DNA of 64,000 nt from Akkermansia muciniphila (GTDB taxonomy: Bacteria > Verrucomicrobiota > Verrucomicrobiia > Verrucomicrobiales > Akkermansiaceae). Positions 1 through 64,000 of the stretch are shown piece after piece (position 1 is the first letter of the stretch; the number at the start of each line of letters is the position of its first letter). Below the pieces are notes generated by a model. It saw nothing but the letters and a program-made list of their open reading frames with translations. It was not told the DNA's origin and made no database searches. Where the stretch lies: contig CANQLV010000004.1 in the NCBI GenBank assembly GCA_947624785.1, forward strand, positions 186,001 to 250,000, in the 5' to 3' direction. A program made the translations under genes and the position numbers.

Positions 1-600
1 GGCCCCGATGGCAAAGACGTTCTTGATGGTTCCCCCCAGCTGCATGCCGATGATGTCCGTAGCGGAATAAACGCGGAAGGTCTTGGAGGCGAATATCTGC
101 TGCACCCAGTCCGCATATTCCGGATCCTCAAACCCGATCAGGGAGGCGGACGGGAGGCCCAGGCAGATGTCTTCCGCATGGTTGGGGCCGGAAAGCACGC
201 CTATGGGGTTGGAGGGCAGATATTCCTGAAGGATTTCCGTCATTCTTTTATGGGAACCCTGTTCAATGCCCTTGGTGCAGGAGACGATGACGGCGTCCGG
301 CCTCACCGGCAGGCCACGCAGACGCTGCGCTACGGAACGCATGGCTACGGAAGGCACCACCACCACGATGAGCTCCGCGTCCTTCACCTGGTCCAGGTCG
401 CAAGTGGGGTGGATGTTGGGGGCCAGGGGCGCGGCGGTTTCCGACAGGACCGGGCTGCGCCTCGTTTCAGCAAGCTGCCGGGCCTGCGCTTCTTCCGGCG
501 TCCACAGGACGACTTCACATTCCCGGGTCGCCAGGACCATGGAGAGGGCCGTACCCCAGGAACCGGCGCCGATGACTGCTATTTTATGTAACCGATTCAT
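1..600 (-). CDS. gpsA: NAD(P)H-dependent glycerol-3-phosphate dehydrogenase, 3' end cut by window edge
   Basis: Reduces dihydroxyacetone phosphate to sn-glycerol-3-phosphate, the backbone for phospholipids, in the cytoplasm. Reading the minus strand from the ATG at 600 gives MNRLHKIAVIGAGSWGTALS, with the Rossmann G-x-G-x-x-G at residues 10-15. Family signatures follow: VVVVPSVAMR, then VSCTKGIE near residue 110, and GVLSGPNHAEDI before the window edge. About 200 residues of the usual 330 are visible; the C-terminal substrate-binding domain lies beyond base 1. The start is 4 bases from the plsY stop, so plsY (upstream on this strand) and gpsA look like one operon in which the G3P synthase and the G3P acyltransferase are made together. 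Identification is firm. Confidence 0.95.
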   Translation of the reverse strand, partial: MNRLHKIAVIGAGSWGTALSMVLATRECEVVLWTPEEAQARQLAETRRSPVLSETAAPLAPNIHPTCDLDQVKDAELIVVVVPSVAMRSVAQRLRGLPVRPDAVIVSCTKGIEQGSHKRMTEILQEYLPSNPIGVLSGPNHAEDICLGLPSASLIGFEDPEYADWVQQIFASKTFRVYSATDIIGMQLGGTIKNVFAIGA

Positions 601-604
601 CATC

Positions 605-1261
605 TTACTTGGACTTTTTGGAGTAGAAGGAGTGTTCCGTTCCGTTGAGAAGCCTCACGATGTTGGAACGGTGCTTGAGAATGACCAGAGCCCCCACCAC
701 CGTGAAAAAGGCAATGTAAAGTATTTGGGGAGAAACGCCGCCGCCCTGGCAAAGAGGGTAGAACCACCATCCGGCGGCGATCATCGCCACGGCAGCCACC
801 AGGCTGGCCAGCGACACGATGCCGGAGATTCCCATGAATGCCAGCCAAGCAGCCAGGGCCACGCAGGCCACCACCGGATTAAGGGCAAATAAGACGCCCG
901 CGGTCGTCGCCACTCCCTTTCCGCCCCTGAATCCAAGGAAACAAGTATAGGTATGGCCGAGCACCACGGCGAAACAGACGAGGACGACCACGGCGTTGAA
1001 GTCCCAGCCGCCCGCATCCCCCGTCAGGAACGGCAGCCAGTTCAGGGCGCCGAACACGGGCAAGAACCCCTTCAAAAAGTCCAGGATGAAAACGGAGAGG
1101 CCCCATTTCCAGCCCAGCACGCGCCAGGCATTGGTAGCTCCTATGTTGCAGGAACCCTCCCGCCTCAGGTCAAGGCCCCTGATCCTGCCGGCAAGGTAGC
1201 CGAACGGAACCGCTCCAACCAGGTAGGAGGCTGCAATATAGAGAACTATCCAGGCAATCAT
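605..1261 (-). CDS. plsY: Glycerol-3-phosphate acyltransferase PlsY (membrane)
   Basis: Transfers an acyl group from acyl-phosphate to glycerol-3-phosphate, giving lysophosphatidic acid at the inner membrane. The 218-residue product is the usual size and has about five hydrophobic segments. It carries the PlsY motifs: SYLVGAVPFGYLAGR near the N-terminus, GSCNIGATNAWRVLG, and the glycine loop FRGGKGVATTAG in the middle. I place the start at 1261 (MIAWIVLYIA) because that begins directly with the first membrane helix; an in-frame ATG at 1297 would add twelve non-conserved residues. It precedes gpsA by 4 bases on the same strand, coupling G3P production and use. Confidence 0.95.
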   Translation of the reverse strand: MIAWIVLYIAASYLVGAVPFGYLAGRIRGLDLRREGSCNIGATNAWRVLGWKWGLSVFILDFLKGFLPVFGALNWLPFLTGDAGGWDFNAVVVLVCFAVVLGHTYTCFLGFRGGKGVATTAGVLFALNPVVACVALAAWLAFMGISGIVSLASLVAAVAMIAAGWWFYPLCQGGGVSPQILYIAFFTVVGALVILKHRSNIVRLLNGTEHSFYSKKSK

Positions 1262-1526
1262 GTCGTGCGGAGGGTATTCTACCTCCCCGCCCGTCAAATG
1301 ACAATGGGGAAATCGTCTCCGGAATGGTTCTTTCCGGCGGCCTGCTCCAGCGGAACAGCGGAACGTTCAACGGTCTTCCCCGGCGCCGGATTTCCAGAAG
1401 GCTTCCTGCACCGTCCCCGGCCGGAAGAAAGGCCCCTCTAAAGCGACGCAGTAAAAACGGCTCAGGCTCGCCCCGTGTTCCCGGGGAACATGCCCCCGGC
1501 CGTACTTTTCCTTTGCCGGAACAGGC
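1262..1526. other. Intergenic spacer between plsY and the PP2C gene
   Basis: This 265-base stretch lies upstream of plsY and downstream of the lysS-PP2C unit, all on the minus strand. Reading frames here lack coherent composition or a start signal. It should contain the plsY-gpsA promoter, but I cannot point to a convincing hexamer pair, and I see no strong terminator hairpin. Confidence 0.4.
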
Positions 1527-2312
1527 TTACTTACCGTCCGTGCAGGGTTTCCGCATCACGGCGGCCCAGACGGAGGCATTATCCTGCTGGGGCTCCAGCA
1601 TGTCCTTTACCTGCTCCATGATGGTTCCCACCAGCTCCCGGCTGGAACAGTCCCTGGCTTGTTGAAGAGCCAGGAAAGAAGGCTCCCTCAGCAGCTCGCA
1701 CCAGACCTGCAAGCCGTCCGAACAGGCCAGCACCGCATCCCCCGGATGCAGAAGCAGGGGCATGGCGCTGATGTCCACCAGTTCCATGGGACCGCCCATA
1801 ACGGCGGAACGGAGAACGCAGCGCTGGCGCAGAGCTCCCTGGAGGGACATTTCCCCCTTCCGGTAAAGGCAATCCGCAATGGGCCTCATGGAGTGGTCTT
1901 CATTCAGGCGGTCCATGCGGAAGCTGTCCGCTCCGCTCCATAGGTAGAGGGGGGAATCCCCCACGCTGATCCACCACAGGGAATGGTCACGGATGAAGAC
2001 GGCCAGCAGCGTGGTTCCGGATTCCTCCGGTTCCTTCTGGATGGCGGCCAGCGCCCGGTTGGCGGCATGCAGGGCTTCCGTCAGGCGCTCCGGAATATCC
2101 TCCACGCCGCTTTCCGCAAATACTGCGGCAAATTCCTGCGCCACCACGCAGGAGGCACAGTCTCCGCGGAGATGCCCCCCCATGCCGTCGCACACGATGC
2201 CCAGCATCCCGCCAGCGGCGGGAAGGCTTTTAACCACGTCTTCCTGCTCCCGGCGTTTGCCGATCCATTGGGCGGAAGCGCAGTCCAGGGTATCCGGGGT
2301 GCGGGGGGCCAT
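1527..2312 (-). CDS. PP2C-family serine/threonine protein phosphatase
   Basis: Predicted Mg/Mn-dependent phosphatase that removes phosphate from Ser/Thr residues in the cytoplasm. The 261-residue protein is a complete bacterial PP2C domain (Stp/PrpC type). Metal-binding signatures are visible in order: the first acidic cluster with QEDVV, then CDGMGGH near residue 41, SVGDSPLYLW in the middle and ACSDGLQ towards the C-terminus. No kinase, FHA or regulatory domain is attached. It starts 17 bases after the lysS stop on the same strand and probably shares its transcript. No Ser/Thr kinase partner lies within the window, so its substrate is unknown. Confidence 0.88.
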   Translation of the reverse strand: MAPRTPDTLDCASAQWIGKRREQEDVVKSLPAAGGMLGIVCDGMGGHLRGDCASCVVAQEFAAVFAESGVEDIPERLTEALHAANRALAAIQKEPEESGTTLLAVFIRDHSLWWISVGDSPLYLWSGADSFRMDRLNEDHSMRPIADCLYRKGEMSLQGALRQRCVLRSAVMGGPMELVDISAMPLLLHPGDAVLACSDGLQVWCELLREPSFLALQQARDCSSRELVGTIMEQVKDMLEPQQDNASVWAAVMRKPCTDGK

Positions 2313-2329
2313 GCGGCTGGGGGTCTGAA

Positions 2330-3811
2330 TTAACTGTCCTTCCGTTTCAGTTGCGGGAAGAGCAGGACGTCGCGGATGGAGGAGGCGCCCGTCAGCATCA
2401 TGATGACGCGGTCAATGCCGATGCCGATGCCGCCTGCGGAGGGCATGCCGTATTCCAGCGTTTCAATGAAGTCGTAGTCCACGCGCTGGGTCTCCCCGGC
2501 GGCCTGGTGTTCCAGGCGTTCCTTCTGCACGTCCGGATCGTTCAGTTCCGAATAGCCGGGGGAGATTTCCTGCCCGTTGATCACCAGCTCATACACGTCC
2601 ACCACGTCCGGGTTTTCCCTGTTCAGCTTGGCGAGGGGAACCAGGTCCTTGGCCACGTGGGTGACGAAGCAGGGGTTCATGGTCTTTTCTTCCACCAGCT
2701 TTTCATAAACCTGCTGGGATACGTCCACATCCTTCATGTCCGGGCTGATTTCCACGTCCAGCTCCTCACAGCGGGCGCGGCGCGCTTCCGGAGAGATGTC
2801 AAACCAGTCCTGCCCGGCCACGCCGCGGATCAGGTCCTGATAGTCGGCGCGCTTCCAGGGGCGGCTGAGGTCGATCGTATAAAGCACGTTGCCTTCCGCG
2901 TCCTTGTGGTCAATCTGGAGGCCTCCGCAGAATTTTTCCGCCAGATGGCAGATGAGTTCCTCCACCATGTTCGCCATGGTTTCAAAATCGCCGCAGGCGC
3001 AATAGGCTTCCAGCATCGTGAATTCCGGGTTGTGGCGGCGGTCAATGCCTTCATTGCGGAAGCTGCGGTTGAGTTCAAAAATCTTGGTGAAGCCGCCCAC
3101 CATCAGGCGCTTGAGGAAGAGCTCCGGAGCAATGCGCAGCGTCAGCGGCATGTCCAGCGCGTTATGGTACGTTTCAAACGGCTTGGCGGCGGCGCCCCCG
3201 GCCACGTCCTGAAGCATGGGGGTTTCCACTTCCAGATAGCCGCGTTCCTGGAGAAAGCGGCGGATTTCCGCAATCATGAGGGAGCGCGTGACGAACAGGG
3301 ACGCGCTTTCCTCATTGGAAATGAGGTCCAGATAGCGCTTGCGGTAAGTGACCTCCTTGTCCGCCAGGCCATGCCACTTGTCCGGCAGGGGACGGAGGCT
3401 CTTGGAAAGAATGGTCAGGCCGGAGACCTTCACGGTGGGTTCTCCGGTACGGGTCAGGAAGGTGGTTCCTTCAATGCCGATCCAGTCCCCTCGGTCCAGG
3501 AGCTTCCATAACTTCCAGGTGGTTTCATTCACTTCATTCCTGTGCAGGAACCCCTGGATTTTGCCGCGCACGTCCCCAATGACGAAAAACTGGGATTTGC
3601 CCATGTCGCGAATGGCCAGCAGGCGGCCGGCCACGGCTACCTGTTTGTCTTCCTGGAAATCGGCTTTCAATCCGGCGGGGGTGGTGGTCACGTCAAATCT
3701 TGCGCCGTAGGGATCAATCCCCAGCTCGCGGATCTTGGCGAGCTTGTCGCGGCGCACGGCAATAAGTTCGGATTCCGTCGTATTCGGATGTGCCTGCTGT
3801 TGTTCGGACAT
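2330..3811 (-). CDS. lysS: Lysyl-tRNA synthetase, class II
   Basis: Charges tRNA-Lys with lysine. At 493 residues it has the normal class IIb layout: an N-terminal OB-fold anticodon-binding domain (about 55-150, with VAVAGRLLAIRDMGKSQFFV) and a C-terminal catalytic core. Motif 2 is FRNEGIDRRHNPEFTMLEAY and motif 3 is GIGIGIDRVIMMLTG followed by IRDVLLFPQLK. It begins at the ATG at 3811 (MSEQQQAHPNTTES) and is followed 17 bases later by the PP2C gene. The 324-base gap upstream is shared with the divergent nifJ gene. Confidence 0.97.
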   Translation of the reverse strand: MSEQQQAHPNTTESELIAVRRDKLAKIRELGIDPYGARFDVTTTPAGLKADFQEDKQVAVAGRLLAIRDMGKSQFFVIGDVRGKIQGFLHRNEVNETTWKLWKLLDRGDWIGIEGTTFLTRTGEPTVKVSGLTILSKSLRPLPDKWHGLADKEVTYRKRYLDLISNEESASLFVTRSLMIAEIRRFLQERGYLEVETPMLQDVAGGAAAKPFETYHNALDMPLTLRIAPELFLKRLMVGGFTKIFELNRSFRNEGIDRRHNPEFTMLEAYCACGDFETMANMVEELICHLAEKFCGGLQIDHKDAEGNVLYTIDLSRPWKRADYQDLIRGVAGQDWFDISPEARRARCEELDVEISPDMKDVDVSQQVYEKLVEEKTMNPCFVTHVAKDLVPLAKLNRENPDVVDVYELVINGQEISPGYSELNDPDVQKERLEHQAAGETQRVDYDFIETLEYGMPSAGGIGIGIDRVIMMLTGASSIRDVLLFPQLKRKDS

Positions 3812-4135
3812 AGTGCGAAGATTTTAAAGGCTTGCTTCCGTTTTGGCTAGCGCATTGTCAGGCAGGGGGGCATTTTTGGCGGCCTGTCCGGAACCGGGGG
3901 CCGTTTTGCCCTCTTTTCCAGAGTCCGGACTCCGGGGGACGCATCCGCAGGGGCGGGAGAACCACGCAAAGCACGATATTCAAAGGAATTGAAAAGAAAC
4001 TGGTCTTATTATTAAAAAATAGCCGTCAAAACCCCACATACGCATAATTGCTTTTACCTTCGGCGTCAGACATGTTATAAATAACTCCGTTAAGGCGCAC
4101 CTTATTTATCAATTATATACTATCCGTGCAGACTT
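3812..4135. other. Divergent intergenic region lysS / nifJ
   Basis: This 324-base region must hold the promoters of lysS (minus) and nifJ (plus). The half next to lysS is GC-rich; the part from about 4000 to 4135, next to nifJ, is strikingly AT-rich. That part contains a run of A/T around 4006-4020 and an inverted repeat at 4077-4109 listed separately. I find no open frame with coding character and no unambiguous -35/-10 pair. Confidence 0.5.
4077..4109. promoter_or_regulatory. Inverted repeat upstream of nifJ (possible operator or 5' leader stem)
   Basis: ATAAATAA at 4077-4084 is repeated in inverse as TTATTTAT at 4102-4109, and inside it TAAGG-CGCA-CCTTA (4091-4104) forms a short hairpin. 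The element ends 26 bases before the nifJ ATG. It could be a repressor site or a stem in the mRNA leader; no specific regulator can be assigned from sequence. Confidence 0.3.
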
Positions 4136-7100
4136 ATGAGTGATCAGACAACCGTAACTTACAGCACGATTGACGCTAACGAAGCCGTAGCCTCCGTAGC
4201 CTATCGTTTTTCTGAAGTCATTGCCATTTACCCCATTACACCGTCCTCTCCGATGGGTGAATCAGCTGAAAGCTGGGCCGCTGTCAACCGGAAGAACCTG
4301 TGGGGCACCGTTCCTTCCGTGGTGGAAATGCAGAGTGAAGGCGGCGCGGCAGGTACCGTTCACGGTGCCCTCCAGACCGGAGCCATGGCAACTACCTTCA
4401 CCGCATCCCAGGGCCTCCTGCTGATGATCCCGAACATGTTCAAGATCGCAGGGGAACTGACTCCGGCCGTGTTCCATGTGGCCGCCCGCTCCCTGGCCTA
4501 CCAGGGTCTCTCCATTTTCGGCGACCACAGCGACGTGATGAGCGCCCGCTCCTGCGGCTGGGCCATGCTGTGCGGCTCCTCCACGCAGGAAGCTGCGGAT
4601 TTTGCCGCCATTTCCCACGCCGCCACGCTGGAATCCCGCATTCCCTTCATGAACTTCTTTGACGGCTTCCGCACGTCCCATGAAATCGGCAAGATTGCAG
4701 ACATCACGGACGATACGCTGAACGGCATGATCAAGCAGGAATGGCTGGATTCCTTCCGCGAACGCGCCCTGACGCCGGACGCCCCCGTGCTGCGCGGCAC
4801 CGCCCAGAACCCGGACGTTTACTTCCAGGGCCGTGAAACGGTCAACCAATTCTATGAAGCCACCCCCGCCATCGTGCAGAAGGCCATGGACAGGTTTGCG
4901 GAGCTCACCGGCCGTTCCTACCATCTGGTGGACTATACCGGCGCCCCGGATGCCGAACGAGTCATCATCCTGATGGGCTCCGGCGCGGAAGCCGTGGAAG
5001 AAACGGTGGAAGCCATGATCGCCCGTGAAAACGCCAAGGTGGGCGTGCTGAAGGTGCGCCTGTTCCGCCCCTTCCCCGCCGCCGAACTGATCAAGGCCCT
5101 TCCCTCCACGGTCAAAAAGATCGCCGTGCTGGACCGCACGAAGGAACCCGGCTCCCAGGGCGAACCGCTCCATCAGGACGTCATCCAGGCACTCTTTGAC
5201 GCCCAGGGTTCCGGCACGCTTCCCTTCACCAACGGCATGCCCAAGGTGGTAGGCGGCCGCTACGGCCTCTCCTCCAAGGAATTCACTCCCGCCATGGTCA
5301 AGGGCGTCTACGACAGCCTGGAACAGGACGCTCCCAAGAACCACTTCACCATCGGCATCAACGACGACGTGCTGGGCACCAGCATCCCGTATGATGAAGA
5401 TTACTCAACGGAAGCGGACGACGTGACGCGCGCCATGTTCTTCGGCCTCGGTTCCGACGGCACCGTGGGCGCCAACAAGGACGCCATCAAGATCATCGGC
5501 CAGCACACGGACCTGTACGTTCAGGGCTACTTCGTGTACGACTCCAAGAAGGCCGGTTCCTCCACCATCTCCCACCTGCGCTTCGGCCCGCGCCCGATCA
5601 AGTCCACGTACCTGATCACCAAAGCGAACTTCCTGGCGCTGCACCAGCCCACGCTGCTGAACCTGTTTGACTTCCTGAAGAACGCCGCCAACGGCGCCAC
5701 CTTCCTGATGAACAGCCCGCACCCCGCGGACAAGCTGTGGGACACGCTGCCCGCCCGCATGCAACAGCAGATTCTGGACAAGAACCTCAAGCTTTACACG
5801 ATTGACGCCTTCTCCGTGGCCCGGAAAACGGGCATGGGCGGCCGCATCAACATGATCATGCAGACCTGCTTCTTCAAGCTGGCCGGCGTGATTCCCGCTG
5901 ATGAAGCCATCGGCTACATCAAGAAAGCCATCGCCAAGACCTACGCCAAGAAGGGGCAGGAAGTGGTGGACAAGAACATCGCCGCCGTGGACGCCACGCT
6001 GGAAAACCTGCACCGGGTGGACACCACAGGCAAAACCATCACCGGACACGCCATTCCGCCCGTCATGTCCGCTGACGCTCCGGACTACGTCCAGAACGTC
6101 CTCGGCAAGATGATGTGCGGCGAAGGGGACAGCATCCCCGTCAGCCAGATGCCTGTGGACGGCACGTTCCCGAACGGCACCTCCCAGTACGAAAAGCGCA
6201 ACCTGGCCCTGGACCTCCCGGAATGGGACCCCGCCCTCTGCATCCAGTGCGGCAAGTGCACGGCCGTTTGCCCGCACGCCGCCATCCGCAGCAAGTTCTT
6301 CTCTCCGGACGCCCTCTCCGGCGCGCCGGAAGGCTTTGAATGCCTGGATGCCAAGCATCCGGACTGGAAGGGTGAAAAATTCGTCATCCAGGTCTCACCG
6401 AACGACTGCACGGGCTGCACGCTCTGCTCCGACGTCTGCCCGGCCAAGAGCAAGACGGACCCGACCCACAAGGCCCTGACCATGGTGCCCACCCTGAAGA
6501 TTCACGACAAGGAGGAAGCCAACTGGGACTTCTTCATGAGCCTTCCGGACGTGGACCGCACCAAGGTAAGGACGGACAACATCCGCTCCATGCAGGTGCT
6601 GCGCCCGCTGTTTGAATTCTCCGGCGCCTGCGCCGGCTGCGGTGAAACCCCGTACGTGAAGATGCTCTCCCAGCTCTTCGGCAACCGCCTGGTGGTCGCC
6701 AACGCTACGGGCTGCTCCTCCATCTACGGCGGCAACCTGCCCACCACGCCGTGGTCCCACGACTCCGAAGGGCGCGGACCGGCCTGGTCCAACTCCCTGT
6801 TTGAAGACAACGCCGAATTCGGCCTTGGCTTCCGCGTCTCCCTGGACAAGCAGATGGAACACGCCATTGAGCTCCTCCATGAAGCCGCCGGCATCGTGGG
6901 CCAGGAACTGGTGGACCAGATCCTGACCAACCCGCAGAAGGATGAGGCGGACATCGTGCAGCAGCGTGAAAACGTCGCCGAACTCAAGAAGAGAATCACC
7001 GGCAAGCCGGAATGCGCGCGCCTCCTGACCATGGCGGACAAACTCGTCCGCAAGAGCGTCTGGATCCTCGGCGGCGACGGCTGGGCCTACGACATCGGCT

Positions 7101-7714
7101 ACGGCGGCCTGGACCACATCCTGGCCAGCGGCAGGAACGTGAAGGTGCTGGTCATGGATACGGAAGTGTACTCCAACACCGGCGGCCAGTGCTCCAAGTC
7201 CACCCCGCGCGCTGCCGTGGCCAAGTTCGCCACGACCGGCAAGCCCGGCGTGAAAAAGGACCTGGGCCTCATGGCCATGACCTACGGCAACGTGTACGTG
7301 GCTTCCGTCGCCCTCGGCGCGAAGGACGAGCACACGCTGAAAGCCTTTGTGGAAGCGGAAGCCTATGACGGCCCCGCCATCATCATCGCCTACTCCCACT
7401 GCATCTCCCACGGCATCAACATGGCCAAGGGCCTGCAGCAGCAGAAGGCATGGGTGGATTCCGGCCGCATCCTGCTCTACCGCTACAATCCGGACCTGGC
7501 CCTCCAGGGCAAGAATCCGCTGATCGTGGAAGGCAAGGGACCGAAGGGCGACCTGCGCGACGTGCTTCTCAGCGAAAACCGCTTCAAGCTTCTGGCGAAG
7601 ACCAACAAGGAAGGATTTGAAAAACTCCTTGAAGAAGCCCAGAAGGACGTCTGGCACCGCTGGAACCTGTACCAGAGCATTGCCGGCATGGGCGCCGACA
7701 AGCCTGCGGAATAA
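4136..7714 (+). CDS. nifJ: Pyruvate:ferredoxin (flavodoxin) oxidoreductase
   Basis: Converts pyruvate and CoA to acetyl-CoA and CO2 and passes electrons to ferredoxin or flavodoxin; the central anaerobic pyruvate-oxidising step. The 1192-residue single chain matches the fused homodimeric type. In order: pyrimidine-binding domain (YPITPSSPMGE near residue 32), transketolase C-like and gamma domains (GLGSDGTVGANK near 438), a double ferredoxin module with CIQCGKC from residue 702 and CTGCTLC from 758, a further cluster site (ACAGCGETPY), and the thiamine-pyrophosphate domain with GGDGWAYDIG (Asp 981). The gene stands alone between a divergent lysS and a strong terminator. Confidence 0.98.
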   Translation: MSDQTTVTYSTIDANEAVASVAYRFSEVIAIYPITPSSPMGESAESWAAVNRKNLWGTVPSVVEMQSEGGAAGTVHGALQTGAMATTFTASQGLLLMIPNMFKIAGELTPAVFHVAARSLAYQGLSIFGDHSDVMSARSCGWAMLCGSSTQEAADFAAISHAATLESRIPFMNFFDGFRTSHEIGKIADITDDTLNGMIKQEWLDSFRERALTPDAPVLRGTAQNPDVYFQGRETVNQFYEATPAIVQKAMDRFAELTGRSYHLVDYTGAPDAERVIILMGSGAEAVEETVEAMIARENAKVGVLKVRLFRPFPAAELIKALPSTVKKIAVLDRTKEPGSQGEPLHQDVIQALFDAQGSGTLPFTNGMPKVVGGRYGLSSKEFTPAMVKGVYDSLEQDAPKNHFTIGINDDVLGTSIPYDEDYSTEADDVTRAMFFGLGSDGTVGANKDAIKIIGQHTDLYVQGYFVYDSKKAGSSTISHLRFGPRPIKSTYLITKANFLALHQPTLLNLFDFLKNAANGATFLMNSPHPADKLWDTLPARMQQQILDKNLKLYTIDAFSVARKTGMGGRINMIMQTCFFKLAGVIPADEAIGYIKKAIAKTYAKKGQEVVDKNIAAVDATLENLHRVDTTGKTITGHAIPPVMSADAPDYVQNVLGKMMCGEGDSIPVSQMPVDGTFPNGTSQYEKRNLALDLPEWDPALCIQCGKCTAVCPHAAIRSKFFSPDALSGAPEGFECLDAKHPDWKGEKFVIQVSPNDCTGCTLCSDVCPAKSKTDPTHKALTMVPTLKIHDKEEANWDFFMSLPDVDRTKVRTDNIRSMQVLRPLFEFSGACAGCGETPYVKMLSQLFGNRLVVANATGCSSIYGGNLPTTPWSHDSEGRGPAWSNSLFEDNAEFGLGFRVSLDKQMEHAIELLHEAAGIVGQELVDQILTNPQKDEADIVQQRENVAELKKRITGKPECARLLTMADKLVRKSVWILGGDGWAYDIGYGGLDHILASGRNVKVLVMDTEVYSNTGGQCSKSTPRAAVAKFATTGKPGVKKDLGLMAMTYGNVYVASVALGAKDEHTLKAFVEAEAYDGPAIIIAYSHCISHGINMAKGLQQQKAWVDSGRILLYRYNPDLALQGKNPLIVEGKGPKGDLRDVLLSENRFKLLAKTNKEGFEKLLEEAQKDVWHRWNLYQSIAGMGADKPAE

Positions 7715-7737
7715 GGCACACGGCCGCTTAACTTCAA

Positions 7738-7772
7738 CGCCCCTGCACGGTTCGTCCGGCAGGGGCGTTTTT
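7738..7772 (+). terminator. Rho-independent terminator of nifJ
   Basis: CGCCCCTGC (7738-7746) pairs perfectly with GCAGGGGCG (7759-7767), a 9-bp GC-rich stem with a 12-base loop, followed by TTTTT. It lies 23 bases after the nifJ stop. Confidence 0.93.
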
Positions 7773-7836
7773 GTTCACTCAACAGGGATGGGAGCTCTTC
7801 CTGCACACGCCGGGTACGGACGCCTTCCGCGCAGGT

Positions 7837-8265
7837 TCACAGAACTCTTTTCTTCCACAGCTTCAATCCCGCGGCATGTCCGGCCGCGAGGCCCGCGCAG
7901 GCCGCCAGGCATCCCAGCGCGTCCGTCCACAGCCACCCGTCCCTCCAGTCCCGGAACAGCAGCAGATGCACTGCCTGCCCCACGGTGACAGCCATAAGAA
8001 ACCACATCAGAAAGTAGCCGAAGCTCCATGAACCCCGGAACAGCAGAAACCTTTTCAGGGAAGGTCTTTCGCATCTGTGGCCTTTCCAGGGATTCCCGCA
8101 CTGGATGAAAATCATCACCGGCTGGAAACGGAAGCACCCCGCAAACAGCAGGGAATCCATGATTAAATGCCCCTTTGCGGAAAAGTAATGGGCCGCGTCC
8201 GGCTCCATCCCCGGAACGGTGAACGACAACAGAAACAACGCGAGCAAAACAATATTTCCATACAT
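7837..8265 (-). CDS. Small hypothetical membrane protein
   Basis: I do not recognise a family. From the ATG at 8265 (MYGNIVLLALFLLSFTVPG) the product is 142 residues with three or four hydrophobic segments (about 3-20, 35-50, 75-95, 108-130) and a basic tail (KLWKKRVL), which suggests an inner-membrane protein. The frame stays open upstream to 8484, but the added residues are low-complexity, Pro/Arg-rich and not membrane-like, so I prefer the shorter start; there is no clear ribosome-binding site for either. It sits downstream of the cupin gene on the same strand. Confidence 0.55.
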   Translation of the reverse strand: MYGNIVLLALFLLSFTVPGMEPDAAHYFSAKGHLIMDSLLFAGCFRFQPVMIFIQCGNPWKGHRCERPSLKRFLLFRGSWSFGYFLMWFLMAVTVGQAVHLLLFRDWRDGWLWTDALGCLAACAGLAAGHAAGLKLWKKRVL

Positions 8266-8444
8266 GGTACTTATCTGAACGCACCAAGCATAGGGCCGGG
8301 CTTTCCTCCCGGCAAGGAATAACCCCTCTGCATGCATCCGCCGGAAAAAATGGTCCCATGCATCCCCTTCCCCCGGCGGGACCCGCATGAAGGCAGGCCA
8401 CGCCAGGAAAAAACCGGGAGCACCCCCCGGAACAGGGATATCGC

Positions 8445-8882
8445 TCAGGATTCTCGGAAATGGTGCACACCGGAGGCAGAACATACCATTCCCGTATGTG
8501 TATCCGGAAAATGCACCACATCAGGCATCAGGCGGGTGCCTGCATCCAGATAGACCAGCTTCTCCGTTGCGGACCCGTTGCGAATGACGTGCGCTCCCTC
8601 CGGACTGGCGGGGAACGCAATCGCGTCTCCCGCTTTCAAGTTCTTTTCACCCTCCGGAGTACGCACGACGGCATGTCCCCTGATGATGTAAAATATTTCT
8701 TCATTCACTTCATGATAATGGTAGCCGTAGGCGAACTGCCCCGGCTCCACTTCCACGAAACTGGCCGAGCATTTGCCGGCGTCCGTTTCCTCAATGATGG
8801 GTTTTACCGTAAAGGAATTGCCGTCCCGGCTGATAACCTGCGGCTCCATCTCCCTGTAATTGGCAATGATGATCTTGTTCAT
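8445..8882 (-). CDS. Cupin-domain protein
   Basis: A 145-residue single-domain cupin, probably binding a divalent metal in a small beta barrel. Cupin motif 1 is GYHYHEVNEEIFYIIRG (His55, His57, Glu62) and motif 2 ends with His98 in SPEGAHVIRNG; together these are the standard metal ligands. Such stand-alone cupins include sugar isomerases, dioxygenases and ligand sensors, so the reaction cannot be named. It is divergently transcribed from an HxlR regulator across a 124-base gap, the usual arrangement for a regulator and its target. Confidence 0.85.
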   Translation of the reverse strand: MNKIIIANYREMEPQVISRDGNSFTVKPIIEETDAGKCSASFVEVEPGQFAYGYHYHEVNEEIFYIIRGHAVVRTPEGEKNLKAGDAIAFPASPEGAHVIRNGSATEKLVYLDAGTRLMPDVVHFPDTHTGMVCSASGVHHFRES

Positions 8883-9006
8883 GGCATTATTTGTTCACGC
8901 TTGCCGTAACGGCAGGCACCCATTAAGATAGGGGGTAACGGCCATTCTGTAAAGTAGGCAGAAAATAGTGCCCTAGGTACCAGAAAGAAACCATTGAATA
9001 AAACCA

Positions 9007-9339
9007 ATGACTTACCAGCCTTCCTCTTGTCCCGTTGAAACCACTCTTCAACTGATTTCCTCCCGCTGGAAAGTGCTTATCCTCCGCGACCTGCTTCAAG
9101 GCACCCTCCGGTTCGGTGAACTCCGCAAATCCATCGGCCCCGTAACGCAGAAGGTGCTGACCGCGCACCTGCGCTCCATGGAAGAGGACGGCCTGCTTAC
9201 GCGGAAGGTGTATGCGGAGGTGCCCCCGCGCGTGGAGTATACCCTTACGGAACTGGGCCGCAGCCTGCACCCCATTCTGGCCTCCATGTCCCGCTGGGGG
9301 AAAGCCTATCAGCAAATGGGCATTCGCCAGACCCGCTGA
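9007..9339 (+). CDS. HxlR-family winged-helix transcriptional regulator
   Basis: A 110-residue DNA-binding protein of the HxlR/DUF24 type. The family core is complete: CPVETTLQLISSRWKVLILR at the N-terminus (with the conserved early Cys), then RFGELRKSIGPVTQKVLTAHL as the recognition-helix region, and the wing VEYTLTELGRSL. HxlR proteins usually sense electrophiles or redox stress and control a divergent neighbour; here that neighbour is the cupin gene. The start at 9007 lacks a clear Shine-Dalgarno sequence but matches the family start. Confidence 0.9.
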   Translation: MTYQPSSCPVETTLQLISSRWKVLILRDLLQGTLRFGELRKSIGPVTQKVLTAHLRSMEEDGLLTRKVYAEVPPRVEYTLTELGRSLHPILASMSRWGKAYQQMGIRQTR

Positions 9340-9357
9340 ACAGAGAACATCCCTATT

Positions 9358-10425
9358 TCACGGTTCTCCCCCGTCCATGGGATTCCTTGGCGGCGTTTTA
9401 TCATCCTTGAACGCAGTTTCAGCCGGAGATTGAAACAGGGGACAGGTTTTTACCTCTTGGAGTTTTTTCACGTCAAGAAGCGCATCCATGGCCTGCACGG
9501 CTTCTTTCTGGCTCCATTTCCGGGATTGCTCAATGACAGGAATGGAAATTTTTCTCCATCCTTTTTCCGCCTCTTTTAAAGAAACCGCCTTAAAGCATTT
9601 CCACTGGGGAACATCCTGTGTAAGAAGTTCAAAGAGAGACACAACCCAAACCGTTTCGGAAGGCTGGTCTTCCTCCAACTTTTCCTGTTCAGGCGATGCG
9701 GGAGATTCCGCCTTTTCTTTTACTATCGTTTCAAACGGATCTTCATCTCCGGCTTTCCGAGAAAGAGGCACCCGGCGGCTGCCTGGGGAAAGGGAGCATG
9801 TTTCCTCAATGACGCCTGTATTTACATAAATGCTTTCCTTCTGCTCCATGCCGCTTTTCCAATGGGTTCCGTCTTTGGGACTGGTCTCTTCACAGCCGCT
9901 CCATTCCATTACCCTGCCATACTGCCCCGTCAGTTCCCATTGCTTCCATCCATAGGTAAAACGATGCCCGTTGACATACCTGTCAGGACAAAAATAATAA
10001 GCGTTTTCACCGCGAAAAACACTGCCGATTTTCTTCCCGCGCAGGCAGAAGGAAGGAACCGTATAAAGATAAGAGTTATCCGCATCGCAGATGAACCTGG
10101 CATGTTCATCATGCGGGGGAGGCGTTCCAGCTATTTCAGGGCTCCGGTACAGGAAAATTCTTTCTTTTCCATTGTCTCCTACAAGATCAATTTCCTGCAT
10201 AAAAACAAGGCCGCCGTTGGGGCCGTCCGAATTCTTTAATGCAGGATTCCAGCCCGTCCATGATTCAATAAGGTCGCCCTGTCCGGAAACCTGCTTGCGA
10301 ATATTCCACTGGAGAAAAGAAGGAAGCTGGGAAAAATGAAGGGAAAAAGCAGACGGCTGTTCTGCCGCCTTTAACAAGGCGGCAGAACAGCATAAAAAGC
10401 ATAATCCTGTGGTTAAGGCATTCAT
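9358..10425 (-). CDS. Secreted hypothetical protein, second gene of an unrecognised pair
   Basis: No known family recognised. The 355-residue product begins with a likely signal peptide (MNALTTGLCFLCCSAALLKA, then AEQP), so it is probably exported. The body is rich in aromatic residues and has several cysteines; an acidic, Glu/Pro-rich linker lies near residues 235-262 (KEKAESPASPEQEKLEEDQP), followed by a more helical C-terminal part. It starts one base after the stop of the 651-residue gene (10427-12382), so the two are surely co-transcribed and perhaps translationally coupled. Base composition is visibly more AT-rich than in neighbouring housekeeping genes, which may mean horizontal acquisition. 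Confidence 0.75.
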   Translation of the reverse strand: MNALTTGLCFLCCSAALLKAAEQPSAFSLHFSQLPSFLQWNIRKQVSGQGDLIESWTGWNPALKNSDGPNGGLVFMQEIDLVGDNGKERIFLYRSPEIAGTPPPHDEHARFICDADNSYLYTVPSFCLRGKKIGSVFRGENAYYFCPDRYVNGHRFTYGWKQWELTGQYGRVMEWSGCEETSPKDGTHWKSGMEQKESIYVNTGVIEETCSLSPGSRRVPLSRKAGDEDPFETIVKEKAESPASPEQEKLEEDQPSETVWVVSLFELLTQDVPQWKCFKAVSLKEAEKGWRKISIPVIEQSRKWSQKEAVQAMDALLDVKKLQEVKTCPLFQSPAETAFKDDKTPPRNPMDGGEP

Positions 10426-10426
10426 T

Positions 10427-12382
10427 CTAAATTTGATTTACCCTGGACAGAACCCTGTCTACATAATCAAAATTACTGCTATTATATCTGGAAATGCACC
10501 ATTGTCTAGAAGTATTCATCCAAGCGCAGTAGTGGCCGCTTTTTCCGGGATCATAAAGAAAACCGGGGGACCGCACCTTGGTAGCGGGTTCGTTAATCTG
10601 CCGGGAACATTTGGAAGCCCCGTTATATGCCTTTAGCGTGCAAAGCTGGGCGATGGTACAGTCCGTTCCTTCCGCAAATGAATAATCATACGGAACCCCC
10701 TGGCGTGGATTGGTATCGGCCGCACGATAAACCGGGAGAGTACTTTCAGGCGCTTCCGCCTGCTGCTGCTGGAGTTGACGGAGCATCCACCTGTGCGCCT
10801 CATTGTATTTGACAAGGATGATTTGAAGGGCTGCCTGGATGTTTTTCTGCCAGTTCCATATTTGCTCCCTTGGGATGGCGGTATATTTTCCGTCTCCCCC
10901 CGCCGTTCCCGTCACTTGAAAAATGCCGTAACCGCCGGCGCCGGCGCTATCCTGGCTATGAAGCGGAATTCCTTCCGCCCCGGGCTCCCTCCGGTATTTG
11001 CCGCCGCCGGCTAAAAATTGATTGTACAAGGATGACGGGGCATTCCTCCAGGTGAAGGGATAATAAACCGCCTCACCGCCATATCCAAATGATTCGCTTT
11101 TGGCTACGGCGGGGAGACACCATTCCATGGATGCCAAAGTATCCGGATACACTTGCAGCACATAGGACTGAATATACCGGGCGCACATTTGATCGTCCGG
11201 ATTCTGCCCTCCGATGCGGAAACGATAGATATCCGCGCCTGTATAGGAGGAGTTGCCGTTTTTGGACTTAATTTCAAATTCCAGACTGGCATTTCCTCCA
11301 AAAAAGCCTTTATTCACCTCTTCAAGCCAATCCGCATCCTCCGCAATATTCCATAAGGACGCTGTCTGCTCTTTCCAACTTTCCGGAATGGAAGGGATAT
11401 GTACTGTATCTTTGGCCAAAACGGCCTGGTTGCGATCCCCGCTTCCGGCAGGAGCACCTGCATAATTGATCGCCGGGCGGGTGTAGCTTACCGTCAGCCT
11501 GGTTTTCCAGGAAAAACGCCCGGCATCCAATCCTTTTATTTCAAAATGCAAGCAGGGCATTCTCGGGCTGCTTTCCGGGCTGGAACCTGTCTCCGCATAA
11601 TCAATCCACGCAATAGTGTCGGTATTCCTGTCGTCCGCATATCCCAGCGTATCGGAATGATCATCTTCCTGCGGTACGACCAATCTTTCCGATACTCCAA
11701 ACAGCGGAGCCGGAAAAGCCTTCAAGGTGACGGGATGAATATCCACTTCCGTAATCAGGGTCCCAAAAGTTCCGCCTTCTTCACATTCCATGGAGAGCCA
11801 TATGTCCTCCCGCACGGTATTGAATTCCTGGGAACGCTTGAGGCGCACCAGCAAGCATCTGTCCCTCCATTCCCCCTGGATAATTTCACCCTCCTTGACA
11901 TTCAACGAGGCAATTACCTGGGCGGCATTCTGTGACGGGTCTCCCAGCGTGACTTTAACATGATAACTATTGTTAACCTTGTCGCCATCATCACCGCGCC
12001 TGCCCCGGTCTTTCCACGAAATTACATAAAATCCCGCGGCGTAATCCGGAGTGTCAAACGAATCCCTGTCTTCAAAGAACATGATCCTCTGTTTGATGCC
12101 TCCGGAAGTTTTATCAGAATCCAGCTCTGCGCATGTAACCTGATCACTTTCTACGGACCAGTATTCTATTTTGGTTCCGCGGAGGGCATACCATTTCCGG
12201 ATTCTGGAAGCACGGTCGGAATTTCCTTCCGTGGAAGAAATGAATCCATATTTAAATTCGACGCCTTCCGCATATCCCTGGTCGTGTTTCTGGTTTAACG
12301 CTCCCGTTGAGCTCATCTTCCCGTTTTCAATTTTTATTTCATGCCGGGAATTACCGTTATTTACTGAAATTGCGTTATTCAT
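10427..12382 (-). CDS. Large hypothetical protein with a lytic-transglycosylase-like C-terminal motif series
   Basis: No whole-length family recognised. The 651-residue protein has no obvious signal peptide. Residues 1-420 look like a beta-rich, multi-segment region. From about 425 there is a series like that of SLT-type peptidoglycan lytic transglycosylases: KSESFG with candidate catalytic Glu430, GAGGYGIFQVTG at 481-492, and TLKAYNGAS at 582-590. Spacing from Glu430 to GYGIFQ is longer than usual, so this is a motif-level inference. It is first in a two-gene unit with an exported protein, and both are AT-richer than their surroundings. A contractile or phage-derived lytic function, or a secreted effector, are possible readings. 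Confidence 0.7.
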   Translation of the reverse strand: MNNAISVNNGNSRHEIKIENGKMSSTGALNQKHDQGYAEGVEFKYGFISSTEGNSDRASRIRKWYALRGTKIEYWSVESDQVTCAELDSDKTSGGIKQRIMFFEDRDSFDTPDYAAGFYVISWKDRGRRGDDGDKVNNSYHVKVTLGDPSQNAAQVIASLNVKEGEIIQGEWRDRCLLVRLKRSQEFNTVREDIWLSMECEEGGTFGTLITEVDIHPVTLKAFPAPLFGVSERLVVPQEDDHSDTLGYADDRNTDTIAWIDYAETGSSPESSPRMPCLHFEIKGLDAGRFSWKTRLTVSYTRPAINYAGAPAGSGDRNQAVLAKDTVHIPSIPESWKEQTASLWNIAEDADWLEEVNKGFFGGNASLEFEIKSKNGNSSYTGADIYRFRIGGQNPDDQMCARYIQSYVLQVYPDTLASMEWCLPAVAKSESFGYGGEAVYYPFTWRNAPSSLYNQFLAGGGKYRREPGAEGIPLHSQDSAGAGGYGIFQVTGTAGGDGKYTAIPREQIWNWQKNIQAALQIILVKYNEAHRWMLRQLQQQQAEAPESTLPVYRAADTNPRQGVPYDYSFAEGTDCTIAQLCTLKAYNGASKCSRQINEPATKVRSPGFLYDPGKSGHYCAWMNTSRQWCISRYNSSNFDYVDRVLSRVNQI

Positions 12383-12675
12383 TGCATTTAGTATTTTTAT
12401 GAAATTCCATCTTAAATACCGGCTTTTTGAGATTCAACCATTGCTTGACGAATTAAGCACGGATGATACGTGCCTCTATTCCATCCTGCTGAAAATAAGC
12501 AAATTCCATAGAACACTGCCGCTGCAAACTGCAAGTCCGAAGGACCGCCCAAACTATGCACTCCCCAGAGACGGAAGAACAACAGGCAAAGCTTGCCCGT
12601 TGTCTCCCGGCAACCTGAAAGACAAGGACAGGCTTTTTATAAAAATAAAGAATCGAAAACGCGGAAGCTATAAAA
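12383..12675. other. Intergenic region upstream of the 651-residue gene
   Basis: A 293-base gap between two minus-strand genes. It is AT-rich next to 12383, consistent with a promoter for the two-gene unit. Frames crossing it show no coding character. No convincing hairpin terminator for the GH123-like gene was found. Confidence 0.35.
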
Positions 12676-14808
12676 TCATCTGGTGGTTTCCGCCGTTTTA
12701 CGGATGATTTCACGCGCCTTGCGCACGTCGTCCTCATGGGAATCGCCCCGGCTTCTTTCCACGGTGAAGAGCCTGGAAAGCTCCTCATCCATGCGGGCCA
12801 CGGCGGCTTTCGCCTTCGGATTCTTCCCGGCGCGCGCGCGCAGGATATTGACCTTTTCAAATTCTTCCAGTCCGTCGCGGAGTTTTTCAAACCGCAGGGA
12901 ACTGAGGTTGCCGGGATAAACCAGGAAGCAGTCTCCCGCGGGCCAGTTGCCGAAGTCCGTCTTTTCAAACGGATTCCGGTTCCAAGAGTTGTAGGCCCAC
13001 CTCAGAAAACCGTCCAGATGGTTGGCCGCGGCAAAGAGGGGCAGCCATTCCGCCTCCGCCAGCGGGGAGATGGTGAAGGTATTGGGCTTTTTGGGATGGA
13101 CGCAAACGTAGAACGTCGTCTTTTTCCCCTCTTTCTTGCGCTGCGCCAGCAGATCGCCCGTGACGGTGCCCGCATGGTCGATCCCGGGAGAGACGTCATA
13201 CACGTCCCGGGTCAAGGCGGTAGGCTGGTTGACGGCTGAAACGATTTTGAATTCCGGGGCATACTTGTCCAGAACCTTCTTGGCCGCCTTCACCATGGCG
13301 TCCGGCCGTTCATCCAGCCCGATGCAGGTCTTGTCCAGCCATCCCTTGCTCTTGACGTGCTTGCGGAAATCCGCCAGGAAAGGCCCCCAGATGGCTTCGT
13401 AGGAAGGATCGTCCGGCTTGAGGTCCAGGAACTTGTATTTTCCGGTAGCTTCATCCAGATAACGGATTTTCATGTTCCACGGAATCATGGTGTAGCAGGA
13501 TATCTGCCCCTTGACGCCCACCTCGTTGATCATGAAGGAAACCCATTTGTCAAAATTGGCGTAGTTCCAGCGCATGGTTCCGTTTTTGCCCTTGATCCAT
13601 TCGATCATGGGCGGGAACCAGTCGTAAGTCTGGGCGTTCCAGGCTTCATCAATCAGGGAGCAGGTAACGGCCTTCTGCCCGGCTTCCGCCAGCCTCTTCA
13701 TCACCGGCTTCATCAGCGCGAAATGCTCCGGGGACCACGGCTCCACATCATGCCAGCGGGCCACGGCCTGCGGATGCTGCCAAAGGTCCAGGTGAACCTG
13801 CCAATTGGCGGGGGCGGGCAGAAATTCCGGAGCCACTTCCAGAACTACGGGAACGCTCACGGGAGAGCCGTTTTCAGCGGAGACCACCACTTTTCCCTTG
13901 TACACGCCGGGTTTGGCGGACGGGGGAATGTTGACTTCCACCCAGACGGGGCGCACGCCTCCCGCCTGCAGGTCGCAGCTGTTTTCACTGCCGATGATAT
14001 CTGAAATGAGCCTGTTGCCTCCCTTGGTGTAGCGTATCATGGAGGTCCGGACGGGAATGACCTGTCCGGCAGCGTTTTTTACCCCGGCGCAGGAGGCGGA
14101 CAACTGGGGCTGCGCCTGGGAAGACCAGACGGCAATCTGTCCGGCGGCACGTTCACCCCTCCAGCCGGACAGGCGCACGGAATCCTGAAGCATTTCCTGC
14201 CCGGGAGCGCCGCTGCAAGGGATGCGGTCATAATCCTTCACCGCTGCGGCTTGCAGGTTCAGGGCGGCATCGGGGCCGTAACCCTTGATTTCCACCAGGT
14301 GCCCCCCCTTGTCATTGCCGGCGCTGTTGCCCAGGAAGGTGATCTTGACGTACCGGACCGTCTGGGGATTGAATTTGAAGGGAACGCCTTCCGGGGTGGC
14401 GGCAATGCTGTTGGAAGACTGGTCCGCCAGCATTTTCCAATTTTTGCCGTCTTCAGAGCCTTCTATTTTATACTTGTAAATGCGTCCTCCCTCCCAGTAC
14501 GGCCAGACATGCAGGGCGGAAAGCGGGCGGAGCTTCCCCATGTCTATCTGTAGCCAGACGGGAATGCCCTCGCAGCCCCAGTATTTGCCGGCGTTGTTCG
14601 CCTGGCCGTCCACGGCCAGCTCCGGACGGTCGCTGCCGTAGTGCCCGGAAGCGGTGGCTTTGGCCCCGGCGAACAGATTACCCGCATCACCCGGCGCTCC
14701 GGCGGAAACCAGGGCGGGTTCATACACCGGGTGCCTGTCCGGCGACTGGGCCTGGACAAAAGGCGTTAAGGCAATAACGGAACACAGGGGGAAGAGAAGA
14801 CGGCGCAT
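12676..14808 (-). CDS. Secreted GH123-like glycoside hydrolase (DUF4091) with N-terminal discoidin-type domain
   Basis: Likely an exported beta-N-acetylgalactosaminidase-type enzyme acting on host glycans. From the ATG at 14808 the product is 710 residues: signal peptide (MRRLLFPLCSVIALTPFVQA), an F5/8 type C-like carbohydrate-binding domain at about 40-185 (ELAVDGQANNAGKYWGCEG, then VRYVKITFLG), a beta-sandwich region, and a DUF4091 catalytic barrel from about 340. In GH123 enzymes an adjacent Asp-Glu pair supports substrate-assisted catalysis; here IGLDERPD gives Asp499-Glu500. A longer start at 14844 would put charged residues before the signal peptide and is less likely. It follows hisF by 53 bases on the same strand, probably by chance. 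Confidence 0.82.
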   Translation of the reverse strand: MRRLLFPLCSVIALTPFVQAQSPDRHPVYEPALVSAGAPGDAGNLFAGAKATASGHYGSDRPELAVDGQANNAGKYWGCEGIPVWLQIDMGKLRPLSALHVWPYWEGGRIYKYKIEGSEDGKNWKMLADQSSNSIAATPEGVPFKFNPQTVRYVKITFLGNSAGNDKGGHLVEIKGYGPDAALNLQAAAVKDYDRIPCSGAPGQEMLQDSVRLSGWRGERAAGQIAVWSSQAQPQLSASCAGVKNAAGQVIPVRTSMIRYTKGGNRLISDIIGSENSCDLQAGGVRPVWVEVNIPPSAKPGVYKGKVVVSAENGSPVSVPVVLEVAPEFLPAPANWQVHLDLWQHPQAVARWHDVEPWSPEHFALMKPVMKRLAEAGQKAVTCSLIDEAWNAQTYDWFPPMIEWIKGKNGTMRWNYANFDKWVSFMINEVGVKGQISCYTMIPWNMKIRYLDEATGKYKFLDLKPDDPSYEAIWGPFLADFRKHVKSKGWLDKTCIGLDERPDAMVKAAKKVLDKYAPEFKIVSAVNQPTALTRDVYDVSPGIDHAGTVTGDLLAQRKKEGKKTTFYVCVHPKKPNTFTISPLAEAEWLPLFAAANHLDGFLRWAYNSWNRNPFEKTDFGNWPAGDCFLVYPGNLSSLRFEKLRDGLEEFEKVNILRARAGKNPKAKAAVARMDEELSRLFTVERSRGDSHEDDVRKAREIIRKTAETTR

Positions 14809-14861
14809 GCGTACATTACGTGCCGGAATTCCTTTTTCTCTCAAAAAAAGGAACGTTCCCG

Positions 14862-15629
14862 CTATTCCGCCAACGGACGCACCGGAATGCCCCTGGAAGC
14901 AAAGTAGGTTTTGGCTTCCGGCACCGTATATTCGCCGAAGTGGAAGATGGAAGCCGCCAGCACGGCGTCCGCCTTTCCCTCCACCAGCACGTCCACCATG
15001 TGGTCCAGGTTGCCCGCCCCTCCGCTGGCGATCACGGGAATGCGCACCGCCTCACTGACGGCACGGGTCAACTCAATATCGTACCCGGTTTTGGCCCCGT
15101 CCGCATCCATGCTGGTCAGCAGGATTTCCCCGGCACCGCGGCGTTCCGCCTCCACTGCCCATTCAACGGCATCCAGCCCCACAAACTTACGGCCGCCATG
15201 GGTGGAAACGCCCCATTTGCCCGGCGCCTGCCTCTTGGCGTCAATAGCCACGACGATGCACTGGCTGCCGAAAGCCGCCGCGCCCTCATTGATCAGTTCC
15301 GGGCGGTTGATGGCCGCCGTATTCAGGGACACCTTGTCCGCGCCCGCCAGAAGCATTTCACGCATGTCCTTTACGGAGCGGATGCCTCCGCCCACGGTTA
15401 GCGGCATGAAGCAGCATGCCGCCGTACGGCGCACCACGTCCACCATGGTGGCGCGGCCGTCGGAAGAAGCGGTAATGTCCAGAAAAACAAGCTCGTCCGC
15501 CTGCTGGGCATCATACGCCCTGGCGCATTCCACCGGGTCACCGGCATCCCTCAGGTTGACGAAATTGGTCCCCTTGACGACTCTGCCGTCCGTCACGTCC
15601 AGACACGGAATGATTCTTTTTGCCAGCAC
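14862..15629 (-). CDS. hisF: Imidazole glycerol phosphate synthase cyclase subunit
   Basis: Makes the imidazole ring of histidine: with ammonia from HisH it converts PRFAR to imidazole glycerol phosphate and AICAR. The 255-residue (beta/alpha)8 barrel has the catalytic Asp11 ([14 protein letters not shown]) and Asp130 ([10 protein letters not shown]), plus phosphate-binding loops LTVGGGIRS and ASGGAGN. Length is typical. No other his gene is in the window, so the pathway genes are dispersed or begin elsewhere. Confidence 0.97.
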
Positions 15630-15731
15630 GGCCTTATCAAGCCATCACCTCCAGCAAAGGGAAAGCCTAAAATACGGCTTGCCACAGTATGCCCGTGATG
15701 AAAAAAGCGGATTCAAATACTTCTTAAATGA

Positions 15732-15893
15732 AGAAAACACTTCTTTTTCCTGGCGGAGGGCGCCCACGGCTGGAATGTGCCGGATTACGACGCTTCCACG
15801 GGAATCGTGACGCTTTCCGTCCCCGAACCGTCCCGTGCCCTGCTGGGACTCCTGGGCATGGCGGCTCTGTTCCGTTGCGCGCGTTGGAAATAA
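15732..15893 (+). pseudogene. PEP-CTERM protein remnant (C-terminal tail only)
   Basis: One frame, open from just after a TGA at 15729-15731 to the TAA at 15891-15893, ends with VPEPSRALLGLLGMAALFRC and then ARWK. That is the PEP-CTERM sorting tail seen in intact form at 30280 and 43470. The piece has no start codon of its own and is preceded by stop codons, so it looks like the residue of a deleted exported protein. The rest of the 354-base gap (15630-15983) between hisF and the Trk-type gene holds nothing else I recognise beyond presumptive promoters. Confidence 0.6.
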
Positions 15894-15983
15894 CCGGAGT
15901 AAACCGGGCGGAATGGGACAAACGGCTTAATAGCTTTTCTTTCCACGTCCAGGTGCTAGACTCCGCGCAAGGCATCTCCACCC

Positions 15984-17732
15984 ATGACAACCACACGCTC
16001 GGGATTCACCAAACTTGCAGCCGTCTGCATTGCCATCCTTCTGGGGGCGGTAATCTGGGAGCTGGGGTGGCCCCTGACGCGGGCGGAACATGAATGGTCG
16101 CGCCTGATTGCGGCCGTCGCCACGCTGGGGCACCTGGCGGGCGTCCTGGGTTCCTACTTCCGGAAGGAAATCAACCGCCCTTCCCTGAGGCTTCTGATTT
16201 TCCAGATCATCAGCTGCCTGCTGATCTTCCTCCTGATTGCCAGGGAGCAGCGGGAGGACAGCTACATGAGGTTTACGGAGCTTTCCCGCCTGGTGATTAC
16301 GGCAGGGCTGATCGCCATTCCCACGCTGATGTCCCTGACCAAGATTTTTCAATGGCTGCTGGGCAAGCAGAAAAAAGGGCGGCCGCTGATGGCCCCCGCC
16401 ATGCAGTTCGTGACCTCCCTGGGAGTGGTCATCCTGGCAGGCACCGGGCTGCTCCTGCTCCCCAATTCCACGTATCCCGGCATCACGCTGAGCTTTACGG
16501 ACGCCCTGTTCACCAGCACCAGCGCCGTATGCGTCACCGGCCTGAACGCCGTGGACTTCGCCAACACCTTCACTCCGCTGGGGGAAATGTTCACGCTTGC
16601 CCTCATCCAGATCGGCGGGTTCGGCATCATGACGTTCGCCTACTTCGTGGCCATGGTGGCGGGCCAGGGCTTTTCCCTGCGGGACCGCGTGCTGCTGACG
16701 GACCTGCTGGATGAAGGGAACCTGGGGTCCGTGGTCTCCTTCATCACCACCATCGTGCTCAGCACGCTGTTTATTGAACTGTGCGGGGCCGTCCTCCTGT
16801 ACTTTTCCTGGGAAGGGAGGGATATCAACCTCATGGGAGAGCCCCTGTGGTGGCATTCCCTCTTCCACTCCGTTTCCGCCTTCTGCAACGCGGGCTTTTC
16901 CACGTTCCCGATGAACTTGATGGAGCCGGGCATCCGCCTGTGCTACAGCGGACAGGCCGTCATCATGGCGCTGATTGTATGCGGCGGCCTGGGATTCGGC
17001 ATTTACAAGGAAATCAATTCCAGGCTGGTCAACCGCTTTCTGGCCAAACACCGCCGCCTGCGCATGCAGTGGACCCCGTATTTCAAGCTGGTGATGATCG
17101 CCACGGGCATTCTGCTGGCGGGGGGCGCCCTGTCCATCTTTGCCGTTTCAGCGCCGCACACCTCCGAACCGCTGGGGCAGCACCTCTGGAGCTGCCTTTT
17201 TGACAGCGTCACGGCCCGCACGGCGGGATTCAACATCAGCGACTACAGCCGCTACCTGCCCGCGGCCAGCCTCATCATGTGCGGCCTGATGGTGGTGGGC
17301 GGCAGCCCCGGCGGCACGGCGGGCGGCATGAGAACCACCACTTGCGCCATTGCAGGCGCGGAAATCCTGCGCATCCTCCGCGGCCGGGACCACGTGGAAT
17401 TTTTCCACCGCCGCATTGATCAGCGCACCGTGGCGCGGTGCGTGATCACGGTGGTGGTCTCCTGCGCCTGGATCGGCTGCTTCACCATTCTTATTTGCAG
17501 CCTGGAACCCGCCATGAGCTCACTGGATATCTTCTTTGAAAACTGCAGCGCTTTTGCTACGGTAGGCGTGTCACGGGGAATTACGCCCAATCTGAGCGAC
17601 CCTTCCAAATACCTTCTCATCATCAACATGCTCGCCGGTCGCGTGGGGCTTTTCGCCTTCCTCATCGCGCTGGCTGGCACCCCTACCCCGCGGCATTACC
17701 GCTATCCATCCGTCAAAATCCCGTTAACCTGA
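15984..17732 (+). CDS. TrkH/KtrB-family potassium uptake channel subunit
   Basis: Membrane subunit that moves K+ into the cell, gated by the RCK protein encoded next. The 582-residue product has an extra N-terminal membrane region (about 1-150) followed by the four-fold pore repeat of the superfamily: segments such as TSTSAVCVTGLN, FHSVSAFCNAGFSTF, DSVTARTAGFNI and ENCSAFATVGVSRG each hold the selectivity-filter glycine of one repeat. The loop GGSPGGTAGGMRTTT is also typical. It is followed by the regulatory subunit after only 10 bases, so the two form an operon. Whether it is closer to TrkH or KtrB cannot be decided by eye. Confidence 0.92.
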   Translation: MTTTRSGFTKLAAVCIAILLGAVIWELGWPLTRAEHEWSRLIAAVATLGHLAGVLGSYFRKEINRPSLRLLIFQIISCLLIFLLIAREQREDSYMRFTELSRLVITAGLIAIPTLMSLTKIFQWLLGKQKKGRPLMAPAMQFVTSLGVVILAGTGLLLLPNSTYPGITLSFTDALFTSTSAVCVTGLNAVDFANTFTPLGEMFTLALIQIGGFGIMTFAYFVAMVAGQGFSLRDRVLLTDLLDEGNLGSVVSFITTIVLSTLFIELCGAVLLYFSWEGRDINLMGEPLWWHSLFHSVSAFCNAGFSTFPMNLMEPGIRLCYSGQAVIMALIVCGGLGFGIYKEINSRLVNRFLAKHRRLRMQWTPYFKLVMIATGILLAGGALSIFAVSAPHTSEPLGQHLWSCLFDSVTARTAGFNISDYSRYLPAASLIMCGLMVVGGSPGGTAGGMRTTTCAIAGAEILRILRGRDHVEFFHRRIDQRTVARCVITVVVSCAWIGCFTILICSLEPAMSSLDIFFENCSAFATVGVSRGITPNLSDPSKYLLIINMLAGRVGLFAFLIALAGTPTPRHYRYPSVKIPLT

Positions 17733-17742
17733 ACATACCATC

Positions 17743-18447
17743 ATGAGATATACCGTTATCGGCCTGGGCCAGTTTGGACAGGAGCTCTGCACGGAGCTCT
17801 CCGCCCGCAACATTGAAGTAGTGGCCGTCGCCTCCACGGATGAAGAACTGGAGCAGATCAAGGACCTGGTGACCTATGCCGTCGTGACGGATTACACCAA
17901 TCCGGCCGCCCTGCGGGAACTGGAGCTGGACGACCAGTCCGCCGTCATCGTCGCCATCGGGGACAGTTTTGAAGAAAACCTTCTCGTCGTCACGCACCTC
18001 CAGAAGATGGGCGTGCGCTACATTTACGCCCGCGTGATGAGCCCGGTGCACGAGCACATTTTAAGCCAGATGAACGTGTACGCGCTCATCAACCTGTCCC
18101 GCGTGGCCTCCAAGCAGCTCGCCAGCCAACTGGAATCCCCGGAATTCCTGCGCGTCTCCCCCATGGATGAGAACCACAGCATTGTGGAAATAGCCGTGCC
18201 GCGCATCTGGGTGGGCAAGCGCCTCCGGGACGTGGGCCTGCGCACGGAGCACCACCTCAACCTGCTCACCATCCGCCGCGGAGAAGCCCAGACCCCGCAG
18301 GGCCGCCGGGAAATCCTCTCCATCCCCCGCATTCCCGTCATCGGCACTCCTTCCCCGGACCTCGTTTTTGAAGACCACGACATTCTGGTCCTGTTCGGCA
18401 AGGAAACGAACCTGATCGAATTCGCCCAGTTGTCCAAGGGTCTGTAA
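17743..18447 (+). CDS. ktrA: TrkA/KtrA-family RCK regulatory subunit of potassium uptake
   Basis: Cytoplasmic ring-forming protein that binds nucleotides and gates the membrane subunit. The 234 residues comprise an RCK-N Rossmann domain with G-x-G-x-F-G at 7-12 (VIGLGQFGQEL), the acidic loop VVAVASTDEELEQIKD, and an RCK-C domain from about 140 (VEIAVPRIWVGKRLRDVGL). The single RCK module and size match KtrA rather than the doubled TrkA of enterobacteria. It is co-oriented with the channel gene, 10 bases away, and converges on hrpA with only 33 bases between stops. Confidence 0.92.
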   Translation: MRYTVIGLGQFGQELCTELSARNIEVVAVASTDEELEQIKDLVTYAVVTDYTNPAALRELELDDQSAVIVAIGDSFEENLLVVTHLQKMGVRYIYARVMSPVHEHILSQMNVYALINLSRVASKQLASQLESPEFLRVSPMDENHSIVEIAVPRIWVGKRLRDVGLRTEHHLNLLTIRRGEAQTPQGRREILSIPRIPVIGTPSPDLVFEDHDILVLFGKETNLIEFAQLSKGL

Positions 18448-18480
18448 GCCCGGACCAGCTCCATTTCGAAAACCGGGGTT

Positions 18481-21400
18481 TCAGGCCAGTTCTTCAAAAG
18501 CGGTCATCAGACGCTTTTCAGAGATGCGGCCCTTGACGGGGATGGCGGGAGCGAAAACGGCCAGGCGGTATTCTTCCAGCAGGTAGCCGTACTGCGTCCA
18601 GCGCGGGTCCCCGGCATGGTCCGGCAGAGCCTGCCGCCAGGGAAGATACACGCGTTCAAAAAGGTCCAGGCGTTCCAGCTCTCTGGCAAGGGGCTGCTGG
18701 CCGATGCGCCTGATGCGTTCCGCGATTCCCTGCATGTACCGTTTCAGGTCCGGAAGGCGTTCCGCTCCATGCGCCCACAGGAAGCGGGGGCAGAGCAGCC
18801 AGTCAAGCTGGCGCCGGAGATCAGCCGTGATGCGCTCCGTATGGCGCACGCCCTGCTGCGCGGCCATAAAGTCCCTAGCGGCGTGTTCCGTGGCCGCCAC
18901 CAGTTCCCAGACGTCCGCCACGCTGTGCGCGGCGTCAAAGAGGTTCTGGCGCAGGTCCATTTCCGCAGCGGCGAATTGTTCCGCCGTGCGCGGCAGGGGG
19001 CGGCCCATGGCTATTTCTGCGGAGACATCCACCAGGTCGTCCGCGTTGGTGGACGGATCCCGGCCAAGCATGCGCAGGGAGAGCTTCCCTTCCAGCTTCA
19101 GCGGAAATTTCTTGCGGAGGTGGTTGAGCTGTTCCGCCTGGCGCAGGCGCATGAAGCGCAGGCACCCTCCCCGGTGGGATTCCGCCGCGCGCAGTTCATC
19201 CTCAAAAACGCGGACGCCTACAGACGGGCCTTCATCCACCAGGGCCACGTAACCCGGCCTTCCAGCCACGTCCACCGTGCGTTCCAAATCTCCGCAGGTC
19301 CATTCTTTCATCCCGGTTACGGATACGATGTCCGCCGCCGTTTCCCGGAACCGACGGGAAAGTTTTTTACCCAGCCGCGCATTCAGCTCCGCGACGTCCG
19401 TACCCATGGCAAGCTCTTCCCCCTCGTCGTCACACACCCATATTTTCGTCACCAGCTCCGCCGGAATGCGGCTCATGTCAAAGAAGGAGGGAGCGCAGAA
19501 ACGCGCGGTTTCCGCTTCCACGAATTCCGCCAGCTTCTGTCCCAGCGGGCCGTCCGGCTCCAGACCGTGCCGCAGCTCTGCAAAGTATGCGGCCTTCTGG
19601 CTGATGGGCTGGAGAAAGACGCGCAGGTCCTTGGGAAGGGTGCGCAGCAGGCATTCCGCCCGCTGGGCCAAATGGCCCGGAACGCCCCATTCCGGCAGCC
19701 ATTCCGGCACGTCCGGAAGCTGGTCGATATGGACGCCCAGCGTCACGCCGTCATCTTCCGCGCCGGGATCATTCTGGTAATAGACGGCGTATTCCGCGCC
19801 GCCGCAGGAAATTTCATCCGGAAAGCCTTCCAGCAGGTCTTTTCCCCAGAAGTCATACATGGCTTCCTGCGCCGGAACGTGCAAGGCTTCCGGGTTGTCT
19901 TTTTCCATGCTTCCGGCCCAGCGCAGAAAGGCCCTGGCCGTGCAGCAATCCTGCGGAACAAGCTTGTCAAAGAATTCAAAAACGCCTTCCTCGCACCAGA
20001 CCTGGTCCGGGCGGCGCAGCTTCAGTTCTATCTGCCGCACCTCCTCCCGAAGCATTTCCAGGTGCCTGATGCAGCCGGGTTTCGTACGGAAGCCGCCGCC
20101 AAGCAGTCCTTCACGGATCATGATTTCCCGCGCATGGGAGGGATTGATGCGGCCATAGTGGACGCGCCTGTTGTCAATGATGCGCAGGCCTCCGCACACC
20201 ACGCGCTCCACGGCGTAAACCGCGCCCTGCTCCCTGTCCCACCGCGCTCCGGAATAATGGGATTCACATAGATGGGGAGCTACCTGCTCCACCCACTCCG
20301 GTTCCAGCCTGGCGGCGCGGCGCATCCAAAGGCGCGTGGTGTCCACCAGCTCCACGCCCATCACCCATTCGCTCCGCTTCTTGCGGCGGAACAGGCCGGA
20401 GCCGGGAAAGATGCCGAAGGAGCGTCCCCCCGCGCCGCGGTATTCCCGGTTGTCCGCATCCCAGAGGCCGAACTGGCGCGGAACACCCGCCAGGACGCTC
20501 CGGTGAATCATGGCAAAGGAAGCCTGCCGTTCAGGTTCCGCTTCCAGAGGGGAAATCCTGCATTTCAAGGTCTCCTTCAGCAGCCGGGAAAGGTCTTCCC
20601 ACAGGTTGAACCATTCCATCATGCGGTTGAAATTGAGGAAATTTTTCCCGCACCATTTCCGGAGCTGGTTTTTGTGCCAGCGCCGGCCTTCCCGGAATTG
20701 CCACGCAGCCTTCCACAGCTTGAGCAGGGACAGGAAATCGCTGTCTTCATCCTTCCACTGCGCGTGAGCCTGGTCCGCCTTCTGCGCGGCATCCGCCGGA
20801 CGTTCCCGGGGGTCCATGATGCCCAGGCCGGCTACAATCACCAGCATCTCCGGCAGGGCCTGTTCATGCTGCGCTTCCAGCAGCATGCGGCCCAGCCGAG
20901 GGTCAATGGGCAGCCGCGCCAGCTTCCTGCCTACGGGCGTGAGCTGCCGGGCCTTGTCCAGGGCGCCGATTTCCCGCAGGGTGCGGTAGCCCTCCGTGAC
21001 CAGCTTGGAGGAAGGCGGGTCCGGAAGCGGAAATTCCGGCATTTCAGGCAGCCCCAGGTCTTTCATCCGGAGAAGCGCCCCGGCCAGGGCGCTGCGCCTG
21101 ATTTCCGGGTCCGTGAAGTCCGGCCTGTCCTCCCAGTCCTCCTCGCTGTACAGGCGGATGCAGACGCCTTCGCACACGCGGCCGCAGCGGCCCGCACGCT
21201 GGCGCGCGCTGGCTTTGGAGACGGGTTCTATCTGGAGCCGCTGCACCTGGCGCGCCGGGCTGTAGCGGCTGACGCGCGCCAGGCCGGAGTCAATGACGTA
21301 AATGATGCCGGGAATGGTCAGGGACGTTTCCGCCACGTTTGTCGCCAGCACGATGCGGCGGAAGCCACGTTCCGGATGAAAAATCCTCTGCTGGTCCCCA

Positions 21401-22170
21401 AGGCCCAGCCTGGCAAAGAGGGGGAGGATGCGCGTGTTCCTCAAATTCCGGCCTTCCAGCTTTTCCGCCACTTCACGTATTTCACGCTCTCCGGGGAGGA
21501 AGACGAGCACGTCCCCGTGGTCGTCCAGGGTGTCCAGCCAATCCACGGCGCGCGCTACATGGGAGGGGAGCTCTTCATCGTCACGCAGCGGCGGCAGGTA
21601 ATGAAGGTCCACCGGGTAGGTACGGCCTTCCACCTGGACGATGGGTGCGCCTCCGAAGAATTCGGAAAATCCCCCGGCATCCAGCGTAGCGGAACTGATG
21701 ACCAGCCGCAGGTCCTTCCGCCTGTCCAGCAGAAGCTTCAGGTAGCCCAGCAGAAAGTCGATGTTGAGGCTGCGTTCATGGGCTTCATCCAGAATCAGGG
21801 TATGGTACTGGCGCAGGTCCGGATCATGCTGCGTTTCCGCCAGCAGGATGCCGTCCGTCATGAACTTTAGCCGCGTATCAGGTCCGGCTTTTTCCTCAAA
21901 GCGCACCTGGTAGCCCACCAGGCCGCCCAGTTCGCAATTCAGTTCCTCCGCTACACGGCGGGAAACGGAAGCCGCGGCCAGCCTTCTGGGCTGGGTGCAC
22001 CCCACCCTGCCCCGCGCCTCTCCGGCAAGCTCCATGGCCATCTTGGGAAGCTGGGTGGTCTTGCCGGACCCGGTTTCACCCACCACTACAATGACCTGAT
22101 GCTCCCGCATCGCCGCCAGAATGTCGTCCCGGCGGCGGGAAATGGGGAGGTCCGGATAAGTGATGTTCAT
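18481..22170 (-). CDS. hrpA: ATP-dependent RNA helicase HrpA (DEAH box)
   Basis: A DEAH/RHA helicase that unwinds RNA; bacterial HrpA acts on mRNA processing and stalled ribosomes. The 1229-residue product, slightly short of the E. coli protein, has Walker A GETGSGKTTQ at 31-40, LILDEAHERS (motif II), SATLDA (motif III), the QRAGRCGRV motif VI, then the helicase-associated and OB-fold regions and a long C-terminal DUF3418 domain. I choose the ATG at 22170 (MNITYPDLPISRRR); the in-frame upstream ATG at 22197 falls at the ilvN terminator stem. It converges with ktrA. Confidence 0.96.
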   Translation of the reverse strand: MNITYPDLPISRRRDDILAAMREHQVIVVVGETGSGKTTQLPKMAMELAGEARGRVGCTQPRRLAAASVSRRVAEELNCELGGLVGYQVRFEEKAGPDTRLKFMTDGILLAETQHDPDLRQYHTLILDEAHERSLNIDFLLGYLKLLLDRRKDLRLVISSATLDAGGFSEFFGGAPIVQVEGRTYPVDLHYLPPLRDDEELPSHVARAVDWLDTLDDHGDVLVFLPGEREIREVAEKLEGRNLRNTRILPLFARLGLGDQQRIFHPERGFRRIVLATNVAETSLTIPGIIYVIDSGLARVSRYSPARQVQRLQIEPVSKASARQRAGRCGRVCEGVCIRLYSEEDWEDRPDFTDPEIRRSALAGALLRMKDLGLPEMPEFPLPDPPSSKLVTEGYRTLREIGALDKARQLTPVGRKLARLPIDPRLGRMLLEAQHEQALPEMLVIVAGLGIMDPRERPADAAQKADQAHAQWKDEDSDFLSLLKLWKAAWQFREGRRWHKNQLRKWCGKNFLNFNRMMEWFNLWEDLSRLLKETLKCRISPLEAEPERQASFAMIHRSVLAGVPRQFGLWDADNREYRGAGGRSFGIFPGSGLFRRKKRSEWVMGVELVDTTRLWMRRAARLEPEWVEQVAPHLCESHYSGARWDREQGAVYAVERVVCGGLRIIDNRRVHYGRINPSHAREIMIREGLLGGGFRTKPGCIRHLEMLREEVRQIELKLRRPDQVWCEEGVFEFFDKLVPQDCCTARAFLRWAGSMEKDNPEALHVPAQEAMYDFWGKDLLEGFPDEISCGGAEYAVYYQNDPGAEDDGVTLGVHIDQLPDVPEWLPEWGVPGHLAQRAECLLRTLPKDLRVFLQPISQKAAYFAELRHGLEPDGPLGQKLAEFVEAETARFCAPSFFDMSRIPAELVTKIWVCDDEGEELAMGTDVAELNARLGKKLSRRFRETAADIVSVTGMKEWTCGDLERTVDVAGRPGYVALVDEGPSVGVRVFEDELRAAESHRGGCLRFMRLRQAEQLNHLRKKFPLKLEGKLSLRMLGRDPSTNADDLVDVSAEIAMGRPLPRTAEQFAAAEMDLRQNLFDAAHSVADVWELVAATEHAARDFMAAQQGVRHTERITADLRRQLDWLLCPRFLWAHGAERLPDLKRYMQGIAERIRRIGQQPLARELERLDLFERVYLPWRQALPDHAGDPRWTQYGYLLEEYRLAVFAPAIPVKGRISEKRLMTAFEELA

Positions 22171-22182
22171 GATGGAGGGGAG

Positions 22183-22212
22183 AAAAAAACCCTGCAAGAA
22201 CGTCCTGCAGGG
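22183..22212 (-). terminator. Terminator of ilvN
   Basis: On the minus strand CCCTGCA (from 22212) pairs with TGCAGGG (ending 22190), followed by a run of seven T. It lies 28 bases after the ilvN stop and just before the hrpA start, so hrpA needs its own promoter or readthrough. Confidence 0.85.
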
Positions 22213-22240
22213 TTGAATGGAAAAACCGGAAAGGGATTCT

Positions 22241-22723
22241 TTACTGCCTGGGTTTGGGAAGGGCGATGCGGCCGCTCCGGGTCAGCATCTGCACGTCGTA
22301 ATCCTCAATGAGGGACAGGAAGCGGTCAATCTTGTGTTCGCCGCCCGTCACTTCAATGGTCAGGGCATCCCGCGTGACGTCCACGATGCTGGCGCCCAGT
22401 ATCTGGCAGAATTCAATGACTTCATGCCGCGAAGCGGAATCCACGCCGATGCGGGTCAATACCGTCTCCCGGTACACGTTGTCCGTGTTGCGGAAATCCA
22501 CTACTTCCACCGTGTTGACGAGTTTTTCCAGATGCTTGATGATCTGGTCCAGAACATCCTCCTTTTCGCGTACGACGATGGTCATCCGTGAAAAGCGCGG
22601 GTCCTGGCTAGGGGCAACGTTCAACGAATGAATATTGTAGCCCCGTCCACTGAACAAACCGGCAATGCGGGCAAGCACGCCAAATTTGTTTTCAACAAGT
22701 ACGGAGATAGTATGACGAGTCAT
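22241..22723 (-). CDS. ilvN: Acetolactate synthase, small regulatory subunit
   Basis: Regulatory partner of the large catalytic subunit in branched-chain amino acid synthesis; it confers valine feedback and raises activity. The 160-residue protein has an N-terminal ACT domain (HTISVLVENKFGVLARIAGLFSGRGYNIHSL) and the conserved C-terminal domain (TRIGVDSASRHEVIEFCQILGA, then DALTIEVTGGEHKIDRF). The large subunit is not adjacent or anywhere in the window, an unusual separation. It lies downstream of the HtrA protease gene by 124 bases on the same strand and ends at a clear terminator. Confidence 0.95.
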   Translation of the reverse strand: MTRHTISVLVENKFGVLARIAGLFSGRGYNIHSLNVAPSQDPRFSRMTIVVREKEDVLDQIIKHLEKLVNTVEVVDFRNTDNVYRETVLTRIGVDSASRHEVIEFCQILGASIVDVTRDALTIEVTGGEHKIDRFLSLIEDYDVQMLTRSGRIALPKPRQ

Positions 22724-22847
22724 AATTTTAATTTCTTAAAGGTGATGCATTATAGGCGCTTTTGACTGCCAGTCAAGCCCGCGGCATAAGGATGCCGGAA
22801 AACGCTTCTCCGGATGCGGTTTTCCGCAGGGGCCGCACAGGCGGAAT

Positions 22848-24350
22848 TCAAAGCTCGCGCGGCATGATGGCATTGCTCTTCGTCGCCGTGGGAATGCGGG
22901 GCAGCAGCGTCTTTTCGGAAACCGGGCGGGCATCCACCTTCACGTTGAACTGCTGCCCGTCACGGGAAACGGTCAGCAGGGCCGGCCCCTCCCTCAAAGC
23001 CCTGACCAGTGCATCCATGGTGCTGACGCTTTGATGATTCACGGCAAAGACCATGTCACCGGCCTGGAGGATCTGTCCCACGGATTTTTTCGGATTCACC
23101 TGGATGACCAGCAGTCCCCGCGCGCCGATGGACTGTTCCTCCGCGGTGAGTTCACGCAGGTGCATGCCCACTCCTTCCATGAAATCCTCCCACGGAGAGG
23201 GAACGTTCTTTAAAATACTGTCCCCCACTTTCAGGGTGACGTTCATTTTTTGTCCCTTGCGCCAGATTTTCAGCCGGAATTTGTCACCGATGGAAAGATT
23301 TTCAATGTGGTCCTTCACATCCTTGTCGGTCTGGATGGGAACTTCATTGAAGCTCAGTATCACGTCTCCCGTCTGGAGGCCCGCCTGCTCCGCCGGGGAA
23401 CCGGGCTTCACGATGTTGACTACTGCGCCGCCCGCTTCATGGTAGTCCAGGAAACTGCGGAGCGGGGGAGTATTGCGCACAATGTCCAGCCCCAGGTATC
23501 CCCTCATGGGGCGTCCATGCCTGCAAATCTGCTCAAAGCTGTGCACCACCAGATTGGAGGGAATGGCAAAGCCGATGCCAGCGTAGTTTTTCTCCACATT
23601 GGGAAGCACCGATTTGTTGATGCCGATGATTTCACCGCGGATGTTGATGAGAGGCCCTCCGGAATTGCCGGGAAAGATGCTGGCATCCGTCTGGATCAGG
23701 TCCAGGCCGGAATCCACCAGCTTGCGTTCACGGGCGCTGATGATGCCGCGGGAAACCGTCGTTCCCAGTCCATAGGGGTTGCCGCAGGCCAGGACGATCA
23801 TGCCGGGTGCAATCTCGTCACTGTTGCCGAACGGAAGAGGGACGAAGGTCATCGGGTTTTCCACCTGCAGCACGGCGATGTCCAGCTCCGGGTCTACCCC
23901 CACCAGGCGCACGGAAACGCTTTTCCCGTTGCTCAGCGTGACGCGCAGCGCATGCTTGTTCTGAATGACATGGTAGGCGGTAATGATATGCCCTTCCTCC
24001 GTGACGATGACGCCGGAACCCAGTCCGTGGACCGCCAGCCTTTTTTCAATCATGGATTCGCCGTCGTCTGAAGGCTGCGGAACGCTGGTCACGCCCGTGG
24101 TGTCTATGCTGACCAGCACCCGTTCCACCAGCCGGGCGACGCGTGAATATTCTTCATTGAGCTGGTGCAGGATGGGAACGTCCTCCTCCTTGAGTTCGGA
24201 CTGCTGCGCCATCGTAAACACCTCCGACCGGAAGGAAACGTTCTTCTCCGTAACGCGGCTGTTCCACCTCCAATAGGCAACGGCGACGACGGTCATCATA
24301 ACCGTCATCATGATGACAAGTAAAGCCCGTGTCCATATAGTCGATCTCAT
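22848..24350 (-). CDS. Membrane-anchored HtrA/DegP-type serine protease with two PDZ domains
   Basis: Envelope quality-control protease that degrades misfolded exported proteins. The 500-residue product starts with a membrane helix (about 8-27, TRALLVIMMTVMMTVVAVAY), probably an uncleaved anchor. The trypsin-like domain follows with catalytic His127 (TAYHVIQ), Asp157 (ELDIAVLQ) and Ser230 (PGNSGGPL). PDZ1 lies about 285-375 (GYLGLDIV, GDVILSFNEVPIQ) and a shorter PDZ2 about 395-480 (AGDMVFAVNHQSV). The spacing and domain order are typical of DegP/DegS relatives; with two PDZ domains it is nearer DegP. Confidence 0.93.
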   Translation of the reverse strand: MRSTIWTRALLVIMMTVMMTVVAVAYWRWNSRVTEKNVSFRSEVFTMAQQSELKEEDVPILHQLNEEYSRVARLVERVLVSIDTTGVTSVPQPSDDGESMIEKRLAVHGLGSGVIVTEEGHIITAYHVIQNKHALRVTLSNGKSVSVRLVGVDPELDIAVLQVENPMTFVPLPFGNSDEIAPGMIVLACGNPYGLGTTVSRGIISARERKLVDSGLDLIQTDASIFPGNSGGPLINIRGEIIGINKSVLPNVEKNYAGIGFAIPSNLVVHSFEQICRHGRPMRGYLGLDIVRNTPPLRSFLDYHEAGGAVVNIVKPGSPAEQAGLQTGDVILSFNEVPIQTDKDVKDHIENLSIGDKFRLKIWRKGQKMNVTLKVGDSILKNVPSPWEDFMEGVGMHLRELTAEEQSIGARGLLVIQVNPKKSVGQILQAGDMVFAVNHQSVSTMDALVRALREGPALLTVSRDGQQFNVKVDARPVSEKTLLPRIPTATKSNAIMPREL

Positions 24351-24537
24351 GGAAATGCCCTGCCGTAGTAACGATCAAACGGTTTGCGGCTTGATCAGGA
24401 GGAGATGCCTGAAAAATGGATCTGGAAGACTCCAGCCGCTTTTTGACATTCCGGTTCTATTGATACTATTTAAGCCTATCCTCTTCAAATGAAAAAACTT
24501 TCAAATGACAAATACGTCTTTTAACGAGGTATATTTT

Positions 24538-25668
24538 ATGATACCGTACGTGTACGGTTTTATGGGTACCAGCACTTTACAACAACAAGCCATTCACCTC
24601 GTTTTCGGTACGGATGAAGGGATGGTGCGTGAAAAGGCTTCCGGCATCTTTGCCGCCCTGACGGAAGGCACGAATGAATTTTCCCATGAAATCCTGGAAG
24701 CGGCCTGCGGCGATTCCGATGAGGCGCACCAGGTGACGCGCCAAGTCATGGAAGCCCTGCGCACGCTCCCGTTTTTCCCGGGCCGCAAGGTGGTCTGGAT
24801 GAAGAACTGCAATTTTCTGGGGGATTCCGTCACGGGACGTTCCTCCACCACGGAAGCGGCTCTGGACTCTCTCAGGCACCTGCTGGAAGGGGGGCTGGGA
24901 GCGGACGTCCTGCTGCTCATCTCCGCCTCCGAATTTGACAAGCGCCGCTCCTTTAATAAATTCCTGCTCCAATCCGCAGCGGCGGAGGAACTGAACAAGC
25001 CGGACATCACCAAGGCCGGCTGGGAAGGCAGCCTGATGCCGCTCATCAACAAGGAGGCAGGCGCGCGGGGCATGAACTTTGATTCCGCCGCTCTGGAATT
25101 GTTCATTCACCGCGTCAGCGAATCCTCCCGCCAGATTATTTCCGAAATTGAAAAACTGGACCTCTATCTGGGCGCGGACAGGCGCACCGTAATGCCGGAG
25201 GATGTGGAGCGCATGGTTCCGCTGACGCGCACGGGCGTTATTTTTGAAATTTCACGTGCGCTGGAAAACAAGAAGAGTGATGCGGCCATCTCCCTGATTG
25301 ACTTTCAACTGGAACGCGGTGAAAACGCCGTCACGATCATGCGCGCCGCGTTCATTCCCACGCTGAGAAATCTGCTGGCCGCCAAACTTTTATGTGACGC
25401 GTTCAACCTGAAGCCCACCAACTTTAAGGAATTTACGGCCCGCCTCTCTTCCCTGCCCTCCTATGCAGCCGCGCTGATTCCCCTGAAAAAAGACGGCGCT
25501 CCCAATGCGTACCCGCTTTTCCTGGCGGCTCAGAACGCTTCCAAATTCAAGACGGAACGGTTGAAGCAGACCTTGAAGGAATGCATGAAGGCGGACAAGG
25601 CCCTGGTATCTTCTTCGCTTGATCCGCGGCTGATTCTGCACCGTCTTGCCATTTGCTCCGCATCCTGA
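24538..25668 (+). CDS. holA: DNA polymerase III, delta subunit
   Basis: Clamp-loader subunit that opens the beta sliding clamp so it can be placed on DNA. The 376-residue protein has the AAA+-like fold of Hol[18 protein letters not shown] near the N-terminus, the region [20 protein letters not shown], and the helical collar with [12 protein letters not shown] and [20 protein letters not shown]. The ATG at 24538 is preceded at eight bases by GAGG (24526-24529), which decides it over the upstream frame start at 24505. Its stop TGA overlaps the mnmG ATG by one base (TGATG at 25666), indicating translational coupling. Its clamp substrate gene dnaN lies 6 kb away. Confidence 0.9.
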
Positions 25669-27554
25669 TGAATTCCTCTCCTTCCCCCGCCTCCTCCCTG
25701 TTCGACGTCCTCGTCGTCGGCGCCGGGCACGCAGGCATTGAGGCGGCGTTGGCGGCCTCCCGCCTGGGGTGCTCCGTCGCCGTTCTGACCCACAACCTGG
25801 ATACCATCGGGCAAATGTCCTGCAACCCGGCCATCGGGGGGCTTGCCAAAGGCCACATTGTCCGGGAAATAGACGCCCTGGGAGGGGCCATGGGACTGAA
25901 TACGGACGCCACCGCCATCCAGTTCCGGATGCTGAACGCCTCCAAGGGGCCCAGCGTGCGCGCACCCCGCGCCCAATGCGACAAAACGGCCTACCGCGCA
26001 CGAATGAAAATGGTTCTGGAAACCGCTCCGGGCATACGCCTGTTCCAAGGAGACGTGGTCAAACTGCTCGTCAACGGGGAGCGGCAGGTGACGGGAGCCG
26101 TCACTTCCCTGGACTACACCATCTGCGCGCGCAGCGTGGTCATCTGCTCCGGAACGTTCATGCAGGGGCTGCTGCACGTGGGCCTTCAGCACATAACGGG
26201 CGGCCGCATGGGCTGCGCTCCTTCCAGCCTTTCCACCGACCTCGCCGCGCTTGGCTTTCAAGTGGAACGGCTTAAAACGGGCACTTCCCCGCGCGTCAAT
26301 GGAAGATCCATTGACTTTTCCGTTTGTGAAATGCAGCCCGGAGACACGCCGGAAGCGCTGTTCAGTTACCGTTCCCGCGACGTACTGAAACGTGCTTCCG
26401 AACCTTTCTGCACCCTGAACACATGGGGAGACGAAGACTTCCGCATGAAGCAAATGCCGTGCTGGATTACCTACACCAACCAGACCACCCACGACATCAT
26501 CCGGGACAATTTAAAATTCAGCCCTCTCTATAGCGGCATCATTGAGGGCATAGGTCCCCGGTACTGTCCTTCCATTGAAGACAAAATCGTGCGCTTTGCG
26601 GAAAAAAACAGCCACCAGGTCTTCCTGGAGCCGGAAGGCCGCAGTACGGAGGAATTCTACCTCAATGGCGTTTCCACCTCCCTGCCCTACTCCGCGCAAT
26701 GCGATTTCATCCACACCATCCCCGGCCTGGAAAACGCTCAATTGATTCGTCCGGGATACGCGGTGGAATATGATTTCTGCCCTCCCACGCAACTGCACCC
26801 TACTCTGGAAACCAAGCTGGTGGAAAACCTGTACTTTGCAGGACAAATCAACGGCACCTCCGGCTATGAAGAAGCCGCCGCGCAAGGCCTGATGGCGGGA
26901 ACAAACGCCGCTCTGAAAACTCTGGGCAAGCCCTCCCTAGTGCTGCGCCGCGACCAGGCCTACATCGGCGTCATGATAGACGACCTTGTCACCAAGGGAA
27001 CGGACGAACCGTACCGCATGTTCACCAGCCGGGCGGAATTCCGGCTGCTGCTGCGCCAGGACAACGCGGACCTGCGCCTGGCCCCCCTGGCTTTTGAAAC
27101 GGGCCTCATCACCCGCGAAACGTTCCGGAAAACGGAAGACAGGCAAAACGCCATTGAGGAAGGAATAGCAAAAGCGGCTGTGCTTAAACATGAAGGAGTC
27201 TCCCTTTCCACCTGGCTCAAGAGGCCGGGCAATGACTGGACCCTGCTGCCTGAAGAACTGAAAAAAATGTTCCACGTGGAACATTTGGATGCCATTGCCA
27301 CGGATATCCAGTACGAAGGGCACATTGAAAGACAGAAAAAACAGGCGGAAAAAATCACTCGGATGGAAAGTAAAATCATTCCTGCCGATATTGATTACGA
27401 ACGCGTTCACGCCCTGAAAAAAGAAGCGGTCATCAAGCTGGGCAGCATACGTCCCGCTACCATCGGGCAGGCTTCCCGCATTCCGGGCATTACTCCTGCG
27501 GATATTGCCCTGCTGCTTGTGCATTTGCAAAAGCGCGGCAGGCAGCAGGCATGA
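25668..27554 (+). CDS. mnmG: tRNA uridine-5-carboxymethylaminomethyl modification enzyme MnmG (GidA)
   Basis: FAD enzyme that with MnmE modifies the wobble uridine of certain tRNAs. From the ATG at 25668 it is 628 residues, as usual. The FAD-binding loop [19 protein letters not shown] is near the N-terminus; other signatures are [47 protein letters not shown] and [19 protein letters not shown], with the C-terminal helical domain ending [16 protein letters not shown]. Its ATG shares one base with the holA stop. Inside the coding sequence (27268-27283) is a perfect 16-base parS-like palindrome encoding FHVEH. gidA is a classic neighbour of replication origins. Confidence 0.97.
27268..27283. promoter_or_regulatory. 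parS-like ParB-binding palindrome inside mnmG
   Basis: TGTTCCACGTGGAACA is a perfect 16-base palindrome. It differs from the canonical parS TGTTTCACGTGAAACA only at the symmetric fifth and twelfth positions, a known parS variant. The flanking bases extend the symmetry to ATGTTCC...GGAACAT. A second near-copy lies at 32682. Confidence 0.75.
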
Positions 27555-27576
27555 AAGCCTGCGCTGTTTTCATGCC
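27548..27576. repeat. Hairpin overlapping the mnmG stop codon
   Basis: GGCATGAAA (27548-27556) pairs with TTTCATGCC (27568-27576) around an 11-base loop; the mnmG TGA is inside the stem. There is no following T-run, so it is at best a weak terminator or an mRNA 3'-end stem. The rest of the gap to ribD (27577-27896) has no coding signal or clear element. Confidence 0.4.
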
Positions 27577-27896
27577 GGGGCTCTGAATTTGAATATGGTC
27601 CGGCTCCTGAATGCTGAAAACCTGCGTGCACGGTAAAAGCCCCATGCGCTCCCTGTGACCCGTTTTCCACTCCCTGCAGGCTAAGAGAGGGAATCTTTTT
27701 CCTGAACATTTTTCCCTGTATGACCGATGCACTTCCGGCGCGGTTCATGCCATCCGCCTTGCCTTAAAAAAGGGACACGAACAGAGAGGACGCACAATGA
27801 TGAGAAAAACCGCCGAATGGCAGGCTCACCGGTAATTAAAGACGCTTTCCCGGTTTAAAAGCATCCGGAAGGCGAATGAACAATTGACTGTGTCCG

Positions 27897-28952
27897 TTAC
27901 CGGTAGCGCACGTCGCCCCGGATGCACACATCGTTTCCAAAGATGCTCACAACCGGCTGTTCAAGAAAGGCTTCACGTTCCAGAAATGAGCCGCCCGTCA
28001 CGCCGTCTGCGCCGCCCCCCGTTATGATGGGCGCGTAAAACCCCACCCATTCATCCACCAGGCCGGCTTTCAGGAATTCCCGGACCAGGCAGCCTCCCGC
28101 TTCCAGCAGAACAATCCCTGTTTTTCTTTCATTATATAGATTTTTTAATAATTCCAAATAACTTGAAACGTTCTCTACGATCATGGTCCGGTCACGGAAT
28201 TCATCCGTCAGGCAAATGGAATCCGCGGGAATGGATGCGGCGTTGTGAGTCAGGATAATGCGCCAGGGCTGTTCCTTAAGGGAAGAAACGGGACGGTCCG
28301 GTTTTCTGATGGTCAGGGACGGATTGTCCAGGCGCATGGTATTTCCTCCGGTAAGAATCGCATCGCACTCGGCCCGCAGGGTATGTACGAAAGACCTGGA
28401 TTTTTCATTCGTCAGCCACTGGGACCGTTCCGGACTGCGTGAAATGCGGCCGTCCAGGGACATGGCGCTCTTTGCGATCACCCACGGTCGCCCTTCCAGC
28501 ATGTTCAGCCTGAATCCCCGGATTAAATGATCGCATTCCTTTTCCAGAATTCCGCGGGTGACTTGGATGCCTGCTCTCCCAAGAATGCCAGCCGCGGTGC
28601 CGCGGTGTCTGGGGTTGGGGTCTTGAGAACCGTAAACCACCCGTTTGAAATGGTGCTCCAGGATAGCTTCCGTACAGGGCGGCGTTTTTCCGGTGGTGCT
28701 GCACGGTTCCAGAGTGACGTACAGAGTGGAATCCGCAAACAGGGCGGCGTTGCCTCTGGCCGTTCCATCAGCAATAGCCTTCCTTTCCGCATGGGGCAGG
28801 CCGGCTTTTTCATGAAAGCCGGAGCCGATCACCCGGTTTTCATGCACGATGACCGCTCCCACGCAGGGATTCGGACTTGTCAGCCCGATCCCTTTTCCGG
28901 CCAGTTTTATGGCCATGTTCATCCAGCGCGCGTCCTGGTCCTCCGTGTTCAT
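27897..28952 (-). CDS. ribD: Bifunctional riboflavin biosynthesis protein (deaminase/reductase)
   Basis: Performs two steps of riboflavin synthesis: deamination of the pyrimidine intermediate, then NADPH-dependent reduction of its ribosyl side chain. The 351-residue product has the zinc deaminase motif HAERKAIADG with PCSTTGKTPPCTEAI in the N-terminal half, and the RibD reductase domain from about 150 (AKSAMSLDGRISR, DAILTGGNTMRLDNPSLT, GIVLLEAGGCLVREFL). The ATG at 28952 has AAGGA four bases upstream; an in-frame ATG at 28988 is less well supported. No other rib gene and no FMN riboswitch is visible; the upstream DNA is the putative origin. Confidence 0.95.
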   Translation of the reverse strand: MNTEDQDARWMNMAIKLAGKGIGLTSPNPCVGAVIVHENRVIGSGFHEKAGLPHAERKAIADGTARGNAALFADSTLYVTLEPCSTTGKTPPCTEAILEHHFKRVVYGSQDPNPRHRGTAAGILGRAGIQVTRGILEKECDHLIRGFRLNMLEGRPWVIAKSAMSLDGRISRSPERSQWLTNEKSRSFVHTLRAECDAILTGGNTMRLDNPSLTIRKPDRPVSSLKEQPWRIILTHNAASIPADSICLTDEFRDRTMIVENVSSYLELLKNLYNERKTGIVLLEAGGCLVREFLKAGLVDEWVGFYAPIITGGGADGVTGGSFLEREAFLEQPVVSIFGNDVCIRGDVRYR

Positions 28953-28989
28953 GCCGTCCTTGTAGCACGAATGCGTGAAGAAGGACAAT

Positions 28990-29210
28990 CACGTTGTGTG
29001 ATTGAAGAATATTAGATTTAACAATATTAAATTCCTTCTTCTTCTACCCTGTGTCCAATGTGAACAACGTTTTTACCAACTGGGAATGAATGGATTGAAA
29101 TCATCCGCGGATGTGAATAAATTCGGTTTATAAAAATGTGGATAACATCTGAATAACTTATTCACATCATACTCACAGTTAATTGACTTACCCTTTCACA
29201 GGGTTATTGG
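28990..29210. other. Putative chromosomal replication origin (oriC): AT-rich tract plus DnaA-box cluster
   Basis: Within a 505-base gap (28953-29457) there is an AT-rich tract at about 29001-29034, a candidate unwinding element. It is followed by four DnaA-box-like 9-mers: TGTGAACAA (29059-29067), TGTGAATAA (29112-29120), the perfect consensus TGTGGATAA (29137-29145), and TTATTCACA (29158-29166, opposite orientation). mnmG is 1.5 kb left and dnaN 2.3 kb right, parS-like sites flank at 27268 and 32682, and strand composition changes sign across the gap. dnaA itself is not in the window. The rest of the gap to 29457 shows no element. Confidence 0.7.
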
Positions 29211-29457
29211 CAGGCGGAACCGTGAAACGGGGCCGCACGTTCCGTCTTGCAGAAGCGCCGGAAGAAAGCATACCATTCCTTCATGAGGGTTGCCAGATTG
29301 ATTTACATCCCGGAAAGGGACCATACCTTTCCCGCAACGAGCCCTGAGAGGCCCTTCCGCGGCTTTTCCGTGGCCGGGGTGAGCAATAGCCGCCTATTGT
29401 GCTTCCCGGCTCCGGGAAGCGGGCTTTGAGGCGGTTTTTAATCCGGAAGCCGCCGTT

Positions 29458-30189
29458 ATGGAAAATGCGGCGGAAGTGGTAGAGGTGTCCATGCATGATT
29501 TTTCCCCGGAAGCTGCCGCGTGGCTTGCTTCCCGCGGGGCGGGGGAAGCGCGGAATGAAGAAGGGCGGCTGCTGGCCCGGAAAGGGCGGGGGAACGGGCA
29601 GGCACGGGTTTTTTCAGGACGGGAGGCGGCTGTGGAGCGTCTCGTCTATCCCTGGGACCTGCTGGATTGGCAGGAGAGAGTGATGGAGGGAATGGAAGGA
29701 GACGATTTTTCCGGCCGGGAGGGCGTTTGCGTCCTGGGCAGGCTCCGGGTGGGAAAAGGCACCGTAGTGATGCCCGGCGTGGTGGTGGAGGGCTCCGTAT
29801 GGGTGGGGGACGGCTGCCGCCTCGGGCCCAACTGCCATTTGAGGGGGTATGTGTCCATGGGAAACGGCTGTATAGCGGGGCAGGGGGTGGAACTGAAGAA
29901 CTGCATCATCGGAGACGGCACGTTTATTCCCCATCTGAGCTATGCGGGTGATTCCATCATTGGCGGCGATGTCAATTTCGGGGCTGGAACGGTGTGTTCC
30001 AATTTCCGCCATGACGAAGGGGAGCACAGGATGATGGCGGGCGGGAGGCTGGAAACTACCGGAAGGAACAAGCTGGGAGCCGTCATCGGAGATCATGTGC
30101 GCCTGGGCGCCAATACCGTTGTTTTGCCGGGCAGGGTGGTTCCGCCCGGCGCTTGGACCATGCCGGGGGAAACATTCACGGGAGCGTGA
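29458..30189 (+). CDS. Left-handed beta-helix acyltransferase related to the GlmU C-terminal domain
   Basis: A 243-residue protein whose C-terminal two thirds consist of hexapeptide repeats (CVLGRLRVGKGTVVMPGVVV, then VWVGDGCRLGPN), forming a left-handed beta helix. The segment LSYAGDSIIGGDVNFGAGT followed by VCSNFR resembles the acetyl-CoA-binding region of GlmU-type sugar-phosphate acetyltransferases, so an acyltransferase acting on a nucleotide sugar or sugar phosphate is likely. The N-terminal 90 residues are not a nucleotidyltransferase and I cannot place them. The gene is very G-rich on its coding strand (29 G to 15 C in 29521-29580), as expected just right of an origin. Confidence 0.75.
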   Translation: MENAAEVVEVSMHDFSPEAAAWLASRGAGEARNEEGRLLARKGRGNGQARVFSGREAAVERLVYPWDLLDWQERVMEGMEGDDFSGREGVCVLGRLRVGKGTVVMPGVVVEGSVWVGDGCRLGPNCHLRGYVSMGNGCIAGQGVELKNCIIGDGTFIPHLSYAGDSIIGGDVNFGAGTVCSNFRHDEGEHRMMAGGRLETTGRNKLGAVIGDHVRLGANTVVLPGRVVPPGAWTMPGETFTGA

Positions 30190-30217
30190 ATCGCGGGACG
30201 GAGGTCACTGAATACGG

Positions 30218-30257
30218 AAAAGGCCGCATGCGGGGGAACCCTCCCGGCATGCGGCCT
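30218..30257 (-). terminator. Terminator of the PEP-CTERM gene at 30280
   Basis: AGGCCGCATGC (30221-30231) pairs with GCATGCGGCCT (30247-30257), an 11-bp perfect stem. On the minus strand it is followed by TTTT; on the plus strand there is no T-run, so it mainly serves the minus-strand gene, though it may also stop transcripts from the acyltransferase gene. Confidence 0.8.
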
Positions 30258-30279
30258 CTTGCTGGATAACGGCAAACGC

Positions 30280-31014
30280 TTAGCAACCCCGGCGGCGGCG
30301 CATCAGCAGGGCGGCCAGGCCCAGCAGCCCCAAGGAAGCGGTGGCCGCTTCCGGAACAGGAAGCACAACGCCGTCGTAAAATTTGATGTTGTTGACATCC
30401 ATGGTGCCGTTCATGGGACGGGTGTTTCCGAAGGAAGCTCCGAATTGGGAGCCTGTCAGGGCAGGGGAGGACGGATTCCAGCCGGTGATCGTGCCTGCCA
30501 GGGCACCGTTGACGTACACGGAGAGCGTCTGGGAGGAAAGATCGGAAACGATGCTCAGATTATTCCAGTTGTCCTGCTGGAGGTCCGTCCAGGTCAGGCC
30601 CGTATTGATGTTTCCGCCGGATTGGCCTCCAAATCCCTTGTTGTAAAAATAAAGTTCCCCGGAGGCATTGAATTCCAGCACCATGCTGTTGGATTCCCCG
30701 GAAACCGTTCCATTGGAATACAGGCTGAAAACGTCTTTCCACGCGTTACTGGTGGAATTCAGGTTTTTCAGGTCGAAGCTGACGGTGAAACTGCCTGAAA
30801 TTCCCGCTATGCCTGAGTTATAAGGCGTGCCCCCGCCGGAGCCGCTGCCGAAAGTGGCATAATCGTTGCCGGCTGTATAGTTGAATGAACCGTTCCAGCC
30901 GGGAGCGGTTATTTGCGTCCCTTCCGTAGTCCACTCCCAGGAATAAATGGGAGAAGCCGCATGGGCCATGCCTGCCGCAACCAGTAAAGCCAAAATAATG
31001 AATGAACGTTTCAC
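30280..31014 (-). CDS. Exported LamG-like protein with PEP-CTERM tail
   Basis: A 244-residue exported protein of unknown role. Signal peptide MKRSFIILALLVAAGMAHA is followed by a concanavalin/LamG-type beta-sandwich (SFTVSFDLKNLNSTSNAWKD, then NLSIVSDLSSQTLSVYVNGA), a fold that often binds carbohydrate. It ends with VLPVPEAATASLGLLGLAAL and then LMRRRRGC, the PEP-CTERM-type sorting tail with hydrophobic helix and Arg cluster. Proteins of this kind are thought to be processed by an exosortase, none of which is in the window. It stands alone, ending at a strong terminator. Confidence 0.85.
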   Translation of the reverse strand: MKRSFIILALLVAAGMAHAASPIYSWEWTTEGTQITAPGWNGSFNYTAGNDYATFGSGSGGGTPYNSGIAGISGSFTVSFDLKNLNSTSNAWKDVFSLYSNGTVSGESNSMVLEFNASGELYFYNKGFGGQSGGNINTGLTWTDLQQDNWNNLSIVSDLSSQTLSVYVNGALAGTITGWNPSSPALTGSQFGASFGNTRPMNGTMDVNNIKFYDGVVLPVPEAATASLGLLGLAALLMRRRRGC

Positions 31015-31068
31015 AGAAATTCTAAAAGTCTTTGTTGTTTAAAATCGCCGGAGCTTGGCTGAAAATTA

Positions 31069-31251
31069 GCGGATTTCGAATCCGGATATTGTTCCTTTTG
31101 CTTCGGAAAGCGGCAAATTCATTGAACATATACACGATCCGGAAGAAGCGCTGTTTATGCTTCCTTTCATGCTTTTATTTTTCCGTGATCTTTCTTTTTG
31201 TTAACCGGCTTGTTCTTAAAAAAATAATTTGACCCCGGATTCGAAATCCGC
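31069..31251. repeat. 183-bp element bounded by perfect 17-bp inverted repeats, upstream of dnaN
   Basis: GCGGATTTCGAATCCGG at 31069-31085 recurs as its exact reverse complement at 31235-31251. Each arm is also nearly self-complementary (CGGATT-TCG-AATCCG). Between them are 149 AT-rich bases with no coding character. No transposase or obvious target-site duplication is present. It could be a small non-autonomous element, or two binding sites for one dimeric protein near the origin. The remaining parts of the 31015-31439 gap contain the presumptive dnaN promoter, which I could not pin down. Confidence 0.65.
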
Positions 31252-31439
31252 GTGGAGTGTCAACCGGGAGTTGGTCGCCGGGGAACGGACTTTTAAGAAT
31301 ACTTAAATAATTTGAAAAACCGTTTCATGCAAGATATGCCCGGCAGAATAGCATATTACTATATATGGTATGCTTTTAAAAAAATACTGCCAAATATTAG
31401 GGTTTGACGGAGAAATGGCTTGAATCACAGGAGGCACTC

Positions 31440-31478
31440 ATGAGAGGATGCGAGGCAGATAAAAGCACAGACACATGA
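31440..31478 (+). CDS. 12-codon leader peptide translationally coupled to dnaN
   Basis: ATG at 31440 follows a near-perfect ribosome-binding site AGGAGG (31429-31434) at 5 bases, the best such site I noticed in this window. The frame reads MRGCEADKSTDT and stops at TGA 31476-31478, which overlaps the dnaN start as ATGA (31475-31478). dnaN itself has no Shine-Dalgarno sequence in front of its ATG. The arrangement predicts that ribosomes load on the leader and re-initiate at dnaN. Whether the peptide has a function is unknown. Confidence 0.6.
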   Translation: MRGCEADKSTDT

Positions 31479-32575
31479 AGTTTACCATTTCCAAGCAAGT
31501 ATTTCTCGACGGTCTGAGACAGGTTGCCAGCGTGGTGTCTTCCAAGACGACGCTGCCCATTCTTTCCAACGTCAAGATTGAAGCCGAAAACGGCCAGGTA
31601 CGTTTTACGGCTACGGATCTTGACGTATGCATCACCGGCGTAGTTCCCGCGAACGTGCTGCGCGAGGGCACCGTGACTCTCCCCGCCAAAAAGCTGGTGA
31701 GCATCATCAGCGAGCTTCCTGAAGCCGAAGTCCAGGTGGACGTCAACCAGCGCAACCAGGCGACTGTGGAATGCGGCCGCTCCCAGTTCAAGCTGAACGG
31801 CCTTCCGGCGGACGAATTCCCCGAACTGCCTTCCTTTGAACAGGCGACCGTGTACCAGGTGGACCAGAATTTGCTGCGCGACTGCATCCGCCGCACGGAA
31901 TACGCCATCTCCACGGATACGACCCGCTACGTGCTGAACGGCATTTCCCTTTCCTTCCGCAACGGCAAGATGACCTTGGTGGCTACGGACGGGCGCCGCC
32001 TGGCCCTGGCGGAAACCGCCCTGGAATTCCCGGAAGAACAGCAACTGGACGCCATTCTGCCAACCAAGGCCGTTGGTGAACTCCGTCGCCTGCTGGATGA
32101 AGTGGGGACCGTCACCATCCGTTTCACCCGCAACCAGGCCGCTTTTGAAATCAATGATACGCTGCTGATCAGCAAGCTGATTGACGGCAATTACCCGAAT
32201 TACCGCCAGGTAATCCCGACGGACTGCAAGGAAAGCATTGAATTGCCCTGCGGGGAACTGCTGGAAACGGTGCGCCGCGTGTCCCTCCTTTCCGTGGACA
32301 AGAGCACGAACATCAAGCTGAATTTCCGTGAAAACGAACTGGAAGTGGCTTCCAGTGCGGAAGGCGTGGGTGAAGCCCATGAATCCATGACGATCACTTA
32401 TGGCGGAAGGCCGCTTTCCATTTCCTTCAACCCGGATTTCTTCATGGCTCCCCTGAAGACGATGGCCGGGGATACGATCATTACGCTGAACCTCATTGAT
32501 GAAATGAGCCCGGGCGTATTGAAGATTGGTGATGAGTTCCTGTACGTGCTCATGCCGATGAGATCTCCCAACTGA
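31475..32575 (+). CDS. dnaN: DNA polymerase III beta subunit (sliding clamp)
   Basis: Ring-shaped processivity clamp that tethers replicative polymerase to DNA. The 366-residue chain has the three-domain clamp fold: MKFTISKQVFLDGLRQVASV and TTLPILSNVKIEAENGQVRF in domain I, ISTDTTRYVLNGISLSFRNG in domain II, and the C-terminal hydrophobic-cleft residues ending FLYVLMPMRSPN. Length is standard. The start overlaps a 12-codon leader frame (ATGA). It is followed 31 bases later by a terminator, so it is monocistronic and separated from dnaA, recF and gyrB, which are absent from the window. Confidence 0.97.
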   Translation: MKFTISKQVFLDGLRQVASVVSSKTTLPILSNVKIEAENGQVRFTATDLDVCITGVVPANVLREGTVTLPAKKLVSIISELPEAEVQVDVNQRNQATVECGRSQFKLNGLPADEFPELPSFEQATVYQVDQNLLRDCIRRTEYAISTDTTRYVLNGISLSFRNGKMTLVATDGRRLALAETALEFPEEQQLDAILPTKAVGELRRLLDEVGTVTIRFTRNQAAFEINDTLLISKLIDGNYPNYRQVIPTDCKESIELPCGELLETVRRVSLLSVDKSTNIKLNFRENELEVASSAEGVGEAHESMTITYGGRPLSISFNPDFFMAPLKTMAGDTIITLNLIDEMSPGVLKIGDEFLYVLMPMRSPN

Positions 32576-32606
32576 TTTTGATGGTACAAAATCATTCATA
32601 CGAGAA

Positions 32607-32639
32607 ACAGGCGCCGTGGCAACATGGTGCCTGTTTTTT
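32607..32639 (+). terminator. Terminator of dnaN
   Basis: ACAGGCGCC (32607-32615) pairs with GGTGCCTGT (32626-32634) with one G-U pair and a 10-base loop, followed by TTTTT. Confidence 0.9.
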
Positions 32640-32668
32640 ATTGGTTGAAAATGAAAGCGATAGCTTGG

Positions 32669-32697
32669 TTATTCACACGAATGTTCTACGTGGAACA
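32669..32697. promoter_or_regulatory. Second parS-like site with adjacent DnaA-box-like 9-mer
   Basis: TGTTCTACGTGGAACA (32682-32697) differs at one position from the perfect palindrome at 27268. Five bases to its left is TTATTCACA (32669-32677), identical to a DnaA-box-like 9-mer in the putative oriC. The gap 32576-32879 otherwise holds the dnaN terminator and nothing with coding character. Confidence 0.6.
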
Positions 32698-32879
32698 TTT
32701 TTCATTTTCCACCGTCGGCAATAAACCGGACGGCTGGTTCTCCGCGGATGAAAATAATAGATGTGCCGGCATGGCACCGGAAAAAACGCGCATAAAACCT
32801 CCCGGCGCCGGAAACGTGCCTGTTCAGGCGCAAGGGGGAGCACGGAACGCCGCAGCAGGCCTGAGGAGGCCTCTCCGCG

Positions 32880-33320
32880 TCATTCGCTCAACAACCCCGG
32901 ATCGGCGAACAAATCCGGAGCAAGATGGAAAGGATAGGAACCGGAGGCTTGCAGAATGGCTTCCCTTACGGGTGACAGAGAGCTGAAGCAGGCGGATTCC
33001 ACATCCAGAATACGACCGTCTTTCAGTTCAATCATCAGTCCGGGTTCCGCTTCATGATCGGGCGTGCATCCTATGCGCTCAATCAGTTCCCATGGAATTT
33101 CCTGGCGTGAAATGCTGTTGCCCCAGGAGATGGAGAAGGAAGTGATTGTGAGAAAATAAGGTCTGCCCAGGATGACGGGAAGCCACAGGAACAAGAAAAG
33201 AGAGCCGAGGAGAAAGCTCCACCATCCGGACCCGAAGAAAGCCCAGGCCAGGCCGCACCCCAGGGTGCCGAGGAGTCTCCCTCCCAGCCGGTAGCTACGG
33301 TAGGAATAATAAGTGTTCAT
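32880..33320 (-). CDS. Small hypothetical membrane protein
   Basis: Not assigned to a family. From the ATG at 33320 (MNTYYSYRSYRLGGRLLG) it is 146 residues: a basic, tyrosine-rich start, two closely spaced membrane segments (about 16-52, LGCGLAWAFFGSGWWSFLLG), then a cytoplasmic beta-rich region (YFLTITSFSISWGNSISRQE, IPWELIERIGC) like the PH-type domain of small YdbT/YcxB-like proteins. An upstream ATG at 33386 is possible but adds non-conserved residues. It lies upstream of the dnaN-terminator region in convergent orientation. Confidence 0.6.
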   Translation of the reverse strand: MNTYYSYRSYRLGGRLLGTLGCGLAWAFFGSGWWSFLLGSLFLFLWLPVILGRPYFLTITSFSISWGNSISRQEIPWELIERIGCTPDHEAEPGLMIELKDGRILDVESACFSSLSPVREAILQASGSYPFHLAPDLFADPGLLSE

Positions 33321-33422
33321 GAGTTGCGAAGTCAATGAAGCGTCAGGCCCGCCAGGGAACGCGAAGCCCCCAGCCGTACTCTGCACGATACTTCTTCATT
33401 CCTGCAAAGACAAGATGATAAG

Positions 33423-34481
33423 TCAGGAAATCCACTCCAGCATGTCCGGCGGTACGGAACCGCGGGAGCGGATCAGGGAAAGGAAAGCTTCCTCCATTTC
33501 CGGCGGCGGCGGAAAGATGCCCGGCCTGGCGCGGCCTGCGGCAAGCTCCGCGGCTCCCTGGTTATGAAGCGCCAGGGGAGGATCTATGTAGCACATTTGC
33601 GTAGGGTCCGGCAGAATGAAATTAAGAGGACGGCCGCCGTTCAGCAGGCGGTCCTTCGGAATTTCCGGCCCCCATTCGTCCTCCACGCCCATGTTGGCGA
33701 GCAGAACGCCGGAAGAGGAGGGCATGGCCGGGTCAATAAGCCCTGAAAGGGCATGGCGCCGCCCTGTGGCCGTGACGGCGCAGAAGGCATGCCTGACCGC
33801 ATTGGTGAGGACTTCTCCGTCCGTTGCGCGTACGAAGGAGACGGAAGGCAGAGGAAGAGGTTTTTCCTCCACATCCGCCACGATAACGTTCAAGCCGCGC
33901 CTGAGCGCGTGCAGGACGATTCCGCGGCCCACTTTTCCGTACCCGATGACTACCAGGGTCCGTCCCGGGCCGCTCTCCATTCCCAGCGCTTCCAGCGCAC
34001 GGAAAAAGCTTTCCCCGGTTCCTAGGCAGGTTTCTATCTGCTTGATTTTCCCGGCGTCCACCATCCATACGGGCTGCGGACATGCCGCGTAATGCTGTGC
34101 GCCTGACCGGGTCAGTTCCACATACCCGCAGCGGCTGTGAACGTGGCTGAGCGCTCCGGCGCAGTCCATCACCACGTCATAGGGTTCGCCGGCACGTTCC
34201 GCTTCCACCACGGGGATTCCATACCGGCGCAGCAGCGCGGCCGTCTCCGGATCATGGGGCATCACCGGAGAGACCGCTACCGTCAAATCCGCTCCTGCAG
34301 CCATCAGGGCGGCGTATTTGGCGCAGGTGTTCCGGAATACGGGGGAGGCGTCAATTACCCGGCATCCCTCCAACGGGCGGCTTTCCGACCATGTTTCATA
34401 CTGGTGCAGAAGCACGGGAAATTCCTCCTGCCGGTAGAAGGGGGACAACTCTTCCAGAATACGCGCCGGAGATACAGGCAT
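33423..34481 (-). CDS. S-adenosylhomocysteine hydrolase-like NAD-binding protein
   Basis: Resembles adenosylhomocysteinase, which splits S-adenosylhomocysteine into adenosine and homocysteine using bound NAD. The 352-residue chain keeps the NAD-binding loop VVIGYGKVGRGIV (Gly180-Gly185) and a C-terminal block LLANMGVEDEWG ... PTQMCYIDPPLALHNQGAAE typical of the superfamily. It is about 80 residues shorter than true SahH (about 430), the substrate-domain signature residues are not obvious, and the C-terminal NAD-contact tail with Lys-Tyr is missing. I therefore call it SahH-like; it may bind another substrate. It is flanked by unrelated small genes. Confidence 0.7.
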   Translation of the reverse strand: MPVSPARILEELSPFYRQEEFPVLLHQYETWSESRPLEGCRVIDASPVFRNTCAKYAALMAAGADLTVAVSPVMPHDPETAALLRRYGIPVVEAERAGEPYDVVMDCAGALSHVHSRCGYVELTRSGAQHYAACPQPVWMVDAGKIKQIETCLGTGESFFRALEALGMESGPGRTLVVIGYGKVGRGIVLHALRRGLNVIVADVEEKPLPLPSVSFVRATDGEVLTNAVRHAFCAVTATGRRHALSGLIDPAMPSSSGVLLANMGVEDEWGPEIPKDRLLNGGRPLNFILPDPTQMCYIDPPLALHNQGAAELAAGRARPGIFPPPPEMEEAFLSLIRSRGSVPPDMLEWIS

Positions 34482-34888
34482 GGCGGAATTGTACGGGGTG
34501 GGAGGAAAAGAGGCAAATCTTTCTCTTCCCGCGTTCCGGTACCTTCCGCCATTCCGGGCGTTCGTTTGAAGACCTGGTTTTTAATGGACGCCATGCATGA
34601 GGAGGAATTTGCTGTATTTCACTTCAGGGAAGGAAAAATCAAACTCCGGAAAGGGATAAAGCCGCAAATGAATAAAACGTCGGTAAAATCATGAATTTTA
34701 CGGAAGCAGGCCCAGGGATGGTAAGGGGGAAAATGCGTTTGAACAGTTTTTTATCGGAAAAGTATCGTGATAAATAACTTGTATGGGTGAGGAAAAGCTG
34801 GATTATTCTATCAGGCGACAGGATTTTACCTCATTGTTTGATTAAAGATGAAGAAACTAGCCATGAACTGCCTGGAAGGCATCATTTT
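34482..34888. other. Intergenic region, no feature recognised
   Basis: About 400 bases between a minus-strand SahH-like gene and a plus-strand broken gene, so promoters for both should be here. The part 34600-34790 is AT-rich. I see no hairpin, repeat or coding frame of note. Confidence 0.4.
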
Positions 34889-35670
34889 ATGCAGTATGAT
34901 TTTATGAACCTGTCTCAGGCGCAGGAGGATATGGAGAAGCTCAAACAGGCTGCTGGAGTAGTGGAACAGGCACTGGATGACGGCTTTGGCGCGGGCTTGC
35001 GGGAGATTGTGGAAAAAAATCAGAATATCAGTGAGGATGAAGCCGCGGGCATCATGCAGATGCCCTATTACAGGGACAGGGCCGCTTGCGGGACAGCAGC
35101 CTTAAAACGCTGGAGGAAACAGAATTCAGACAAAATGGCCTGGAGGGGCACGCCTGCGGGGCCGTTCAGTTTAATCCGCGGACAGGCGTCGTCCTGCCCG
35201 GGTTTGTCATTGGAGGAGGTCGTGACGCAGCCATTTTTACCCATCAAACGCTGAAAATTGGACAAATCATGTTTTCATGCTTTCAGCGGCGGGATGAACA
35301 ATGGAGCCCTGCCGATAATGAATGGGAAGTGGCGGGAGTGGTGGTCAGACAGGCGGTCGGTTCCCGTGAAGCGGTCATGTTTTTCCTGAATAAGGAAGGA
35401 GGGCGGTGCAGCCTGCCGTGTGGAGTAGCCGGTATTCTTTATCAAAAGGAGCTGGGAAAAGTAGTCGCTTCCTTTTTTGACCGGAACGGCCAACCGGCCG
35501 AATTGAATCAGGCCGGATACCGCGTTTCGCGGGTGAAAGAGCCGGTGGATGGTTCTCCGCCTTCCTTTTATCTGGGAAGCCACTTGCTGGATATGGACTG
35601 GATGCGCCTGGGGCATTGGAGGGAAGGAATGATTTATATCTTGTGGAGTTACGGAGGCGTGGCAGATTGA
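34889..35670 (+). pseudogene. Hypothetical gene, probably disrupted by a frameshift near 35085
   Basis: No family recognised. The first frame from ATG 34889 (preceded by GGAAGG) reads sensibly through helical sequence (MNLSQAQEDMEKLKQAAGVV, later EAAGIMQMPYYRDRAA). After about 35085 that frame becomes shadow-like and stops at 35254. A second frame, open from 35041, becomes protein-like from about 35086 (SSLKTLEETEFRQNGLEG) and continues to 35670 with globular sequence such as GAVQFNPRTGVVLPGFVIGG and CFQRRDEQWSPADNEWEV. A one-base deletion around 35085 would join the two into about 260 residues. Alternatively these are two overlapping genes, the second starting at TTG 35086. Confidence 0.5.
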
Positions 35671-35828
35671 CGGAAAAGGCGGAAGCATTGACTGGGATTT
35701 CCGTCAGCGGGTAAGGAATCCGGATGGGGGTTTACCAAGTACCTTGGCCAGCAGACGATCATTCACAGGGCTTTTTTATTTCCTGAAATTTGTCCTGCCG
35801 ATGCATTTGGAAGGAGGGGATGGCATAG

Positions 35829-35859
35829 AAAAAGGACTGCCTGAAAGGCAGTCCTTTTT
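35829..35859. terminator. Bidirectional terminator
   Basis: AAAAAGGACTGCCT pairs perfectly with AGGCAGTCCTTTTT around a 3-base loop, with A and T runs built into the stem, so it works on both strands. It lies between the plus-strand broken gene (ends 35670) and the minus-strand L,D-transpeptidase (ends 35922). Confidence 0.92.
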
Positions 35860-35921
35860 GAAATGGGTGGCGAAGAAAACAGAGTGTTTTCCGGCGGGTT
35901 GTTGTGAGTCCCGGTTCCCTG

Positions 35922-36626
35922 TTACTGTACGGCAGGGGCTTTCTGAGCTTCCGGCACGGGCAGGGGCGTTCTCTGGATGGTGACGGGCGTTCCTACGCTG
36001 GTTTGCTTGTAGAGAATTTCCGCAACGTTCCGCGGCAGGCGCACGCAGCCATGGGAGATGGGGTGGCGCCGCACCTTCCCCACGTGCAGGCCCAGGCCCG
36101 CGTTGGTAAGCCGCTGCCAGTAGGGCATGGGAGAGCCGTCAAAGCGGCCGCCTTCCGGAACGGGGTCCGTGGATTCTGCGTTGTAGTTGATGCATTTGCC
36201 TTCGGCGTCATACATCTTGCCGTAAAGGTTGGAGGCGTGGTCTTCCTTTTTGGAGATGACGGTGTAGTCTCCCGTCTTGGTCGGGTAGGCCTTGACGCCG
36301 GAAGAGAGGGGAAAGTCCATGGCAACCAGGCCGTCCACCAGGTACTGGCCGCGCTGCTCGTCCAGGCAGACGAAGATTTTGCGGGATTTCTTAGGCTTGC
36401 GGTTCAGCAGGGTGTCATCCTTGTAGATGTCATACGTTTTCCGGTAGTCCTTGCGGGCTACAAAGTGGGCATACGTGGAGGGATGGAAGGGGTTTTTGTA
36501 TTCCGGGACGGATTTGTCCACGGTGCGCGGATCCGGCAGGGCCGTATGGCCCTTGCCGGAGTGGGTGCAGGACGACCACCCCATGAAAACCACGGGGAGG
36601 ACGGCCAGAAGAAAAAGATGCTTCAT
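35922..36626 (-). CDS. L,D-transpeptidase (YkuD), predicted lipoprotein
   Basis: Predicted peptidoglycan cross-linking or protein-anchoring enzyme in the periplasm. The 234-residue product begins with a lipoprotein signal (MKHLFLLAVLPVVFMGWSSC; lipid-attachment Cys20) and has a YkuD domain ending in the catalytic motif HPISHGCVRLP with Cys194. Upstream conserved parts are IFVCLDEQRGQYLVDG and LSSGVKAYPTKTGDYTV. It is last in a minus-strand run with a LysM lipoprotein (30 bases upstream) and a TatD-type nuclease, the first two clearly sharing an envelope role. Confidence 0.92.
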   Translation of the reverse strand: MKHLFLLAVLPVVFMGWSSCTHSGKGHTALPDPRTVDKSVPEYKNPFHPSTYAHFVARKDYRKTYDIYKDDTLLNRKPKKSRKIFVCLDEQRGQYLVDGLVAMDFPLSSGVKAYPTKTGDYTVISKKEDHASNLYGKMYDAEGKCINYNAESTDPVPEGGRFDGSPMPYWQRLTNAGLGLHVGKVRRHPISHGCVRLPRNVAEILYKQTSVGTPVTIQRTPLPVPEAQKAPAVQ

Positions 36627-36656
36627 AAGCGGTGAAGCCGGGGCGCGGGCCCCGGA

Positions 36657-37136
36657 TTACTTGGAACGCGGAATCGTGAGCTTCTGGTTGATGTGAATCA
36701 TGTCGGACTTGAGGCCGTTGGCTCTCTTGAGGGCCTTGACGGAGGTGCCGTTCCTGCGGGCGATGGCTCCCAGCGTATCGCCCTTCTTCACAGTGTAGGT
36801 GCGTGCCTTGGGAGCGGGCTTGCGCGTGGTGCTCTTTCTGGCGCTCGTGCTGCGGGAGGATTTGCTGCTGGCCGTGGTCTTCCGCGTGGATGATTTTTTA
36901 GTGACGGAAGGTTTGGCGGGGGGATTGTAGGCGTAGCTGGAAGAGCTCTTCACCGGACTGTAATGGCCGGATTCGTAAGCGGGATCGGAGCTTTCCGCGA
37001 TCCACGGCGGGATTTCGCCGCTGGCCGGTTCCGCAGTGTCATAACCGGCCGTGGAGGAATTCTGGGTGGAGCAGGAAGAGAAGGGGAGCACCAGCGCGGC
37101 AGCGCAGGCGCAGGTTAAAATGAATGGCGCTTTCAT
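36657..37136 (-). CDS. LysM-domain lipoprotein
   Basis: Predicted peptidoglycan-binding lipoprotein. From the ATG at 37136 it is 159 residues: lipoprotein signal (MKAPFILTCACAAALVLPFSSC), a Ser/Thr/Lys-rich linker (about 60-105) of low complexity, then one LysM domain (RTYTVKKGDTLGAIARRNGT ... LKRANGL ... IHINQKLTIP) at the C-terminus. An ATG at 37151 adds five residues and cannot be excluded. It sits between TatD and the L,D-transpeptidase on one strand; the pair LysM plus YkuD suggests cooperation at the cell wall. Confidence 0.88.
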   Translation of the reverse strand: MKAPFILTCACAAALVLPFSSCSTQNSSTAGYDTAEPASGEIPPWIAESSDPAYESGHYSPVKSSSSYAYNPPAKPSVTKKSSTRKTTASSKSSRSTSARKSTTRKPAPKARTYTVKKGDTLGAIARRNGTSVKALKRANGLKSDMIHINQKLTIPRSK

Positions 37137-37205
37137 GTGTGCCCTGTTCATACTAATTTATGATTTCGGATTCAAGGCGCTAGCGCGGATTGTGGGGATT
37201 TTTTT

Positions 37206-38021
37206 TCAGCCCTTGCCCAGATTATAAAAGGTTTCCGCATTTTGCGTCGTCACGCGTGCCAGCTCGTCCAGTTCCATGCCTCTGGAAGCGGCGATGAAAC
37301 GGGCCGTATGGATGAGGCGGGCGGGTTCGTTCATGCGGCCCCGAAGGGGTTCGGGGCTGAGGTAGGGTGAGTCCGTTTCCAGCATGATGCGGTCTTCCGG
37401 GCACCATCGCGCGGTTTCCGCCACCACGGGGGCGTTTTTAAAGGTGGCCACCCCGGTGAAGGAGACCATGCCGTCCAGCTCGTCAAAAATTCGCGCGGCC
37501 TGGGCCGTGTCTCCGATGAAGCAGTGGAACACGGGGCGCACGCGGCCCGCGTGGTTCCGGGCAATCGCCAGGGCGTCTTCAAAGCTTCCGGACCCTTTCC
37601 GGTCCCGCGTGTGCAGGACGATGTTGAGGCCCAGGCGCGCCGCCAGGTCAAAGTGCTGTTCCAGCAGGTCCTGCTGAAGGCGCCGGAAGTTTTCAGCCTC
37701 CCAGCCCTGCGGGGCTCCGTGGAAGTAGTCCAGCCCCGTTTCCCCGATAGCGGCCAGCGGGACGTTCTGCGCCATCCGGAAAAGGCGATCCGCCCAGCCC
37801 TCCGGCGCGTCATGGGCGTCGTCCGGATGAATGCCCAGCGCGCAAAAGACCACGCCAGGAAACTGGCGCGCCCATGCCGCATTCGCTTCCCAGTCGTCCG
37901 GGCGGGCTCCAAGCGTAATCATGCGGTCAATTCCTTCCCGGAGGGCATGCTCCACATAGGCCTCCCGGCGGGACTGGTCGAATTGCGCGGAAGCCAGATG
38001 GCAGTGCGTGTCAATAATCAT
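37206..38021 (-). CDS. TatD-family metal-dependent deoxyribonuclease
   Basis: A 271-residue amidohydrolase-fold nuclease. Metal-binding residues are in the expected places: IDTHCHLAS at the start, IGETGLDYFHG with the bridging Glu, VLHTRD, PVFHCFIGD, and LETDSPYLSPEP near the C-terminus. TatD enzymes trim DNA 3' to 5' and also act on D-aminoacyl-tRNA. The ATG at 38021 begins directly with MIIDTHCH; the frame stays open far upstream but without coding character. It leads the TatD-LysM-L,D-transpeptidase group. Confidence 0.95.
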   Translation of the reverse strand: MIIDTHCHLASAQFDQSRREAYVEHALREGIDRMITLGARPDDWEANAAWARQFPGVVFCALGIHPDDAHDAPEGWADRLFRMAQNVPLAAIGETGLDYFHGAPQGWEAENFRRLQQDLLEQHFDLAARLGLNIVLHTRDRKGSGSFEDALAIARNHAGRVRPVFHCFIGDTAQAARIFDELDGMVSFTGVATFKNAPVVAETARWCPEDRIMLETDSPYLSPEPLRGRMNEPARLIHTARFIAASRGMELDELARVTTQNAETFYNLGKG

Positions 38022-38144
38022 GGCGTAAAAACCCTGGCGGGGCAGGGGAAGTCTGTGGATATTTCCCGGTTTTGAAAAGTGCAAACGCAGAGCATGCCTG
38101 ATTTTTCCTTGCCACGCGGAAGTGAAACGCACAAACTGCCGCGC

Positions 38145-39206
38145 ATGAAATGTACGGCTTTGTGCATGTGCGCCGGCCTGTTGCCGGCGGTTTCCCTTCA
38201 GGCAGGAACCCAGCAGATAGAGGCGCCGCAGGAGGGCCCCGTCATCAGTTTCCATCTGGAAAACGACATGTTCGTGGGGGATGACGATAATTATACCAAT
38301 GGCGTCCGCTTTGCCTGGATGTCCGGCACCACATCCAGGAGCCACACTTTTTCCGGCATGCTGGGAACGGTGCTGGGGGGCACGAACGCTTCGGATTCCT
38401 GGCGGCGGTTCATGGGCATGAACGGTTCCCCCAACCTCCGCCAGCAGTGGGGGCTTGACCTGACCCAGCTTATGTATACTCCGGAGCAGAAGGCCACCTA
38501 TCCCCTTTATAACCAGCATCCCTACGTGGGCAACCTGACGCTGGGCCTGACCTCCCTGGTCAAGAATGAAGACAGGGCCAATTCCCTGGAGCTACAGTTG
38601 GGCACCACGGGCACGAATTCCCTGGCGAAAGGCTCCCAGCATTTCATTCATAAGCTGTGGGGCATGGAACAATGGCCCGGCTGGTCCAACCAGCTTCCCG
38701 GAGAAATGACCGCCAACCTGTTTTTCAAGCGGTATTACCGCCTGCGCGGGCTGGAGAAGCGCTACAGCTCGGGCTTTGAAACGGACGCCCTGGCCTACTG
38801 GCACGCGGATGCCGGCACGGTGAAGGTGCAGGCGGGCGGCGGCATGTCCTTCCGCTTCGGCTACAATCTGGGCAATACGTCTCCGGAGAACAGCATCCGC
38901 GGGGCCACCAGCGCCGCGCCGCCCTTCGTTTACAACAGGACGAATGTCTCCGACTGGGGGTATTACGGCTATCTTCACGCCGCCGTGCGCGCCGTGGCCC
39001 ATGACCTGTACCTGGACGGCACGGTGTTCCGTTCCTCCCCCAAGTACGTGAACAAGTATCCCGTGGTGGGGGAATGGGGCTATGGCTTCGGCCTCCGGTA
39101 CAAGCGCACGGAACTGCTGTTCGGTCTGCACTACATGACCAAGGAGTACACGCAGCAGGAGTCCATGCAGTGCGTGGGCGTTCTCCAGCTCCGGCACACT
39201 TTTTAA
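38145..39206 (+). CDS. LpxR-type lipid A deacylase, outer membrane beta-barrel
   Basis: Predicted to remove the 3'-acyloxyacyl chain of lipid A, which changes how host TLR4 sees the cell. From the ATG at 38145 the product is 353 residues with a signal peptide (MKCTALCMCAGLLPAVSLQA). The DUF2219/LpxR signature HLENDMFVGDDDNYTNGVRF follows, including the Asn-Asp pair needed in Salmonella LpxR, and alternating hydrophobic strands run to a C-terminal aromatic residue (LQLRHTF), as in outer-membrane barrels. An upstream frame start at 38079 lacks a signal-peptide start. It is transcribed alone, opposite TatD. Confidence 0.85.
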   Translation: MKCTALCMCAGLLPAVSLQAGTQQIEAPQEGPVISFHLENDMFVGDDDNYTNGVRFAWMSGTTSRSHTFSGMLGTVLGGTNASDSWRRFMGMNGSPNLRQQWGLDLTQLMYTPEQKATYPLYNQHPYVGNLTLGLTSLVKNEDRANSLELQLGTTGTNSLAKGSQHFIHKLWGMEQWPGWSNQLPGEMTANLFFKRYYRLRGLEKRYSSGFETDALAYWHADAGTVKVQAGGGMSFRFGYNLGNTSPENSIRGATSAAPPFVYNRTNVSDWGYYGYLHAAVRAVAHDLYLDGTVFRSSPKYVNKYPVVGEWGYGFGLRYKRTELLFGLHYMTKEYTQQESMQCVGVLQLRHTF

Positions 39207-39248
39207 CGGCTGTGTTTTCCGTAGACCGGGCATAAACGCAACGGCAGC

Positions 39249-39276
39249 TTGCCAAGGGCAAGTTTGCTGTTAGAAT
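39249..39276 (+). promoter_or_regulatory. Possible promoter for the beta-galactosidase gene
   Basis: TTGCCA (39249-39254), a 16-base spacer, then TAGAAT (39271-39276) resembles a vegetative promoter 70 bases before the start at 39346. The first part overlaps a small CTTGCC/GGCAAG hairpin that could end lpxR transcription. Confidence 0.3.
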
Positions 39277-39345
39277 TAGAATTGCGGATTCGTATGTAAC
39301 AGGACAATCCGTTTTTGCATACCAACGTTGACACATATTGACTTC

Positions 39346-42300
39346 ATGAGAACGACCAGATCCTGGCTTTTATCCTGTACCGCGCTGGCGGTAGGCTCCG
39401 CCATGTGCGGCCTGGGAGCCCCGGGCGATTCCGCCCCCGCGCCCGCCCCTACCGGGCTGGAATGGGAGCAGGAACAGAACCTGCATTTGAACAAGGAGGC
39501 CCCCACGGCCTTTTTTGCATCTTTCAGCGATTTGCAGTCCGCTCTGAAGGTGCTGCCTGAAAACAGCAAGTGGCGCAAGTCCCTGAACGGCCAGTGGAAG
39601 TTCCACTGGGCCAAGGATCCCCAGAGCCGCCCGGCGGATTTTTACAAGCCGGATTACGACGTGAAGGACTGGAAGGAGATCAAGGTGCCCTCCTCCTGGC
39701 AGACGCAGGGCTACGGCACCCCCATTTATTCCAACCAGCCGTACCCCTTTGAACGCTCCTGGCCCTATGTGATGAAGGAGCCTTCCAACAAGAATTACAC
39801 GTCCTACAAGGAACGCAACCCCGTAGGCTCCTACCGCCGCACCTTTGAAGTGCCCTCGGACTGGGACGGAAGGGAGGTGTACATGCAGTTTGACGGCGTG
39901 GATTCCTTCTTCTATCTCTGGATCAACGGGCAGTACGTGGGCTTTTCCAAGGATTCCCGCAACCCGGCCCGCTTTGACATCAGCCCCTACCTCAGGAAGG
40001 GTGAAAACGTGGTGGCCGCGGAGGTGTACCGCCATTCAGACGGCGCGTACCTGGAATGCCAGGACATGTTCCGCCTGTCCGGCATTTTCCGCAACGTCTC
40101 CATTTTCGCGCTGCCGAAGGTCCATATCCGCGACTTTTTCGCGCAGACCAATCCGGTGGACCAGCGGGACTGGGCCCTGAACATTGACCATGCCAAGCCG
40201 GGCACCGTGAACGGCGACTGGCGCCTCCAGGTGGATGTGGACGTGCGCAACCTGTTCCCCGCGACGGAAAAGCTGGACGGCTGCACGGTTTCCATGGCCC
40301 TGTATGATGCCGACGGCAAGCTGGTGGAGCCCGTCAAGCCCAAGGACGCGCCGTATGACGGCGTGCTGGAAAAACCCCTGCGCCTGACCGGCATGAAGGA
40401 TTTCAAGACTTCCCTGCTGGGTATTTACGCCAAGCCCAGGCTGTGGTCCGCGGAAGACCCCAACCTGTACACCCTGGTGCTGACGCTGAAGCGTGACGGC
40501 AAGACGGAGGAAATGGTTTCCTCCCGCGTGGGCTTCCGCAACGTGGTGATCAAGGACAGCGTGTTCCTGGTGAACGGCCAGCCGGTGAAGGTGAAGGGCG
40601 TGAACCGCCATGAAAGCCATCCGGAAACCGGGCACTACGTGACTCCGGAGCAGATGGAGGAGGAGGTGCGGATGATGAAGCGCGCCAATATCAACCACGT
40701 GCGCTGCTCCCACTATCCCGCAGACCCCTATTTCTACTACCTCTGCGACAAGTACGGCATTTACGTGCAGGACGAGGCCAACATCGAGTCCCACGGCTAC
40801 TACTACGGCAAGGAATCCCTTTCCCACCCCATCGAATGGATGCCGGCCCACGTGGACCGCATCATGGCGATGGTGGAACGCAACAAGAACCACCCCAGCG
40901 TGATCATGTGGTCCCTGGGGAATGAGGCCGGACCCGGCCAGAACTTCCGCAGCGCGGAAAAGACCGTGAAGGCCAGGGACATGTCCCGCCCCACTCACTA
41001 TGAACGCAACAACGACATCGTGGACCTGGGCTCCAACCAGTATCCCTCCGTGGACTGGACGCGCTCCATGGCGGCCAACAAGAACTTCCCCAAGCCCTAC
41101 TACATTTCCGAGTACGCGCACAATATGATGAACGCCATGGGCAACCTGGCGGACTACTGGGAGGCCATCGAATCCTCCGACCGCATCATGGGCGGCGCCA
41201 TCTGGGACTGGGTGGACCAGGGCCTGTACAAGACCCTGCCGAACGGTGAGAAGATGCTCGCCTACGGCGGCGACTTCAACGACCATCCCAACAGCGGGCA
41301 GTTCGTGTTCAACGGCACCATCCTGGCGGACCGCACGCCGGAACCGGGCTACTTTGAAGTAAAGCACGTTTACCAGAATATCTCCACGTCCCTGACGGAC
41401 GACGGCAGGATTTCCATCTTCAACAAGAACTTCTTTACGGACCTGACCCCTTACGACATCACCTGGACCCTGACGGAGAACGGGAACGTGGTGGCGGAAG
41501 GCAAGCTGGATACGCCTCCGGCCGGTCCCCGGGAAAAGATCGTGGTGCCCGTGCCGGACATTCCCCAGTTGAAGAACCGGAAGCCGGGAGCGGAATACGC
41601 CCTGCGCATCGGCTATAAGCTGAAGAAAGACAAGGGATGGGCCGGGAAGGGCTATGAACTGGCCTTTGACCAGCTCCAGTTTCCCGTGCAGGGAGACCTT
41701 CCCATGTTCAAGGCCCCCGCGGGGAAGGTGAGCCTCAGCGCGGACAAGCATACCGTGTCCGGCAAGGATTTCTCCGTGCAGTTTGACGCGGCCACCGGGG
41801 AACTGGCCCAGTTCACGGTGAACGGCAAGCCCCTGTTCAAGACGCCCATGGCGGTGAACGCCCTGCGCGCCGCTTCCAGCAATGAACCGGGCGTCATGGC
41901 CAAGAGCATGGCCAACGGCCTCCGTGAACTGAAGCATGAACTGCTCAGCTATGAAGCCGTGGACAACGGCAGCAGCGTCACCGTCAAGCAATCCGTCAAG
42001 GTAAGCGGCAGGCAGGCTGAAAACATCAGCGGCTATGGCGACACCAAGACCTCCATTACGCCCAAAAAGCAGCCCCTGAATGACACGAACACCCATTTCA
42101 TCAACAATCTGGAATGGACCATCTACCCGGATGGAACCGTCGTCTGCCAGTCCGTGCTGCTCCCGCGCGGCAATCCCCTGGAGCTGCTGCGCCTGGGGTA
42201 TGAGCTCCAGTTGCCGGCGAACATGGACAACGTGACCTATTACGGCCGCGGGCCGGAGGAAAACTACGCGGACCGCAAGAGCGGCATGCCTCTGGGCGTG

Positions 42301-43140
42301 TACAAGACGACGGCCCGGGATTCCTTCTTCCCGTACGGCAGGCCGCAGGACTGCGGCAATCATGAAGACACCCGCTGGGTGGCCGTCACGGACGACAAGG
42401 GGCAGGGCCTCCTCTTCGGCTCCGTGGGCGCCCCGTTCGCCTTCTCCGCCCTTCCGTACACCACCACGGACCTGATTCTGGCGAACCACCCCGTGGAGCT
42501 GCCGAAGACGACGGACAAGACCGTGCTGGTCCTCTCCTCCGCCACGCGCGGCCTGGGGGGCGCCTCCTGCGGCCCAGGCCCCATGGGCAGGGACATCATC
42601 AAGGCCAACAAGCCCTACCCTCTGTCCTTCTTCATGCGCCCCGTCACCTCCAAGTCCTACAAGGGTGAAATCCGCGTGCCCGCGGCCCAGCTGGACATGA
42701 CCATGCTGACCCGTACGGACAAGTATACGGTCAAGAGCGTGACCAGCCAGGAGCAGGGCGAGGCGGACGCCGAATTCGCCATTGACGGCGATCCCGGCAC
42801 CTTCTGGCACTCCGAATACAACAAGACCGTGACCAAGCACCCGCACGTGCTGGCCGTGGACCTGGGCAAGGAACGGGAATTTTCCGGCATTACCTATCTT
42901 CCCCGCCAGGACGGAAGCGGCAACGGGCGCGTGAAGGATTATTCCGTGGAAGTGAGCGCGGACGGAGAGAAGTGGCAGCCTGCCGCCAAGGGCGCCTTCC
43001 CGGACAGCGCGGACCTTCAGGAAGTGAAGTTCCAGGCGCCCGTCAAGGCGCGCTATTTCCGCTTCTCCGCCCTCAGTGAGACGCAGGGACGGGATTACGC
43101 CGCCGTAGCGGAGCTGGACATCATCCCCGTTAAAAAGTAA
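39346..43140 (+). CDS. Secreted GH2 beta-galactosidase with C-terminal discoidin-like domain
   Basis: Hydrolyses terminal beta-galactose, here likely from mucin or milk glycans. From the ATG at 39346 it is 1264 residues with a signal peptide (MRTTRSWLLSCTALAVGSA). LacZ layout follows: sugar-binding domain (about 70-260), immunoglobulin-like domain, TIM barrel with acid/base Glu527 (SLGNEAGPG) and nucleophile Glu589 (YYISEYAHNM), a middle domain, and a small-chain-like region (GRGPEENYADRKSG). About 130 C-terminal residues form an F5/8 type C-like domain (DAEFAIDGDPGTFWHSEYN). The frame opens earlier at a TTG (39328), which I reject because the signal peptide begins at 39346. Confidence 0.95.
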   Translation: MRTTRSWLLSCTALAVGSAMCGLGAPGDSAPAPAPTGLEWEQEQNLHLNKEAPTAFFASFSDLQSALKVLPENSKWRKSLNGQWKFHWAKDPQSRPADFYKPDYDVKDWKEIKVPSSWQTQGYGTPIYSNQPYPFERSWPYVMKEPSNKNYTSYKERNPVGSYRRTFEVPSDWDGREVYMQFDGVDSFFYLWINGQYVGFSKDSRNPARFDISPYLRKGENVVAAEVYRHSDGAYLECQDMFRLSGIFRNVSIFALPKVHIRDFFAQTNPVDQRDWALNIDHAKPGTVNGDWRLQVDVDVRNLFPATEKLDGCTVSMALYDADGKLVEPVKPKDAPYDGVLEKPLRLTGMKDFKTSLLGIYAKPRLWSAEDPNLYTLVLTLKRDGKTEEMVSSRVGFRNVVIKDSVFLVNGQPVKVKGVNRHESHPETGHYVTPEQMEEEVRMMKRANINHVRCSHYPADPYFYYLCDKYGIYVQDEANIESHGYYYGKESLSHPIEWMPAHVDRIMAMVERNKNHPSVIMWSLGNEAGPGQNFRSAEKTVKARDMSRPTHYERNNDIVDLGSNQYPSVDWTRSMAANKNFPKPYYISEYAHNMMNAMGNLADYWEAIESSDRIMGGAIWDWVDQGLYKTLPNGEKMLAYGGDFNDHPNSGQFVFNGTILADRTPEPGYFEVKHVYQNISTSLTDDGRISIFNKNFFTDLTPYDITWTLTENGNVVAEGKLDTPPAGPREKIVVPVPDIPQLKNRKPGAEYALRIGYKLKKDKGWAGKGYELAFDQLQFPVQGDLPMFKAPAGKVSLSADKHTVSGKDFSVQFDAATGELAQFTVNGKPLFKTPMAVNALRAASSNEPGVMAKSMANGLRELKHELLSYEAVDNGSSVTVKQSVKVSGRQAENISGYGDTKTSITPKKQPLNDTNTHFINNLEWTIYPDGTVVCQSVLLPRGNPLELLRLGYELQLPANMDNVTYYGRGPEENYADRKSGMPLGVYKTTARDSFFPYGRPQDCGNHEDTRWVAVTDDKGQGLLFGSVGAPFAFSALPYTTTDLILANHPVELPKTTDKTVLVLSSATRGLGGASCGPGPMGRDIIKANKPYPLSFFMRPVTSKSYKGEIRVPAAQLDMTMLTRTDKYTVKSVTSQEQGEADAEFAIDGDPGTFWHSEYNKTVTKHPHVLAVDLGKEREFSGITYLPRQDGSGNGRVKDYSVEVSADGEKWQPAAKGAFPDSADLQEVKFQAPVKARYFRFSALSETQGRDYAAVAELDIIPVKK

Positions 43141-43167
43141 CTCCTGCGGTTTTCACCGCTTGAACAG

Positions 43168-43205
43168 ACGCCCCGCCGCTCTTCGGAGTGCGCGGGGCGT
43201 TTTAT
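43168..43205 (+). terminator. Terminator of the GH2 gene
   Basis: ACGCCCCGC (43168-43176) pairs with GCGGGGCGT (43192-43200), then TTT-A-TTT. It lies 27 bases after the stop. Between it and the next terminator (43206-43411) there is GC-rich sequence with no recognised feature. Confidence 0.88.
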
Positions 43206-43411
43206 TTGCCGCAATGCCGTTTGGAGCTTGGTTGGAGCGCCGCAAGCCCTTGCGCCAACTAAAGATGAACCTAGGCGCCAGCGGGCGCATCTTCTGAAAA
43301 CCAGTGCGGCTGCCATCCGCATGGTGAATCGGTTGCCGCAGAGGCTCGCGGCGCGCCTCCGGCGGCGGGATTTGATGAAGGGTGCCTGGCGTGCGGCAGC
43401 CATCCGCCTGC

Positions 43412-43450
43412 AAAAAAGCCTCCGCACAGGCATTCCCGTGCGGAGGCTTT
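43412..43450 (-). terminator. Terminator of the PEP-CTERM gene at 43470
   Basis: AAAGCCTCCGCAC (43415-43427) pairs perfectly with GTGCGGAGGCTTT (43438-43450); on the minus strand a run of six T ends it. Confidence 0.9.
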
Positions 43451-43469
43451 AACAATGGGGAAAGCTCTT

Positions 43470-44138
43470 TTAGCGCCGTCTGCGCATCATCAGCGCCGCC
43501 AGGCCGAGGAGGCTCAGCGTAGCGGTGGCGGGTTCGGGAACCAGATTGAAGTTGTCGTTAAAGAGAGGGATGGCATACCACTCATAACCCTCGGTAATGG
43601 CATCCGCCTGCGACCCGAAGAAAAACGGCATGTCGTTCCCCACTACTCCCGGGTATTTGGCCAGTTCGCCCGTGCCTACGTTCCGGAACGTAAACATGGA
43701 GAATTCGCCGGGGGAATCGTCGTTGTTGACCAGCAGGACAATGGGCTTTCCTTCCAGACCGGAGGCCAGCGTGCCGGAAAGTGAAAACTGGCCGCCATTG
43801 GTGATGGCGCCGGGATATTCCGGAGAAACGGCGGAAAGGCTGGTGGTGAAGCTTTGCCTGATTTCCGCCATTTGGCTGTAGCTCAGCTGGCCAGCGGACG
43901 TGCTGTTTTTGGACCATTCAATCTTGCCGTCAACCAGGTCGAAGGACCAGGTACTGTCTTGAAGGTATCCGAGCATGGCGGAGCCGTTTTGCAGGGAATG
44001 GCCGGAAGCGTCAAGAATGGGGGTAACATAGGAAGTCCCATATTCGTCTTCATTGTAAACGGTGAGCGTCGTGGCGGAGGCCGCCCCCGCGATCATCAGT
44101 CCGGTGGCTGCGTAGAGCAGAAAGGAATGTTTCATCAT
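43470..44138 (-). CDS. Exported protein with PEP-CTERM tail
   Basis: A 222-residue exported protein of unknown role. It has a signal peptide (MMKHSFLLYAATGLMIAGAASA), a compact beta-rich body (SYVTPILDASGHSLQNGSAM, FSLSGTLASGLEGKPIVLLV) and the sorting tail NLVPEPATATLSLLGLAALM followed by MRRRR. It starts 12 bases after the stop of the 343-residue exported protein upstream on the same strand, so both are probably made together as surface-associated proteins. Confidence 0.85.
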   Translation of the reverse strand: MMKHSFLLYAATGLMIAGAASATTLTVYNEDEYGTSYVTPILDASGHSLQNGSAMLGYLQDSTWSFDLVDGKIEWSKNSTSAGQLSYSQMAEIRQSFTTSLSAVSPEYPGAITNGGQFSLSGTLASGLEGKPIVLLVNNDDSPGEFSMFTFRNVGTGELAKYPGVVGNDMPFFFGSQADAITEGYEWYAIPLFNDNFNLVPEPATATLSLLGLAALMMRRRR

Positions 44139-44150
44139 GGTATCAATTGG

Positions 44151-45182
44151 TTATTGAGGAGTGGACAATATATTGGTCTGGACAGTTGTGTAAGCGGGAA
44201 GCCTGGTTCCGGAAAGGACGTTCAGGATGCCTTCCACCGCCGCGGCGGATACGTTTTCACCCGTGTCCCTGTTTTTCCACTGGCCGGAGGAAGAATCATA
44301 ATAACAGGGCTCCAGAGGACCGCCGGGCGTGAGGGGCACGTAAACCACGTCACTGGAAGGATCGGGCAGGGAGGTGTGGAGGGAGGTGCTGAGAAGCGTC
44401 TGGGGGACGGGCAGCCCCGTATGAAGGAGCGTGCTTTCCTGGGAGAGCTGGAGCTTCTGGTGCTTCTGCGCCACTTCCCCGATGACGAAGGCCTGCACGT
44501 TATCGCCGGCTTTCCGGACGACTTTGAGGGGTTCATGGTTGAATACGGGAAGAAGGCCCATGTCGTCCCGGGAACCGCGGCGCATCCATTTGCTTTCCGT
44601 GGCGGAGTGGTAAACCGGAAGCTGGATGGTGGAAGACGTGGAAATATAAACGGTGTCCGCCGTGCCGGAAGTGCCGCTTTTCAGGCTGAACGCATTGCCG
44701 GCGCCCAGAACGTCGTTCAGGGTGCGCGCCTTGCGCAGCACGTAGGAAACCGGCTTGCTGTTTTTAACCAGGTCGGCCGCGCTTTTATCATCCACCGTGA
44801 CGCTGTTGGCTGTCCAGCAGGGAGCGGGCTTTTTCCACGCGTCCCTGTTGAGGGGAAGGGCCATCGCCTCGTCTCCGAAAATGAGTTCCAGAACATAGGC
44901 GGAATCCGTCTCCATCAGCTCGGTAAAATTGACGTCCGGGTCCGTGATGGTGATCTTGCTGCCGGAAACGGTGACGTTCTCCGGTTCAAGCGTATGCTGC
45001 ATCAGCGCTTCCGGATGCACACCCAGGCCCAGATAGCCCGTGGCCTTGGCATTCAGATTCGTCTGGATGTAGCCGCAGGGCGTGCTGTAGGCTGTTTCCG
45101 CATGCAGGGAGGCGGCTGTTGCCGACAACAACACGCATGTGAAGAGGGCCGCTGGCAGGCAATGTACCGGATTCGTAAGCAT
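44151..45182 (-). CDS. Exported hypothetical protein (Verrucomicrobia-type envelope protein)
   Basis: A 343-residue protein with a signal peptide (MLTNPVHCLPAALFTCVLLS, then ATAASLHA). The rest is beta-rich, with repeated segments such as YLGLGVHPEALMQ, SGSKITITDPDVNF and VVYVPLTPGGPLEPCYYDSS. It reminds me of TIGR02597-type exported proteins found next to PEP-CTERM proteins in Verrucomicrobiota, but this is recall by pattern and not secure. It lacks a sorting tail of its own. It directly precedes the PEP-CTERM gene by 12 bases and probably works with it at the surface. Confidence 0.7.
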   Translation of the reverse strand: MLTNPVHCLPAALFTCVLLSATAASLHAETAYSTPCGYIQTNLNAKATGYLGLGVHPEALMQHTLEPENVTVSGSKITITDPDVNFTELMETDSAYVLELIFGDEAMALPLNRDAWKKPAPCWTANSVTVDDKSAADLVKNSKPVSYVLRKARTLNDVLGAGNAFSLKSGTSGTADTVYISTSSTIQLPVYHSATESKWMRRGSRDDMGLLPVFNHEPLKVVRKAGDNVQAFVIGEVAQKHQKLQLSQESTLLHTGLPVPQTLLSTSLHTSLPDPSSDVVYVPLTPGGPLEPCYYDSSSGQWKNRDTGENVSAAAVEGILNVLSGTRLPAYTTVQTNILSTPQ

Positions 45183-45296
45183 TGAATCATTAAGAAGAAA
45201 GGGTATGGTTTGTCAATTAAGAAAGAAAAAAATATTCCGAATTTTAAATTTTATTTGTTAGATGGGCTTTTCCAAAGGGGAGGAACATGAAAGTTC

Positions 45297-46570
45297 CTAC
45301 GATTCGTCAATGACGCGGAAGGCGCTGAAGCTGCTGATTTCAGGCGTGCCGGCGGCCTTTTCCTCCGTCAGCCGGAGCGCGGACGCTTTAGCGGGAGCAA
45401 AGGACTGGATGCGCTTGTGGCCGATGGAGCTTCCCTTGTATACGGTAACCCAGCCGCCGTTGACCTTCGCTTCCACGCGGTAGGCGCGTACCCGTTGTCC
45501 GTTCCGGATATTTTCCTGGATAATGCAGTAGTTGACGGGTTTCTCCCCTTTCAACGGAAGGGTGAGCGCTTCCGCTTTTCCCGAGACGGAGGCCAGCGGC
45601 GTGCTGAAACGGCGCTGGATTTCCTGCCCCAGCTCTTTCAGGCGCGCCACGTCGCCGGGAGGGAGCAGCCCGTCCGGGTTCGGCGTCAGGCCGACGATCA
45701 GCGTAGCGTTGCGTCCTACTGATTTTTCATACATGTCCATCAGGTTGGCCAGCGGATAGACGGCCTTGTCGTCATCTCCCGGTTCCCAGAACCATTCGTG
45801 GCGCCCGTTATAGCCGCGCAGGGGAGTATCCGCCATGGCGGGAACCCAGTGTTTTCCGTCCGGATCGCCGTGCCTCAGGAGCTTGTTATGGTCCGCAGCG
45901 TTGCCGTTTGCATTGCTGTGGCTGTAGGGATAGGGAAATCCTGACCGGCAGGGATAGCCCACCGTTCCGCTTTCCGAGCCTCCCCCCGCAGGTCCGCCCT
46001 GTTCACGTTGTGGTAAAACAGGCAGTTGGGCTGGTATTTGGCGATAATGGGTTCCACGTCCGGCCCCATTCCCCTGGAGTCGTCCGCTCCCCCCGTCAAA
46101 CCAGATCATGTCCAGCGAATGCCGATGTAAATGCCCGGCTGAATGCCGTATTTGCGGCAGGAGGTGACAAAATCGCGCACGATGTCGCCTTGGCCGTCCC
46201 TCCATTTCACGGCTTTCAGGCAGTAGGGATTGGCGTTGCTCTGCCAAAGCCCGAAGCCCGTTTCATGCGTGGCGGTCAGAATGGCGAATTTGGCTCCGGC
46301 CGCCTTGGCCGCCTTCAGCCATTGATCAGTGTCCAGCCGGGTTGGGTTGAAGATATTGTAATCTTCCACCGGCTTGATGCGGTTATTGCCCTGGCTGTAA
46401 ACTTTTCCATCAAACACATGCAGGTCATAGTGAAAGACTACTCCCATCTCCGCTTCATGCCATGTTAGCTGGTGCGGGGCGGGAACGGCTATCTTCGCGG
46501 GGGGCGGAGCCTGGGCCGGGACTGAAAGCGGGCACAGAAGCGCCAGAATGGTGAATGCCAGTTTTTTCAT
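45297..46570 (-). pseudogene. Decayed secreted alpha-L-fucosidase (GH29), multiple frame breaks
   Basis: Ancestral role: removal of fucose from host glycans. The N-terminal frame (46570 to 46106) has a signal peptide (MKKLAFTILALLCPLSVPA) and GH29 sequence to GIQPGIYIGIRW, then stops. About 45 residues expected next are absent. The catalytic segment LDMIWFDGG, with the presumed nucleophile Asp, resumes in a second frame. Across a six-G tract (46089-46094) the sequence passes to ADDSRGMGPDVEPIIAKYQP in the first frame, and across a second six-G tract (45982-45987) back to the second frame for GSESGTVGYP to the end at 45297. At least three lesions make it non-functional; the remaining C-terminal beta-sandwich is intact. 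Confidence 0.88.
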
Positions 46571-46980
46571 CTTTTTGATGGTGTTGATTCAATGGCTCCG
46601 GTTTAGCCGTGCCGTTTTTCAAGGGAGCGGACACGGCAGGGAACAATTTCCTTCTAAAGGAAACGTTGAAAAAAATGGATTCTTTCTTTTAGATACATCC
46701 CTTCCTGGAGAACTGCTGCCCCGGAGCGTGGAAAGGCGCCCGGGATAGCGTGCAAGCTCCGCCGTTTGCCATAAAACCGCCTGTTTTCGAAGGCCGGCGC
46801 CCCGCACGGTATGCCGCGGGGGATTTTAAACGGACCGTTTTTCCTTTTCCCTTTGTGCTCCGGAGATGCCTGCATGCCGGGAGCGGCTCCGCTACGGGCG
46901 CCGGAAGAGAATGAGCCTGAGGGAGAAAGTCCGTTAAGGTTCTTTCCGGAACGTTCCCCGTGCAACGTGCGGCTCCGCTT
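46571..46980. other. Intergenic region, no feature recognised
   Basis: About 410 bases between the decayed fucosidase and the sialidase stop, both minus strand. It should include the old fucosidase promoter. Frames here have no start signal or coding character, and I see no clean hairpin terminator after the sialidase gene. Confidence 0.4.
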
Positions 46981-49900
46981 TTAAAGCGGGTTTTCCCCTT
47001 CCCGGGAGATTTTCAGGCGCAGGAAGCGCCGCTGAGGGCCTTCCGCGTTCATGGGCACGGTATCCCGGAAGGTTGCGGAGCTTTTTCCCTCCGTTTCCAC
47101 TTCCGTTATTTCCGTCCAGGTCCGGAGGTCTTCGGAAGCTTCCACCAGATGCCTGATTCCCGTAGCCTCCGGATTGACGGGCCACGCCAGCGCCAGGAAG
47201 GAGCTGCCGTCCATTTCCTCCGTGGAGACCTGCACGACACTTCCGCAGGGCTTGAGCGGATCCAGCCCGGTGGCGTATTTCAGCAGGTTGGGGATGCCGT
47301 CTCCGGCGGCGGAGTCATTGGGGCCTGTCTGGTCCGTATCCGGGTCCCGGGAGGTGATTTCATCCTCCTTCCATTCATCCCAGGCGCGTTTCTGTCCCCG
47401 CTGGATCACGGTGGCGGAACGGACGGTTCCAAAGGAGGAAAAGGAAAGCTGCGCTGTACGGGAGCCTTCCGCGGCATTGGCCGCTGCGGTAACGGATAAG
47501 GTTCCATTGCCCGTTTCCGCTCCCTGCGTTCCGGTGATGTTTATCCAGTCCGCCGTTTTGGAGATATTCCATGCGGCGTCGCAGGTGACGGAGAAGACAG
47601 CCGTTCCTCCGTTTTTGGGAAGCACCAGCGCAGCGGGGGAAACCGCCAGGGCGGGGGCCCTGCCGGACTGGATGACAGTGACGACGGCTGGCTGGACGCC
47701 GGGCACGGAGATCGTGATGGTTCCGGTGCGTTCTCCAGCGCCTTCCCAGCGGTCCACGCTGTAGGTGACGGTGCCGTTTCCGGAGCCGGAAGAGGGGGAG
47801 GCGGTGATCCAGGCGGCGGAGGAAGAGGCCGTCCAGGAATCATCACAGGAGACGGTGAATGTGGCGGCCGTTGCTCCCTCCGCTTCCACGCGGATGGGCT
47901 GCCTGGCGGCGGGAACGTCCAGGGAAGGCAGGAATTCATCATAGGGAATGCGCAGAAAGAAAATGTTTTCATCCCCGTTGAGTCCTTCATAAAGCACGCC
48001 GATGTGGCCGTCTCCCGTTTCGCAAATGTCGGAATAGCCGGCGCAGGGGCGGGAATCATAAAGAACCTGGCGGCCGGAGGGCCATGTGGCGCCTTCGTCA
48101 AAGGAGGCCTTGAGGGTCATCAGGGCTCGCGGGGCGGAGGTTTTACTGGGATTGGAGAAAAGGAGGGCCCTGCTGATATTCCCGGAGTTTTCCACGGCCA
48201 GCTGGCTGGCCTGGCAGGCGGCCGGTTCCGGCAAGGCTTTCAGGTTGGTGGCATGGGCCGTCCATGTCTTGCCCATGTCATCCGTCGTGAAGACTTTCCG
48301 GTACCCGCTCCTGTTTTCATTGCGGGCGTTCAGCATCAGGCGGCCGTCGCTGAGTTCCGTGACCACGCACTCGCTGGAGCTGGCCCCGATGCCCAGCGTG
48401 CCGGATTTTCCGGTGTCCTCGCTGATCCAGGTTTCTCCGCGGTCCAGGGAATAAATGATGCAGGACTGGGGCGTTCCCGTGCCGCTGGCGCCCGTCCATA
48501 TCTGGGAAGGGAAGACGATGGGGCGCACGCCGTTGACCGTCTTCTTCATCGTAATGCCGTGGCCCGGACCCTGGAAGAAGGATTTCCAGGCCCTGTTCTT
48601 GATATCCTTGTTGATGCTCCGGGGCTTCGTTTTCACGAATTCCCCCGTGCCGGGGTCCGCGGAACCCCACGTCCGGCCGTTGTCCGTGCTGTATGCCACC
48701 ACGTACTGGACGGTTTCCAGGCTTTCCACGTCCACGTTGGCCTTGGAGGAGGCCAGCCCGTGCCTGGCGATGCCTGCCACCCACAGGGTTCCGTTGACTT
48801 CATCCAGCAGGATGCAGGGGTCGCTGACGCCGTAGCCGGAATGGTAGTCATTGGCGGAGTCGCCCGTGGGGTTGAAGTTGACGGCCACGTTGACGGGCGT
48901 CCAGGTGCGTCCGTTGTCCGTGGAACGGCTGCATCCCGTATCGATGTTGGCCTGCATGTCGTTCCGGCCGTCGTAGCGGATGTCGAAGACGGAGACCAGG
49001 TCCCCGTTCCTGGCGCGCACGATGCCCGGAATGCGGAATTTCCTGGAGGTCTTCCCTTCCAGCGGGCCTCCGTAAACCGGATCGTTCGCCTTGGCGACGG
49101 CATAGCCTATCCGCTGCGTGGCCGTCACTCCGTCGACAACGTCAGCCGTTTCCCCGTCCACGGTGACGGAGGTGATTCTGGCGCCAACCTTGTGGTCCAT
49201 GCTGGCGGAGTTCCTGAGCTTGACGCTGACCCAGAAGTAATACTGCTGTCCGTTCGTGAGCGCCCCCGGAGTGACGGGGAACGTCATGACGGGGGCCGGG
49301 GGCTGGGCCGGGCTGGCGAGCACGCCCATGCCGCTCATGGCGCCGTGGCCGCTGCTGCCATAGGCGGGCGCGGAATAGATGCCGTCCGCGCCACCGGTGT
49401 AAAGGGAAACGCTTTCAATGTCTTCCAGATCGTCGGACGGGCTCATGTCCACCGTGACGGCCATGCCGTCATACGTGGCGGGAATTTCCGTCAGGGAGAA
49501 GCGCAGGATGCCGTTGGCCTCCATCCGAATTATGGCCGGCCATGCTTCCGCGGTGCTGGAAAAGGGCCTGAATTCGGAAAAGGCCAGATCGTCGAAAAGA
49601 ACGCCCGTGTTGGCGGGGGCCTCGCAGCGGAAGATGAGGCGCGTGGCGCCGGAAGGGATGACGCCCCGCACCTGCTGGGTCATGGGGTTGCTGCCCGTTT
49701 TCAGGGAGGACCCGTCGGCGACCAGTGTTTCATTCCCTTCCCGGTCCGCGGAGTGGATGGTGAAGGAAAAGGGACTGGTGGACGTCCAGCGTTCCCCGGT
49801 CAGGGAAAGCGTCTTTTTGACAGAGAGGGGAGCGGGCAGTGTCAGCGTGGCCGTGCTTTTTGTTCCGGCGCCCAGGCCGATGAGCCGCATGCAGTTGGGC

Positions 49901-50118
49901 TGGGAGGAACAGCGGTTGCCGGCGATGGCGGCATGCCCGCTTTCCGCCGTCATGGTTCCCAGGGCGGTTTCCAGGGAGGTAAAGCTGCCCGTCGGAAAGG
50001 AGTCGAAGTGTTCAGAAACGGCTTCCTCCGCTCCCTGCGTCAGGGCGGCTCCCGGAAGCAGGAGAAACAGGACTGCGGAGGATGCGGCGGCGCGGAGAAT
50101 GGTCTGGAAGGCGTTCAT
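46981..50118 (-). CDS. Secreted multidomain sialidase (GH33)
   Basis: Releases terminal sialic acid from mucin and glycoproteins. From the ATG at 50118 it is 1045 residues: signal peptide (MNAFQTILRAAASSAVLFLL), an N-terminal beta-sandwich (about 35-185), a further module to about 340, then the six-bladed propeller with the FRIP motif (361-364, KFRIPGIVRARNGDL) and Asp boxes SRSTDNGRTW, YSTDNGRTW, YSLDRGETW, TDDMGKTW and SFDEGATW. Two BACON-like domains follow (VSCDDSWTASSSAAWITASP; VTCDAAWNISKTADWINITG), then a C-terminal module with LLKYATGLDPLKPCG. It is divergent from kdpD over about 200 bases. Confidence 0.95.
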   Translation of the reverse strand: MNAFQTILRAAASSAVLFLLLPGAALTQGAEEAVSEHFDSFPTGSFTSLETALGTMTAESGHAAIAGNRCSSQPNCMRLIGLGAGTKSTATLTLPAPLSVKKTLSLTGERWTSTSPFSFTIHSADREGNETLVADGSSLKTGSNPMTQQVRGVIPSGATRLIFRCEAPANTGVLFDDLAFSEFRPFSSTAEAWPAIIRMEANGILRFSLTEIPATYDGMAVTVDMSPSDDLEDIESVSLYTGGADGIYSAPAYGSSGHGAMSGMGVLASPAQPPAPVMTFPVTPGALTNGQQYYFWVSVKLRNSASMDHKVGARITSVTVDGETADVVDGVTATQRIGYAVAKANDPVYGGPLEGKTSRKFRIPGIVRARNGDLVSVFDIRYDGRNDMQANIDTGCSRSTDNGRTWTPVNVAVNFNPTGDSANDYHSGYGVSDPCILLDEVNGTLWVAGIARHGLASSKANVDVESLETVQYVVAYSTDNGRTWGSADPGTGEFVKTKPRSINKDIKNRAWKSFFQGPGHGITMKKTVNGVRPIVFPSQIWTGASGTGTPQSCIIYSLDRGETWISEDTGKSGTLGIGASSSECVVTELSDGRLMLNARNENRSGYRKVFTTDDMGKTWTAHATNLKALPEPAACQASQLAVENSGNISRALLFSNPSKTSAPRALMTLKASFDEGATWPSGRQVLYDSRPCAGYSDICETGDGHIGVLYEGLNGDENIFFLRIPYDEFLPSLDVPAARQPIRVEAEGATAATFTVSCDDSWTASSSAAWITASPSSGSGNGTVTYSVDRWEGAGERTGTITISVPGVQPAVVTVIQSGRAPALAVSPAALVLPKNGGTAVFSVTCDAAWNISKTADWINITGTQGAETGNGTLSVTAAANAAEGSRTAQLSFSSFGTVRSATVIQRGQKRAWDEWKEDEITSRDPDTDQTGPNDSAAGDGIPNLLKYATGLDPLKPCGSVVQVSTEEMDGSSFLALAWPVNPEATGIRHLVEASEDLRTWTEITEVETEGKSSATFRDTVPMNAEGPQRRFLRLKISREGENPL

Positions 50119-50316
50119 CGTGAAAAGGGAAGGGGAAAGATTCAAAAATGCTTGATAACGAAAACAAGAAAGAATGGAAATAAAAATGGGGAAGGGGAGT
50201 GGAAATTAATAAAATTTTAACGTTTTTTCTGGTCTGTTTTATTTGCACCCTGAACGGTCTTCCATTAGGTTGATTCTAACATTCAAGCCGGATACCATTA
50301 CGGTTCCCTCTTTTTC

Positions 50317-52995
50317 ATGTCTTCAGAAACGCATTTGGACAGCCAGCGGGCGGACAGGATTCTGGCCTCCATCCGGAGGGAGGAATCCCGCCCCGGCCGC
50401 GGCCTGCTGAAAATCTTTTTCGGCATGGCGCCGGGAGTAGGCAAGACGTACGCCATGCTGGAGGCCGCCATTCAGGCGGCGGACAAGGGCGTGCAGGTCA
50501 TGATCGGCGTGGCGGAATCCCATGGCCGGGAAGATACGATGCGCCTTATCGGCAGGCTGCCGCGCCTTCCGATGAAGAAAGTGGCTTACCGGGGCGTGGA
50601 GATGGAAGAGTTCGACCTGGAGGAGGCGCTGCGCGTGAAGCCCCAGCTTATTCTGGTGGACGAGCTGGCGCATACGAACGTTCCCGGAATGCGTCACAGG
50701 AAGCGCTACCAGGACGTGGAGGATTTGCTGGCCGCAGGGATAGACGTTTACACCACGCTGAACGTGCAGCATCTGGAAAGCCGTTCCGATACCGTTCATG
50801 ACATTACCGCCGCTCCCGTGCAGGAAACCGTTCCGGATTCCGTGCTGGCGGAGGCGGACTGCATCCAGTTGGTGGACATCACGCCGGAGCAGTTGCGGAC
50901 GCGTCTTCAGGAAGGGAAGGTGTACAGCGCCCCCCAGGCTTCCGCCGCGCTGGACCATTTTTTCAAGGAGTCCAACCTGACGGCTCTCCGGGAGCTGGCC
51001 CTGCGCATCATGGCGGAGAAGGTGGACCATGAGCTGACGGAGGTGCGCACCATCTCCGGGGACCGCTCCATCTGGCGCAGCGGAGAACGGCTGATGGTAG
51101 CCGTGGGCCCCAGCCCGTTTTCCGCCCGGCTGGTGCGCTGGACGCGGCGCATGGCCTACGCCCTGAACGCCCCGTGGATTGCCCTTTCCGTGGATACGGG
51201 CGTGCCGCTGCCCCCCGAACAGCAGCAGCGGCTGGACGCCAACCTGGAACTGGCGCGGCGGCTGGGTGCGGAGGTGATCGTGATGCCCGGGTCCGACCTG
51301 GCGGAGACGCTGCTCCGCATGGCCTTTTTGAGAAATGTCAGCCAGATTGTGGTGGGCAAGCCGCAGGAAAGCTACCTGTGGGGGCTGGTGCGGCCCATGT
51401 CCCTGGTGGACAAGCTGGTGAAAGGGAGCGACCAGATTGACATTTACGTAGTTCCCGCCGCTCCCGGCCCGGTCCGGAGCCGGTGGAAGAGCTGGCACCG
51501 GGAAACGGAAAAATATGGCCGGGACTACTGGCTGGCCGCAGGCGTGACGGCGGCCGTTACGGGAATCGGCCTGTTGATTTCCGCGTTTACCGGTTATTTC
51601 GCTCCCGGCTTCCTGTATCTGGCGGGAGTGGTGGGCCTGGGCTTTTTCATCCGTTCCCGCTGGGCCATGCTGATGGCCGCTGCGCTGAGCGCCCTGTTGT
51701 GGAACCTGCTGTTCATTCCTCCGGTGATGACGTTCAAGATAGAACGGCTGGAGGATGCCCTGATGTGCCTCTTTTTCTTTCTGGTGGCCCTCTCCACGGG
51801 GCGGCTCACTTCCCGCCTGAGAGTCCGCGAGCAGGAGGAGCGGGAGCGGGAAAAAAAGACCAATGCCCTGTTCCTGTATTCGCGGGCCATTGGGTCCGCC
51901 TCGGACGTGCCTTCCCTGATTTCCGTCGCCGCGGGGCAGATCAGCCAGATCATGGGGGTGCGCCTGGCGGTCATGACGCCGGAAGGCAGCGGCCGCAGGC
52001 TGAAGCTTTGGGAATCCGGCGGGGCTTTTCCCATGGATGACAAGGAATGGAGCGTGGCGGCCTGGTGCCTGGAGCACCGCCGGCCCGCAGGAAGGTTTAC
52101 GGATACGCTCCCGGTGGCGGAAGGATTTTACCTCCCCATGATGTCCGGGGAACGCTGCATGGGCGTGCTGGGCGTGAGGCCGGAGGAAGGCGCGCGCCTC
52201 ACGGCAGGGCAGAAGGATTTGCTGGAAAGCATGGGCGCGCAGCTGGCCATGGCGCTGGAACGTGAAGAACTGCGGGCGGAACGGGCGCGTACGCGGCTCA
52301 TGGAGGAATCCGAAAAACTGCACCGCTCTCTGCTGGACAGCGTTTCCCATGAGTTCAAGACGCCTCTGGCCGTGATTGAGGGCGGCTGTGAGAAACTGGC
52401 CGGGCGCGCCGCGTCCGCGCCGGAGGAACGGGAGGAGTATGGGGAAATCCTGCTGGCCGCGCGCCGCCTGCGCCGCCTGGTGAAAAATTTGCTGGACGTG
52501 AGCCGCCTGGAATCCGGCGCCCTGAAGCCCAAACTGGACTGGTGCGACCTGGGGGACGTGATTGAAGGAGCGCTGGCCGCCACCAGGGAGGCGCGCCGGG
52601 ACCATCCCGTGTCTGTCGCCCTGCCGCCGGATTATCCGCTGGTGAAGGCGGATTTCTCCCTGATGGAGCAGGTGCTGGTCAATCTGCTGCTGAATGCCTG
52701 CGTTCATACTCCTGCGGGAACCCCCATTACGCTGAAGGGCGGCGCCGATCCCGTGCGCGGTCAGGTCTGGCTGGATGTCCATGACCTGGGGCCGGGCATT
52801 CCCTCCGAACGGGCGGAAACCATTTTTGAGCGTTTCCGGACGACGCGGCCCGGCGGCCTGGGACTGGGGCTTCCCATCGTGCGCGGTTTCATGGAGGCGC
52901 AGCGGGGAGCCGTCACCCTGGTTCCCGTTCCCGCCGGAACCTGTTTCCGTCTTGTCCTTCCCCTGGTGGAGCATGATCATGTTCCTGAAGAATAA
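50317..52995 (+). CDS. kdpD: KdpD potassium sensor histidine kinase
   Basis: Membrane kinase that senses low K+ or osmotic stress and phosphorylates KdpE. The 892 residues follow the KdpD plan: N-terminal KdpD domain with Walker A-like GMAPGVGKT at 36-44 and LILVDELAHTNVPG, a universal-stress-like domain (about 250-370), a four-helix DUF4118 membrane block (about 405-500), a GAF-like region, and the kinase core with His678 in VSHEFKTPLAV, then the ATP-binding boxes NLLLNACVHTP and DLGPGIPSERAETIFERF. It precedes kdpE by 18 bases in the same operon. Confidence 0.97.
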   Translation: MSSETHLDSQRADRILASIRREESRPGRGLLKIFFGMAPGVGKTYAMLEAAIQAADKGVQVMIGVAESHGREDTMRLIGRLPRLPMKKVAYRGVEMEEFDLEEALRVKPQLILVDELAHTNVPGMRHRKRYQDVEDLLAAGIDVYTTLNVQHLESRSDTVHDITAAPVQETVPDSVLAEADCIQLVDITPEQLRTRLQEGKVYSAPQASAALDHFFKESNLTALRELALRIMAEKVDHELTEVRTISGDRSIWRSGERLMVAVGPSPFSARLVRWTRRMAYALNAPWIALSVDTGVPLPPEQQQRLDANLELARRLGAEVIVMPGSDLAETLLRMAFLRNVSQIVVGKPQESYLWGLVRPMSLVDKLVKGSDQIDIYVVPAAPGPVRSRWKSWHRETEKYGRDYWLAAGVTAAVTGIGLLISAFTGYFAPGFLYLAGVVGLGFFIRSRWAMLMAAALSALLWNLLFIPPVMTFKIERLEDALMCLFFFLVALSTGRLTSRLRVREQEEREREKKTNALFLYSRAIGSASDVPSLISVAAGQISQIMGVRLAVMTPEGSGRRLKLWESGGAFPMDDKEWSVAAWCLEHRRPAGRFTDTLPVAEGFYLPMMSGERCMGVLGVRPEEGARLTAGQKDLLESMGAQLAMALEREELRAERARTRLMEESEKLHRSLLDSVSHEFKTPLAVIEGGCEKLAGRAASAPEEREEYGEILLAARRLRRLVKNLLDVSRLESGALKPKLDWCDLGDVIEGALAATREARRDHPVSVALPPDYPLVKADFSLMEQVLVNLLLNACVHTPAGTPITLKGGADPVRGQVWLDVHDLGPGIPSERAETIFERFRTTRPGGLGLGLPIVRGFMEAQRGAVTLVPVPAGTCFRLVLPLVEHDHVPEE

Positions 52996-53013
52996 ACCTC
53001 CCCTCCCCGTGTT

Positions 53014-53712
53014 ATGAGCGACCTTCCCGCAGATATCCTGGTTATTGATGACGAACGGCAGATACGCCGTCTTCTGAACCTGACGCTGACCGGCGCAGGC
53101 TACCGTGTCCGCGAATGTGAAAACGGGCAGCTCGGCCTGAGCGAGACCGCCCTGAAACGGCCGGACGCCATTATTCTGGACCTGGGCCTTCCAGACATCC
53201 ACGGCCTGGAAGTGCTCAAACAGCTCCGGGAATGGACGCAGGTTCCCATTCTGATCCTGACGGCCTGGGACAGGGAGGATGAGAAGGTGGACGCCCTGGA
53301 CGCCGGAGCGGACGATTACCTGACCAAGCCGTTCAGCGGCCGGGAACTGCTGGCGCGCCTGCGCGTGATGCTGCGGCGCAACCGGCCGGACAGGGAGCCC
53401 TCCGTATTCCGGCTGGGGTCCATCATTGTGGACCTGAGCTCCCGGCGCGTGGAGAAGGGGAAGGAGGAAATTCATCTGACCTCCAAGGAATACGGCATTC
53501 TGCGCCTCCTGCTGCTTCATCAGGGCAAGGTGATGACCCACCGCCAGCTTCTCCGTGAAATCTGGGGGCCCCAGCATGAGGAAGATACGCACTATCTGCG
53601 GGTGCACATTGCCCACCTGCGCCAGAAGCTGGGGGATTCCGATCCGGAAAACCGCATCATCCGCGCGGAATCCGGCCTGGGGTACAGAATTGTGGCGGAC
53701 GGAGCTGAATAA
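53014..53712 (+). CDS. kdpE: KdpE response regulator
   Basis: OmpR-type regulator activated by KdpD that switches on the Kdp ATPase. The 232 residues contain a receiver domain with acidic pocket IDDER, phosphoacceptor Asp56 (DAIILDLGLPD), conserved Thr/Lys (LTAWD, TKPFSG), and a C-terminal winged helix (IHLTSKEYGILRLLL, THRQLLREIWG). It is directly behind kdpD; its targets are presumably the porin-like gene and kdpABC downstream. Confidence 0.96.
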   Translation: MSDLPADILVIDDERQIRRLLNLTLTGAGYRVRECENGQLGLSETALKRPDAIILDLGLPDIHGLEVLKQLREWTQVPILILTAWDREDEKVDALDAGADDYLTKPFSGRELLARLRVMLRRNRPDREPSVFRLGSIIVDLSSRRVEKGKEEIHLTSKEYGILRLLLLHQGKVMTHRQLLREIWGPQHEEDTHYLRVHIAHLRQKLGDSDPENRIIRAESGLGYRIVADGAE

Positions 53713-53865
53713 ATCTTTTTCCCATTGCCGCGGGCCGGGAAAAGCTGCGGCCTTCCACCCGCGGACGCCGGGAAATATATTTTTTCATAACGGTTGCAGG
53801 GCATGGCTTAACTTCACGCAGGTCAATAGGCTGTGTAGGATTCAGGACGTATTCGATACGTCTTT

Positions 53866-54645
53866 ATGAAGATTACACACACCGCAAGAAACATAGGGGC
53901 CGCAGTCCTGGGCTGCGCCATGATGGCAGGAACCGTCTGCATGGGCGGGGAAACGGCCTCCCCGGCCGCTCCCTCCCTGGCCAGCATGCAGGAGGCCGCC
54001 ATCCCTTCTACGGACACGGACTGGGCTTTCTCCCTTTCCGCGGGCTGGTCCAGCAAATACGTGACGGAAGGGCTGGACTGCCTGCCGGGCAGCGGCATCT
54101 GGGAAGTGGCTCCGAGCATCTCCTGGAAAGACCTTACGCTCAGTGCCTGGTACGCCGGGGGGGATTCCGCCAATTACGACGAGCTGGACCTGGTTCTGGG
54201 TTACGCCTGGAAGCTGGGGAAGTGGACCGTCAATCCCTGGTATGAACACCAGTTCTATTTCACGCAGGACTACAACGTAGCCAATCCGGCCCTGACCGTC
54301 TCCTGTGCCGTGACGGCCTGGCTGACCGTGGGGGCGGAAACCCAGGTGAAGGTGGAACACCAGGATTTTGAAGCCTATTACAGCGCCTTTGTGCAACTGG
54401 AATGGTCCCCCGTGGAAAACGTGACGGTAACGCCCATGGCCAGGTACGGGTACAACGGCGGTTATAACGCGGACTATGACGACGGCTCCAACTGCATTGA
54501 CTGGAGCCTGGGCGTGACGTGGCGGTTTGCGGAACATTATTCCCTTTCCGGCTCCGTCAACTATTCCCAGGCGGCTACGGTGCTGCGCCGCAGGGGCGCC
54601 GGGGACGAGTTTTGGGTGGGCTTTCGCCTGGGCGTGGAATTCTAA
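53866..54645 (+). CDS. Outer-membrane porin-like protein within the kdp cluster
   Basis: A 259-residue exported beta-barrel-like protein. It has a signal peptide (MKITHTARNIGAAVLGCAMMAGTVCMGG), then strands with alternating aromatic residues (AFSLSAGWSSKYVTEGLDCL, LTLSAWYAGG, YDELDLVLGYAWKLGKWTVN), and ends with FRLGVEF, a C-terminal aromatic as in outer-membrane proteins. It resembles TorF-type putative porins. Its position between kdpE and kdpA, same strand, suggests it lets K+ cross the outer membrane for the Kdp pump, but function is inferred only from context. Confidence 0.75.
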   Translation: MKITHTARNIGAAVLGCAMMAGTVCMGGETASPAAPSLASMQEAAIPSTDTDWAFSLSAGWSSKYVTEGLDCLPGSGIWEVAPSISWKDLTLSAWYAGGDSANYDELDLVLGYAWKLGKWTVNPWYEHQFYFTQDYNVANPALTVSCAVTAWLTVGAETQVKVEHQDFEAYYSAFVQLEWSPVENVTVTPMARYGYNGGYNADYDDGSNCIDWSLGVTWRFAEHYSLSGSVNYSQAATVLRRRGAGDEFWVGFRLGVEF

Positions 54646-54686
54646 CGGCGTACCGGCGGCATGAAAAACGGGCTTCCGGAGGGAAA

Positions 54687-54722
54687 TTAACAATTTCTTA
54701 ATGTCCGGCGCCCCCTTGTTAA
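54687..54722 (+). promoter_or_regulatory. Inverted repeat upstream of kdpA, possible KdpE site
   Basis: TTAACAA (54687-54693) and TTGTTAA (54716-54722) form an inverted repeat with a 22-base spacer in the 114-base gap before kdpA, about 38 bases from the ATG. The adjacent region is AT-rich. KdpE is a plausible binder, but its site in this phylum is not known to me. Confidence 0.3.
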
Positions 54723-54759
54723 CTACCCGGAATTCCCGGAACATGTTTAAAGTTGCGTT

Positions 54760-56460
54760 ATGTCCTCACACGACTTGTTAATCATTGTCCTATTCATAGG
54801 CATACTGGTCGCCTTCACCCCGTTGCTCGGGAAGTGGCTGGCGAATGTTTTACAGGGAAAGCGGACCTGGCTTTCCCCGGTTCTGGGTCCCGTGGAGCGC
54901 TGCACCTACCGTGTGGCCGGCGTGGACCCCTCCCGCGAAATGGACTGGAAAAAATATCTGACGGCCGTTCTTCTATTCAACGCCGCCGGATTCCTCATCC
55001 TCTTCCTTTCCCTGCTGTGCCAGAAATGGCTGCCGCTGAATCCCGCCGGCACGGAAAACATGCGGTGGGACATTGCGCTGAATACGGCCATCAGCTTCAT
55101 GACCAACACGAACTGGCAGTTCTACTCCGGCGAAGGGCCGGAGGGCATCAGCTACTTTGTCCAAATGACCGGGCTGGGCGTGCAGAACTTCGTCAGCGCC
55201 GCCACGGGGATTGCCGTCATGGCCGCCCTGATCCGCGGTCTGAAAAGGAAATGCGCCTCCACCCTGGGCAACTTCTGGGCGGACCTGACGCGCAGCACCC
55301 TGTACTTCCTGATTCCGATTTCCGTAGTCGTCGCGCTTCTGCTGGTCTCCCAGGGAGTGGTGCAATCTTTTGACGGACCCGCCACCGTGCCGGGCATGGA
55401 CGGCGTGGAGCAGGTGATTCCCAACGGTCCGGCGGCCTCCCAGGTGGCCATCAAGCAGCTTGGGACGAACGGCGGCGGCTTCTTCGGGAACAACAGCACG
55501 CATCCCTTTGAAAATCCCACGCCCTTCAGCAACATGGTTGAAATGCTCTCCCTGCTCCTGATCGGCTGCGCCTGCCCGTACGCCTACGGCGTGATGATCG
55601 GGAAAAAAAGGCAGGGCTGGATCATCTTCGGCGCCATGATGCTTCTGCTCGTGACGACCATCGGGCTGTCCCAGTGGGCGGAACACACGGGCAACCCGCT
55701 GTTCCCCGGCATGGAAATGCTGGAGGGCAAGGAAGTGCGCCTGGGCGTGACGAACAGCTCCCTCTGGTCCGTGGCTACGACAGCCTCCTCCAACGGCTCC
55801 GTGAACTGCATGCACTGCAGCATGTCCCCGCTTGGCGGCGGCATCGCCCTGTTCAACATGCTGCTGGGTGAAGTAATCTTCGGCGGCCTGGGCTGCGGCC
55901 TGTACGGCATGCTGATGTTCGCCATGATCACCGTGTTCCTGTGCGGGCTGATGGTGGGGCGCACCCCCGAATTCCTGGGCAAGAAAATTGAAGCCCGGGA
56001 AGTGCGCTGGTCCATGGTGGGCGTCCTGCTGCCCGGCATAGCCGTCCTGCTCATGAGCGGGCTGGCCGCCGCTACGGAAGTGGGGCGTGAATCCATCTGC
56101 AATGCCGGACCCCACGGGCTGACGGAAATCCTGTACTGCTTCGGTTCCCAGGCCGGGAACAACGGCAGCGCCTTTGCGGGGCTGGCTGTGGGGGATACGC
56201 CTTTCTACTCCCTGCTGGGCGGCCTGGCGATGCTCCTGGCCCGCTTCGGGGCCATCATTCCGGTGATGATCATTGCGGGCAGCATGGTCTCCAAGAAAAC
56301 CGCGCCTCCGGCCCAGGGCACCATGGCGACGGACAACCTGATGTTCATGGTCCTGCTGGTGGCCGTGGTGCTGATTGTAGGCGCCCTCACCTTCTTCCCG
56401 GCCCTGGCCCTGGGGCCCGTTCTGGAGCATCTGCTCCTGTATTCGGGAACCATGCTGTAA
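54760..56460 (+). CDS. kdpA: Potassium-transporting ATPase A subunit
   Basis: K+-selective membrane channel subunit of the high-affinity Kdp pump. The 566 residues span about ten helices and contain the family blocks MTNTNWQFYSGEGPEGISYF, MTGLGVQNFVSAATG, LGTNGGGFFGNNSTHPFENP and GRTPEFLGKKIEAREV, including selectivity-filter glycines. The start at 54760 gives a first membrane helix at once (LLIIVLFIGILVAFTPLLG). No separate KdpF was seen in front. kdpB follows after 30 bases. Confidence 0.98.
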   Translation: MSSHDLLIIVLFIGILVAFTPLLGKWLANVLQGKRTWLSPVLGPVERCTYRVAGVDPSREMDWKKYLTAVLLFNAAGFLILFLSLLCQKWLPLNPAGTENMRWDIALNTAISFMTNTNWQFYSGEGPEGISYFVQMTGLGVQNFVSAATGIAVMAALIRGLKRKCASTLGNFWADLTRSTLYFLIPISVVVALLLVSQGVVQSFDGPATVPGMDGVEQVIPNGPAASQVAIKQLGTNGGGFFGNNSTHPFENPTPFSNMVEMLSLLLIGCACPYAYGVMIGKKRQGWIIFGAMMLLLVTTIGLSQWAEHTGNPLFPGMEMLEGKEVRLGVTNSSLWSVATTASSNGSVNCMHCSMSPLGGGIALFNMLLGEVIFGGLGCGLYGMLMFAMITVFLCGLMVGRTPEFLGKKIEAREVRWSMVGVLLPGIAVLLMSGLAAATEVGRESICNAGPHGLTEILYCFGSQAGNNGSAFAGLAVGDTPFYSLLGGLAMLLARFGAIIPVMIIAGSMVSKKTAPPAQGTMATDNLMFMVLLVAVVLIVGALTFFPALALGPVLEHLLLYSGTML

Positions 56461-56490
56461 GGAGCATTCACCAACAATCCAGATTTTACG

Positions 56491-58605
56491 ATGATGAAAG
56501 AAGAAAAAAAGAATCAATCCTGGTGCAACGGGGCCATGCTGAAAACGGCCTTCCGGGACGCGCTGCGCAAATTTAGCCCGCGCGCCCTGTCCAAAAACTT
56601 CGTGATGTTCGTCACGGCCATCGGCGCCCTGGTTGCCACGGTCGTCCTTATCCGGGATGCCGCCGCCGGGCAGCCCTTCGGCTTTACCCTGCAAATCACG
56701 CTCTGGCTCTGGTTCACCGTCCTGTTCGCCAACTTTGCGGAAGCATTGGCGGAAGGCCGCGGAAAGGCCCAGGCGGACGCCCTGAAAAAAATGCGCGTCT
56801 ATGTGAACGCCCGTCTGCTGACGGACAAGGGCACGGAGGAAATAGTCTCCGTTTCCGAGCTGCGCAAAGGGCAAAAAGTGCTGTGCGAGGCCGGGGACGT
56901 CATCCCGCTGGACGGCGAGGTGATTGAAGGCATCGCCAGCGTGGACGAATCCGCCATTACAGGGGAATCCGCCCCGGTCATCCGTGAAAGCGGGGGCGAC
57001 CGCAGCGCCGTAACGGGGGGCACCCGCGTGATCAGCGACGGCATCGTCATCCGCATCACGGCGGAACCGGGCAATACCTTCCTGGACCGCATGATCGCCA
57101 TGGTGGAAGGCGCCAGCCGGCAGAAGACGCCCAATGAAATCGCGCTGGGCATCCTGCTCGTGGCGCTGACCATCGTCTTTATTGCCGTGGTGTTTTCCCT
57201 CCCTGCCATGGCCGGATACATTGAAGATTCCGCCCGGGCGCTGGGCTTCTGGGCGGACGGCCATATCTCCCTGCCCGTTCTGGTCTCCCTGCTGGTGTGC
57301 CTGATTCCGACGACGATCGGCGGCCTGCTGAGCGCCATCGGCATCAGCGGCATTGACCGGCTGGTGCGCCGGAACGTGCTGGCCACGTCCGGCCGTGCCG
57401 TGGAAGCGGCCGGGGACATTGATGTGCTGATGCTGGACAAGACCGGAACCATCACCTTCGGCAACCGCATGGCGAATGAATTCCTGCCTGCGCCCGGCGT
57501 GGAGGACCAGCAGCTGGCGGAAGCCGCCCAGCTCGCCTCCCTGTCCGATGAAACGCCGGAAGGGCGCAGCATCGTGGTGCTGGCCAAAAAGCAATTTGGA
57601 ATCCGGGGCCGCCACATGGACGCGGACCACATCACCTTTGTTCCGTTCTCCGCTTCCACCCGCATGAGCGGCGTGGACATTGCGGCGCACGGCGGCCAGC
57701 CGGCCGTTTCCATTCGGAAAGGCGCTGCGGAAAGCGTGGCGCAGTGGGTGAAGGACCAGGGCGGAGCCTTCCCGCAGGAGGTGGAAATGGCTGTGCAAAA
57801 CGTCGCGCGTGCCGGCGGCACGCCGCTGGTAGTGGCACGGGGAAAGGACGTGCTGGGCGTCATTTACCTGAAAGACATCGTCAAGGGCGGCATCAAGGAA
57901 CGCTTCGCCCGGCTCCGGGCCATGGGCATCCGCACCGTCATGGTGACAGGGGACAATGCCCTGACTGCCGCGTCCATTGCGGCGGAGGCCGGAGTGGATG
58001 ACTTCATTGCGGAAGCCACGCCGGAAATGAAGCTGGCGCGCATCCGTGAAGAACAGGCGGAAGGCCATCTGGTGGCCATGACCGGGGACGGCACCAACGA
58101 CGCTCCCGCCCTGGCCCAGGCCGACGTGGGCGTGGCGATGAACACCGGCACGCAGGCCGCCCGGGAGGCGGGCAACATGGTAGATCTGGACAGCAACCCG
58201 ACCAAACTGATTGAAATCGTGGAAATCGGCAAGCAAATGCTGATCACCCGCGGCGCGCTGACCACCTTCTCCTTCGCCAATGACGTGGCCAAGTACTTCG
58301 CCATCATCCCCGCCATGTTTGCGGGCCTCTTTGTGGCTGACGGCATGGCCCGGGGGCCGCTTTCCGCCCTGAACGTGATGGGACTGCACTCCCCGCAGAG
58401 CGCCATCCTCAGCGCGGTGATTTTCAACGCCCTCATTATCGTGGCGCTTATTCCACTGGCCTTGAAGGGGGTTTCCTACCGCCCGGCGGGAGCGGCCTCC
58501 CTGCTGAAGCGCAACATCCTCATTTACGGGGTAGGCGGCCTGATTGCGCCGTTCATCGGCATCAAGCTCATCGACATGGCCGTCACCGCCCTGCACCTCG
58601 TCTGA
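56491..58605 (+). CDS. kdpB: Potassium-transporting ATPase B subunit (P-type ATPase)
   Basis: The ATP-hydrolysing subunit of the Kdp complex. The 704 residues include the actuator loop ESAPVIRES, the phosphorylation motif [11 protein letters not shown] with Asp316, nucleotide-binding residues, and the hinge motif [20 protein letters not shown]. Length is typical. It sits between kdpA (30 bases) and kdpC (29 bases) in the same operon. Confidence 0.98.
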
Positions 58606-58634
58606 ACAATTAAAAATCAACCTGCTGAATCATT

Positions 58635-59210
58635 ATGAAATGGACATTTCCCAATCTGCGCCTGTTTCTGGCGCTGGCCGTCGTCACCGGCGGCATTTAT
58701 CCCCTGGCTGTCACGCTCGTCAGCCTGATTCTGTTCCCCCATCAGGCGCACGGCTCCCTGATCCGGAATGAACGGGGGGAAGTCATCGCCTCGGAGCTCA
58801 TCGCCCAGCCCTTCACCTCCGCCAGATACTTCTGGCCCAGGCCCTCCGCCGGAGACTACGCCACCATGCCTTCCGGAGCCAGCAACCTCTCCTGGACCTC
58901 CGGAGAGCTGGTCAGGACGGTGGCGGAGCGCAAGGCGGCCCTGCTGAAAGCCCACAACCTGCCGGAAGAAACGCCTGTTCCGGCGGATCTCCTGTTCGCT
59001 TCCGGAAGCGGCCTGGAATCCTGCATTTCCCCGGAAGCGGCGGAATTCCAGGCGGCCCGCGTGGCTGCGGCCCGCAAGCTGCCTCTGGAAAAAGTGCGGC
59101 AATTGGTGGCGGAACACCTCATTCCGGGCGGCATCTTGGGGGAAAACGTAATCAACGTGATGACGCTGAACGCCGCCCTGGATACATTGCCCCCAGTTAG
59201 GGGAATGTAA
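58635..59210 (+). CDS. kdpC: Potassium-transporting ATPase C subunit
   Basis: Single-pass accessory subunit that stabilises the KdpAB pump. The 191-residue product has one N-terminal helix (LRLFLALAVVTGGIYPLAVT) and the KdpC signatures ARYFWPRPSAGDY, ASGSGLESCISPEAAEFQAA and LVAEHLIPGGILGENVINVM. It closes the operon. A 139-base gap separates it from a convergent alpha-galactosidase gene; no clear terminator hairpin was identified there. Confidence 0.97.
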   Translation: MKWTFPNLRLFLALAVVTGGIYPLAVTLVSLILFPHQAHGSLIRNERGEVIASELIAQPFTSARYFWPRPSAGDYATMPSGASNLSWTSGELVRTVAERKAALLKAHNLPEETPVPADLLFASGSGLESCISPEAAEFQAARVAAARKLPLEKVRQLVAEHLIPGGILGENVINVMTLNAALDTLPPVRGM

Positions 59211-59349
59211 TTGACCGTCCCGGTCCGGGGAATACCCAGGCGGAAAAATCGTCCGGCAGTTGTCCGGTGCCTTGGTTCCGCATCTTTCTCCGGTCGCCGG
59301 GACGGATCTTATGAATGAAATGGAGGAACGCGCCTCCCGGACCATGAGG

Positions 59350-60954
59350 CTATCTTTTGCCTTCCAGAAGAAACAGGACCGCTCCGTGGGGATTGAGCTT
59401 CACCTTCATTTCCTGGCTTGCCGTGCCGGCGTCTTCCTGCTTCCACAGGTCGCGCACGTTTTGCGGAGACTTCAGCTTGAGGCGGGAAAAGGGAACATGA
59501 ATGGTCTGGCCTTTATTGCTTTTATTGAAAAAGCCGACGGCGGTACGGCCTTCCCCCAGCGGTTTGATCCAGACTTCACCGTCATCTTGGGACAGGACTT
59601 TTTCCGAAGGGCCGCGAAACGTCTGGTTGACGGCGATTACTTCCCTGTTGCAAAGAATGCCCCGCGTGAAATCGTCCAGATGCTCCAGATCGCATGAAAT
59701 AATCAGGGGAGCGGATATTATGGCCCAGAAGGACATCTGGAAATACTGCTCGTCCGGAGTCAGCCGGGTGGGGGAAAACGTGGTATTCGCCTTTCCGACT
59801 TTGCCCAGGCGGCCGATTTGGAGCATGTCCGGATCGTTCCAGTGCCCCGGTCCGGCATAGGGCTGCCATTTCTCCTGGGAGGAAGCGATCTTCTTCAAAC
59901 TGCCCCAGTGGTCTTCGATATCCCCCGTTGTGCGCCAGACATTGGCCGTTTTGCTGATGGGGCCGGCAATCTCGAACGGGGTGGAATTGGAAACGCTCAA
60001 CACAATGTCCCTGCCGCTTTTTTTCAAATCCGCCGCGATTCTTTCCGTGCTCGGCACGTCGATCAGGTACCAGTCCATCTTGACGTAATCAAACCCCCAT
60101 TCCGCCCACTGCCTGGCATCCTGGGTAATCATCCATACGGGGCCTGTTTTGGCGGCTCCCAGCCGCTGGGAACCCGGGCAGCCCCCGAACAATTGGTCAG
60201 GCTGGGGGCGTTTGTTTTCAGGAAGAGCCAGGGAGGAATAATCTCCCTGCGGATTGGGGGAAGAGCCGCCTATGTAGCCGGCGTAAGTTCCCATCCACGG
60301 GGTTGAATAAATCCCCGCTTTCAGCCCCAGGCTGTGGATTTCACGGCACATGGACTTCATGTCCGGAAAACGCTTGTTGGGCTGGATGGCGCGGTGCTTG
60401 CCGCCTCTGGCGCCTTGCCAGCAATCGTCAATATTGACATAGCGGTAGCCGTAGTGGGCCAGCCCGGAACTGACGAGCAGCCGGGCGGTTTTCAGGATAT
60501 TTTCCTGGCTCACGCCGCCGCTGTAGGAATACCAGCTGCTCCAGCCCATGGGGGGAGTCAGGCATATCTCCTGCCCGATGCGGATGGTGATGGTTCCGTT
60601 CGTTTTGCCATGGCTGTTGCTTATCTGCACGGGAAAGGCATAAATTCCCGGACGGCTGATTTTACCGGTGATGACGCCGGTTTTCCTGTCCAGCTTCACG
60701 CCGGGGGGCAATTTGGCGGCGGCGAAGCTCATGGGGCGTTCCCCGCTGGCGCAGATGGCGAACTGGATGGGGGAGCCGGGCCGCGCGCCGAAAAGCCGTG
60801 GTTCGTTCAGTACGGGAGCCGGTGATTCCGGCGGTGTCAGGCGGACGCCGGGTTCCGGAGCTGGATAAGGGGAAGGCATCTCCTTGCCGGAGGCTCCCGG
60901 CTGGACCAGGAGCAGGGCGGAACAGAGGAATGGAAAAAAAGAAATACGGATCAT
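59350..60954 (-). CDS. Secreted alpha-galactosidase (GH27) with N-terminal Ig-like domain
   Basis: Hydrolyses terminal alpha-galactose or alpha-GalNAc from glycans. The 534-residue product has a signal peptide (MIRISFFPFLCSALLLVQPG), a putative Ig-like domain at about 50-128 (LPPGVKLDRKTGVITGKISR), then the GH27 barrel starting LTPPMGWSSWYSY, with nucleophile Asp294 (YVKMDW) and acid/base Asp345 (RTTGDI). The motif GPGHWNDPDMLQIG and a C-terminal beta-sandwich complete the family. It converges on kdpC and is divergent from clpB. Confidence 0.93.
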   Translation of the reverse strand: MIRISFFPFLCSALLLVQPGASGKEMPSPYPAPEPGVRLTPPESPAPVLNEPRLFGARPGSPIQFAICASGERPMSFAAAKLPPGVKLDRKTGVITGKISRPGIYAFPVQISNSHGKTNGTITIRIGQEICLTPPMGWSSWYSYSGGVSQENILKTARLLVSSGLAHYGYRYVNIDDCWQGARGGKHRAIQPNKRFPDMKSMCREIHSLGLKAGIYSTPWMGTYAGYIGGSSPNPQGDYSSLALPENKRPQPDQLFGGCPGSQRLGAAKTGPVWMITQDARQWAEWGFDYVKMDWYLIDVPSTERIAADLKKSGRDIVLSVSNSTPFEIAGPISKTANVWRTTGDIEDHWGSLKKIASSQEKWQPYAGPGHWNDPDMLQIGRLGKVGKANTTFSPTRLTPDEQYFQMSFWAIISAPLIISCDLEHLDDFTRGILCNREVIAVNQTFRGPSEKVLSQDDGEVWIKPLGEGRTAVGFFNKSNKGQTIHVPFSRLKLKSPQNVRDLWKQEDAGTASQEMKVKLNPHGAVLFLLEGKR

Positions 60955-61140
60955 TCTGGTAAAAAAGCTGGAGACAGGAAAAAAGAAAAGGCCGATAGAA
61001 CGCGGGTTCTGTAAAATACGCCGGGCACACTACAATATTACAAGAAATTCAAAGGGTCAAAAAAATTTGGATAAGGGCAAAAATCCTGCTTTCCCATTCA
61101 ACGGTTGGGGATATTCTTATGTCTAAATTACCAACATACC

Positions 61141-63723
61141 ATGCTTAACAATCTAACAACAAAATTTCAGGAAGCGCTGATGCAGGCGCAGCAGACGGCA
61201 GGGCGGCTCGGAAAACCGGAAATTTCCTCCCTGGACGTTCTAGTGGCGTTGCTGGAGCAGGACGGCGGAATTCTTTCCCCCATTCTCCGCAAGGCCTCTT
61301 GTGATCCGGGGCTGCTGCTGCAGGCTGCCCAGAGGGAAGTATCCCATGAACCCACCCAGAGCGGTGCTACCACGCAGCCCCAGATGGGCCGTGACCTGGC
61401 TACGGTAATGCACGCCGCCGAGGATGAACGCAAAAAGCTCAAGGATGACTACCTCAGCGTGGAGCACTTCATGCTGGGGGCTCTGGACACGCAGAACAAG
61501 GTGCACCAGTTGACGGACACCTTTGGACTGACCAAGGACAACTATCTGGCCGCCATGAAGGAAGTGCGCGGCAATCAGCGCGTGACGGACGACAACCCGG
61601 AAGGCAAATACCAGACGCTGGAAAAATACGGCACGGATCTGACGGCCCGCGCCCGCGCCGGCAAGATTGACCCCGTCATCGGCCGTGATACGGAAATCCG
61701 CCGCGTCCTCCAGATCCTTTCCCGCCGGACCAAGAACAACCCCGTGCTCATCGGGGAGCCCGGCGTGGGCAAGACCGCCATTGCGGAAGGCCTGGCGCGG
61801 CGCATTGTCAACGGTGACGTGCCGGAAAGCATGCGCAACAAGCGCATTGTATCCCTCAACATCGGGTCCATGCTCGCGGGGGCCAAATACCGCGGCGAAT
61901 TTGAAGAACGCTTGAAATCCTTCCTCAAGGAAGTGACGGACTCCAACGGTGAAATCATCCTGTTCATTGACGAACTGCACACCATCGTGGGCGCGGGCGC
62001 CAGTGAAGGGGCGGTGGACGCCTCCAACCTGCTTAAACCCGCCCTGGCCCGTGGCGAACTGCGGACCATCGGCGCGACGACGCTGGACGAATACCGCAAA
62101 TACATTGAAAAGGATGCTGCCCTGGAACGCCGGTTCCAGCCCGTCATGGTGTCTGAACCCAGCGTGGAGGACACCATCGCCATTCTGCGCGGCCTGAAGG
62201 AACGTTATGAAGTGCACCACGGCGTGCGCATCACGGACGCCGCCATCGTGGCTGCCGCCACTCTTTCCGACCGTTATATCTCCGACCGTTTCCTGCCTGA
62301 CAAGGCGGTGGACCTGGTGGACGAAGCGGCGGCCCGGCTCAAGATTGAGCTGGACTCCATGCCCACGGAAATCGACCAGATCGAACGCGAAGCCATGCAG
62401 CTTGAAATGGAGCGGCAGGCCCTGGTGAAGGAAGAGGACGCCGACAGCAAGGCCCGTCTGGAAAAAATCACCAAGGACCTGGCGGACCTGAAGGAAAAAT
62501 CCGGCTCCATGATTGCCAAGTGGAAAAGTGAAAAAGACGTTCTGGACGCCGTCCGCAGGGAACAGGAAAAAATAGAAGCCCTCAAGCTGGAAAGCGAAAG
62601 GGCCAAGAGAATGGGAGACCTGACCCGCGCCTCCGAAATCACGTACGGTGAACTTCCGGAGGCGGAACGCGCCCTGACGGAAGGCAAGGAAAAGCTCAGC
62701 AAAATGCAGAAGGAGGACGGAGGCCTGCTCAAGGAGGAAGTCACGGAAGGAGACATCGCCAAGGTGGTGGCCACCTGGACCGGCATTCCCGCCGCACGCC
62801 TGCAGGAAGGGGAGCGCGCCAAGCTGGTGCACATGGAAGAACGACTGGGCGCCCGCGTGATCGGGCAAAAGCAGGCCGTCAAGGCCGTATCCGACGCCGT
62901 GCGGCGCGCCCGCGCGGGATTGCAGGATGAAAACAGGCCCATCGGCTCCTTCCTGTTCCTGGGGCCCACGGGCGTGGGCAAAACGGAGCTCAGCAAGGCG
63001 CTGGCGGAATTCCTCTTTGACAATGAAAACGCCATCGTGCGCATTGACATGTCCGAATACATGGAAAAGCACTCCGTGGCGCGCCTCATCGGGGCGCCTC
63101 CCGGATATGTGGGTTATGAAGAAGGCGGCCAGCTCTCTGAAGCCGTGCGCCGCCGTCCGTACTGCGTGGTCCTCTTTGATGAAATTGAAAAAGCCCATCC
63201 GGACGTCTTCAACGTTCTGCTCCAGGTACTGGATGACGGCCGCATCACGGACGGGCAGGGGCGTACGGTGGACTTCCGCAACACGGTCATCATCATGACC
63301 TCCAACATCGGCAGCCAGTACATCCTCAATGAATCCAACGCGGAACAGCGGGAAGCCAAGGCGATGGAAGCCCTGCGCGGCCACTTCCGTCCGGAATTCC
63401 TGAACCGCATTGATGAAATCATCATCTTTGACCGTCTGACGGCGGAGGAACTCAAGGGCATTGTGGACATCCAGCTCCAGCGCGTCCGCAAGCGCCTGGA
63501 AGCCAAGGGCCTGTTCCTGCGCATGACTCCGGAGGCTACGGCCCTGGTGGCGGACCATGGCTTTGACCCCGTCTATGGAGCCCGTCCCCTCAAGCGGGCC
63601 ATTCAGCATGACCTGCTGGACCCCCTCAGCCTGAAGCTCCTGGAAGGCGACTTCCCGGAAGGGACGGAAATCGTGGTGCGGGAAAAAGGCGGCAAGCTGG
63701 ACTTTACCAGGGAAAAGAAATAA
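61141..63723 (+). CDS. clpB: ClpB disaggregase chaperone
   Basis: Hexameric AAA+ protein that pulls apart aggregated proteins with DnaK. From the ATG at 61141 it is 860 residues, the usual length. It has an N-terminal Clp-N domain (about 1-145), AAA module 1 with Walker A GEPGVGKT at 205-212 and ILFIDELHT, a coiled-coil middle domain (about 400-520, rich in E/K), AAA module 2 with GPTGVGKT at 608-615 and [14 protein letters not shown], and the C-terminal domain ([12 protein letters not shown]). The longer frame to 61105 is not needed. No CIRCE or heat-shock promoter could be identified. Confidence 0.98.
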
Positions 63724-63755
63724 CTGAAAAGCCTGCTTTTCCGGTGTGCTGCCGG

Positions 63756-63794
63756 AAAAAACGTGAAGGGCGTTCCCTGACAGGAGCGCCCTTC
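63756..63794 (-). terminator. Terminator downstream of clpB / end of PEP-CTERM gene
   Basis: GAAGGGCG (63765-63772) pairs with CGCCCTTC (63787-63794) around a 14-base loop. On the minus strand the stem is followed three bases later by TTTTTT, so it best serves the minus-strand gene ending at 63874; it lies 41 bases after the clpB stop and may also slow transcription there. Confidence 0.65.
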
Positions 63795-63873
63795 TGATAT
63801 CAATCTCCTCCCTGGCGGCTAAAGGGAAACTGCCGTCTGGCCGGCTGAAAGGAAAATCCGGGAGAGGAACCCG

Positions 63874-64000
63874 TCAGCGGCGGCGTCTTCGTAAGGCGAG
63901 CACAGCCAGCCCCAGAAGGGAAAGCGTGGAGGTGCCGGGTTCCGGAACCATGTTCCAGCCCATGGAACGCATCAGCTCCATTTCTCCATCCGTCAGGGTG
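63874..64000 (-). CDS. PEP-CTERM protein, C-terminal end only (cut by window edge)
   Basis: The minus strand from 63999 reads TLTDGEMELMRSMGWNMVPE, continues PGTSTLSLLGLAVLALRRRR R and stops at TGA 63874-63876. This is the PEP-CTERM-type tail again: V-P-E-P, Ser/Thr, hydrophobic helix, Arg cluster. The bulk of the protein is beyond 64000 and cannot be described. Confidence 0.8.
   Translation of the reverse strand, partial: TLTDGEMELMRSMGWNMVPEPGTSTLSLLGLAVLALRRRRR

Follow-up and report, generated by a model that had tools for sequence, protein, structure and literature searches.

Origins compared with the ribD-linked locus

In Escherichia coli, the chromosomal origin oriC is found away from dnaA and next to mnmG. 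The locus described here resembles it in that a cluster of TTATNCACA boxes lies beside an AT-rich element, at a distance from dnaA. It differs in its neighbours, as ribD is the fixed partner, dnaN is near and parS is close, and in the presence of a triplet repeat with abutting tandem boxes. Such a repeat is known from the basal unwinding system of Bacillus subtilis, which consists of boxes #6/#7 and DnaA-trios (PMC8287927, PMC10721633). The two co-oriented boxes, the short spacer, the triplet repeat and the AT-rich tract are all shared with that system. However, the repeat found here reads 5'-GAW-3' on the box strand and not 5'-CTA-3' (3'-GAT-5' on the other strand), and the dnaA gene is not adjacent.

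Two verrucomicrobial origins can also be compared. That of Methylacidiphilum infernorum V4 was likewise found by GC skew, but it is located 250 nt upstream of dnaA (PMC2474590). The OMM12 Hi-C study used skew, parS and read coverage to locate the origin of Akkermansia muciniphila YL44, which belongs to the same genus as our bacterium. There, the origins of 12 gut strains, YL44 included, were not always at dnaA, and the authors warn that dnaA is not always an origin marker (PMC10197239). As such origins are already known, an origin away from dnaA is ordinary and not new. The parts of that report used here do not describe a box layout, an unwinding motif, a linkage to ribD or a change of the DnaA box within the genus.

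Box cluster, skew and parS at the origin

The window, the whole stretch of 64,000 nucleotides that was analysed, comprises bases 186001-250000 of the 251-kb contig C4, in a genome of 3,078,632 bases and 24 contigs. Positions 28996-29175 of the window are almost certainly the chromosomal origin oriC of this Akkermansia-like gut bacterium. We draw this conclusion from the DNA because the unique triple of boxes, the AT-rich tract, the skew minimum, parS and the occurrence of the same locus in congeners all point to one place. The core, a DnaA-box cluster with a putative AT-rich unwinding region, lies between ribD (27897-28988, minus strand; TIGR00326, 276 bits) and a gene for a GlmU-like hexapeptide acetyltransferase (29458-30189, plus strand; in synteny with the complete congener G015), the neighbour on the other side. 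The ribD open reading frame is given from a TTG start; the ATG at 28952 looks the likelier one. The gene order is holA (DNA polymerase III delta; 24505-25668, TIGR01128) and mnmG (gidA; 25653-27554, TIGR00136, 783 bits) on the plus strand, ribD on the minus strand, the gap, and then the GlmU-like gene, a short unassigned open reading frame and dnaN (31475-32575, TIGR00663, 327 bits), with the GlmU-like gene and dnaN on the plus strand.

Three perfect TTATNCACA boxes are present inside 55 bp: TTATTCACA at 29112-29120 (minus strand), TTATCCACA at 29137-29145 (minus strand, reading TGTGGATAA on the plus strand) and TTATTCACA again at 29158-29166 (plus strand). Three near-boxes, all on the minus strand, accompany them. 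One, TTATTCAGA, is found at 29148-29156. The DnaA-box-like 9-mer proximal to the unwinding region, TTGGACACA, occupies 29050-29058, and TTGTTCACA at 29059-29067 abuts it and is co-oriented with it. The cluster beside an AT-rich tract that the sequence-only reading had seen is thereby confirmed. The motif as such is not enriched, since TTATNCACA has 34 matches in the 3.08-Mb genome against 36 for the reversed control. About 6e-6 triples within 55 bp are expected, and there is no other spot in the genome with three perfect TTATNCACA boxes within 250 bp. With up to one mismatch allowed, five boxes fall in the 250-bp stretch from 29059, and the maximum elsewhere in the window is two. A similar density of 9-mers in many other gaps had been named as a reason to doubt the origin; when this was checked, no other locus of the genome matched it, and the cluster is unique.

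The AT-rich tract that adjoins the boxes, the putative DNA unwinding element, was annotated at 28996-29033 (minus strand). The AT content of the region is 82-85%, with 85% for 29001-29034. A few other places in the window are as AT-rich, and the tract is therefore notable only because of its position beside the boxes. Together with the GAA repeat it makes up an imperfect dyad, which the close congeners retain.

GC skew places the origin at the same locus. The curve for our genome is that of contig C4 only, and over the whole of this contig the cumulative minimum is at window position 28206, 0.8-0.9 kb from the core. Within the window, the all-base skew is -0.058 to the left and +0.049 to the right of the origin, and the expected sign is seen in 25 of the 29 left and 26 of the 35 right 1-kb bins. 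The four G/C counts quoted earlier for the two sides (19/25 at 4741-4800, 15/24 at 27061-27120, 29/15 at 29521-29580 and 28/11 at 50581-50640) are exact. The check proposed with them, to find where the skew minimum falls, was run on our contig and, by sampling stretches, on two complete congeners (G004 and G015), and put the minimum at the locus or within a few kilobases of it. G004 has a single sampled minimum at about 1.24 Mb and a single maximum at about 2.88 Mb, near the opposite point. In G015 the minimum is at about 0.41-0.43 Mb, and at the 425.1-kb locus negative skew gives way to positive. In both our contig and G015 the minimum is blurred on the scale of kilobases, the local one of G015 being about 7.6 kb from the boxes. 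A search for dif as a mark of the terminus gave scattered matches with two mismatches and none at the skew maximum.

A parS-like palindrome, TGTTCCACGTGGAACA, is located at 27268-27283 in the 3' end of mnmG, 1.8 kb from the origin. It is the sole parS match of the genome at up to two mismatches, and G004 and G015 have it at the corresponding position. A second parS-like site, with three mismatches, follows dnaN (32682-32697), and both flanks of the origin carry such palindromes. The site at 27268-27283 would encode the MFHVEH end of the mnmG protein.

The arrangement around ribD is kept in relatives. In G004 the homologous gap spans 1237612-1238161, and its box cluster (1237894-1237948) sits at the sampled skew minimum. 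The more distant G015 retains ribD, three perfect boxes and the GlmU-like gene at 425.1 kb, with dnaN 27 kb off. Because dnaN has moved in G015, the stable partner is ribD and not dnaN. The origin had been described as lying between ribD and dnaN; the ribD side of this description stands, and linkage to dnaN as a defining feature was rejected. Of 35 congeners, nearly all have a box cluster and an AT-rich element upstream of ribD, and a box cluster also adjoins ribD in Rubritalea profundi. The genomes compared indicate that the link between ribD and the origin is ancient.

The distant dnaA gene and other box clusters

The dnaA gene had been noted as missing from the window, and it was indeed found on another contig (C8:19432-20793). 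An adjacent dnaA, as in origins of the dnaA-dnaN type, is not present. In the two complete congeners, dnaA is about 1.1-1.2 Mb from the origin and nearer the terminus. Its distance to the origin and skew minimum is about 1.24 Mb in G004, where the skew maximum is about 0.3 Mb off; in G015 the origin is about 1.1 Mb away from it. Many other genomes of the order have dnaA next to dnaN. The separation of the two genes here therefore looks derived, and from this we infer the order of events. The same adjacency, and the fact that dnaA is the usual origin neighbour, would speak for an origin at dnaA, which the start of the G004 record (dnaA at base 68) seems to assume. This is extremely improbable. 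The dnaA locus of our genome has no DnaA box with up to one mismatch over 4.4 kb, the skew is negative on both sides of dnaA in our contig C8 and in G004, and the distances in G004 put the gene far from the skew minimum. The proposal that replication starts at the ribD-linked locus, away from dnaA, is supported by the unique box density, the skew minimum at the locus and the position of dnaA on another contig. In the G004 record, which begins at dnaA (C1:68-1429), the gene lies in the last third of its replichore and points against the fork.

Box clusters away from skew switches do occur in congeners (G013, C33:29045-29200 and C39:14090-14219; G015, 2148629-2148808). They lend some support to the view that the boxes beside ribD serve as a promoter through which DnaA controls ribD or the GlmU-like gene, or as a datA-like titration site, and that replication starts elsewhere. 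We consider this very unlikely. The G013 and G015 clusters sit in skew of one sign, whereas the ribD cluster is at a skew switch in our contig and in two complete congeners and adjoins the sole parS; moreover, a promoter site would leave the skew unexplained. As alternative origins, the second clusters of G013 and G015 were rejected because there is no skew switch at them. Each may mark a gene under DnaA control or serve to titrate DnaA. Those at G013 C33:29045-29200 and G015 2148629-2148808 have 6-7 boxes each, mostly in one orientation, and the open reading frames beside them are homologous (185-201 aa, 37% identical) and have no Pfam match. At G013 C39:14090-14219, three perfect DnaA boxes lie just upstream of dnaA; these are absent from the dnaA locus of our genome.

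The GAW repeat and a changed box code

On the ribD strand, the order in the window is TTGTTCACA TTGGACACA gggta GAAGAAGAAGGA, followed by the AT-rich tract. The triplet repeat GAAGAAGAAGGA (29033-29044, minus strand) is (GAW)n on the box strand and is reversed compared to the canonical DnaA-trio. When the layout was scored by inspection, 33 of 35 congeners had a pair of boxes with little or no gap between them, about 5 nt of spacer, 3-4 GAW triplets and an AT-rich tract; the other two, G008 and G014, are sister species. The basal unwinding system has a co-oriented box pair followed by no more than 16 nt of spacer, and the window shows the same (abutting 9-mers and a 5-nt spacer). Previously, it was shown that the DnaA-trio is 5'-CTA-3' on the box strand (PMC8287927, PMC8235120) and that reversing the trio polarity abolished unwinding in Helicobacter pylori (PMC8235120). 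At least three triplets 3'-GAT-5' (5'-YTR-3' on the box strand) after a box were found in 0 of the 35 origins, unlike in firmicute control loci, where YTR triplets after a box do occur, and no canonical trio was found on either strand of these origins. On the box strand, G and A are the triplet letters conserved in the 35 congeners.

Because of the opposite orientation, the lack of YTR triplets in all 35 origins and the inactivity of reversed H. pylori trios, we did not file the GAW repeat as a DnaA-trio. That it is an ordinary trio and that the unwinding region is not unusual is nevertheless suggested by the layout, which matches the basal unwinding system in its tandem co-oriented boxes, short spacer, at least three triplets and AT-rich tract, and by the ATG-phase triplets of GAT-type genomes, which would satisfy the most permissive of the published patterns (NAN on the other strand; PMC8287927). 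The repeat of our window, GAAGAAGAAGG, has no T and fails even this loose pattern. Taken with the conserved G and A and the H. pylori result, this makes an ordinary trio unlikely, if still worth some weight. We favour a GAW-on-box-strand module that would do the same job as the DnaA-trio, and such an unwinding module looks new.

A scan of 190 genomes of the order for a box, a spacer and GAWGAWGA, in which no gene information was used, gave matches in 20 genomes, 15 of which are among the 57 genomes of the same family; a reversed control pattern matched in 5 genomes. In 8 of the 20, ribD is within about 400 bp of the match. The initiator-specific motif of DnaA has extra residues in most congeners compared to other families of the order and to B. 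subtilis. A coupling between this insert and the GAW change was considered and no clear link was seen, as G015 has the GAW repeat and not the insert.

Three congeners (G001, G003 and G031) have the GAW module and zero TTATNCACA boxes left at the origin gap. Among 6-mers, CTGACA stands out most there, with 14 occurrences on the two strands where 0.5 would be expected, and 9-mers that bear it, such as TTGCTGACA and AAACTGACA, fill the same tandem positions. TWRCTGACA sites in the gap and in the whole genome number 4 and 10 in G031, 3 and 9 in G003, and 1 and 22 in G001, which makes the case for a switch weaker in G001. The local skew minimum of the examined stretch is at the gap in G003 and G031; G001 has no clear local skew switch beside ribD. 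Exactly these three genomes have the DnaA recognition helix GGRSHATVLNA. In every other congener examined this position reads RDH, and in nearly all of them GTV[IL]HA comes next. A helix that read RDHGTVxH would thus have become RSHATVLN (D replaced by S, G by A and H by N), at positions that align with D433, T435 and H439 of E. coli DnaA, which are listed as base-contacting (PMC7561715). In a tree calculated with the motif masked, the three species group together as a single, fully supported clade within the genus, and because of this the coupling of box and helix can be read as a single event. These comparisons are suggestive of a coupled change of the box and the DnaA recognition helix. A switch of the box code within a genus looks new.

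Our combined reading of the two modules, which we hold to be evenly balanced between right and wrong, is that Akkermansiaceae have a mirror-image trio, where DnaA would load from the tandem boxes onto 5'-GAW-3' of the box strand (or onto a different triplet on the usual strand), and that one clade may have replaced both sides of the code, with boxes going from TTATTCACA to TTGCTGACA-like and DnaA D433/H439 (E. coli numbering) to S/N. For the origin in our window, the layout leads us to infer that DnaA binds, where the duplex opens and what the GAW repeat does. DnaA made from the distant gene would bind the boxes clustered at 29112-29166 and the abutting, co-oriented pair at 29050-29067, and load from these boxes towards the GAW repeat and the AT-rich tract (28996-29044). 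It would then melt this region and admit the helicase, and two forks would depart in opposite directions. ParB bound to the nearby parS sites may help to segregate the new origins.

The origin of a widely studied gut genus is placed here where dnaA-based annotation and growth-rate tools would miss it; the complete G004 record itself starts at dnaA, about 1.24 Mb from its origin. The GAW repeat offers a natural test of how strict the polarity of the DnaA-trio is. The three species with the changed boxes may likewise serve as a natural test of how the specificity of an essential initiator and of its many binding sites can change jointly between close relatives.
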